From contig PXPT01000028.1 of NCBI GenBank assembly GCA_003021505.1, positions 1 to 32,532 of the forward strand: a DNA stretch of 32,532 nt, read 5' to 3'. The notes under the pieces were generated by a model, which worked only from the letters and a program-made list of their open reading frames with translations, searched no databases and had not been told where the DNA came from. Source of the stretch: Cyanobacteria bacterium QS_4_48_99 (lineage in GTDB: Bacteria; Cyanobacteriota; Cyanobacteriia; Cyanobacteriales; Rubidibacteraceae). This document shows positions 1-32,532 of the stretch, piece after piece; position 1 is the first letter of the stretch, and each line of letters begins with the position of its first letter. A program made the translations under genes and the position numbers.

Positions 1-188
1 GGAGCAATCCCTGCTAGGGCGAGGCGCTCCTGAAGCAGTTTGTCGATGAGTTCGCGGCTTTCATCGGCAATGGGGTCACGGGTGGATTCTCCACGAACTG
101 CCGATGACACTCCTGGCAGGCGTTCTTTAGCGTAGTGGGTGCGTCCATGTTTGACCAGGTGAGTGGAATGACACTTAGGACGGTTCAT
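1..188 (-). pseudogene. IS1-family transposase N-terminus (InsA-like), cut by window edge
   Basis: The minus strand opens with MNRPKCHSTHLVKHGRTHYA and later reads ADESRELIDKLLQERLALAG. These match the zinc-ribbon start and the following helix-turn-helix of cyanobacterial IS1-type InsA proteins. The usual CQECHRQFVENP ribbon half is present but lies in the +1 frame between about 90 and 125, so two compensating frameshifts seem to have scrambled about a dozen residues, including the second Cys pair. The frame stays open to base 1, so the rest of the element lies outside the window. Start chosen at the ATG directly before the CxxC-like ribbon. Probably inactive. IS1 family by recall of motif, not by search. 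Confidence 0.6.
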
Positions 189-249
189 GAGGTCTAACTG
201 AATGCTCTCGAATAGCTTCCGTCTATCTGCTTATCCTCACTATTCAGGA

Positions 250-318
250 CTACCCAGGATAATTTTCTAGCCAGCTCTGCAAGTCTGTGAGATCGGAGAA
301 ATCTAAGAGGGCTTCACC
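250..318 (-). pseudogene. Remnant of a DUF4351 (Rpn-type) C-terminus
   Basis: The minus strand reads GEALLDFSDLTDLQSWLENY then PG and a stop. This is the characteristic end of the DUF4351 tail found on cyanobacterial Rpn/PD-(D/E)XK proteins. A second copy of the same tail, about 55 bases nearly identical, ends at 1056. Nothing upstream of residue 1 of this scrap belongs to the family, so it is a 22-residue fossil stranded between the IS1 remnant and the broken Uma2 gene. Confidence 0.6.
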
Positions 319-422
319 GTCATGGGAGACACTGCGATTGGTGTAGTGGTGTGGTGCTATGGTTTGGGTGTGGCGATCGCGCTTGCCGAGGCTAATCGTG
401 CGCGTACTAAATCAACGGCAGT

Positions 423-953
423 TTACTCAAATATTGGTTGCAAGTCTAAGACAAAGCCAGGGAGGACGTCTTCTCCTGAGAGACTTGCGGGATTGTCTAG
501 CACTTTGACTGCTTGATTCAGTCGATAAATTTCCACCTTTTGATTTTTGGCGTCGATTAACCAGCCTAAACGCAGGCCGTTGTTAATATATTCCTGCATT
601 TTTTGGCGTAAGGGTTCCATGTTATCCGTAGGAGAACGCAATTCGATAGCAAAGTCGGGACAAAGGGGAGGGAAAGTGTCTTGTTGTTCCAGCGTAAGTG
701 TTTCCCACCTGGCTTGAATCACCCAGGCAGCATCAGGAGAACGATTGGCACCATTGGGAAGGTAGAAGGCGGTGGAGGAGTTAAAGGCAACGCCGAGCTT
801 AGTTTGGCGGTTCCAGAGTCAGAGTTGTTCTTCAAGGAGTTCTCCTGGGGCGTTGCGTTCCAAGCGCATGTCTCGATTAGCGGCGGCGATTTGTTTAAAT
901 TGTTTCTGGGTGACTTTAAAGGTTGGGGGAATGTGAATGGGGAGTGCGTTCAT
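423..953 (-). pseudogene. Uma2-family endonuclease (DUF820), broken
   Basis: Starts MNALPIHIPPTFKVTQKQF at the ATG at 951-953 and ends in the family's typical LSGEDVLPGFVLDLQPIFE. The PD-(D/E)XK core is recognisable: PNGANRSPDAAWV (around 757-721), then CPDFAIELRSPTD and MQEYINNGLRLGWLIDAKN. A TGA stop at 819-821 lies in the same frame as both halves. Around it the segment that usually holds GELIxMPPTGxETGNRN is missing, about 20 residues. So a deletion plus stop separates the N-terminal 44 residues from the catalytic part. Uma2 proteins are abundant, poorly understood cyanobacterial nuclease-like proteins of about 190 residues. A shorter product from an internal start is possible but would lack the N-terminal domain. 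Confidence 0.8.
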
Positions 954-1055
954 AGCTATTAGTTGGCTGTGAATGGCAGTTGTTAAGGTTTGGGTGTGGT
1001 GATCGCGCTTGCCGACACGAGGCGATCGCAAAATGCTTCCTGAGTGGAATTGCTC

Positions 1056-1784
1056 TTAAGCTTGAGAATGATTTTCTAGCCAGGTCTGCAAGTCTGTGAT
1101 ACCGGAGAAATCTAAGAGGGCTTTACCTAAGGCTTCGAGGTGGTCAGTGGAAATACGGCGAATCTGCTGTTCTAACTCTGGCGAGATTTGACTAAAGCGA
1201 TGAGTAAGAAGTTGCATGACCAGTGAGTTCTCCTTGTTGAATGCCTTGTTCGCTCCAGCTAGTTACAATCTCCATAATTGCCTCCTGCTCGGTTACATCC
1301 ATTCTAGAAAGCTCGGCTTGAAACCGATTCTGCTGCGTTTAAACGTAGATACATATCTACAAACCCCGAAATTAGTTGCATTCGCGCTGGGTCTAAGCTT
1401 AGGGTCGCCAGGAGTCGAAGACACTCTGCTTTGACCTTGGGGCGATCTTGGGGGCAATCTTCATTTTTGCCATGAGAGCACTCGCGACGGGGTTAGGCTG
1501 CTCGAGGAAATCCCGCCAATTCAAACGGTTGAGTTGAATCACTCGGTAGTTGAACTCTAAGACTGACCAATCCCGAAATTCGACGCGGTAGGTCTGGGGT
1601 TCCTGACGCTGGGGCTTGTCGAAGGAAAAGAGGGCGATGGGATAGACGGGCAGGGCATGTTTTTCATGCACTCGAGCGAAGTAGTGAAACATCCGTCGTC
1701 CAAATTCCACTTCTGGCTGGGACTGGTTTTCGATGTGGACTAAAAAGAAGGAGTCTTGATTGCGGAAGCGCGCTTGGACGACTA
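1056..1784 (-). pseudogene. Rpn/DUF4351 PD-(D/E)XK nuclease-like protein, truncated and frameshifted
   Basis: Reading leftwards from 1784: VQARFRNQDSFFLVHIENQS gives the E-x-Q of the nuclease fold, followed by FGRRMFHYFARVHEKHALPV and LNWRDFLEQPNPVASALMAK. After about 1430 the frame changes, and LLATLSLDPARMQLISGF is followed by more shifts, ending in the DUF4351 tail ISPELEQQIRRISTDHLEAL to a TAA at 1056. The N-terminal third is gone: at 1782-1785 the sequence passes from the gene into the left end of an IS5-type remnant at a CTAG. These proteins are related to recombination-promoting nucleases. This copy cannot make an intact protein. Confidence 0.75.
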
Positions 1785-2470
1785 GGGCATGTCTGCAAAC
1801 TGCTAGGGTTGAACAAGGAAAAAAGAAAAAGGTGGACAAGATCATCAATGGCAAGAGGAGATTTAAGCGATCACTTCTTGGGAGAAAATTCCACCTCTAC
1901 TCCCTCCACAAACACCTAGGACAGGGCGACCAGCTTGGGAACACCGCACCGTGATTAATGGGATTTTGTGGGTTTTACGCACAGGCTCGCCGTGGCGAGT
2001 TCTTCCCAGACAAGAATACGGTTGCCACACTACGATCTCCAGTCGCTTCTATCGATGGCAACAAGCTGGAGTTTGGCAAAAGATTTGGGAGACCTTGATG
2101 CAACAAGCCGAGGCAGAAGGGCGCAGAGACTGGGAAGTTCCTTCTGGAGACACCACGGTAGTAGGTGCTCATCAACACGCCGCTGGTGCCAAAGGGGCAG
2201 TCAAACTAGGCTTTAGGGCGTAGCCGAGTAGGATTAACTACGAAAGTTCACATCAAGAGTGAAGGTTTCGCTAAACCCATGGCGTTTGTCTTGACCCAAG
2301 GGCAAGGACACGAAGCGATGATCGCCCTGGAAGCTCTCATTGACCACGGAAAGGTCAAGCATTTGGGTCGGGCACACCCAAGCATCGTTGCCGTTACTTC
2401 TTAGGAGAACAGGCATACAGCTGTCAGCAGTCGCCGCAGGCTCCATCGTGGCACTGTCGAGTAAGCCGTA
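1785..2470 (+). mobile_element. IS5-family (IS427/IS1031-like) element remnant
   Basis: A GGGCATGTCTGCAAAC left-end-like sequence sits directly after a CTAG, the usual target of this IS group. The transposase starts MARGDLSD at about 1849, loses a stretch, then resumes with VINGILWVLRTGSPWRVLP (1951 on), RFYRWQQAGVWQKIWETLMQ and HQHAAGAKG. After a frameshift near 2215 it continues VHIKSEGFAKPMAFVLTQGQ to about 2345, then is shifted again (CRYFLGEQAYSC in another frame). The C-terminal DDE glutamate region and the right inverted repeat are not seen, so the element is a 5-prime fossil. It truncates the Rpn gene on its left. Confidence 0.7.
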
Positions 2471-2602
2471 GCTGCACACTTTGATACCAAAGTTTCCAGA
2501 ATTACAGGAGGGGTGAAATCTCCACCTGAACGAGAGAACATCTGCCCTCTGCCATCTGCCTTATTCGTTTAAAAATATGCTCGTGCATGATTATTTCTAA
2601 CA

Positions 2603-2637
2603 CAAAAAAGCAGAGAAGATGAGGATCCTCTCTGCTT
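2603..2637 (-). terminator. Rho-independent terminator of dpsA
   Basis: On the minus strand an 8-bp stem AGCAGAGA/TCTCTGCT with a 12-base loop is followed by six T residues. It lies 34 bases past the dpsA stop codon, which fits an intrinsic terminator. Confidence 0.75.
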
Positions 2638-2670
2638 CACTGTCGTTAACTTAGTTGAGAAAAACCTGTA

Positions 2671-3225
2671 TTAGTTGCTGACTGTCTGGACAAATCCCAG
2701 CGTGATCGCATCTTGGCTAAGGAAGTGTTCGAGATGGTAGGCTCTTTCCTCGGTTTTGAGGAGGATTTGCTCGTAGAGATAGCGAGTGCCGCGATCGCCT
2801 AAACTTTCCGCTTGCGCTGCCTGACGGCGCAACAGCCCGATAACTGCTTGTTCAGCCGCCAAGTCGTGTTCGAGCATCTGGCGGCAAGCATAAGCGCCAT
2901 CTGGTTCGGGGGTAAAGCAGCAGAGTTCGGCTAACTTGCTCAAGCTAGCAGCCGGAACGCCGCCCAGTCCATGCAAACGTTCCGCAGTCTCGTGGGCGTG
3001 CCCTTGCACTTCTTGGTAACTCTCCTGGAAATATTGGTGCAGTTCGTAGAAGTTCGCGCCTTCAACCACGAAGTGATGCTTTTGGTATTGCAGGTAGAAT
3101 GCCTGAAAGCTAGCTAGAGCAATGTTCAAACCTTCACAAACTGGTTCCGTGACACTTTTGTCTAGCAGAACGGGATTATCTTGAACTTCACCAAAAGGGA
3201 TTCGTAAGCCATTGGTAGTGGTCAT
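2671..3225 (-). CDS. dpsA: DpsA, ferritin-like DNA-protection protein
   Basis: A 184-residue Dps of the cyanobacterial DpsA type. It binds DNA and oxidises and stores iron with peroxide as a dodecamer in starved or oxidatively stressed cells (family knowledge). The sequence shows the ferroxidase helix region [20 protein letters not shown] (around residues 47-66) followed by [17 protein letters not shown] (residues 69-85), carrying the His, Asp/Glu pattern of the inter-subunit iron site. The C-terminal helix [13 protein letters not shown] is also typical. Length is normal for the long cyanobacterial form. The ATG at 3223-3225 is preceded by AAGGAGA at a good distance. The gene is monocistronic with its own terminator at 2603-2637. 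It is transcribed divergently from the small gene at 3464. Confidence 0.93.
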
Positions 3226-3463
3226 GGTAGTGTTCTCCTTTCATCTCAATAGGCGGCATTACTTGCAAGTATATCAACTTTACCCGCGACCGTAGTGGGC
3301 GCTGCGTGGCAAGTTGCGGTATAATTGCAAGCTTTTTCTACTTGGGGGTCCCTGGGCTTACGAACAGTAATTACAAATTTTTACGAAGTGCTTCTCCACC
3401 TGATGCGGAATACTCGTAATAAGATACAATTTTTCTTGCAAACTACTTGCACTAATCGGGTTT

Positions 3464-3715
3464 ATGAACTCATCCGAGGGACAGCAACAGAAAGCTCAGA
3501 CTGTGGAAATCAACTGGACAGACCGTTGGTTAGTATACCAACGCCTGCACGAGTTATCGATTCCCTGCAGTTGCAAAACTTCCCAGCCACTACAGGTTGA
3601 GATTAACAATCCCTTAGCAGCCGTGCAGCTTTGGAGTGTTTCTCAGCAATTGACAGCTCCTCGCGGGAAGCTCCTCACTTGGTTGCAACGCTGCTGGAAT
3701 AAGCCCAGCGGTTAA
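3464..3715 (+). CDS. Small conserved cyanobacterial protein of unknown function
   Basis: An 83-residue soluble protein. The middle reads DRWLVYQRLHELSIPCSCKT, QVEINNPLAAVQLWSVSQQL and LLTWLQRCW, a pattern I recognise from small, uncharacterised proteins conserved across cyanobacteria. Two nearby Cys residues (PCSC) and a third near the C-terminus could bind metal, but nothing proves it. There is no signal peptide and no membrane segment. The ATG at 3464 is the first in frame with the conserved part; no strong ribosome-binding site is seen. It lies between divergent dpsA and the convergent aconitase gene. Function unknown. Confidence 0.7.
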   Translation: MNSSEGQQQKAQTVEINWTDRWLVYQRLHELSIPCSCKTSQPLQVEINNPLAAVQLWSVSQQLTAPRGKLLTWLQRCWNKPSG

Positions 3716-3769
3716 TTCGTAATTTGTAGTTCCTAATTCGTAATTAAAAACATCAATTACGAATTATTT

Positions 3770-5734
3770 TTAAGTGGAACGAATTTGGGCAGCAGCGCGA
3801 TTGATTAGCCCGCCAGAGAGCATAATTTCGACTTGGCGAGGGCTGAGGCGGTGTTTCATCTCATAGGTGAGACCCTTATTGGTGTTTTTGATGGCAATAG
3901 GAGTGCCTTGTTCTAAGGCATCGCGCAAGCCTCTGATTGCGAGTTCGTCAGCTTCGCCGATGGTGTCGTGATCGTCGGGGTGGAGGAATTCTAGGGGTAT
4001 GATGCCGAAGTTAACCAGGTTTTGCCAGCCAATCCGGGCATAGGATTTAGCAAGGACAGCGACTTGTCCAAGGTAACGGGGCGCGATCGCTGCATGTTCC
4101 CGACTGGAACCTTGGGCATAGTTGTCGCCTGCAACGATCACATGACCTCCGAATTTCTTTTTCGCCGCGATCGCTCGTTCGGCAAAGGTTTCATCTTTCA
4201 TGTAGTAGACAAATTCGCTAATTTTGGGGATATTACTGCGAAATGGCAGCACCCGTGCCCCTGCAGGCAAAATTTCGTCTGTGGAGGTGTTATCTTCTAC
4301 CTTCAGCAGCACAGGCACAGACACATCATTTGGTAATTCTCCCAAATCAGGGAAAGATTGGATATTAGGTCCCTTTTGCAACTCCACCTTGCTGCCATCT
4401 GCCGGAGGCGACACTAACATTTCCGTGTTGATGATTTCTTTCTCGGGCTGCACAAACTGGGGATAACTCATGCCGTAGAGTTGCTCTAACTCTCGCGGAT
4501 CTGTGATTCTGCCAGTCAGGGCGGAGGCAGTAGCGGTTTCTGGGCTGCACAGATACACTCGGTCATCTGCTGTGCCAGAACGTCCAGGAAAGTTGCGCGG
4601 CATCGTTCTCAGCGAGATTTGATGGGAGGCGGGGGCTTGTCCCATACCAATGCAACCTAGACAACCGGCTTGGTGAAACCTTGCCCCAGCGTGGATGAGA
4701 TGGAAGAAGGAATTATCCATTGCTGCCAAGTTTTCGGTCATCTGGCGCGAGGTGGGGTTAACATCAAACGAGACGTGATCGCTTGTGACTTGATCTTTAA
4801 CCATCTCACTGACAATCCAAAAATCTCTTAACCCAGGATTCGCCGAGGAACCTATCACCACTTGATTCACTTCCCCTCCCGCAACTTCTCGCACCGGAAC
4901 CACCTTCCCAGGACTACTGGGGCAGGCAATTAGCGGTTCTAACTCGGAGAGATTAATTTCCTCATAGAGGTCATACTCTGCCCCTTCATCAGCGACTAAC
5001 TCCACCCAATCATCCCCTCGACCTTGAGCAGTCATAAACCGCTTAATTTCGGCATCTGAGGGGAACACTGTTGTGGATGCCCCCATTTCTGTCCCCATGT
5101 TGGCAATCACATGGCGATCCATGGCACTGAGATTTTCCAGCCCAGGACCGTAATATTCAAGAATCAGCCCTCTGCCGCCATGAACGTCGTAGCGCCGCAG
5201 CATCTCCAAAACGACATCCTTAGCACTCACCCAATCTGGCAATTTTCCGGTGAGTTTGACCCCCAGCACACGCGGCATTTTGATGTACATCGGTTGCCCT
5301 GCCATGCACATCGCCACATCAATGCCACCCGCGCCAAAAGCTAACATTCCCATACCTCCAGCAGCGGGCGTGTGGCTGTCAGATCCAATCAACGTTTTGC
5401 CAGGAATGCCGAAGCGTTCCATGTGAACCGCGTGGGAGATGCCGTTCCCAGCGCGAGAGTACCAAACCCCAAACCGTTGGCAAGCCGAATGCAGGAATAT
5501 ATGGTCATCCGCGTTTTTGTAGTCGGTTTGCAAGAGATTGTGATCGACATATTGAGCGGAAAGTTCAGTTTTAACTCGATCTAGCCCCATTGCTTCGAGT
5601 TCTAGCATTACCATTGTTCCGGTGGCATCCTGAGTCAGGGATTGGTCAATTTGCAGTCCGACTTCTTCGTCTCTTGCTATTTGACCTGAGACGAGATGAG
5701 ACTGGATTAGCTTTTGGGTGACATTCAAGCTCAT
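3770..5734 (-). CDS. Aconitase-family hydratase (Aquifex-type putative aconitate hydratase)
   Basis: A 654-residue member of the aconitase/isopropylmalate isomerase superfamily, of the short Aquifex-type subgroup rather than the long AcnB usually used in the cyanobacterial TCA cycle. Landmarks: GIPGKTLIGSDSHTP near residue 110-123, a CLGC iron-sulfur pair at Cys358/Cys361 followed by IGMGQAP, NFPGRSGTADDRVYL, and the C-terminal swivelling domain with GDNYAQGSSREHAA and NFGIIPLEF. The first cluster ligand is odd. Aconitases carry Cys in a GSCTNS motif, but here residues 295-301 are GSSANPG, so Ser297 replaces it. The start ATG at 5732-5734 has AGGA upstream. Monocistronic by layout. Substrate is uncertain; citrate/isocitrate is the family default. 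Confidence 0.85.
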   Translation of the reverse strand: MSLNVTQKLIQSHLVSGQIARDEEVGLQIDQSLTQDATGTMVMLELEAMGLDRVKTELSAQYVDHNLLQTDYKNADDHIFLHSACQRFGVWYSRAGNGISHAVHMERFGIPGKTLIGSDSHTPAAGGMGMLAFGAGGIDVAMCMAGQPMYIKMPRVLGVKLTGKLPDWVSAKDVVLEMLRRYDVHGGRGLILEYYGPGLENLSAMDRHVIANMGTEMGASTTVFPSDAEIKRFMTAQGRGDDWVELVADEGAEYDLYEEINLSELEPLIACPSSPGKVVPVREVAGGEVNQVVIGSSANPGLRDFWIVSEMVKDQVTSDHVSFDVNPTSRQMTENLAAMDNSFFHLIHAGARFHQAGCLGCIGMGQAPASHQISLRTMPRNFPGRSGTADDRVYLCSPETATASALTGRITDPRELEQLYGMSYPQFVQPEKEIINTEMLVSPPADGSKVELQKGPNIQSFPDLGELPNDVSVPVLLKVEDNTSTDEILPAGARVLPFRSNIPKISEFVYYMKDETFAERAIAAKKKFGGHVIVAGDNYAQGSSREHAAIAPRYLGQVAVLAKSYARIGWQNLVNFGIIPLEFLHPDDHDTIGEADELAIRGLRDALEQGTPIAIKNTNKGLTYEMKHRLSPRQVEIMLSGGLINRAAAQIRST

Positions 5735-5839
5735 GGCAATTCCTACTTTTCAACCTGCTTTGTAATTATGAAGGCTTTTATTTTGAGCCTATCCCAGTTA
5801 ATCCTATAATGGCTCCGAGATGATGTTCGCCTTATACAT

Positions 5840-5936
5840 TAACTGCTTTTCCCTTCGCAGCGCGGGAATTTTAGCCTACGGCAGGGCGAAAACACGAGGT
5901 TCGTGCTAGCAGGTCGAGGAGTCTCGGCAGCAGTTA
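5840..5936. other. Four-stem, cloverleaf-like inverted-repeat structure
   Basis: An outer 8-bp inverted repeat TAACTGCT (5840-5847)/AGCAGTTA (5929-5936) encloses three smaller hairpins: TTCGC (5854-5858)/GCGAA (5886-5890), CACGA (5893-5897)/TCGTG (5901-5905) with a 3-base loop, and CGAG (5915-5918)/CTCG (5923-5926) with a tetraloop. It lies in the 372-base gap between the divergent aconitase and oxidoreductase genes. It has no tRNA TFC-arm or anticodon arrangement I can recognise. It may be a structured RNA, a small palindromic repeat or part of a leader. The rest of the gap (5735-5839, 5937-6106) is A/T-rich promoter-like sequence with no coding content. Confidence 0.45.
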
Positions 5937-6106
5937 GTATTTTTGGCTATGATTTTCGTGAGTTTTGTGCTATGGTCTATTTTAAATAATGGGGATATTT
6001 CTGTTTATAGCTGAACTTCACTACTTTTATTACCAAAACTTAACATTATTAACATATCAGAAAAAGCGCCCCACTCGGAAACCTCCATCAGAAAAAGTTG
6101 TAAAAA

Positions 6107-7282
6107 TTGTCGATAAAAACCTACGACTGGATTGTTGTCGGAGGCGGCATTACGGGAACTGCCCTGGCTTACGAACTGGCGAGACAGGACTTTCGTGTCC
6201 TCTTATTAGACAAAGATGCAACCCTCCAAAACGCTACGCGCTATAGCTACGGGGGGCTTGCCTACTGGTCAGGCACTTCCCAGCTAACGCGCCAATTGTG
6301 CCAGGAAGGGATCGCGTGTCATCGCCATTTATCAGAGGAATTAGAGGCAGATACCCAGTTTCGGGAATTGGATTTATTGCTAACCATTGACACGGAAGAT
6401 GATCCCGAAGCCACGGCACGCTCATACGCTCAATTTGCCATTTCTCCGCAGTTGCTCAGTGTCGAAGAGGCTTGCGAGCGAGAACCGCTGCTCAATCGAG
6501 GCGCGATCGCAGGGGCAATCCGCTTCCCTCACGGTCACATCCATCCCGCCAAGACTACCCAAGCCTACAGCAATGCCTTCCGTCGTGCTGGAGGGGAAAT
6601 CCAAGTTGCTGAAGTTGTAAAATTGCAACCAAGAGGTGATCATCGCATTGAAAGCGTAAAAACCACAGATGGGACTTATTATGCTGCCAACACAGTCGTC
6701 TGTGCCGGAGGCTTCAGCCGCTCCCTACTCCAAGCCACCGGAGTGGATCTTCCACTCTACTTTACCCATGCGGAGTTGATTGAAACCCCACCCCTGGATC
6801 TCAAGCTTCGTACCCTGTTGATGCCAGCGGATATGCAGCGGGTTGCTCTAGAATCCCAAGCTAGCACGCCTGAGCTAGATCCGTTGTGGGATGAACCTGG
6901 TCATAAACTAGCACCCCCCATTCTTGACCCTGGTGCAACTCAGTTCTGCGACGCACATTTATGTTTTGGTCAACTCAGTCGGGTTCTGACTAACCCTTAC
7001 GCCTCAATTGACGCAGCAGCAAGTGAAGCCGCCATTCGCAAGGGCGTAGGCAAAGTGCTACCTGCCTTAGAGGATGTACCAGGAACTTGGCACCGCTGCC
7101 TCATTGCTTTCAGCAGGAATTCTCTTCCTGTAGTGGGGGCACTCAGCAACGTTGCAGGCATCTACGTTTTTTCAGGATTCACTAACACGCTACTCTTTGC
7201 CCCACCCTTAGCTAAACGTTTTGCAAGTTGGGCAGCAGGGCAAGGGGATGAAGTAATTGCCCAGTTATCTCCTACAGGGTAG
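6107..7282 (+). CDS. FAD-dependent amine/amino-acid oxidase (DAO family)
   Basis: A 391-residue flavoprotein of the D-amino-acid oxidase/glycine oxidase fold. The N-terminus YDWIVVGGGITGTALAYELA is a textbook GxGxxG dinucleotide-binding beta-alpha-beta, followed by VLLLDKD with the acidic ribose-binding residue. VVCAGGFSRSLL (around residues 197-208) and the C-terminal FSRNSLPVVGALSNVAGIYV are also typical of the family. The start must be TTG at 6107: a TAA stop lies only one codon upstream in frame and the Rossmann motif begins at codon 6, so no ATG or GTG is available. The substrate cannot be read from the sequence. No partner gene follows. Expression may be low given the weak start and no clear Shine-Dalgarno. 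Confidence 0.85.
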   Translation: MSIKTYDWIVVGGGITGTALAYELARQDFRVLLLDKDATLQNATRYSYGGLAYWSGTSQLTRQLCQEGIACHRHLSEELEADTQFRELDLLLTIDTEDDPEATARSYAQFAISPQLLSVEEACEREPLLNRGAIAGAIRFPHGHIHPAKTTQAYSNAFRRAGGEIQVAEVVKLQPRGDHRIESVKTTDGTYYAANTVVCAGGFSRSLLQATGVDLPLYFTHAELIETPPLDLKLRTLLMPADMQRVALESQASTPELDPLWDEPGHKLAPPILDPGATQFCDAHLCFGQLSRVLTNPYASIDAAASEAAIRKGVGKVLPALEDVPGTWHRCLIAFSRNSLPVVGALSNVAGIYVFSGFTNTLLFAPPLAKRFASWAAGQGDEVIAQLSPTG

Positions 7283-7366
7283 CCGGGGAACTTGAGTGAA
7301 CCGCAAAGAAGCAAAGGACGCAAAAATAAACAGACTTAGAGCTGATTTAGACAGTAACTTCAGGAG

Positions 7367-7504
7367 GTGATCGCACTTTTACTGCAACATGACTACTGCA
7401 AGCAATTAACCGACTTTGACGCGAATGATGACCACTACTACAAGATTTGGATTGATGAGAAAATCGATACCATCAAAATGGTGAAGGAAGTGCAGCCCGA
7501 TTAG
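7367..7504 (+). CDS. Possible 45-residue protein or gene tail, unrecognised
   Basis: A GTG at 7367, overlapped by an AGGAGG stretch, opens a frame coding for a charged peptide with the core LTDFDANDDHYYKIWIDEKI and ending KEVQPD. The composition looks like real protein rather than random translation. I do not recognise the family. It could equally be the surviving C-terminus of a lost gene, since a stop codon closes the frame only a few codons upstream. The surrounding gap (7283-7547) shows nothing else. Confidence 0.3.
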   Translation: MIALLLQHDYCKQLTDFDANDDHYYKIWIDEKIDTIKMVKEVQPD

Positions 7505-7547
7505 AAGTTAGGGGAGCAGAAAAAGTCTTGCCCTCTATATTTTAGGA

Positions 7548-7952
7548 CTAGATTAGAAAACTATTTTCCTTCAGCCAGATAGCTAACTTATCGATCTCTG
7601 TCTCCTGCTTCTGAGTGCTTGCAGCCATCTCTAGAAAGAAAGCGGCGGCATTCTCTTCGGAAGCGTTTAGCTTAATGCCATTCACTTTTAGGAAGACGTA
7701 AGTAGCAGTAAAACCAATCCTTTTGTTTCCATCAGCAAAAACATGATTTTTGACAAACCCATAACCATAGCAGGCTGCTAGGTCATACATAGTTGCATTG
7801 CCGCCACTGTAATAGTACAGGTTTTTGGGTTTGCCTAAAGTTGATTCAAGGGAACCGCTGTTTAAGATTCCCGCAGTTCCTCCTGAAGTTGCCAAAAGCT
7901 CACTATGGTAAGCAAGGATATCTTTTTCATCCAGCCAGATGGGTTCACTCAC
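7548..7952 (-). CDS. doc: Doc-type toxin (death-on-curing, Fic fold)
   Basis: A 134-residue Doc/Fic-fold protein. The Fic motif HVFADGNKRIG is at residues 70-80, with the invariant His70 and the Asn/Lys/Arg that bind the nucleotide phosphates. Doc toxins phosphorylate elongation factor Tu and stop translation (family knowledge). The N-terminal half WLDEKDILAYHSELL and GSLESTLGKPKNLYYY is also standard. The gene starts inside the end of the upstream antitoxin gene (ATGA overlap, 7949-7952), so the two are translationally coupled in one operon. Unlike the other two toxin loci in this window, this toxin is complete. The partner is AbrB-like rather than the classical Phd, a common variation. Confidence 0.92.
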   Translation of the reverse strand: MSEPIWLDEKDILAYHSELLATSGGTAGILNSGSLESTLGKPKNLYYYSGGNATMYDLAACYGYGFVKNHVFADGNKRIGFTATYVFLKVNGIKLNASEENAAAFFLEMAASTQKQETEIDKLAIWLKENSFLI

Positions 7953-8170
7953 CTTGCAAGCTCCGCTAGAGTATTACGGTAAATCCTCATACATTCACGA
8001 GCAGCTTCTAGCTTTTTAGCAAAGTCAGGATTACGTACAGACACCTCATAACCATCCTGAGTCTTGGTGGCGTATAGGGTATCCCCCTCCTTAACATTTA
8101 ACTGGTTCAGCATCTCTTTGGGGATGGTTATACCTAGAGAGTTGCCGCGCTTGGTTACTTTTAGTTCCAT
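7949..8170 (-). CDS. AbrB/MazE-type antitoxin of the doc operon
   Basis: A 73-residue protein. Residues 1-45 form a swapped-hairpin AbrB DNA-binding domain: MELKVTKRGNSLGITIPKEM then LNQLNVKEGDTLYATKT. The C-terminal 25 residues (DFAKKLEAARECMRIYRNTL) are the likely helix that blocks the Doc toxin. It is the first gene of the operon, the usual order, and overlaps doc by 4 bases. It probably represses its own promoter together with the toxin. The 11-bp palindrome at 8209-8219 upstream is a candidate operator. Confidence 0.9.
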   Translation of the reverse strand: MELKVTKRGNSLGITIPKEMLNQLNVKEGDTLYATKTQDGYEVSVRNPDFAKKLEAARECMRIYRNTLAELAR

Positions 8171-8208
8171 GATTGCCTAGAAGTGTAATTTCTCCCCGTA
8201 ATGTTATC

Positions 8209-8219
8209 ACAACTGTTGT
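8209..8219. promoter_or_regulatory. Candidate operator of the antitoxin-doc operon
   Basis: A perfect palindrome ACAAC-T-GTTGT lies 39 bases upstream of the antitoxin start. AbrB-type antitoxins autoregulate through such short palindromes. The assignment is positional inference. Confidence 0.4.
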
Positions 8220-8484
8220 AACTATAGGGTTCCTGCTGTACTGAGACAAAGTGTTTTAACATACAAGTAATTAAAAGTGATTTGAATAAAATCCCGAATT
8301 TTAATGCGCTTTATACGGAGATAACAAAAGCAGAGTATAATAATGTAGTTAAAATGATCGTTAGTCCTTTTACCATGGCATTTTTTGAAGGTCGCAGGAA
8401 AACGCATAGTGGTAAGAGGATTTAGTGAATTTATAATTATGCCACCATCCATCGGCGAGTGAATCGTACTCATTGAGTGTTTTA
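8220..8484. other. Intergenic stretch without recognisable genes
   Basis: About 265 A/T-rich bases between the antitoxin promoter and the end of the nucleoside hydrolase gene. Short open frames on both strands have no family resemblance and overlap the hydrolase. I see no repeat, terminator or RNA gene here. Confidence 0.6.
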
Positions 8485-9408
8485 CTATTCTCCCCATTGC
8501 TGCAACAAATAGCTATAGAAACGCTCTTTATCCACCGCCTCCATAACCTGAATTTTACGTCCTCCAGGTTCAATTTTAGTGCGACCTTGACTTCTGCCAG
8601 TGGCGACAATTCTTGTCTCTCTTTCGCCGAGTTGATAAAACTCAGGACAGTCTAGGTAAGTCGTTGCCAGAATGTCCCAGCAGTAGTAATCCTGAGGTAA
8701 GGCGAGGGCGTAACATTGCCCTGCTAAATCGGATAAGCGATAGTGGCGCTGTTTTGCTAGTTGACGGATAAATTCGGGCGTGAGCGGAACATTATTCGTA
8801 ACATCGAGGGGGCAAACCACAACCGGAATCTGGGTTTGCCAAACCCGCGCCGCAGCAATGGGGTCCCAGTAAACATTCCATTCGGCAGAGCCATCATGTT
8901 CTGGGGCAAAGGCTTTCTCGACGTTGCCAGCAACAGTTAGCGCTCCTCCCATCCAAACAATTTCTTGAATTTTGGTTTCGATTTCTGGGGCTTGGTCGAG
9001 GGCAGTAGCAACGGTAGTTAAAGGACCAGTAACCATCAGCGTGACTGGCTCGGAAGCATGTTGCAACATCCGTACCATAAAAGCCTGTCCCGATTCTTTT
9101 AGCAAGGGAGTGTCAATGGTTTCCCGCTCGTTCAAAATGGGGAAATTGTCAATAATGACACTATCCCGTCGATAGGCAGCCGGGAAGGGATTAATGCCTC
9201 GCACTGTACTCTCTACCACTGGCACTTGGGAGCATTCCAGCAAGTCAAGGATTTTGCGGGTTACATTGAGGGCGGATTGAATGTAGCAGTCAGCAGGAGT
9301 GACAATAATTCCCAAAGGTTGCACCTGCTCCATCCTCATCAGCACGATAGTGGCGAGAAAGTCATCAATCCCGCCATCGTGATCCATCAGTACCAGTTTT
9401 TTGGACAT
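8485..9408 (-). CDS. Inosine-uridine-type nucleoside hydrolase
   Basis: A 307-residue nucleoside N-ribohydrolase, which splits purine or pyrimidine ribonucleosides into base and ribose. The calcium-binding aspartate cluster is visible as MDHDGGIDDFLA (residues 8-19, the DxDxxxDD signature with one Pro replaced by Gly). The second signature is AEWNVYWDPIAAARVW, with the Asn and Asp that hold ribose. MVTGPLTTVATAL and WMGGAL are also conserved. The ATG at 9406-9408 is preferred over a TTG six codons upstream, because the fold begins immediately with SKKLVLMDHD. It is divergent from gatD with only 23 bases between the starts, so the two promoters must overlap the opposite genes. Nucleobase specificity is unknown. 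Confidence 0.9.
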   Translation of the reverse strand: MSKKLVLMDHDGGIDDFLATIVLMRMEQVQPLGIIVTPADCYIQSALNVTRKILDLLECSQVPVVESTVRGINPFPAAYRRDSVIIDNFPILNERETIDTPLLKESGQAFMVRMLQHASEPVTLMVTGPLTTVATALDQAPEIETKIQEIVWMGGALTVAGNVEKAFAPEHDGSAEWNVYWDPIAAARVWQTQIPVVVCPLDVTNNVPLTPEFIRQLAKQRHYRLSDLAGQCYALALPQDYYCWDILATTYLDCPEFYQLGERETRIVATGRSQGRTKIEPGGRKIQVMEAVDKERFYSYLLQQWGE

Positions 9409-9431
9409 ATTTAACGGAGTTGCCAACCAGA

Positions 9432-10241
9432 ATGAATTTCGAATCTATGAAGCTCAAAATTGGCTGGCTATATCCTACGCTAATGAGTACCTATGGTGAT
9501 CGCGGTAATGTCATCTGCCTACAACATCGCGCTTGGGAACGTAAAATTGAGGCATACGTAACTCATCTCGATCAAAATGCTTCTGCTGACGAGTTCCAAA
9601 GCGTGGATCTCTTCGTGGGAGGCGGGGCACAAGATCGACAGCAAGAAATCGTCATGCGTGACTTACGTGGCGAAAAAGCCCATGCCCTGCGTCAACAAAT
9701 TGAAGCGGGAACCCCAGGCGTGTTTACTTGCGGCTCTCCCCAACTGTTAGGTCATTACTACGAACCCGCATTCGGACAGCGAATTGAGGGATTGGGATTG
9801 TTTGATTTAGTGAGTGAGCATCCTGGTGCGGAAGCGCCTCGCTGCATTGGCAACGTGGCGTTTAAAGTGAGTGCTTTCCCCATAGCAGAAGAGTTAAAAG
9901 CGATGCTAGGGACAACACCCATCGTGATTGGCTTTGAAAATCACGGAGGGCGCACTTACTTAGGAGAAGCAGAATGTTTCGGTCGAGTGATGCGAGGCTA
10001 TGGCAACAATGGAGAAGATGGTAAAGAAGGGGCATTTTATCGCCATGCGATCGCAACCTATTCTCATGGTCCCCTCCTGCCCAAAAATCCCTTCCTGGCA
10101 GACTGGCTCATTCAAACAGCACTTCGCCAAAAATATCAAACCTCCGTATCGCTTGCCCAACTGGATGATTCGCTGGCAATGAGTGCGCGGGAAGCAATGT
10201 TGAAACGTCTCGGCTTAACCACTGTTGGCAATACCCCCTAA
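9432..10241 (+). CDS. gatD: GatD, lipid II isoglutaminyl synthase glutaminase subunit
   Basis: A 269-residue class I glutamine amidotransferase of the CobB/CobQ-like GatD type. KIGWLYPTLMSTYGDRGNV at the N-terminus is diagnostic. The nucleophile is Cys100 in FTCGSPQLLG, and His212 in YSHGPLLPKNP completes the dyad. GatD releases ammonia from glutamine for MurT, which amidates the D-Glu of lipid II during peptidoglycan synthesis. MurT is usually next door but is not in this window. Start choice: ATG 9432 or ATG 9447. The latter fits homologues that begin just before KIGWLYP, and neither has a good Shine-Dalgarno. CobQ-like side roles cannot be excluded, but the motif set favours GatD. Confidence 0.82.
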   Translation: MNFESMKLKIGWLYPTLMSTYGDRGNVICLQHRAWERKIEAYVTHLDQNASADEFQSVDLFVGGGAQDRQQEIVMRDLRGEKAHALRQQIEAGTPGVFTCGSPQLLGHYYEPAFGQRIEGLGLFDLVSEHPGAEAPRCIGNVAFKVSAFPIAEELKAMLGTTPIVIGFENHGGRTYLGEAECFGRVMRGYGNNGEDGKEGAFYRHAIATYSHGPLLPKNPFLADWLIQTALRQKYQTSVSLAQLDDSLAMSAREAMLKRLGLTTVGNTP

Positions 10242-10367
10242 ACTATTGGTAGGCAGCTTTTGCTTAACAGTTTGCGATCGCTGCAAGTGCGATTACCCAA
10301 ATTTTGCGATGATGAGATCATTCGCAGATTAAGGTTTGCCCTCAACTCGCATATTGCTAGCAGAGAT

Positions 10368-11240
10368 ATGACTGGAAAATTACTAGACAGTGGTTCTACT
10401 GGCGCTCTCATTCTGATTATTCCCCTTGCGCTGACAGCGTTAATCTTGGTGAAAGCTTGGCCAGTGATACTGGCACTGATTGTGCTAGGCATTGCTTTGA
10501 GGCTTTGGCAGCACTATCAATGGAAACAGTGGAACAAGCAAGTCAACCCCTTCTTCAATCAGCTCCTTCAAGAAAACCAAGGGCGTTTGACTCCCGTAGA
10601 TTTGTCGATGAAGGCAAATCTAACTGGTGGGGCTGCCCAGCGGTTTCTCGACAAAAAAGCAGAAGAATACGGCGCACAGCGCAAAGTCTACCAAAATCAA
10701 GGGAATGTCTACTATTTTCTTACTGCTAGCGCTCTTGGGAGTCTTTTTGAAGATAGCGCTCCCCTTGCCGAAGAGGAGGAGGAAGCTGAACAAGCGCTAG
10801 AGAGTAGCACTGTAGAGCCGCACGAAGAAAGTGACACCTCTGAGGCGGAACCGGTTACTGAGCAAGTGACAGAACCAGCAGAACCTCCTACAGAAATACC
10901 TAATCGTTCCGAATCGGAACCATCCAGCACTCCCTACGATACTCAAGTTGCAGAACCAACCCTAGCTGAGAAAAACTCCAAACTAGGGATTTTCTCCCAA
11001 GAGCAAACCCAACAGGAAGAAGATGGGAGTCATGCCTCAGATGAGGCTCAAAGCACCCATCTATCTCTCATTCAGGCTGATTTGGCTAAACGCCTTGAGG
11101 TTCACTCCAGCACAGTCGGCAAGCGTAAATCTGATCCCGATTTTGCCGAGTGGAGTCAAAGTAGAGATCCAGAGGGAGTTGCTTGGAAATACTCACAAAA
11201 GAAAAAAACGTTCGTGCCCAAAGAAAGTGAGCACGATTAG
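10368..11240 (+). CDS. Membrane protein with acidic linker and helix-turn-helix-like C-terminus
   Basis: A 290-residue protein of unknown function. Residues 11-46 hold two back-to-back hydrophobic segments (ALILIIPLALTALILV and PVILALIVLGIALRLW). Residues 65-118 look like a small winged-helix (LTPVDLSMKANLTGGAAQRF, ending NVYYFL). Residues 130-225 are a Glu/Pro/Ser-rich, probably disordered linker. Residues 230-282 resemble a DNA-binding helix-turn-helix: LIQADLAKRLEVHSSTVGKR then EWSQSRDPEGVAWKY. The ATG at 10368 is chosen because it begins just before the membrane segments. In-frame TTG at 10260 would add 36 uncharacteristic residues. It follows gatD by 126 bases and faces the tRNA gene. 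I recall similar proteins only from cyanobacteria. A membrane-tethered nucleic-acid-binding role is inference. Confidence 0.7.
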   Translation: MTGKLLDSGSTGALILIIPLALTALILVKAWPVILALIVLGIALRLWQHYQWKQWNKQVNPFFNQLLQENQGRLTPVDLSMKANLTGGAAQRFLDKKAEEYGAQRKVYQNQGNVYYFLTASALGSLFEDSAPLAEEEEEAEQALESSTVEPHEESDTSEAEPVTEQVTEPAEPPTEIPNRSESEPSSTPYDTQVAEPTLAEKNSKLGIFSQEQTQQEEDGSHASDEAQSTHLSLIQADLAKRLEVHSSTVGKRKSDPDFAEWSQSRDPEGVAWKYSQKKKTFVPKESEHD

Positions 11241-11254
11241 CACTTTTTGCAAAC

Positions 11255-11341
11255 GGAGAGGGAGGGATTCGAACCCCCGACACCCTTAACGGATGTAGCG
11301 GATTTCGAGTCCGCCGCAATCAACCACTCTGCCACCTCTCC
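11255..11341 (-). tRNA. trnS-CGA: tRNA-Ser (anticodon CGA)
   Basis: An 87-base class II tRNA on the minus strand. The acceptor stem GGAGAGG/CCTCTCC is followed by discriminator G. The anticodon stem GCGGA/TCCGC encloses loop CTCGAAA with anticodon CGA. A long variable arm (ACATCC/GGGTGT) is typical of serine tRNA, and the T-loop is TTCGAAT. It reads UCG codons. CCA is not encoded, so it must be added after transcription. It is convergent with the membrane protein gene, 14 bases from its stop codon. Confidence 0.96.
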
Positions 11342-11470
11342 CACTGAGTAGCTAAAATGCCACCTCCACAATAGTAGCATTTCAGTCGTTCCAAATCTCA
11401 AAAAGGAATTTCTCGCCCACCTTTTTCCAATTGATTAAGTCGGTCATTGTTTTTGAAAAATGGTATTAGG

Positions 11471-12160
11471 TTAAAATCCCGTCTTCTAGATATGCGATGC
11501 GGTCAGCGACATCGACACGCAGCAGGTCAATAATGTTATGTCCACTCTGGGAGTCTAGAGTAGCAGTGGGTTCGTCTGCCATAATGAGCTGGGTTATTTG
11601 CTAGGGCACGAGCGATCGCTACTCGCTGTTTCTGTCCACCAGACAAATCTTGCGGTTTTTGATGGGCATGCAAACCAACCCCACTTGCTCTAACAACACC
11701 TGGCCTGAGGTAGCGCTTTTTTGGCACGAATGCCTTTAAGATTAAGCACAACTTCCACATTCTCAGCCACCGTTAGCGCTGGAAAGAGATTAAAATTCTG
11801 AAAAATAAAGCCAATATTTCGTTGTCGGAACTGAGTCCGCTTGCTTCGAGACATACTGGTAATTTCTTGATCCAGTAAGTAGATATTTCCGGCTGCGGGG
11901 GTGAGTAATCCCGCTAAAGTGGTTTTCCCCGAACCAGAGGGTCCCATTAAAAGCTGGATATTACCTTTAGGAATTTCCCAGTTAATGCTTTTGAGTACCG
12001 GAAAAGATTGTTTTCCTGACTGGAAAGCCATCTCTACTCCTTGGGCGTGGATGGCTCCAGCTTCAGTAGGGGTGAAATCGGCAGAGTGAGAGGAAACGTG
12101 AACTCGGCTTCTAGTAAACACAGCTAACCTGTAAATTGGGTGATTAGGCTTGGAAGGCAA
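11471..12160 (-). pseudogene. devA: DevA/MacB-type ABC exporter ATPase, broken
   Basis: The ATPase of a DevBCA-like three-part exporter. Walker A GPSGSGKTT is intact and the Q-loop region [20 protein letters not shown] is good. The signature [19 protein letters not shown] is in another frame (11590-11660), and Walker [13 protein letters not shown] is in a third (11560-11590). Residues are missing right after Walker A (the usual LLSILGG), between AKKALPQAR and the LSGG block, and between NIIDLL and DVADRIAYLEDG, where the switch histidine should be. So several small deletions and frameshifts have destroyed it. DevA normally drives glycolipid or macrolide-type export with DevC and DevB. A DevC scrap lies just upstream; DevB is absent. 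Confidence 0.78.
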
Positions 12161-12212
12161 GAACCAAGACGGCTGAACCGAGGCACATGACTATCATAAA
12201 CCAGCGATCACG

Positions 12213-12338
12213 CTAACAAATTACCATCCCAGTAAGATAGCAGAGTATCGCTATACACGACACCTGCTCTGCGATCGCACCGTGTACTACTCTCTCAGAC
12301 GCGCCCATCGCTTCAAGGGTTCCAAACTCGATGAGTAC
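12213..12338 (-). pseudogene. DevC-like permease fragment
   Basis: A 42-codon scrap on the minus strand, LIEFGTLEAMGASERVV and then ILCYLTGMVIC before a stop. It resembles the EFGTLKAMG region and following membrane helix of DevC/FtsX-type exporter permeases. It lies directly upstream of the devA remnant on the same strand, the normal devC-devA order. Its upstream side is lost about 25 bases before the right end of the tnpB element. Assignment rests on this short match plus context. Confidence 0.45.
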
Positions 12339-13653
12339 ACATATAGCAGGACTCTTACAACTTGACACTCCAACGACTTGAGGCAATAGCCGGAGTCGTT
12401 GGATTCTTGGTTCGCAGAGGCGACTTTCCATTTTAGACTCTCACCTGAACTGAAAGCGGTCTCCTCTCCCCAAGCTTGAAATTCCGTATGCCCTACGGTA
12501 TTTGTTGTTTCTATCCCTACCAACCTTAATGCCTTGATCAAAATGTTAATCGCAGCGTTATGATTGCGGTCTAAAATCGTTCTGCATTTAGGACATTGGT
12601 GAGTTCTGACGGGCAACTATTTTCTCACCCTAGTTTCACAGACAAAACAGTCTTGACTCGTGTATTCAGGAGGTACAGCAATCAGAATTTTTCCAAAACA
12701 TTCACCAAAATATTGAAAGTATTGAGTGAATTGCGACCAAGCTGCATCCGATACGGACTTAGCAAGCCTGCGATTTTTAGCTAGGTTCGCCACGCTTAAA
12801 TCTTCATACGCCACCACATCACTCGATGTGACCACGCACCTTGCTGATTTCACAGCAAAGTATTTACGCTGGCGAGTGACCTTCAGGTGTTTCCTGCCTA
12901 GTTTTTTCTTCGCTTTTTTGTAGTTGTTGACTGTGGTTGACCTAGCAAAAACTTCTTAGAGACTCGTCTTTGCAATCTCTTGAGTGCTTTTTCTGACCTT
13001 CTCAGGTGTCTTGGATTGTCAACCTTGTTTCCCTCTGACTCAGTGTAGAAACTGGCTATACCAACATCTAAACCGAGACTGCGGCTAGCTGGGGAGACCT
13101 CTTCTTGTCTTTCCACCTTCACGCTAAACTGCACATAGTATCCATCTGCTCGTTTGAAGAGTCTGACTCATTTAATTAGGTCTTTTGGATACCAGTCGAG
13201 TTGATAGCCCGATCTAAGTTTGAGTGTACCAATCCCCATTTTGTCGGAGAAGGTGATGTAGTTCCAGTTATCTGAGAGTTTCCAACCAGCGGTTTGGTAT
13301 TCCACAGACCGACAGTTTTTCTTAAAACTCGGAAAACCTTTCTTCCCACTAACTTTCTTTTTACAGTTGTCCTAGAAACGACTAATTGCAGACCAAGCGC
13401 GTTCGCCTGCTGACTGTCTAGCTTGTGAACCTAGACGTTTAGCAAGAGAAAACTCACTAGCTAAAACTTTACAAAGGTTGCTGAGGTCATACTTACCTAC
13501 TCCCGTGTTATCCATCCAGTGTCTAATACATTGATTACGTATGACCTGAGAGGTGCGAATTGCCTCATCTATAGCTTGGTACTGCCCGTTTTTGCCGTAG
13601 AGTTTCGCCTCTAAAACCAGCATGGATACCAAGGTGTTTACCCGGTTCGCCAT
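12287..13653 (-). pseudogene. tnpB: tnpB (RNA-guided nuclease) with three nonsense mutations and one frameshift
   Basis: TnpB is the IS605-encoded RNA-guided DNA nuclease, ancestor of Cas12. The start is MANRVNTLVSMLVLEAKLYG at 13653 (or MLVLEAKL at 13623). The RuvC I aspartate region is SLGLDVGIASF, RuvC II is VVAYEDLSVANL, and the zinc ribbon is TSQDCFVCETRVRK then THQCPKC. RuvC III is LDRNHNAAIN with Asn where Asp is usual in HNAA-type variants. TAG at 13372 (SRF*DNCKKK), TGA near 13164 (KDLIK*VRLFKRADGYY) and TAG at 12617 (VRK*LPVRTHQC) are single-base nonsense changes in otherwise well kept sequence. A frameshift lies near 12895. The frame has no stop before the element's right end and runs out into flanking DNA to 12287. 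Not functional without suppression. Confidence 0.85.
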
Positions 13654-13724
13654 AGCATAAAACTCAATGCAAGCAAACATCCCACCCCTTCCACTTGCGT
13701 TTAAGGGGTGGGCTTTCCTTTTCT
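12362..13724 (-). mobile_element. IS200/IS605-family element 1 (tnpB only)
   Basis: The element reads right to left. Its left end on the minus strand follows TTAC (complement of 13725-13728), with a 10-bp hairpin CCCACCCCTT/AAGGGGTGGG at 13681-13712. Its right end finishes in GTGTCAA (complement of 12362-12368), preceded by an 8-bp hairpin CAACGACT/AGTCGTTG (12371-12401). Target TTAC and right-end TCAA are the pair used by IS608-like elements, which insert 3-prime of the tetranucleotide without duplicating it. No tyrosine transposase tnpA is present, so it depended on one encoded elsewhere. It carries only tnpB, now decayed. Confidence 0.75.
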
Positions 13725-13759
13725 GTAACTTTGCAGTTAGCTTTTCGCAGCTCTTGCTA

Positions 13760-14871
13760 TTAATCCGTAAGTGAAATAGATCACAGTTAGATGCCTGCAT
13801 ATTGCACCTCGGGTGGCCAGAAATAATGGCTCACTTGCTCGGGGCACTGCTGGATGCGATGCAGGTAAGCCCGCAGGGCCTGTTTGAGTTCGGCCGTGTC
13901 ACGCGGTCGCTGCTGGCGCACTGCATTGGCCTTGATGTCCTGGTTCAGGAACTCGTTCGGATTGCGCTCGGGAGTGTAAGAGGTCAGATAGAACAGCTCG
14001 AGTTCATCCCGATGCTGGGCTACCCACTCTCGAACCCGATGCGCCCGATGTACGGGATGGCGGTCTAGTACCAAAAACACCTTGCTCTTGCTTGAGCGCA
14101 CCAACCGACCCAGGAACTCTAGGAACACCTCGCTGGTGAAGCTCCCCTCAAAGACCTGGAAGCGAAGCTTGCCTCGGTTGGTCAGCGTAGAGATGAGGTG
14201 ACAACTGAAGCGTTGACCAGTGCGTACAACTACTGGCGTCTTTCCCTTAGGCGCCCAGCAGGTGCCAACCTGGTGGTCCGAGCGCAGTCCCATCTCATCA
14301 CCCCAATGGATTTGGGCCCCTTCCTGCTGGGCTCGCCTGTGCAGCGCTGGATCTTGATGCACTCACCACTGCCGGAGGGCCTGGAGAGACTGTTCCCTAG
14401 CTCGTTTGGCTGGCTTCTGAGGAGACAGCCCCCAGTGGCGCAAGTAGCGACCCACGGCACTCTGGGACAACTGCACGCCCCACTGCTGCTCGATTAGCTG
14501 CCCCACCGCCTCTCGGGTCCACAGCGCATACGGCAACTGCAGTTGCTCTGGGGCATAGTTTCGAATGAGACGGGTCGTTGTCGCCACCTGGTCGCGACCC
14601 AGTTGGGTTGGGACGGCCTTGCTTGCGCGCCGCTAGGGCCTTCTGGCCGCGGGCGCGGTAGCGTTGTACCCCACGGTTGACGGCGGGGCGCGTCACGCCC
14701 AAATCCTGAGCGAGTTGGCCTTGCTTGCGCCCCTGCTCCACTACAGCAGCGACGGCTCGTTTGCGCAAGGCTTGTTGGGTCTGAGGTGAGAAGCTGCGTG
14801 TGTCTTCGAAATTCATCATAGATAGCTTCCAGGCTCACCTTCCGGTGTAACTGATTTGGCTCACGGATTAA
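13760..14871 (-). mobile_element. Complete IS630-family element with TA duplication
   Basis: About 27-bp imperfect terminal inverted repeats begin TTAATCCGT at the left (13760) and at the right (complement, ending 14871). A TA lies on each side (13758-13759 and 14872-14873), the target duplication typical of IS630/Tc1-mariner. Length is 1112 bp with one transposase gene. It sits only 35 bp from IS605 element 1, so two insertions hit almost the same spot. Confidence 0.85.
13787..14819 (-). pseudogene. IS630-family DDE transposase, frameshift plus nonsense
   Basis: The N-terminal helix-turn-helix is good: QLAQDLGVTRPAVNRGVQRY then ARGQKALAARKQGRPNP. At about 14605 the frame shifts by one, and TTTRLIRNYAPEQLQLPYAL then LIEQQWGVQLSQSAVGRYL follow in the new frame. 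A TGA at 14363-14365 replaces the residue after SLQALRQW. After it the same frame carries the catalytic domain: Asp in HWGDEMGLRSDH, Asp in FLVLDRHPVH and Glu in YTPERNPNEFLN. All three DDE residues survive. Some IS elements use programmed frameshifting, but the site has no slippery A or T run and the added stop argues for decay. Confidence 0.82.
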
Positions 14872-14876
14872 TAAAA

Positions 14877-15035
14877 CTAGTATGATTTATGGAAGTTTCT
14901 GGAATTTTTACTAAAATTTCTAGTTTGAGCCAAATATTCCCGCATTGCTTGGATTTTATGGTTTGTCGCTTCCACATATGCCTGAACTGCTTGGGTATAA
15001 TTTTTTACTGCGAATATAGCGGTTCTTAGACTCAT
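14877..15035 (-). CDS. Possible 52-residue protein, unrecognised
   Basis: ATG at 15033-15035 opens a frame MSLRTAIFAVKNYTQAVQAY followed by VEATNHKIQAMREYLAQT and a basic, Asn/Ser-rich tail. The middle is amphipathic helix and would suit a coiled coil. It stops only three bases from the IS630 duplication, so the original C-terminus may have been cut. Its first 7 codons overlap a palindromic repeat at 15014-15114, which may have supplied the start. I do not recognise the family. Confidence 0.3.
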   Translation of the reverse strand: MSLRTAIFAVKNYTQAVQAYVEATNHKIQAMREYLAQTRNFSKNSRNFHKSY

Positions 15036-15114
15036 AAGGTATAAATTCAGAATGCGATCACTAGGTCAGAGTGGACTTCAGGTGTACTCCACTTAAGTGA
15101 GAACTGCTATATAA
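15014..15114. repeat. MITE-like palindromic element, 101 bp
   Basis: A 13-bp inverted repeat with one mismatch, ATATAGCGGTTCT at 15014-15026 and AGAACTGCTATAT at 15102-15114. Inside is a second inverted repeat, AGTGGA (15069-15074)/TCCACT (15087-15092). Inverted ends starting TATAGC and no coding capacity suggest a non-autonomous element. The parent IS is not in the window. The remainder of the 14874-15263 gap is A/T-rich or pyrimidine-rich and shows no further features. Confidence 0.45.
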
Positions 15115-15263
15115 AGCTTGTTTTGAAAAAAAAACTCCATCTTTCCTGTGCCGCCTTCTGCATTCCCGTGAGGCTTGTGCGTACTTTTGTATTGCCTTTT
15201 CCGTACTGTCTTGTTGGCTTCCCTCTTTCCTCGTTTGCTCTCTCCTCTACTAATACCAATTCT

Positions 15264-15503
15264 CTAAATACCTGCTACACATAAAGCATCGACTAGCCAA
15301 CCCCATTGAGTAAGTGATTGCACTTGTTGAGGCGTTAGCCTCCTTACCCATCGACTAATTGCTTGTTGCAAGGAGAGCAATGGAATCAAAGTGCCGCCAC
15401 TGTAGCCATCGTTTGAGTTCCTGCCAAACCTGCTCAATCGGATTGAGTTCTGGGCAGTAAGGCGGCTGGAACAGTAGGATGACGTTGTCAGGCACCGTTG
15501 TGG
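15264..15503 (-). pseudogene. C-terminal fragment of an IS630-type DDE transposase
   Basis: The minus strand reads VPDNVILLFQPPYCPELNPI with the catalytic Glu in PELNPIEQVW, then QELKRWLQWRHFDSIALL. One frameshift near 15365 leads into SLQQAISRWVRRLTPQQVQ and WLVDALCVAGI before a stop. It is a different IS630 subgroup from the element at 13760 (PELNPIE against PERNPNE). No terminal repeats are seen. Only the last third of the transposase survives. Confidence 0.75.
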
Positions 15504-15506
15504 AAA

Positions 15507-15540
15507 TTGCACCAGGTGCGGAGTTGCACCAGGTGCGGAG
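15507..15540. repeat. Tandem duplication of a 17-bp unit
   Basis: TTGCACCAGGTGCGGAG occurs twice in direct succession. Each unit contains the palindrome GCACCAGGTGC. It abuts the broken edge of the transposase fragment. Downstream, 15600-15700 is a pyrimidine-rich tract of the kind often found between cyanobacterial genes. Confidence 0.7.
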
Positions 15541-15754
15541 GAAGGAAGTAAGGAGTGATGGGTGAGCGAGTGAGGGGGAAAGTGGGCTTGTTTGCTCGAA
15601 AAATTTCTTCCTATTTCCAACTCTCTCACACCCTCACGCTCTCACTTCTTTCCTCCTGCCCCTCTGCCCCCCCTGCTCTTCTGCTCCCCTACTTCCTCCT
15701 TAGTGAATCTAGAATACGCTAAGATGCAAGCAGAGTCAGCTTTTTACCTATTTC

Positions 15755-16495
15755 ATGCTCGAAACTCTGCAACTCCGACTCTACGAACTGCAACAATTTG
15801 CCAATACTCTGGTTTCTGAGCAACTGACATACCTCAGTTGGGTTAGTGTTGCTGTTATCTTCACGGCGGGGCTACTTACTAGTTTGACCCCCTGCATGCT
15901 ATCCATGTTGCCAATTACTGTGGGATACATCGGTGGCTATCAATCTCAAGGACGCTTCCAAGCAGCGGCACAATCGGCTTGGTTTGCTCTGGGGTTGGCA
16001 ACAACGCTAGCAGGACTCGGCATTATCGCTGCATCTGTGGGGCAAGTTTACGGACAGATTGGCGCGGGGCTACCCATTATCGTCTCTCTGGTGGCAATCG
16101 TGATGGGGCTGAACTTGCTAGAAGTCTTGCCACTACGCTTTCCTTCCTTCGGTGGTACGGAGTGGATTGCCCAAGACTTACCAGCCGGGTTGCGTTCCTA
16201 TCTACTCGGCTTCACCTTCGGTTTAGTGGCATCTCCCTGTAGCACGCCCGTTTTAGCAACGCTACTTGCTTGGGTTGCAACCACCCAAGACTTGATACTA
16301 GGAGGTGGCTTACTCTTTTCCTACACTGCTGGATACGTTCTCCCGTTAGTCTTAGCTGGGACGTTTGCTGCTTCCTTGAAGAAATTATTGGCGCTGCGTC
16401 GTTGGGCAGGCTGGATTACACCCACTAGTGGGGCGTTGTTGGTGGGATTCGGTGTATTTTCTCTGCTCTCTCGCATTCCCGTAGGGCTATTTTAA
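15755..16495 (+). CDS. ccdA: CcdA, thiol-disulfide transporter for cytochrome c maturation
   Basis: A 246-residue integral membrane protein of the CcdA/DsbD-beta family. It passes electrons from stromal-side thioredoxin across the thylakoid or plasma membrane to keep apocytochrome c cysteines reduced. The two redox cysteines are in the repeated motifs SLTPCMLSMLP (about residue 47) and ASPCSTPVLAT (about residue 160). There are six hydrophobic segments in all, including AVIFTAGLLTSL, IIVSLVAIVMGLNLL and GALLVGFGVFSLL. ATG 15755 gives a short N-terminal helix before the first membrane segment, as in relatives. It is followed after a 42-bp repeat by ccs1 on the same strand, the expected System II pairing. 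Confidence 0.93.
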   Translation: MLETLQLRLYELQQFANTLVSEQLTYLSWVSVAVIFTAGLLTSLTPCMLSMLPITVGYIGGYQSQGRFQAAAQSAWFALGLATTLAGLGIIAASVGQVYGQIGAGLPIIVSLVAIVMGLNLLEVLPLRFPSFGGTEWIAQDLPAGLRSYLLGFTFGLVASPCSTPVLATLLAWVATTQDLILGGGLLFSYTAGYVLPLVLAGTFAASLKKLLALRRWAGWITPTSGALLVGFGVFSLLSRIPVGLF

Positions 16496-16523
16496 TCAAA
16501 ACTGCATGACAAAACAATTAAAC

Positions 16524-16565
16524 GATGCTCGCGCGTCGCAGATTTCTGCGCGTCGGTTAAAAGTT
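16524..16565. repeat. 42-bp hairpin repeat, copy 1
   Basis: Identical over 42 bases to 32123-32164. The core hairpin CGCAG-ATTT-CTGCG is flanked by a direct repeat of GCGCGTCG. It lies 28 bases after the ccdA stop; the other copy lies 2 bases after the methyltransferase stop. There is no T-run, so it is not a classical terminator. Confidence 0.75.
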
Positions 16566-16721
16566 TAGAGTGAAGTGAGGGGTGAGGAATGAGGGGTGAA
16601 AAGTAAAAAGTCCATTTCGAATGAAACAGAAAATTTTATTTCTATTCCTAGTCCCCTCACACCTAAACGCGCTCACGCACTCACACCTCACTTTCTTCAT
16701 TTAAATTCGGAGCGAAGCGAC

Positions 16722-18128
16722 GTGACTTTAGAAGAATCATCACAAACAAAACCATTTTTCTGTTCCCTGCGGCATATGCGGCGGCGAGTAGTGCGCTTAG
16801 TGGCTGATTTGCGCTTGGCGATTGTGCTGCTGTTGGTGATCGCGCTTTTTAGTATTAGTGGTACATTCATAGAGCAAGGGAGATCACTCGCATTCTACCA
16901 ACAAAACTATCCCGAAAACCCCGCCTTATTTGGGTTTCTCACCTGGAAATGGATTTTAGGGCTAGGCTTAGACCATGTTTATAGCACCTGGTGGTTTTTG
17001 GCGCTTCTAGTCTTATTTGGAACCAGCCTGACAGCTTGCACATTTACCCGCCAGTTTCCTGCCCTCAAAGCTGCCCGCCGCTGGAAATTCTACGACAAAC
17101 CCCGCAATTTCGAGAAACTTGCCCTCAGTACAGAACTAGAAACAGGGTCACTCAGTTCGCTGACACCATTATTAGAAAAGCGCAATTATAAAGTCTTTCG
17201 CGAAGATAATACCCTCTATGCCCGCAAAGGGCTGATTGGACGCATCGGTCCCATTTTCGTCCATGCTAGTATGTTAATTATCCTAGCGGGGGCAATTTGG
17301 GGGTCACTCACCGGATTTTTTGCCCAGGAAATGGTTCCCAGTGGGAAGGCATTTGCAGTCAGAAATATCATCGAGGCTGGTCCCCTGGCACAACCCCACG
17401 TCCCCAAGGATTGGGGATTACGGGTGAATCGCTTCTGGATTGACTATACGCCTGAAGGAGAAATTGACCAGTTTTACTCTGACCTTTCCGTTATCAATCT
17501 CCAAGGACAGGAATTAGACCGTCAGACCATTCACGTCAACAAGCCGCTACGCTATGGGGGTGTGACTTTCTATCAAACCAATTGGGACATCTCGGCAGTA
17601 AAAGTCAGACTAAACAATAGTCCCATCTTCAAACTACCGATGGCAAAGCTAGATACCGGGGGTGAAGGTCGTCTATGGGGAACTTGGGTTCCGATTAAAC
17701 CTGATCTCAGTGAAGGTGTTTCGCTGTTGGCGCGAGATTTGAAAGGAACGTTGCTAGTTTACGACCCCGCAGGTCAACTGGTGGGCGCAGTGCGTCCAGG
17801 CATGGCAACAGAAGTCAGTGATATTAACCTGAAAGTGGTTGATTTAATCGGCAGCACGGGCTTGCAAATTAAAGCTGACCCAGGCGTACCCATCGTGTAT
17901 ACTGGCTTTGGCTTACTGATGGTGAGCGTGGCGATGAGCTATGTTTCCCACTCCCAGATTTGGGCATTGCAGCAGGGCGATAAGTTCTACGTTGGTGGCA
18001 AAACCAATCGTGCCCAAGTGACCTTTGAGCGGGAGTTAATGGAAATTATCGATCAACTAAAAGCACAAAATCAAGACGAGGTGACAACGCCTGCCGCAGA
18101 ATCACTAGTGAGCGATTCAGTTGCTTGA
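16722..18128 (+). CDS. ccs1: Ccs1/CcsB (ResB family), cytochrome c synthase component
   Basis: A 468-residue ResB-family membrane protein that, with CcsA, delivers and attaches heme to apocytochromes c on the lumenal side (System II). Membrane segments: [19 protein letters not shown] (about residue 32-50), [39 protein letters not shown] and the C-terminal [20 protein letters not shown]. The large soluble loop between the last two carries [20 protein letters not shown] and [16 protein letters not shown], both typical. The start is set at GTG 16722 ([12 protein letters not shown]), which matches where relatives begin and has GGAG upstream. An earlier GTG at 16596 would translate a pyrimidine-rich intergenic repeat-like stretch. 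CcsA is not in the window. Confidence 0.92.
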
Positions 18129-18277
18129 GCCTGAGTCTTGCAACAACGGAGATTCTTACCAGCAAAGACTTTGAAAAATTTCGAGGCTATCTTGTTATAA
18201 AAAAATAAAATGCGAACCTTATACTGTGACGTGATTGTCCTCGTTTTCTTAGGCTTTACGTAACACATAAGGCATTT

Positions 18278-18561
18278 ATGATTAGGGGTACAGGAGACAA
18301 AAGAACTAAGCGATTCTGGGAAGGCGAGCGATTTAAGGAGTTTGAGAGCTTTGAGAGACAGGCTCAAAGGCGATTTAACTACCTCAATGAAGCTAAACTC
18401 TCGATGACTTAGCTAACAGACCTTCCCACCGACTCCACGCGCTGACAGGGGAGTTGAAAGGCTACTACTCCATTTCTATCAACCAGCAATGGCGAATTGT
18501 TTTTCAATGGGATAAAGATTCGGGAGAGGCTTACAATATCAGAATTACAGATTACCACTAA
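18278..18561 (+). pseudogene. higB: HigB-type toxin (RelE superfamily), single-base frameshift
   Basis: MIRGTGDKRTKRFWEGERF starts at 18278. The frame runs to NEAKL, where one base appears to be missing (near 18396). The remainder, [20 protein letters not shown] then [20 protein letters not shown] and YNIRITDYH, is complete in the next frame. HigB enzymes cut ribosome-bound mRNA. The normal product would be about 94 residues. As written, translation stops after some 45 residues at a TAG. The higA antitoxin reading frame overlaps the 3-prime end. A single deletion could be a sequencing error, but it fits the general loss of accessory genes here. Confidence 0.85.
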
Positions 18562-18823
18562 GCCGAACTTTCCGCCAATTCACCCTGGCGAATATCTAGC
18601 TGAGGATCTTGAAGCGTTAGGGATGAGTGCCAGCCAGTTTGCAAAGCTGATAAAAGTACCAACTAATCGAGTGACTGAAATTCTCAATGGAGAGCGTGGG
18701 ATTACCGCTGACACTGCCCTCAGACTGAGCTGCTTTTTTGGTACAAGTCCTGATATCTGGCTCCGGCTTCAGAACACGTATGAGCTAAAAAAAGCAGAGC
18801 TAGAAAACGGAGAGCAGATTTAA
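18497..18823 (+). CDS. higA: HigA-type antitoxin (XRE family)
   Basis: A Cro/C1-type helix-turn-helix antitoxin. The core is [20 protein letters not shown] then [20 protein letters not shown] (the recognition helix region) and [20 protein letters not shown]. About 85 residues of family-typical sequence start near 18556, but no ATG or GTG lies in frame there. The only conventional start is TTG at 18497, inside higB, which would add about 20 residues. A near-cognate start (ATA or ATT) close to the GGGAGAGG at 18522-18529 is possible. It overlaps the higB end, so the two were translationally coupled. HigA binds the operon promoter and neutralises HigB. Here the toxin is broken and HigA is intact. 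Confidence 0.85.
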
Positions 18824-18885
18824 CAGGAAGTTATAGCTCGCAATGGGAAATGAAAATCACTAACCTAAAAAAAGCTGCGATTGCT

Positions 18886-19534
18886 TTATTGTAGATCTAA
18901 CTGAATTGAGTCCTGAAGGCATGCAACCATCTCAGTACGAGTGGAAACATTCAACTTGCGAAACATCCGTTTGAGGGCTTGCTTAACCGAATTCCCCGTA
19001 ATCCAGAGTTGAACACCAATTTCTGCATTCGTTAACCCTTGTGCCACTAGTTCAGCAACTTGTAGCTCTCGCGGTGTTAGGCGAGTGGCTAACTGGGAAT
19101 GGGGTCTCGTTTGTCGGGTCTGTAGTGTTGCTATACAGGCTGACAAATGAGTGCAGACAGCTGCCCACGATTGGACCTGTCATGATGTGTTCGTGGTCAT
19201 AATAGGCGCAGCAACGCTGATACAGCTCGCATTGCTTCCAACCTCCTGGGGGTAGCACCAATTCCTCATGGGCTGGTGCATGGCGCTCAACTACGTAGCT
19301 TAGCACGGGATCAACTGCGCGACCTACCTTTTCGTAGCACTCCACGAAGGCATCAACATTGGCTACACCGCAGACATCAACCGCAGCCAAGCGGGATTGC
19401 TCATCAAAAAGATAAATTCCCCAACGTTGCACACCAAAATGCTCGCCAGCCATATCCATAAAGCGCAGCCGTAGTTCGCGCTCATCGCCAGCATGGGCGA
19501 GTGCCTGAAAGAGGGCATGAACAGAATTTGCCAT
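18886..19534 (-). pseudogene. LuxR-family transcription regulator, internal deletion
   Basis: The N-terminal sensor part is MANSVHALFQALAHAGDERE with HFGVQRWGIYLFDEQSRLAA and AYYDHEHIMTGPIVGS. The DNA-binding part, in another frame, is RLTPRELQVAELVAQGLTNA with ITGNSVKQALKRMFRKLNVS, a classic GerE/LuxR helix-turn-helix. Between GPIVGS and CTHLSACIATLQTRQTRP about 35 residues seem to be deleted together with a frameshift, near 19150-19170. It cannot make the full regulator. It is divergent from the DJ-1/PfpI gene at 19622, which it probably once controlled. The ligand, if any, is unknown. Confidence 0.8.
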
Positions 19535-19545
19535 TGAGCTGTTAA

Positions 19546-19558
19546 AAGTGTACCACTT
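19546..19558. promoter_or_regulatory. Candidate regulator-binding palindrome
   Basis: A perfect AAGTG-TAC-CACTT palindrome lies 12 bases upstream of the LuxR-type gene start, in the divergent promoter region shared with the DJ-1/PfpI gene. A second inverted repeat ACGCT/AGCGT is at 19589-19608. Either could be the binding site of the regulator. Positional inference only. Confidence 0.35.
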
Positions 19559-19621
19559 GGGGACTATGCGGGCTTGAGTATCACTTCTACGCTAATTCAT
19601 ATAAGCGTTAGAGGTTTAGAA

Positions 19622-20326
19622 ATGACTGCTCAAACAAAATATCACATCGGTATAGTAATTTTTCGCGGTATGACTCAACTTGATGTCACTGGTCCTCATC
19701 AAGTGTTTGCCTTTATGCCTGATACTCGCGTCCATTTGTTGTGGAAGACAACCGAGCCAGTGACCAGTAGTGAGGGGATGACGATTTTGCCCACCACTAC
19801 CTTTGATGAGTGTCCATCTTTGGATGTTTTGTGCGTTGGTGGTGGTGCGATGGGAGTGATAGAAATGATGGAGGATAGTGAGGTGCTGGAATTTCTTCAG
19901 CAACAGAGCAAGACAGCCAAATACATCACCTCTGTCTGCACTGGTTCTCTAATCTTAGCTGCTGCTGGAGTTCTGCAAGGCTACCGCGCTGCCTGCCATT
20001 GGCTGTTCCGTGAACAGTTAGCAATGCTGGGGGTTGAAGTGGGAACTGAAAGAGTAGTGGTTGATCGCAACCGCATTACAGGAGGTGGCATGACTGCTGG
20101 GATAGACTTTGGGTTGGTCATTGCTGCTAAACTCTGTGGCGATAAGACTGCTGAGATGATTCAGTTAATGCTGGAATATAACCCTGCACCACCTTTTAAC
20201 ACGGGTTCTCCAGAAAATGCCGGAAAGGGTTTAGTAGAGCAAGTAAAGCATATGGGAAACCAGCTTATAGAGGCGTACCAACTACAGGCGAAGCGTACAG
20301 CGACTCGGTTGGGCATTCATTTTTAG
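19622..20326 (+). CDS. DJ-1/PfpI-family protein, isonitrile-hydratase-like
   Basis: A 234-residue single-domain DJ-1/PfpI protein. The nucleophile elbow is ITSVCTGSLILAAAG with Cys106. Asp21 in TQLDVTGPHQVF and the Thr after the Cys match the catalytic set of isocyanide (isonitrile) hydratase rather than of Pfp1-type proteases or chaperones. GGGMTAGIDFGLVIAAKL is also typical of that group. The ATG at 19622 is preferred over an in-frame TTG at 19574, since the fold begins with YHIGIVIFRGM. It is divergent from the broken LuxR-type gene. Substrate in this organism is unknown. Confidence 0.85.
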   Translation: MTAQTKYHIGIVIFRGMTQLDVTGPHQVFAFMPDTRVHLLWKTTEPVTSSEGMTILPTTTFDECPSLDVLCVGGGAMGVIEMMEDSEVLEFLQQQSKTAKYITSVCTGSLILAAAGVLQGYRAACHWLFREQLAMLGVEVGTERVVVDRNRITGGGMTAGIDFGLVIAAKLCGDKTAEMIQLMLEYNPAPPFNTGSPENAGKGLVEQVKHMGNQLIEAYQLQAKRTATRLGIHF

Positions 20327-20406
20327 GAAGAAGCGATCGCACCTCGCAATACCGTACTCGTCAAAATATAGGTAAGTGCTACGGTTAGCAAGATTGAGAG
20401 GCAAAA

Positions 20407-21173
20407 ATGGCTGCTATTACCTTAAACTTACCCCCCCACCGTTGAGCTAACAGATGAGCAGTTCTTCCAACTTTGTCAGAATAACCGAGACTTGCGAGTT
20501 GAGCGCACGGCTGAGGGAGAATTAATTCTTATGCCACCAACGGGATGGGGAACTGGAAACCAGAACAGCAAACTAACTCAACGCTTAGGCAATTGGGCAG
20601 ATGCTGATGGGACAGGACTTGCTTTCGACTCTTCAACAGGTTTGAAGCTCCCTAATGGTGCAAATCGTTCTCCTGATGCGTCGTAGTTGACACTCTCCTA
20701 CCTAAAGGAAGGAGATTCTCGCTTCTACGGGAGAATCTAGAAAGCACGGAACTGAATCCATACACTTTCCCCGATCTCAAAACCGCTCAGCGAGCTCGGG
20801 ACAGCCCGTCCCTACTTAGAAGTAACTAGATCACAGAGCTTCCTAAAGGAAGGGGCCTTAGACCCATGATTTTTGGGTAAGACAAGAAAGATTAGAAGCC
20901 CAGAACCCAGATCCTACCCGATTCCTATCGATGGCTCCCGACTTTGCAGTAGAGTTACGTTCGGCTTCGGATAACTTGGAGACACTGCAACAAAAAATGC
21001 AGGAATACCTTGACTGTGGCGTGCGAATGGGTTGGCTGATCGAGCCTCTCAATCAACAGGTGGAAATTTATCGCCTCGGGCAGAATGTGGAAGTTCTGCA
21101 ATCCCCTACTCGCCTATCAGGAGAGGAGGTACTGCCTGGATTTGTGCTGGAGCTAGCAGAGATTTTGAGCTAG
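20407..21173 (+). pseudogene. Uma2-family endonuclease, frameshifted and split by a small IS605-type element
   Basis: MAAITLNLPP starts at 20407. A run of seven C (20431-20437) puts the rest one base out of frame, after which TVELTDEQFFQLCQNNRDLR, ELILMPPTGWGTGNQN and LPNGANRSPDAS are perfect Uma2. At 20684 the next codon, TGG in relatives (Trp), reads TAG, and a 190-bp element is inserted at 20687-20876. The gene then resumes VRQERLEAQNPDPTRFL, MAPDFAVELRSASDNLETL and LSGEEVLPGFVLELAEILS. Removing the insertion restores a continuous family sequence. A downstream fragment from ATG 20931 would hold only part of the nuclease fold. Confidence 0.87.
20687..20876 (-). mobile_element. tnpB-less IS200/IS605-derived element A (190 bp)
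   Basis: On the minus strand the insertion follows TTAC (complement of 20877-20880) and ends GTGTCAA (complement of 20687-20693). The left-end hairpin is CTTCCT/AGGAAG (20839-20850), followed on the plus strand by CCTTAGACCCATGAT, nearly the same as in element 2 at 26009-26024. The right-end hairpin is TCCT/AGGA within 20696-20717. The interior 20713-20820 (GATTCTCGCTTCTAC, CTCAGCGAGC, CGGGACAGCCCG, CCCTACTTAG) is shared with element B at 29818-30094. No coding capacity. It is inserted in a Uma2 gene. Confidence 0.75.
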
Positions 21174-21188
21174 GCAATGTCTGAGGCG

Positions 21189-22758
21189 CTATCGACTCGG
21201 CGATTTGCGAGTCCTAATCATAAATGAAGCAATAATTGCGCTGGCAATAGCCAATCCCGCCGCAATGAACATAACCACGCGAAAGCCATCTACAAAAGAA
21301 GAAGCGATCGCCTCTTGCAATGCCGCACTCACTTCCTTACTCACGCCTGGTGGCACTTCTGCCGCAGCCAACCTCGTACGCTGCTCATCTAAAAACTGTT
21401 GCGCTTCTGGAGAAAGTTCTAGCGGGGCAATGAGTTCATTCAGGCTAGCATTAAAGGCGCTCAAGATAATAATTCCTAAAACTGTGATCGCGAGCAGCCC
21501 AGCAGTACGGGATACGGCATTGTTAACTCCTGAAGCCACGCCGGCATGACTTTGCCTCACTGCCCCCATAACCGTTGTTGTCAGTGCGGGAACAGAAATT
21601 ACCATTCCCAAACCCAGCACCAATACCGCCGGAAAAAAGGTTGTCCAGTAGCTCCCGCCTACTCCGGGCACAGCTAACAACGCAAATCCCGCCGCTGCGA
21701 TCACTGGACCCACCATCAGTGGCAGCCTCGCACCATAGCGATCCACTAGCTTACCAGACCAACGTGAGAGTAGGAACATAATGACAGGAAAAGGCACAAG
21801 CGCAGTTCCCGCTGCCGTGGGTGAGTAGCCTTGCACCTGAATCAAATTGAAGGAAAAAACAAAACCCCACTCAAAGCGGCATACAACAGTAGCGTCAGCA
21901 GATTTGCCCCGCTAAAGGTGCGCGAACGGAATACCCAAAGCGGCATCATGGGTGTGGAAGTGCGTGCCTCTACGAAAATAAACGCGCACAGAGCGAGTAT
22001 GCCCACTGCCAGGGCGCTGAGAGGGAATCGCTCAACCCAGACTGCCAGCTTCAAGCAGCCCATAAACGATCACACCTAGTCCCATTACTGCCAGCAGTGC
22101 GCCCAACCAGTCCAACCTGGCGGCTTCCTCGTTACGACTCTCTGGTACGCGCCAGAAGGCAACGGCAAGTACAACTACCGCTAGGGGAAGATTAATTAAA
22201 AAGATCCAGCACCAGGAGGCATTCTCGACTAGCCAGCCTCCTAGAACGGGACCCAGTGCCGAGGTGATAGCCGTGAAGCCTTACCACAGCCCAATTGCGC
22301 CGCCGCGCTGCTCTTTCGTAAACGAGGCGCTAATAATTGCTAGACTGCCCGGTACGAGAACACCCCGCCTATCCCCTGAATTGCCCTAGCAACGATTAGT
22401 GGCTCCACATCGGGAGCCAAACCACATTCCACCGAAGCTAGCGCAAACAGCGCCACCCCGTAAGTAAAAATGCGCCGTCGCCCAAAGCGATCGCCTAACG
22501 ATCCACCGACTAGAATTAAGGAGGCAAGAAAAAGGGTATAGGACTCCACAATCCACTGCACTTCAGCGACAGTGACATTCTAATCCGCTTGCAGCACCGG
22601 CAGTGCCACATTGACAACTGTGCCATCAATAAAAGCCATGCTGGAACCCAGGATGTTGCCACCAGCACCCAGACTCTGGTGTTGGGTGTGTAGGGAGAGG
22701 TGCAAGGCTTAGAACGGATTTCCTCTTGGTCGCAGGGCTGTTTAGTAAAATTAGTCAT
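21189..22758 (-). pseudogene. MFS multidrug exporter (DHA2/EmrB type), multiply broken
   Basis: A 14-helix-type major facilitator. SSMAFIDGTVVNVALPVLQA, the DHA2 motif in helix 1, is followed by a TAG in frame (near 22580). VQWIVESYTLFLASLILVGG, GDRFGRRRIFTYGVALFAL and a TAA after GGAIGLW (near 22280) come next. ITSALGPVLGGWLVENASW (antiporter motif C) is intact. A frameshift near 22050 leads to FIFVEARTSTPMMPLWVFRS, and another near 21845 leads to the last 218 residues, IQVQGYSPTAAGTALVPFPV to a stop at 21189. At least two nonsense and three frameshift changes show old decay. Such pumps export drugs or dyes by proton antiport. Confidence 0.87.
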
Positions 22759-22839
22759 TGCAACAACACTCTTAGTATTTTTTTAAGTGCCACAATAGCG
22801 AGTAAGAGAGAGTAAAAATTACATCTGGAGTAGATCGTC

Positions 22840-23019
22840 ATGCTAGCTTTTAAGAAAAAAATTGTTACTGACGAAACCATCCGTCCGGTGGCTGTATTGA
22901 TCAATTACCAGGACTGGCAAAGGATCGAAAAACTCTTAGAGAGCTATCAATCTAAAGAAGAAGGAATAAATATTAACCAGTACGCAGGCGCAATTAAATT
23001 AACTGAAAACCCTTTGTAG
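22840..23019 (+). CDS. Small antitoxin (Phd/YefM-like) paired with the PIN remnant
   Basis: A 59-residue protein, MLAFKKKIVTDETIRPVAVL followed by INYQDWQRIEKLLESYQSKE. The pattern of a beta-rich DNA-binding start, xPVAVxIxYxDWxxIE and a charged tail is that of cyanobacterial antitoxins of the Phd/YefM type. GGAG lies about nine bases before the ATG. The PIN-domain toxin gene follows 23 bases downstream, the usual operon order. The antitoxin is intact and the toxin is not. The exact antitoxin family is inferred. Confidence 0.7.
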   Translation: MLAFKKKIVTDETIRPVAVLINYQDWQRIEKLLESYQSKEEGININQYAGAIKLTENPL

Positions 23020-23042
23020 TATCAGCAACGAATCAAGAATGA

Positions 23043-23348
23043 GTGGCATTGACAGCTCCTTGGATTTTGCTAGATACGAATGTCATTCTATACTTGTTAG
23101 AGGGTCGTTTAACAGAGCCATTAGCATCAGGACAATATTTTGTTTCAGTAATAACTGAGATCGAACTACTCTCCTATCCCAGCCTCGGCTCATACGAAGA
23201 GATGCAAATTCGCAAATTCTTGAGAAACACTACAGTAGTCAGGATAGAGAATTATATCAAGGAACGGGCAATTGCATTTCGCAAGATTTATAGACTCAAG
23301 CTCGCTGATGCCATCCGACATCCTGGAGGCGGCACTGGAGTTTCGTGA
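23043..23348 (+). pseudogene. PIN-domain (VapC-type) toxin, C-terminus lost
   Basis: VapC-like ribonuclease. The first acidic residue is in WILLDTNVILYLLEG, the second in SVITEIELLSYP, and the third in RLKLADAI. Right after LADAI the family continues IIAATA and the fourth acidic position, but here the frame reads RHPGGGTGVS and stops. About 40 residues are replaced; in another frame a tail EAALEFREQIRAIEI follows. So a deletion joined the PIN core to unrelated sequence. The start GTG at 23043 is the best available. It lacks the fourth acidic residue of the Mg-binding site and the closing helices, so it is probably inactive. Confidence 0.78.
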
Positions 23349-23485
23349 ACAAATTCGCGCGATAGAAATCTAGAGCAAATTCTAGTACGGTTTGTCTTTG
23401 CTTTGTGGACTGAACTTGCAAGATAGGTAAAGGCTTTGTCTTGCTCGCGCTTAATTTCCAGATGCAAGGTTGATTTTTGAAAATC

Positions 23486-24706
23486 ATGTCGAAATACCAA
23501 AGACTACGGCGTGGATTAGCACTACTACTAATCTCATTAATTACAATCACCGTAGTTGTAAGAGCCTCAACTCAAACTATTAAAAATACGCAAAACATAG
23601 AAATTCGCGGCGTTTGGATTACAAATGTTGACAGCGATGTTCTCTTCTCACCTCAAAAAACCAAAGAAGCTTTGGATCGCCTTGCCGAACTTAACTTCAA
23701 CACTGTCTATCCTACTGTGTGGCAAGGGGGCTATACTCTCTACGAGAGTGCTGTTGCAGAACGAGTATTTGGCGAGTCTTTAGATCCCAATCCCAAATTA
23801 CAAGGGCGAGATGTTCTCCAAGAAATTGTTGAGGAAGGACATCAACGAGGATTAACAGTTATTCCTTGGTTTGAGTTTGGCTTCATGGCTCCAGCAGATT
23901 CCGAATTGGCACAGCAGCACCCTGACTGGTTAACCAATCGCCGCGATGGTACGACAATCAAAAAGCAAGGTAAACACAAGCGAGTTTGGCTCAATCCATT
24001 TCATCCCGAAGTGCAACAGTTTATCCTCGATTTAATTACAGAAATTGTTGCTAAATACAACATTGACGGCATTCAATTTGATGACCATTTTGGGTTGCCC
24101 GCTGCCTTTGGATATGATGACTTAACGGTAGAAAGGTACGAGCAAGAGTTAGACGGTTTATCTCCTCCCGATGACTTCCAAAAACCCTTTTGGATACGCT
24201 GGCGAGCCGATAAAATTAATGATTTTATGGAGCGAGTTTTTCATGCTGTAAAAGCAACTGATCCCGATTGTATTGTTTCCCTTTCCCCAACTCCTTTGCA
24301 CTTTTCTTTACCAGCCTATTTACAGGACTGGTTTAGCTGGGAAAGACGAGGATACATCGAGGAGCTGGTGTTGCAAGTGTATCGCTCCGATATTCAGCGT
24401 TTTATTACCGAATTGGAGCGTGAAGAGGTTGAGCTAGCTAAAAGTCATATTCCGGTTGTAATTGGCATTTTGAGTGGTTTGAAAAATTCCCCTACCCCGA
24501 TGAGCAAAATTGAGTCGCAAGTGGAAGAGCTACGTCAACGCGACTTTGACGGAGTTTCATTCTTTTTCTATGAAAGTCTTTGGAAGTGGGGAGAAAAGTC
24601 ACCCGCTCTACGTGAGAAAGCGATTCAAAGTTTATTTCCCACTCCGGCATCGCGCACCCAGGATTCAACGAGGGATTCAAACTTAACAACCAAGGTAGAA
24701 CCTTAA
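23486..24706 (+). CDS. Exported glycoside-hydrolase-like protein (GHL10 family)
   Basis: A 406-residue secreted TIM-barrel protein. MSKYQRLRRGLALLLISLIT and the following hydrophobic run to about residue 28 form a signal peptide or anchor. The barrel begins IEIRGVWITNVDSDVLF and continues LAELNFNTVYPTVWQGGYTL, VIPWFEFGFMAP, RVWLNPFHPEVQQFI and the signature IDGIQFDDHFGLP, typical of glycosyl-hydrolase-like 10 (PF02638) proteins. GVSFFFYESLW lies on a late strand. Members are thought to act on cell-wall or extracellular polysaccharide; the substrate is unproven. The ATG at 23486 is chosen over a TTG three codons upstream. No operon partner. Confidence 0.9.
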   Translation: MSKYQRLRRGLALLLISLITITVVVRASTQTIKNTQNIEIRGVWITNVDSDVLFSPQKTKEALDRLAELNFNTVYPTVWQGGYTLYESAVAERVFGESLDPNPKLQGRDVLQEIVEEGHQRGLTVIPWFEFGFMAPADSELAQQHPDWLTNRRDGTTIKKQGKHKRVWLNPFHPEVQQFILDLITEIVAKYNIDGIQFDDHFGLPAAFGYDDLTVERYEQELDGLSPPDDFQKPFWIRWRADKINDFMERVFHAVKATDPDCIVSLSPTPLHFSLPAYLQDWFSWERRGYIEELVLQVYRSDIQRFITELEREEVELAKSHIPVVIGILSGLKNSPTPMSKIESQVEELRQRDFDGVSFFFYESLWKWGEKSPALREKAIQSLFPTPASRTQDSTRDSNLTTKVEP

Positions 24707-24814
24707 CAATTTTGTATAGTTGTGATAGAAATCTTTGGCTGGGGAATAGGGGAAGGTGGTATTAGAAATTATCCCTCTTTTTTGATAATTTCTGATGTAT
24801 TGACACTCCCCAGC

Positions 24815-25930
24815 CTAAAGGCGTGGGGATTCTTGGGTCGTAGGGGAGCTTACGCTTAACCCCTCGCCAAGCATCTTGACGGTATGTCCTACCGCTGCAA
24901 GCCCGCGTTGGGCTATGATTTGCGCTGACGCCACGTCTCTGTTGCCTTCATGCCCACACTCATGGCAATAGTGAACCCGTTGTAATAGTTCTTTTTTGCC
25001 TGTATGGGTGCCACATTCTGGGCAAATTTGACTCGTATGGGAAGCATCGACCTTAAGGAACAATACGTCTCGCTTCCAGCAAACCCACTCCAGAATCCTA
25101 AAGAACTCTCCAAAGCTGGCATCCAGCATATGCTTCCAGAAGAGTCCTTTAGCCCAGGCAATGAAGTTGAGATCCTCTATAAACACCATTCCAGCTCTAT
25201 CGCAGAGACGATGAGCAAGTTTATAGAAGAAATCTTGGCGGCAGTTAGCTATATGTTCGTGTAGTTTGGCAACCCTGTGTTGTGCTTTTTTCCAGTTACT
25301 GGAACCCTGCTGTTTTCTGCTAGCTCGTTATCTAACCCAATAGCGTTCCCTTTAGCAGTTGGCGATGGCACGTCAACATCCCATGGGAGGGTTAACATCA
25401 CATACCAACCCGAAGCTTTCCTAACTACTTGGGCTTGTTTAATTACGAAACCATCAGGGATAGGACGTGACCAGCGAACCTTGACCAATCCCATCTTAGG
25501 AATCTTAATTCTATTCCCTTGCACCGGGTTGTCTGCTAGTTGTGGAAAGGTTAGCGACCGAAACTGCCCAGTCTTTTTGAACCGTGGAAAACCGAAACCG
25601 CGCTCCCACATAGACGTAAAAGCGTGTTCTAGTCTCTTAAGCACTTGCTGTAGAACAGCAGACTGAACAGCCTTTAGGTGAGGGTTAGTCTTTTTGGCTT
25701 GGGTTAATGCTTTAGCCTGGCTAACAAATGTCGGACGTTGGACGTCCGCCGGGATTACATACTCACTCTTAATTGAGCAAGCATGAATCCGACATGATCT
25801 CGACTTATACCAATCCTTGCGCTCACCAAGGGCATAGTTCCAGACCTTACGACTAGTTTCTAACCAGTCGTAAGGTCTGGCTCTGTGCCTTAGTTGGCTC
25901 AAGCTTATCTTGGTACGTGAGATTTATCAT
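24815..25930 (-). pseudogene. tnpB: tnpB of element 2, frameshift and internal deletion
   Basis: The true start is ATG 25928-25930 (MINLTYQDKLEPTKAQ). An inverted duplication near 25860 then breaks the frame, and ETSRKVWNYALGERKDWYKS continues in the next one. The zinc-free N-terminal half and FRSLTFPQLADNPVQGNRIK look normal. RuvC I ends abruptly after GNAIGLD, where about 45 residues are deleted and the frame shifts. RuvC II is MVFIEDLNFIAWAKGLFWKH, the zinc ribbon is SQICPECGTHTGKK with HYCHECG, and RuvC III is EGNRDVASAQIIAQRGLAAV. All catalytic acids survive but in different frames. The stop lies only 15 bases inside the right end, so the guide RNA and gene overlap as usual. Confidence 0.87.
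25840..25880. repeat. Perfect 15-bp inverted repeat inside tnpB
   Basis: CCAGACCTTACGACT (25840-25854) and its exact complement AGTCGTAAGGTCTGG (25866-25880) with an 11-base spacer. The left arm is native tnpB coding sequence (SRKVWN on the minus strand). The right arm occupies the place of family sequence, so it looks like an inverted copy made by templated repair. Confidence 0.85.
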
Positions 25931-26029
25931 GTTTCCATGATATGTTAGCTTTTGCGTATTGTTTAGTTAAGGCAAAGAGTGAATTTTAAGTCGCCTTATA
26001 AAGGCGAGGTTTTAGACCCATGATCCCAG

Positions 26030-26199
26030 ATAAAGCCAACTGTGGAATTTGCACTACGGGGAGTAGCCATAGTAGAAGACTCTCTATAAAATAAATAAGT
26101 ATTTTCTATATCTGGGCGTTGTAGCAGTGAGAGTACCTGATACCAGTTATCAAAAGTAGCTAGAGAGATACAGCAGTGAATTTCCAAGGATACAGCCAA
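26030..26199 (-). pseudogene. Possible small gene interrupted by IS605 element 2
   Basis: The minus strand reads IHCCISLATFDNWYQVLSLL then QRPDIENTYLFYRESSTM and runs into the element's left end. If the element is removed, the frame continues through TTTAT into ITSEIIKKEG and a stop near 24773. That would give a 66-residue protein. I do not recognise the family, and the start is a TTG. The rest of the gap up to 26408 contains no other recognisable feature. Confidence 0.3.
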
Positions 26200-26408
26200 G
26201 GAACAATCAAGGTGTCACCGTTCCATCCCGCTCTAAGAGAACAAGGATAAGTCTCCAGTCACTTTTGAGAAACGGTATTAACTTCGGAATTTAGGGGGTA
26301 AATCTCTATCCACTTGTGGCGCGAGTCAATTAGCCACCTCAACGCCCTGCTGAACTTCACTTTTTTGGTACTGTAGAAAAGCTAAGCCCCGTGCAGAGGC
26401 AATCACCA

Positions 26409-26849
26409 ATGAACAAACTTTACGAATTTGACTATCATGCTTGGGCGCTTGAGCAGGCAGAGAAAATCCGTTTCCAGCAATGGGAAAGTATTGATATCGA
26501 GAATTTAGTTGAGGAATTGGAGAGCTTGGCTAGAAGCGAGCGCAAAGAACTAGTCAATCGCTTGGGAAAACTGCTGGGACATTTGCTCAAGTGGGAATAC
26601 CAACCAAATCATGGAAGCAACAGTTGGGTGGGCACAATCCGAGAACAGCGTCGCCACATTAAGCGATTACTCCAACAAAATCCCAGTCTGAAGCCTTTTA
26701 TCCCCGAAGCCGTTCAGCAGGGCTATGAAGATGGAGTAGATTTAGCAGTGCAAGAAACCAATTGACCTGATTCGACTTTTCCTAAAAATTGCCCATACAC
26801 CAGTGAGCAAATTGGGGACACCGAATTTTATCCAGAGCGCGATCACTAA
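26409..26849 (+). pseudogene. DUF29 protein with in-frame TGA near the C-terminus
   Basis: MNKLYEFDYHAWALEQAEKI starts at ATG 26409. The family core follows: ESIDIENLVEELESLARSER, KLLGHLLKWEYQPNHGSNSW and RRHIKRLLQQNPSLKPFI. After YEDGVDLAVQETN a TGA at 26763 ends the product at 118 residues. The same frame then continues TFPKNCPYTSEQI and DTEFYPERDH to a TAA at 26847, which is the normal DUF29 tail. So a single nonsense mutation removes 28 residues. The shortened protein holds the helical core and might still fold. DUF29 proteins are small cyanobacterial helical proteins of unknown function, often near toxin-antitoxin and mobile genes. Confidence 0.8.
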
Positions 26850-27075
26850 CCATTTCTCGCCCTCCTCTGCTGCTCAACCATCCGTTGCCCAACTTGAGAC
26901 TCTGATTGTTGAAACTGCTGACTATTAGAGTAGAAATGAATGCGATCGCAACCCAAACGGATTAAACGTTTTGGGATGTTTACATCCTGGCTGATTCCTT
27001 TTTTGAAGCGATCACCAACCGGGGTGAACGGCGGTGGAGTTGTTCTATTGTCTGTAATTAACCTGGCGACAGTCC

Positions 27076-28908
27076 CTAGAAGTTAGCGTAATTAGCAATC
27101 GCATCCTTCATTTTCTCGCTCACCTCTGCTGTGGGCATACTTCCTAGTTCCCCAGAAGCACGGGTACGAATGCTGAGGCTATTTCCTTCTACCTCTTGCG
27201 CTCCCACCACTGCCATCACCGGGATTTTCTGCTTTTCGGCATTGCGAATCTGCTTACCGAGGCGCTCCCCACTGGTATCCACCTCAGCACGAATTCCCTG
27301 TGCCTGCATCTGCATCGCCACTTGCTTGGCAAAACCCAATTGGGCATCACTTACGGGCAAAAATCGCGCTTGTACGGGGGCTAGCCACAGGGGGAAGTCT
27401 CCCACATACTCCTCGATCAAAATGCCAATCAGTCGCTCTAGAGAGCCAAAAGGAGCGCGGTGAATCATTACTGGGCGCTTGCGGGATCCATCCTCATCGA
27501 CATACTCCAAATCAAAGCGTTCAGGCAAGTTGTAGTCAACCTGAACCGTTCCCAACTGCCACTCACGCTCTAGAGCATCTTGAAAGATAAAGTCGAGCTT
27601 GGGACCATAGAAAGCTGCCTCGCCGATGCCTTCAAAGTAGTTGATCCCCAGCTTATCCACAGCACGGCGGATTGCTCCTTCTGCCTTATTCCAAGCTTCC
27701 TCAGAACCGAGATATTTATCCGCTTCGGCAGGATCACGGAAACTCAGTCGGGCTTTGAAATTCTTCAGTTGCAGGCTACTAAACACGGATAGGATTAAAT
27801 CCACCACGCTGAGGAATTCTTCATCAAGCTGTTCTGGTGTCACAAATAGGTGAGAATCATCAACGGTGAAGCCCCGCACTCGCGTTAAGCCGCCCAATTC
27901 CCCAGACTGCTCATACCGGTAAACCGTGCCAAACTCTGCCATCCGAATTGGCAAGTCCCGATAAGAGCGCAACTCGTTTTTATAAATCTGGATGTGGAAG
28001 GGGCAGTTCATGGGCTTGAGGACAAACCCCTGTTCCGCAGCGGCAGCTTGCTCGTCTTCTGACATCAGAGGAAACATATCCTCTTGGTATTTTTGCCAGT
28101 GCCCGGAAGTCTTAAATAAATCTACCCTGGCGATGTGGGGTGTCACCACAGGCTGATAACTGCGCTTGAGCTGCTCTTGCTTGAGAAACTCCTCTAGAGT
28201 CGAGCGCAGAATCGTTCCCTTGGGTGTCCACAATGGCAAACCAGAACCCACTTCATCCGAAAAGATAAATAACCCGAGTTCCTTACCCAGTTTGCGGTGG
28301 TCCCGCTTGAGTGCCTCTTCCTTGCGTCGCTTATACTCTGCTAACTGTTCCGGGGTTTCCCAAGCTGTGCCATAAATCCGCTGGAGTTGTGCCCGATTTT
28401 CATCACCGCGCCAGTAAGCACCCGCAACGCTTTCGAGGTCAACCGCCTTTGGGTTGAGATCCCCAGTATTCTCCACGTGGGGACCAGCGCACAAGTCCCA
28501 CCATTGCTCTCCCAGGTGATAAATCGTGATGGGGTCTTCTTCTATATCTTCGAGAATTTCTAATTTATAAGGCTCATTAATTTTATGAATGCGCTGCTGC
28601 GCCTCTTCCCGGCTGACTTCTTCCCGAATGACTGGCAATTTCTGCTTGATGAGTTTTGCCATCTCTTTTTTGATGGCTTTCAAATCCTGCTCGGTGAAGG
28701 GTTCCGGGTTCTCAAAATCGTAATAGAAGCCGTACTCTGTCCAAGGGCCAATCGTCACCTGTGCCTTGGGAAAAAGCCGCTGCACCGCCATCGCCATCAC
28801 GTGGGAGGCAGTATGACGAATTTTCTTGAGCGACGGCGATTCACTAGTACGAGGCAGTTGCATCGCATCTGACTGGGAATTGGAAACGGCAGATTCGGCG
28901 GTAGGCAT
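27076..28908 (-). CDS. thrS: Threonyl-tRNA synthetase (short form without TGS domain)
   Basis: A 610-residue class II synthetase. It attaches threonine to tRNA-Thr and clears mischarged serine. The editing domain has HTASHVMAMAV (HxxxH) and LCAGPHV. The catalytic core has the zinc ligands Cys in KPMNCPFH, His in VDDSHLF and His in MIHRAPFG. Motif 2 is FGTVYRYEQSGELGGLTRVR, and motif 3 is APFGSLERLIGILIEEY. The C-terminal anticodon-binding domain includes TSGERLGKQIRNAEKQKIPV. The N-terminal TGS domain of the bacterial enzyme is absent, which is normal in cyanobacteria. The start ATG at 28906-28908 precedes a short variable leader. Monocistronic, housekeeping, no damage. Confidence 0.97.
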   Translation of the reverse strand: MPTAESAVSNSQSDAMQLPRTSESPSLKKIRHTASHVMAMAVQRLFPKAQVTIGPWTEYGFYYDFENPEPFTEQDLKAIKKEMAKLIKQKLPVIREEVSREEAQQRIHKINEPYKLEILEDIEEDPITIYHLGEQWWDLCAGPHVENTGDLNPKAVDLESVAGAYWRGDENRAQLQRIYGTAWETPEQLAEYKRRKEEALKRDHRKLGKELGLFIFSDEVGSGLPLWTPKGTILRSTLEEFLKQEQLKRSYQPVVTPHIARVDLFKTSGHWQKYQEDMFPLMSEDEQAAAAEQGFVLKPMNCPFHIQIYKNELRSYRDLPIRMAEFGTVYRYEQSGELGGLTRVRGFTVDDSHLFVTPEQLDEEFLSVVDLILSVFSSLQLKNFKARLSFRDPAEADKYLGSEEAWNKAEGAIRRAVDKLGINYFEGIGEAAFYGPKLDFIFQDALEREWQLGTVQVDYNLPERFDLEYVDEDGSRKRPVMIHRAPFGSLERLIGILIEEYVGDFPLWLAPVQARFLPVSDAQLGFAKQVAMQMQAQGIRAEVDTSGERLGKQIRNAEKQKIPVMAVVGAQEVEGNSLSIRTRASGELGSMPTAEVSEKMKDAIANYANF

Positions 28909-29387
28909 AACCCTGCAAAGAAATTAACTTTTGTCAACCAAAAAGAAACGAGGAAAGTTACCCGATCTAGAGTAATCTGCCACTACCAGCATGGCTCAGG
29001 TTTGGGCAAACTAGTCAGAGCTTTGTTGGGCACCACTCGTTAGGCACTATCACTCACTCTGTCTCTTTAAAGATTATACCTTAGACAGAAAGTCAGACTG
29101 ATGTTGGTGCGGACGGTTCACAAACTATATCTTGAGACAATGTTAATTTTTGTAAAAGAGCTATAATATTAATCGTAGGGGGTCATAAGCTGCTGTTAAT
29201 CTGTGCCGGGAACTGTAATCGCGGTCTTGACAGGAATAAAAAAAAGCAAGCTTCCCATTGATTCTTAGGAGAGAGGAAAGATCGCCTCACGCTTGGTAAT
29301 CTGGATTAATAAAATGAAAATACTTCAAATTTATTGATAAATATAACGCCGAAATAGCCTACATAGTTCCTTCAGGAGGAAGTAATC
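28909..29387. other. 479-base intergenic region between thrS and the DUF2973 gene
   Basis: No coding frame of note on either strand. A TATAAT at 29162-29167 on the plus strand could be the -10 box of a long leader (about 215 bases) for the downstream gene. A short inverted repeat around AAGCAAGCTT lies near 29252. I see no riboswitch that I can name. An unannotated small RNA is possible. Confidence 0.4.
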
Positions 29388-29705
29388 GTGTTACATCTAC
29401 TCTACATTGTTGCATTCACAATCATTGCGTTTATTGCGGTTAGTAATCTGATTCGCAGCTTGGTGAGCTTGGGAACAGAAGTTCGTCGTCCCTCCTCAGC
29501 AGACAGAAAACGCTCTTCCGAAAAGCCTAGTTTCTCTCGCTCTGGTTCAGCGCAGCATCCAGAACTGTTGGATGAGAGCGGTAAACCGACGGATGAACCA
29601 CTATTGGTGATGCGTTCAGTCGATGTCGAAGAGGCACGAGGACAGCTTGATGCTCTCTATAATAATTCTCCAGGCAGCAACAAAGAAAACAGCGAAGAGA
29701 GCTAA
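29388..29705 (+). CDS. DUF2973 small membrane protein
   Basis: A 105-residue protein. MLHLLYIVAFTIIAFIAVSN is a single N-terminal membrane helix, followed by LIRSLVSLG and a polar, disordered tail rich in Ser, Arg and Glu that ends GQLDALYNNSPGSN. This is the layout of DUF2973, a family I know only from cyanobacteria and whose function is unknown. GTG is the start: AGGAGGA lies at 29374-29380 at ideal spacing and no ATG fits. Monocistronic. Confidence 0.85.
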   Translation: MLHLLYIVAFTIIAFIAVSNLIRSLVSLGTEVRRPSSADRKRSSEKPSFSRSGSAQHPELLDESGKPTDEPLLVMRSVDVEEARGQLDALYNNSPGSNKENSEES

Positions 29706-29817
29706 TCTTGGTTAGTCATTAGTCCACAGTCTGTAGTCAAGGAGGGGGAGCCGCCGGAACCCGCGTACAAGTTAGATAAACGTGTTTTTCTAATGACCGA
29801 TGACAGATGACTATTGA

Positions 29818-30094
29818 CCAGATCCTTGGGATTCAAGCCTCGCCGATCTTCGGTGACTTTAATAATATAATTGGAATATCCCATTATTCGCTTGAAAGGA
29901 TCGCCGTAAGGGAGGAACCTTCTACGCAATCAGTGGGTTAATCAACCAAATTAGTTGAAGCTAAGTAGGGGCGGGCTGTCCCGAAGAAGGCTCGCTGAGG
30001 GTAAAGGTATCGGGGACTTGGTTAATTCGTTGATCATATCTAGAATCCCTTGTAGAAGCGAGAATCTCTACTCTTCAAGGGTTGAAAGTGTCAA
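29818..30094 (+). mobile_element. tnpB-less IS200/IS605-derived element B (about 277 bp)
   Basis: The right end finishes GTGTCAA at 30088-30094. Its complement reads TTGACACTTTCAACC, then GATTCTCGCTTCTAC, then CCCCGAT, CTCAGCGAGC, CGGGACAGCCCG and CCCTACTTAG, in the same order as element A. The left end has TTGGGATTCAAGCCTCGCCG with hairpin CCGA/TCGG (29839-29849), equivalent to the GGCGAGG-TTTTAGACCCA of element 2. The left boundary after TTGA at 29814-29817 is approximate. It has no protein-coding content; about 90 extra bases near the left end distinguish it from A. Confidence 0.65.
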
Positions 30095-30102
30095 TACTGA
30101 GT

Positions 30103-31197
30103 TCAGGTAGGCAATTTCTGTTGATGGATTTTAATTCCGCGGCTGTCCATTGCTTGGATAAACAACTCGGTGGGCAGTGCTTTCTCAATTGCCCAAACAC
30201 CGGGTTTGTGAAGTTTACCAGCCAGGATTAGTTCAGCAACGCTACCAGTACCAAAGCCAGTTGCCGCTGCCGTGTTTTCATGCACCATTGTTGAGCAATG
30301 CCGCGTCCTTTGCCCATCTTTCTTTCCAAGAATTTCGGCGCGGATGGCGATGCCAATGCCACTGAAGCGGTCAGTGAAACTGGTCATCTGGAGAGATACG
30401 CGAGACAAAAACTCGATTTTTTTAGGATCTTGGAGCCAGGAGTGAGGAAAGAGGCGAGCAGTCATCCAAGTAAGATGATTATAGAAATCGGGGATAGAGC
30501 CAAATTTGGTAATGACACTTTGAACTGGAAAAGACTCAGCTAGAGTGTGAGTCTCTGCAATATCAAACCAGTATACCCCCGCTTTGCCAAAAGGTGGGGG
30601 AAATTCTACTGTTTCGCGATCGCTATAAGGTAGTATTTTCTGCCACTGACCATCAATCCAGGCATCAAAGGAGTTTTGCAGCCCCAGAAATGTTGTACGC
30701 ATCACCGTTAGTCCAGCGCCACCTGATCCCGCTACTAAATAACTGAGGTGAATCTTTTCTGCCTCGTCAAGCTGCTCAATTCCTTGGCGCACCATGCTAT
30801 TAGAAATACCAGGAAAAACCCCAGTGTTGAGAATCGCCGTTACTCCAGCAGCGGCAGCTTCTTCATGATAAGCGATCACCTTATTATAAAAAGAGCGGTG
30901 GTCACTAACATCAAGATAGTTCACTCCTTGTTCGATGCAAGCTTTGAGAACGCGACCATCGCGGTGATGAAAGGGACCTGCACAGTGAATAACTAAATTG
31001 CTATTTTTAATGGCGTGATGGAGTCCTTCTCGATCATCCAAATCGAGGGCGAGAAATTGCGATCGCGGATTTTCTGGTTGCTTAGTTTTATGACGCCCTG
31101 TCGCAACAATTTCTGCATCCACATGCCCCCATAAATCTTGCACAACTTGGCTGCCGATTCGTCCTTGACCGCCGATCACTAAAATTCGGTCTGTCAT
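30103..31197 (-). CDS. Saccharopine-dehydrogenase-like NAD(P)-binding protein
   Basis: A 364-residue oxidoreductase-like protein. The N-terminus TDRILVIGGQGRIGSQVVQD is a Rossmann GxGxxG, with a basic residue pair after VATGRHK that suggests NADPH. LVIHCAGPFHHRDGRVLKAC and GVNYLDVSDH are standard for the saccharopine dehydrogenase NADP-binding family (PF03435), as is ILNTGVFPGISNSMVRQGI. Relatives include carotenoid- and lipid-associated reductases as well as true lysine-pathway enzymes; the reaction here is unknown. The ATG at 31195-31197 is the family start. It is divergent from the methyltransferase at 31317. Confidence 0.87.
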   Translation of the reverse strand: MTDRILVIGGQGRIGSQVVQDLWGHVDAEIVATGRHKTKQPENPRSQFLALDLDDREGLHHAIKNSNLVIHCAGPFHHRDGRVLKACIEQGVNYLDVSDHRSFYNKVIAYHEEAAAAGVTAILNTGVFPGISNSMVRQGIEQLDEAEKIHLSYLVAGSGGAGLTVMRTTFLGLQNSFDAWIDGQWQKILPYSDRETVEFPPPFGKAGVYWFDIAETHTLAESFPVQSVITKFGSIPDFYNHLTWMTARLFPHSWLQDPKKIEFLSRVSLQMTSFTDRFSGIGIAIRAEILGKKDGQRTRHCSTMVHENTAAATGFGTGSVAELILAGKLHKPGVWAIEKALPTELFIQAMDSRGIKIHQQKLPT

Positions 31198-31316
31198 TGT
31201 TTTTTTGTGCTAAACTAGTTTCCTTAAAACCCGATATAAAATTCTTGGAAGGTGTTTTTAACCAGTACCACAGTCTAATTACTAGATTAAATCATTGTCT
31301 AAGCAATGTGCAGAAA

Positions 31317-32120
31317 ATGTCAAAGCAAAAGTATATTTTCGACAATGCGCCAGACAAAAATGAGCTGAAGCGACTCCAAGCGATTGAAGAAATTTTCGAT
31401 CCACCCACTCAAAAGCGACTTCGAGCAAGCGGACTAGAATTAGGTTGGCAGTGCCTCGAAGTGGGCGCCGGGGCAGGCTCGATAGCGAAATGGATGAAGG
31501 AAATCGTCGGCGAAGCGAGTCGCGTAGTGGCTATGGATATTAATCCTAGGTTTCTCAACGAGAATAACTCCTCTGGCATAGAAGTATTAAATGCCGATAT
31601 TAGAAATGCGGAGTTGCAAAAGAACTATTTTGATCTCGTCCACGCTCGTTATGTTTTAATGCATCTGCCAGAGTACGAGCTAGCGCTACAAAATATGCTG
31701 GCATGTCTTAAGCCTGGTGGCTGGCTTGTCGTGGAAGAACCTGATTTTTCGGCGGCTCGTCCTGTTGCTGGAAAGAAAGAAGAAATTCACGCAGTCAAAA
31801 AAGTTAATCGGGCTATCTTCCGTATGTTCGCAAATTTAAATATGGATTATGCTTTGGGTCTGCAAATTCCCGCGCTTTTTCAAAAGTTGGGTTTGACTTC
31901 AATTTCAGTAGAAAACGATGCGCCATTAGCTCCGGGAAATTCAAAAGTGGCAAACATGATGAAAATGTCTGCTACCAACTTAAAAGAAAAATATCTTGCC
32001 ACCGGAGAAGCAACTAACAAAGATGTCGAAAAATATTGTCGTTTCTCACAAGATTCCTATGCTTGGGCGGTGTATTATTCCACCATCGCAGTTGTGGGAC
32101 AGAAAACCATTACCAATTAA
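31317..32120 (+). CDS. Class I SAM-dependent methyltransferase
   Basis: A 267-residue Rossmann-fold methyltransferase. Motif I is CLEVGAGAGSIAKWM (residues 46-60), the acidic ribose-binding residue is in VVAMDINP, VLNADIRNAEL is the adenine-binding strand, and YFDLVHARYVLMHLPEYELA is motif IV. LKPGGWLVVEEPDFSA is the post-motif strand. The C-terminal half (MDYALGLQIPALFQKLGLTS) is the substrate part of small-molecule UbiE/polyketide-type methyltransferases. The start ATG 31317 (MSKQKYIFDN) is chosen over an upstream TTG. Substrate unknown. The copy 2 hairpin repeat lies directly after the stop. Confidence 0.9.
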   Translation: MSKQKYIFDNAPDKNELKRLQAIEEIFDPPTQKRLRASGLELGWQCLEVGAGAGSIAKWMKEIVGEASRVVAMDINPRFLNENNSSGIEVLNADIRNAELQKNYFDLVHARYVLMHLPEYELALQNMLACLKPGGWLVVEEPDFSAARPVAGKKEEIHAVKKVNRAIFRMFANLNMDYALGLQIPALFQKLGLTSISVENDAPLAPGNSKVANMMKMSATNLKEKYLATGEATNKDVEKYCRFSQDSYAWAVYYSTIAVVGQKTITN

Positions 32121-32122
32121 AG

Positions 32123-32164
32123 GATGCTCGCGCGTCGCAGATTTCTGCGCGTCGGTTAAAAGTT
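32123..32164. repeat. 42-bp hairpin repeat, copy 2
   Basis: Identical to 16524-16565 and in the same orientation relative to the upstream gene. It starts two bases after the methyltransferase stop. The bases that follow (to 32311) are A/T-rich with CTAATGACTAATGACC-type short repeats and contain no gene. Confidence 0.75.
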
Positions 32165-32311
32165 AAAAATTAAAAATTAGTTATTTGTCCTTCGTTGTTC
32201 GTCCTTTGTTCTTCGTTATCAGTAAAGTTACATAAACGTTAGTGCTAATGACTAATGACCCAGGGCTATTTTATTCTAAGTGGTAGGATAAGGATGCTTG
32301 GTTAAAAACAA

Positions 32312-32532
32312 ATGGAAGAAATGAGCGAACTTGTGTAAATGTATTCGAGCAAATGCCAGATAGTAGGCGCAAACCAGGAAGAAGACACTCCCTGCAATGG
32401 TGTCTTGCTTGGTTTAGCCAGGCAGTAGCTGCTCGAAATCGGGGCTTCCTTTCCATGGGGGACTGGCTCCAAGGTTCGCCTGGAAGAAACTGTTGGGTGT
32501 AGAGGGTTTGCCATCCTACAGTACCATCAGGC
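32312..32532 (+). pseudogene. ISAs1-family transposase N-terminus, frameshifted, cut by window edge
   Basis: MEEMSELV starts at 32312, then a duplicated GT shifts the frame, after which VNVFEQMPDSRRKPGRRHSL and then FLSMGDWLQG follow. Near 32475 another shift leads to WKKLLGVEGLPSYSTIR. VPDxRRxxGxRHxL, GDWL and PSYSTIRR are the hallmarks of the DDE_Tnp_1-associated N-terminal domain of ISAs1-type transposases. The catalytic part lies beyond the window. Already dead by two frameshifts in the first 75 codons. Confidence 0.65.

Follow-up and report, generated by a model that had tools for sequence, protein, structure and literature searches.

Short tnpB-less IS200/IS605-type elements of a cyanobacterium probably carry a TnpB guide-RNA scaffold as their cargo

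Introduction

What is the shared interior of two transposon-like elements that carry neither tnpA nor tnpB? The question is raised by contig PXPT01000028.1 of Cyanobacteria bacterium QS_4_48_99, of which the whole stretch analysed here, 32,532 nt in length, is called the window; the genome to which it belongs (the own genome) is coded G000. An earlier note had described two such elements, A and B, in opposite orientation and with six blocks of sequence in identical order, and had read their interior as a candidate guide RNA. All six blocks are present, with first bases at 20714, 20736, 20769, 20786, 20797 and 20810 in A (plus strand) and at 30066, 30044, 30015, 29999, 29983 and 29970 in B (read on the minus strand). 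Since a blastn search with B against the own genome returned A at E = 2.6e-7, among 40 matches in total at E up to 1, a chance resemblance can be ruled out. The guide-RNA reading appears largely to hold on the sequence comparisons described below. The limits of B, formerly placed at 29818-30094, were corrected to 29819-30094, such that the element begins after TTGAC and ends with TCAA (Table 1).

Insertion sites and element ends

A and B can be assigned to the IS200/IS605 family by their end hairpins, their guide tetramer, the TTAC or TGAC that precedes them, and the GAAT and TCAA of their right ends. Both are inserted behind a fixed tetranucleotide with which the left guide pairs, as is characteristic of the non-autonomous elements of this family (MITEs or PATEs), and the right ends of the tnpB-less copies have GAAT at the hairpin foot and TCAA at the tip. 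For IS608, PMC5934647 gives TTAC as left cleavage site (CL), AAAG as left guide (GL), TCAA as right cleavage site (CR) and GAAT as right guide (GR). Among 33 own-genome left ends of the family of A, 20 show an exact TGAC and eight an exact TTAC, and the five others are exact after a one-base shift of the boundary (three) or have T for C at the fourth position (two). The second base of the target and the first base of the guide switch together in all 33 (T/A in 11, G/C in 22), giving the pairs TTAC/A and TGAC/C, a rule that reflects few evolutionary switches and not 33 independent ones; the TGAC type with guide CAA(G) makes up two thirds (22/33). All 11 left ends from genomes G005 and G008 combine TTAC with AAAG, and of three copies from G011, two (L208 and L210) have the guide TTAG, not AAAG, and one (L209) was not parsed. 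Six TnpA matches, three of them without internal stops, were found in the own genome.

A lies within a Uma2 gene. With its flanks joined, the Uma2 frame continues across the junction, interrupted by one stop at that point and without a target duplication, an observation made at this junction only; the rejoined protein matches PF05685 at E 5.1e-44 (with X placed at the junction stop). The window also contains an inverted 141-nt match (520-660 versus 20936-21076, 74%) that covers part of the Uma2 gene interrupted by A and possibly marks a second Uma2-like gene. Separately, a 60-nt direct repeat with an inner palindrome-like GCGCGTCGCAGATTTCTGCGCGTCGG is found at 16515-16574 and 32114-32173 (92% identical).

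B is flanked by a DUF2973 gene on one side and a saccharopine-dehydrogenase-like gene on the other. In an own-genome blastn search its left end was 89% like that of C34, a tnpB-bearing element, and 91% like that of C32. The region 29864-29947, which covers most of the B leader, had no listed match elsewhere in the own genome at E up to 1, nor any at E up to 1e-5 in 60 genomes including the own, with the best 12 candidates at most scored in each. B was rejected as a copy of A's family because neither its left end nor its leader has a counterpart in another tnpB-less copy, be it among the own-genome matches or in the 60-genome search. The proposed family of mobile guide-RNA units calls for a qualification: A is a member of a high-copy family, and B stands alone, with a left end resembling that of a tnpB-bearing element and a diverged scaffold, which forms a long branch in the scaffold tree.

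Table 1. Features of elements A and B and of related copies. Positions are those of the window unless a contig handle of the own genome (C) is given. R1 is the covariance model described in the text.
Feature	Position	Strand	Remarks
B, IS200/IS605-type element without tnpA or tnpB	29819-30094	+	
TTGAC, target/left cleavage site (CL) of B	29814-29818	+	would double as TAM
B left end	29819-29855	+	guide tetramer CAAG 29834-29837 at hairpin foot; hairpin 29841-29855
TATAAT, candidate -10 box of B	29866-29871	+	behind left-end hairpin
B leader, left end to scaffold	29872-29959	+	88 nt
Putative omegaRNA/reRNA scaffold and right end of B	29960-30094	+	R1 120.9 bits, E 9.4e-34, B itself being among the nine sequences that built R1
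B right end	30062-30065 (GR); 30091-30094 (CR)	+	GR GAAT at hairpin foot, right-end hairpin, CR TCAA at tip
Putative B guide	30095-30110	+	16 nt of flanking DNA past the right end
A, tnpB-less high-copy family member without tnpA	20687-20876	-	190 nt; within Uma2 gene
TTAC (GTAA on plus strand), target/CL of A	20877-20880	-	
Weak -10-like box of A, TCTAGT	20825-20830	-	after TGA; 4 nt 5' of scaffold; locus L021, score 3.6
Putative omegaRNA scaffold and right end of A	20687-20820	-	R1 131.2 bits, E 5.9e-37, A itself being among the nine sequences that built R1
Diverged homologous scaffold/right end at 3' end of window tnpB	24800-24902	-	R1 58.5 bits, E 2.4e-14
Window tnpB, other type	24815-25902	-	two open frames, 24815-25189 and 25249-25902; PF07282, PF12323
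Scaffold-reduced copies	C97, C115, C140, C62:6845, C189, C166:65664, C178, C71:1254, C94, C168:23263		
Copies with shared 3' breakpoint (G000)	C97:53965, C115:41093, C140:809, C62:6845, C189:10363, C166:65664, C160:8885		
Second tnpB-less family (G000)	C62:12014-12136, C23:9606-9728, C171:11596-11718, C133:492-614, C41:8247-8389		

The shared interior and the 3' ends of tnpB

A and B have only the scaffold part in common. Full elements in which the same interior lies at the 3' end of tnpB, which the earlier reading called for, do occur: C34, C13 and C151, three tnpB-bearing elements of the own genome, have this scaffold as their 3' end. In the passages of PMC10097598 and PMC10278001 that deal with it, the TnpB guide RNA is described as the tnpB 3' end, or scaffold, together with the right end. 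Judged by homology to the tnpB 3' end and right end, a conserved fold and a right-end hairpin near the putative guide, the shared interior is the predicted scaffold of a TnpB guide RNA (omegaRNA or reRNA). A known RNA family was ruled out with Rfam, which at gathering score gave only a tRNA in the window and zero matches in 20 loci, most of them with tnpB-less elements.

The interior had been thought not obvious in the two tnpB-bearing elements of the window. This stands as far as the exact blocks are concerned, none of the six occurring on either strand in 24780-26060 or 11690-13800, the places of the two TnpB zinc-ribbon matches. It does not stand for the first tnpB once R1, a covariance model built from nine own-genome sequences including A and B, is applied: a homologous scaffold adjoins this gene, and R1 listed none at the second place, 11690-13800.

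Among C34, C13 and C151, only C151 has an open tnpB, the others being broken, and it is the only intact tnpB found with the scaffold type of A and B. Its 413 uninterrupted residues (G000 C151:8229-9503, minus strand) contain three TnpB Pfam domains and match the structures 8h1j and 8bf8, which we take to be ISDra2 TnpB, at E about 1e-28. In an alignment to the designed nuclease 9yyg, the RuvC residues D, E and D line up (roles of these residues as given in the relevant part of PMC10097598). The element has lost its own right end, with no right-end hairpin and no TCAA tip, so that the C151 TnpB looks immobile; it could serve other copies.

An immobile, solitary intact TnpB of this scaffold type would also suit a domestication of some copies, as guides with a regulatory role that direct TnpB, or a dead TnpB, at host genes. 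The C151 protein, however, retains the RuvC D, E and D, and for the one guide examined, that of B, no second motif-preceded site was seen at up to two mismatches, which makes domestication very unlikely. That search, run with the 16-nt B guide only, in the own genome and at up to two mismatches, returned two other sites with two mismatches each; neither is preceded by TTGAC, TTAC or TGAC, and both were rejected as host-gene targets. The lack of a second motif-bearing site is as expected if the copy targets its own empty site.

Fold and covariation

The suggestion that selection acts on the shape of an RNA agrees with strong covariation across the tnpB-less copies. In 41 such copies, in an alignment that was fitted to the covariance model, 96.4% of cells are paired, compared with 36-59% when the partner is slid; in 19 of 34 pairs both partners have changed, and not one of 500 shuffles attained any of five covariation measures. 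The same helices, with 33 pairs of which 19 covary, were recovered from a MAFFT alignment of 21 tnpB-less copies when no structure was supplied for folding. Divergence among copies is uneven, as had been anticipated: the helices vary in paired fashion, and GAAGCGAGAAT is the same in all 21 tnpB-less copies of one alignment. If the tnpB-less copies arose several times, some of the covariation could be older than the loss of tnpB.

G-U pairs occupy 171 of 1374 cells in the tnpB-less alignment, and on the other strand only 85.4% of cells would pair, against 96.4%. This bias favours the strand that reads from left end to right end, on which the guide would be the flanking DNA at the 3' end. Single sequences fold better than their shuffles in the case of A, a typical copy and three tnpB tails (z -2.0 to -4.2), but not in that of B (z +1.08). 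A 3' pseudoknot as in the TnpB RNA of ISDra2 (positions -5 to -3 with the loop of stem 1) could form with 3 bp in 50 of the 63 rows that end in TCAA (of 66 rows), a number that is not significant, 238 of 2000 exchanges matching or exceeding it.

These patterns bear on two other readings of the interior. Its hairpins could be single-stranded DNA structures for TnpA-driven transposition, in line with the end hairpins that serve TnpA in IS608 (as treated in part of PMC5934647). This is considered extremely unlikely, since copies missing most of the interior hairpins occupy other sites with intact ends, the wobble pairs are biased to one strand, and the scaffold is the one found at tnpB 3' ends. 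Alternatively, the interior could be a passive relic: internal deletions would have left both ends and a tnpB tail, the RNA would be inert, and the copies would be ordinary MITEs or PATEs moved by an outside TnpA. The compensatory changes and the strand-biased wobble pairs among tnpB-less copies speak against such relics, although the resemblance of the B left end to that of the C34 tnpB element speaks for them.

Promoter-like sequences

The best -10-like hexamer lies 3-5 nt 5' of the scaffold in 34 of 41 tnpB-less copies, often after TGA, the two together as in the TGATATAAT of several G005 copies. Its mean score over the 41 copies is 6.7, compared with 3.4 for shuffles, whereas the same place in 15 tnpB-bearing copies, which is coding there, scores 1.6 against 2.3. 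None of 19 tnpB-bearing rows (the 15 and four added later; a 20th, without upstream sequence, was left out) passes 0.05. A box at a fixed place that is absent from tnpB-bearing copies is again at odds with passive relics. Since only 17 of 41 tnpB-less copies pass 0.05 singly, part of TGTGAT also pairs within the left-end stem, and the copies are related, the evidence that many tnpB-less copies carry their own -10 box as a putative promoter is suggestive only. B has no good -10-like box at the usual site directly 5' of the scaffold.

Copy number and distribution

With 150 of 360 first-look candidates scored, R1 had at least 68 own-genome matches at E up to 0.0034. For the 67 matches with sequence (C32, which has none, was left out), a search of up to 1.5 kb upstream with five own TnpB proteins as queries gave a tnpB match in 19 cases and none in 48, three of the latter being at contig starts. 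A census of TnpB guide RNAs that relies on tnpB genes alone would therefore miss many copies in such a genome. At 120 bits or more there are at least 21 places, 20 of them, including B, without tnpB, and the left end is absent in two of these 20.

At least ten further copies keep both ends and have lost parts of the scaffold, a frequent loss which suggests that movement does not require the scaffold, unless all of the deletions occurred in place. The occurrence of such shortened copies would fit a passive relic, as would relative locus L202, which is down to a tnpB fragment, and a Halanaerobium PATE that, as described in PMC7290912, retains 28 nt from the left end, the final 58 nt of tnpB and a 160-nt right end. 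Seven shortened copies have differing 5' breakpoints and a near-identical 3' breakpoint at GG^TTTTGAG of the scaffold, and C178 and C71:1254 break from the opposite side at about the same spot, which looks like a deletion hot spot.

Forty loci of relatives, chosen from the best model matches and not a fair sample, comprise 17 with a tnpB match (several being fragments, such as L195 and L202, or cut by contig ends), 19 taken as stand-alone and four of unclear type (L200, L212, L213 and L217, with L212 and L213 at contig ends), which were excluded from the tree and the tnpB-less sets. Loci L208-L210 were counted as tnpB-less, their sole TnpB match being 19 residues at the scaffold start with E about 0.001. 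An R1 match of some kind, tnpB-bearing or tnpB-less, is present in 81 of 100 genomes. In a class-wide search with R2, a model of the tnpB-less scaffold, 10 of 388 genomes gave matches at E 1e-15 or better (best eight candidates at most per genome), tnpB-bearing ones included (G004, G035); G005 and G008 are absent from this list and were probably not drawn into the 388. The small number of genomes with R2 matches makes the tnpB-less scaffold lineage look narrow. One exact pattern, run against a named genome collection, gave two records, one of them a diverged copy in Filamentous cyanobacterium Phorm 6; the pattern was found in a record of Cyanobacteria bacterium SW_9_44_58. The presence of protein-less guide-RNA elements related to A and B in other cyanobacteria suggests that such RNAs may spread as mobile parasites in their own right.

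Two further tnpB-less families were observed. One occupies five places in the own genome (Table 1) with a different scaffold, four of the five having a common leader of more than 100 nt. The other, of IS605 type and likewise with a guide RNA, comprises L248, L249, L250 and L251 (1501-1635 or so) and L133 (1501-1634), in genomes of four family codes (f29, f33, f41, f56), with a conserved leader of about 200 nt 5' of the scaffold. Eight TnpB queries found no tnpB match at these loci, and there was no Rfam match; the fold of the five sequences has 74 pairs, 27 with double changes, and a TATAAT-like box was seen by eye behind the left-end hairpin in some.

Phylogeny of the scaffolds

In a tree of 62 scaffolds (one locus being present twice) and 111 columns, 37 of 42 tnpB-less rows form one clade without tnpB-bearing rows (support 98/91), which spans G000, G005, G008, G011 and G022 and thus three family codes. 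The clade is lost when hairpin 1 is dropped (four changes), and holds even less without hairpins 1 and 4. An AU test did not reject a single clade of all 42 tnpB-less rows (p 0.281). Other tnpB-less families (L208-L210 of G011, and L214 and L218 of G013) are placed among tnpB-bearing scaffolds. Given these placements and the dependence of the clade on hairpin 1, tnpB may have been lost on several occasions while the guide RNA was kept, and one large old group is possible too. The separate grouping of tnpB-less scaffolds argues against passive relics, though not when hairpin 1 is dropped, and taking the fold, the promoter-like box and the shortened copies together we regard the relic reading as unlikely.

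Discussion

We suggest that A and B are probably non-autonomous elements of IS200/IS605 type with a TnpB guide RNA as cargo, and that they would act as guide-RNA parasites of the TnpB system. Many copies would be transcribed from their own -10 box directly 5' of the scaffold, and B perhaps from the TATAAT behind its left-end hairpin. The RNA would be loaded by a TnpB from elsewhere, for which the 413-residue C151 protein is the best candidate in the own genome, with the unique DNA past the right end as the guide. The complex would cut the element-free allele, in which TAM and guide together make up the empty site, and repair from the filled copy would restore or spread the element; movement as such would depend on a TnpA encoded elsewhere.

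Only tentatively do we extend this proposal to cyanobacteria at large. TnpB guide RNAs might there form a long-lived, promoter-bearing and protein-free mobile lineage, which split before G000, G005, G008, G011 and G022 diverged or else moved between them, evolves under selection on its fold, and exploits the TnpB and TnpA of others.

TnpB is the presumed ancestor of Cas12. If a guide RNA can indeed leave its nuclease gene and spread alone, effector and guide would be separable, a step toward the separate guides of CRISPR-like systems, and the elements would offer a testable case of RNA-only parasitism in bacteria. Among the matches listed from the open-licence literature, judged by title and the start of the abstract, there were no TnpB-type elements consisting of only a guide RNA with its own promoter, and no account of such a copy number, of selection on the fold of tnpB-less copies or of a promoter-like box was found among them either.

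Guide RNAs without an effector gene are familiar from the IscB system, with HEARO and Ktedonobacter as examples, and A and B resemble these stand-alone omegaRNAs. The latter are already in print and can work with IscB in trans, according to a passage of PMC9581776 that cites another paper. The likeness is one of description: the IscB system has a different effector, and its RNA lies upstream of the gene in the account given in a part of PMC9956272. A close counterpart by RNA is the ISDra2-type TnpB omegaRNA, in which, as described in parts of PMC10097598 and PMC10278001, the scaffold is likewise the tnpB 3' end plus the right end, a right-end hairpin lies near the guide, and the guide is taken from the flank. 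Unlike it, the RNA of A and B resides in tnpB-less elements, many copies have a promoter-like box, and the C-terminus of TnpB need not be encoded.

By their architecture, gene-free with ends only and presumably moved in trans, the elements are like the PATEs and MITEs of IS200/IS605. The Halanaerobium PATE, also in print, retains a tnpB tail and right end as they do, but the description available in PMC7290912 covers one sequence and gives no RNA role for it, whereas here many copies in several genomes show RNA covariation. With IS608 of Helicobacter they share the GAAT foot and TCAA tip on the right and, in the G005 and G008 copies, the TTAC target and AAAG left guide; IS608 carries both tnpA and tnpB, whereas A and B have neither, and 22 of the 33 own-genome left ends of the family of A are of the TGAC/CAA(G) type. 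As a guide-RNA parasite of TnpB, such an element would follow a logic comparable to that of a SINE.
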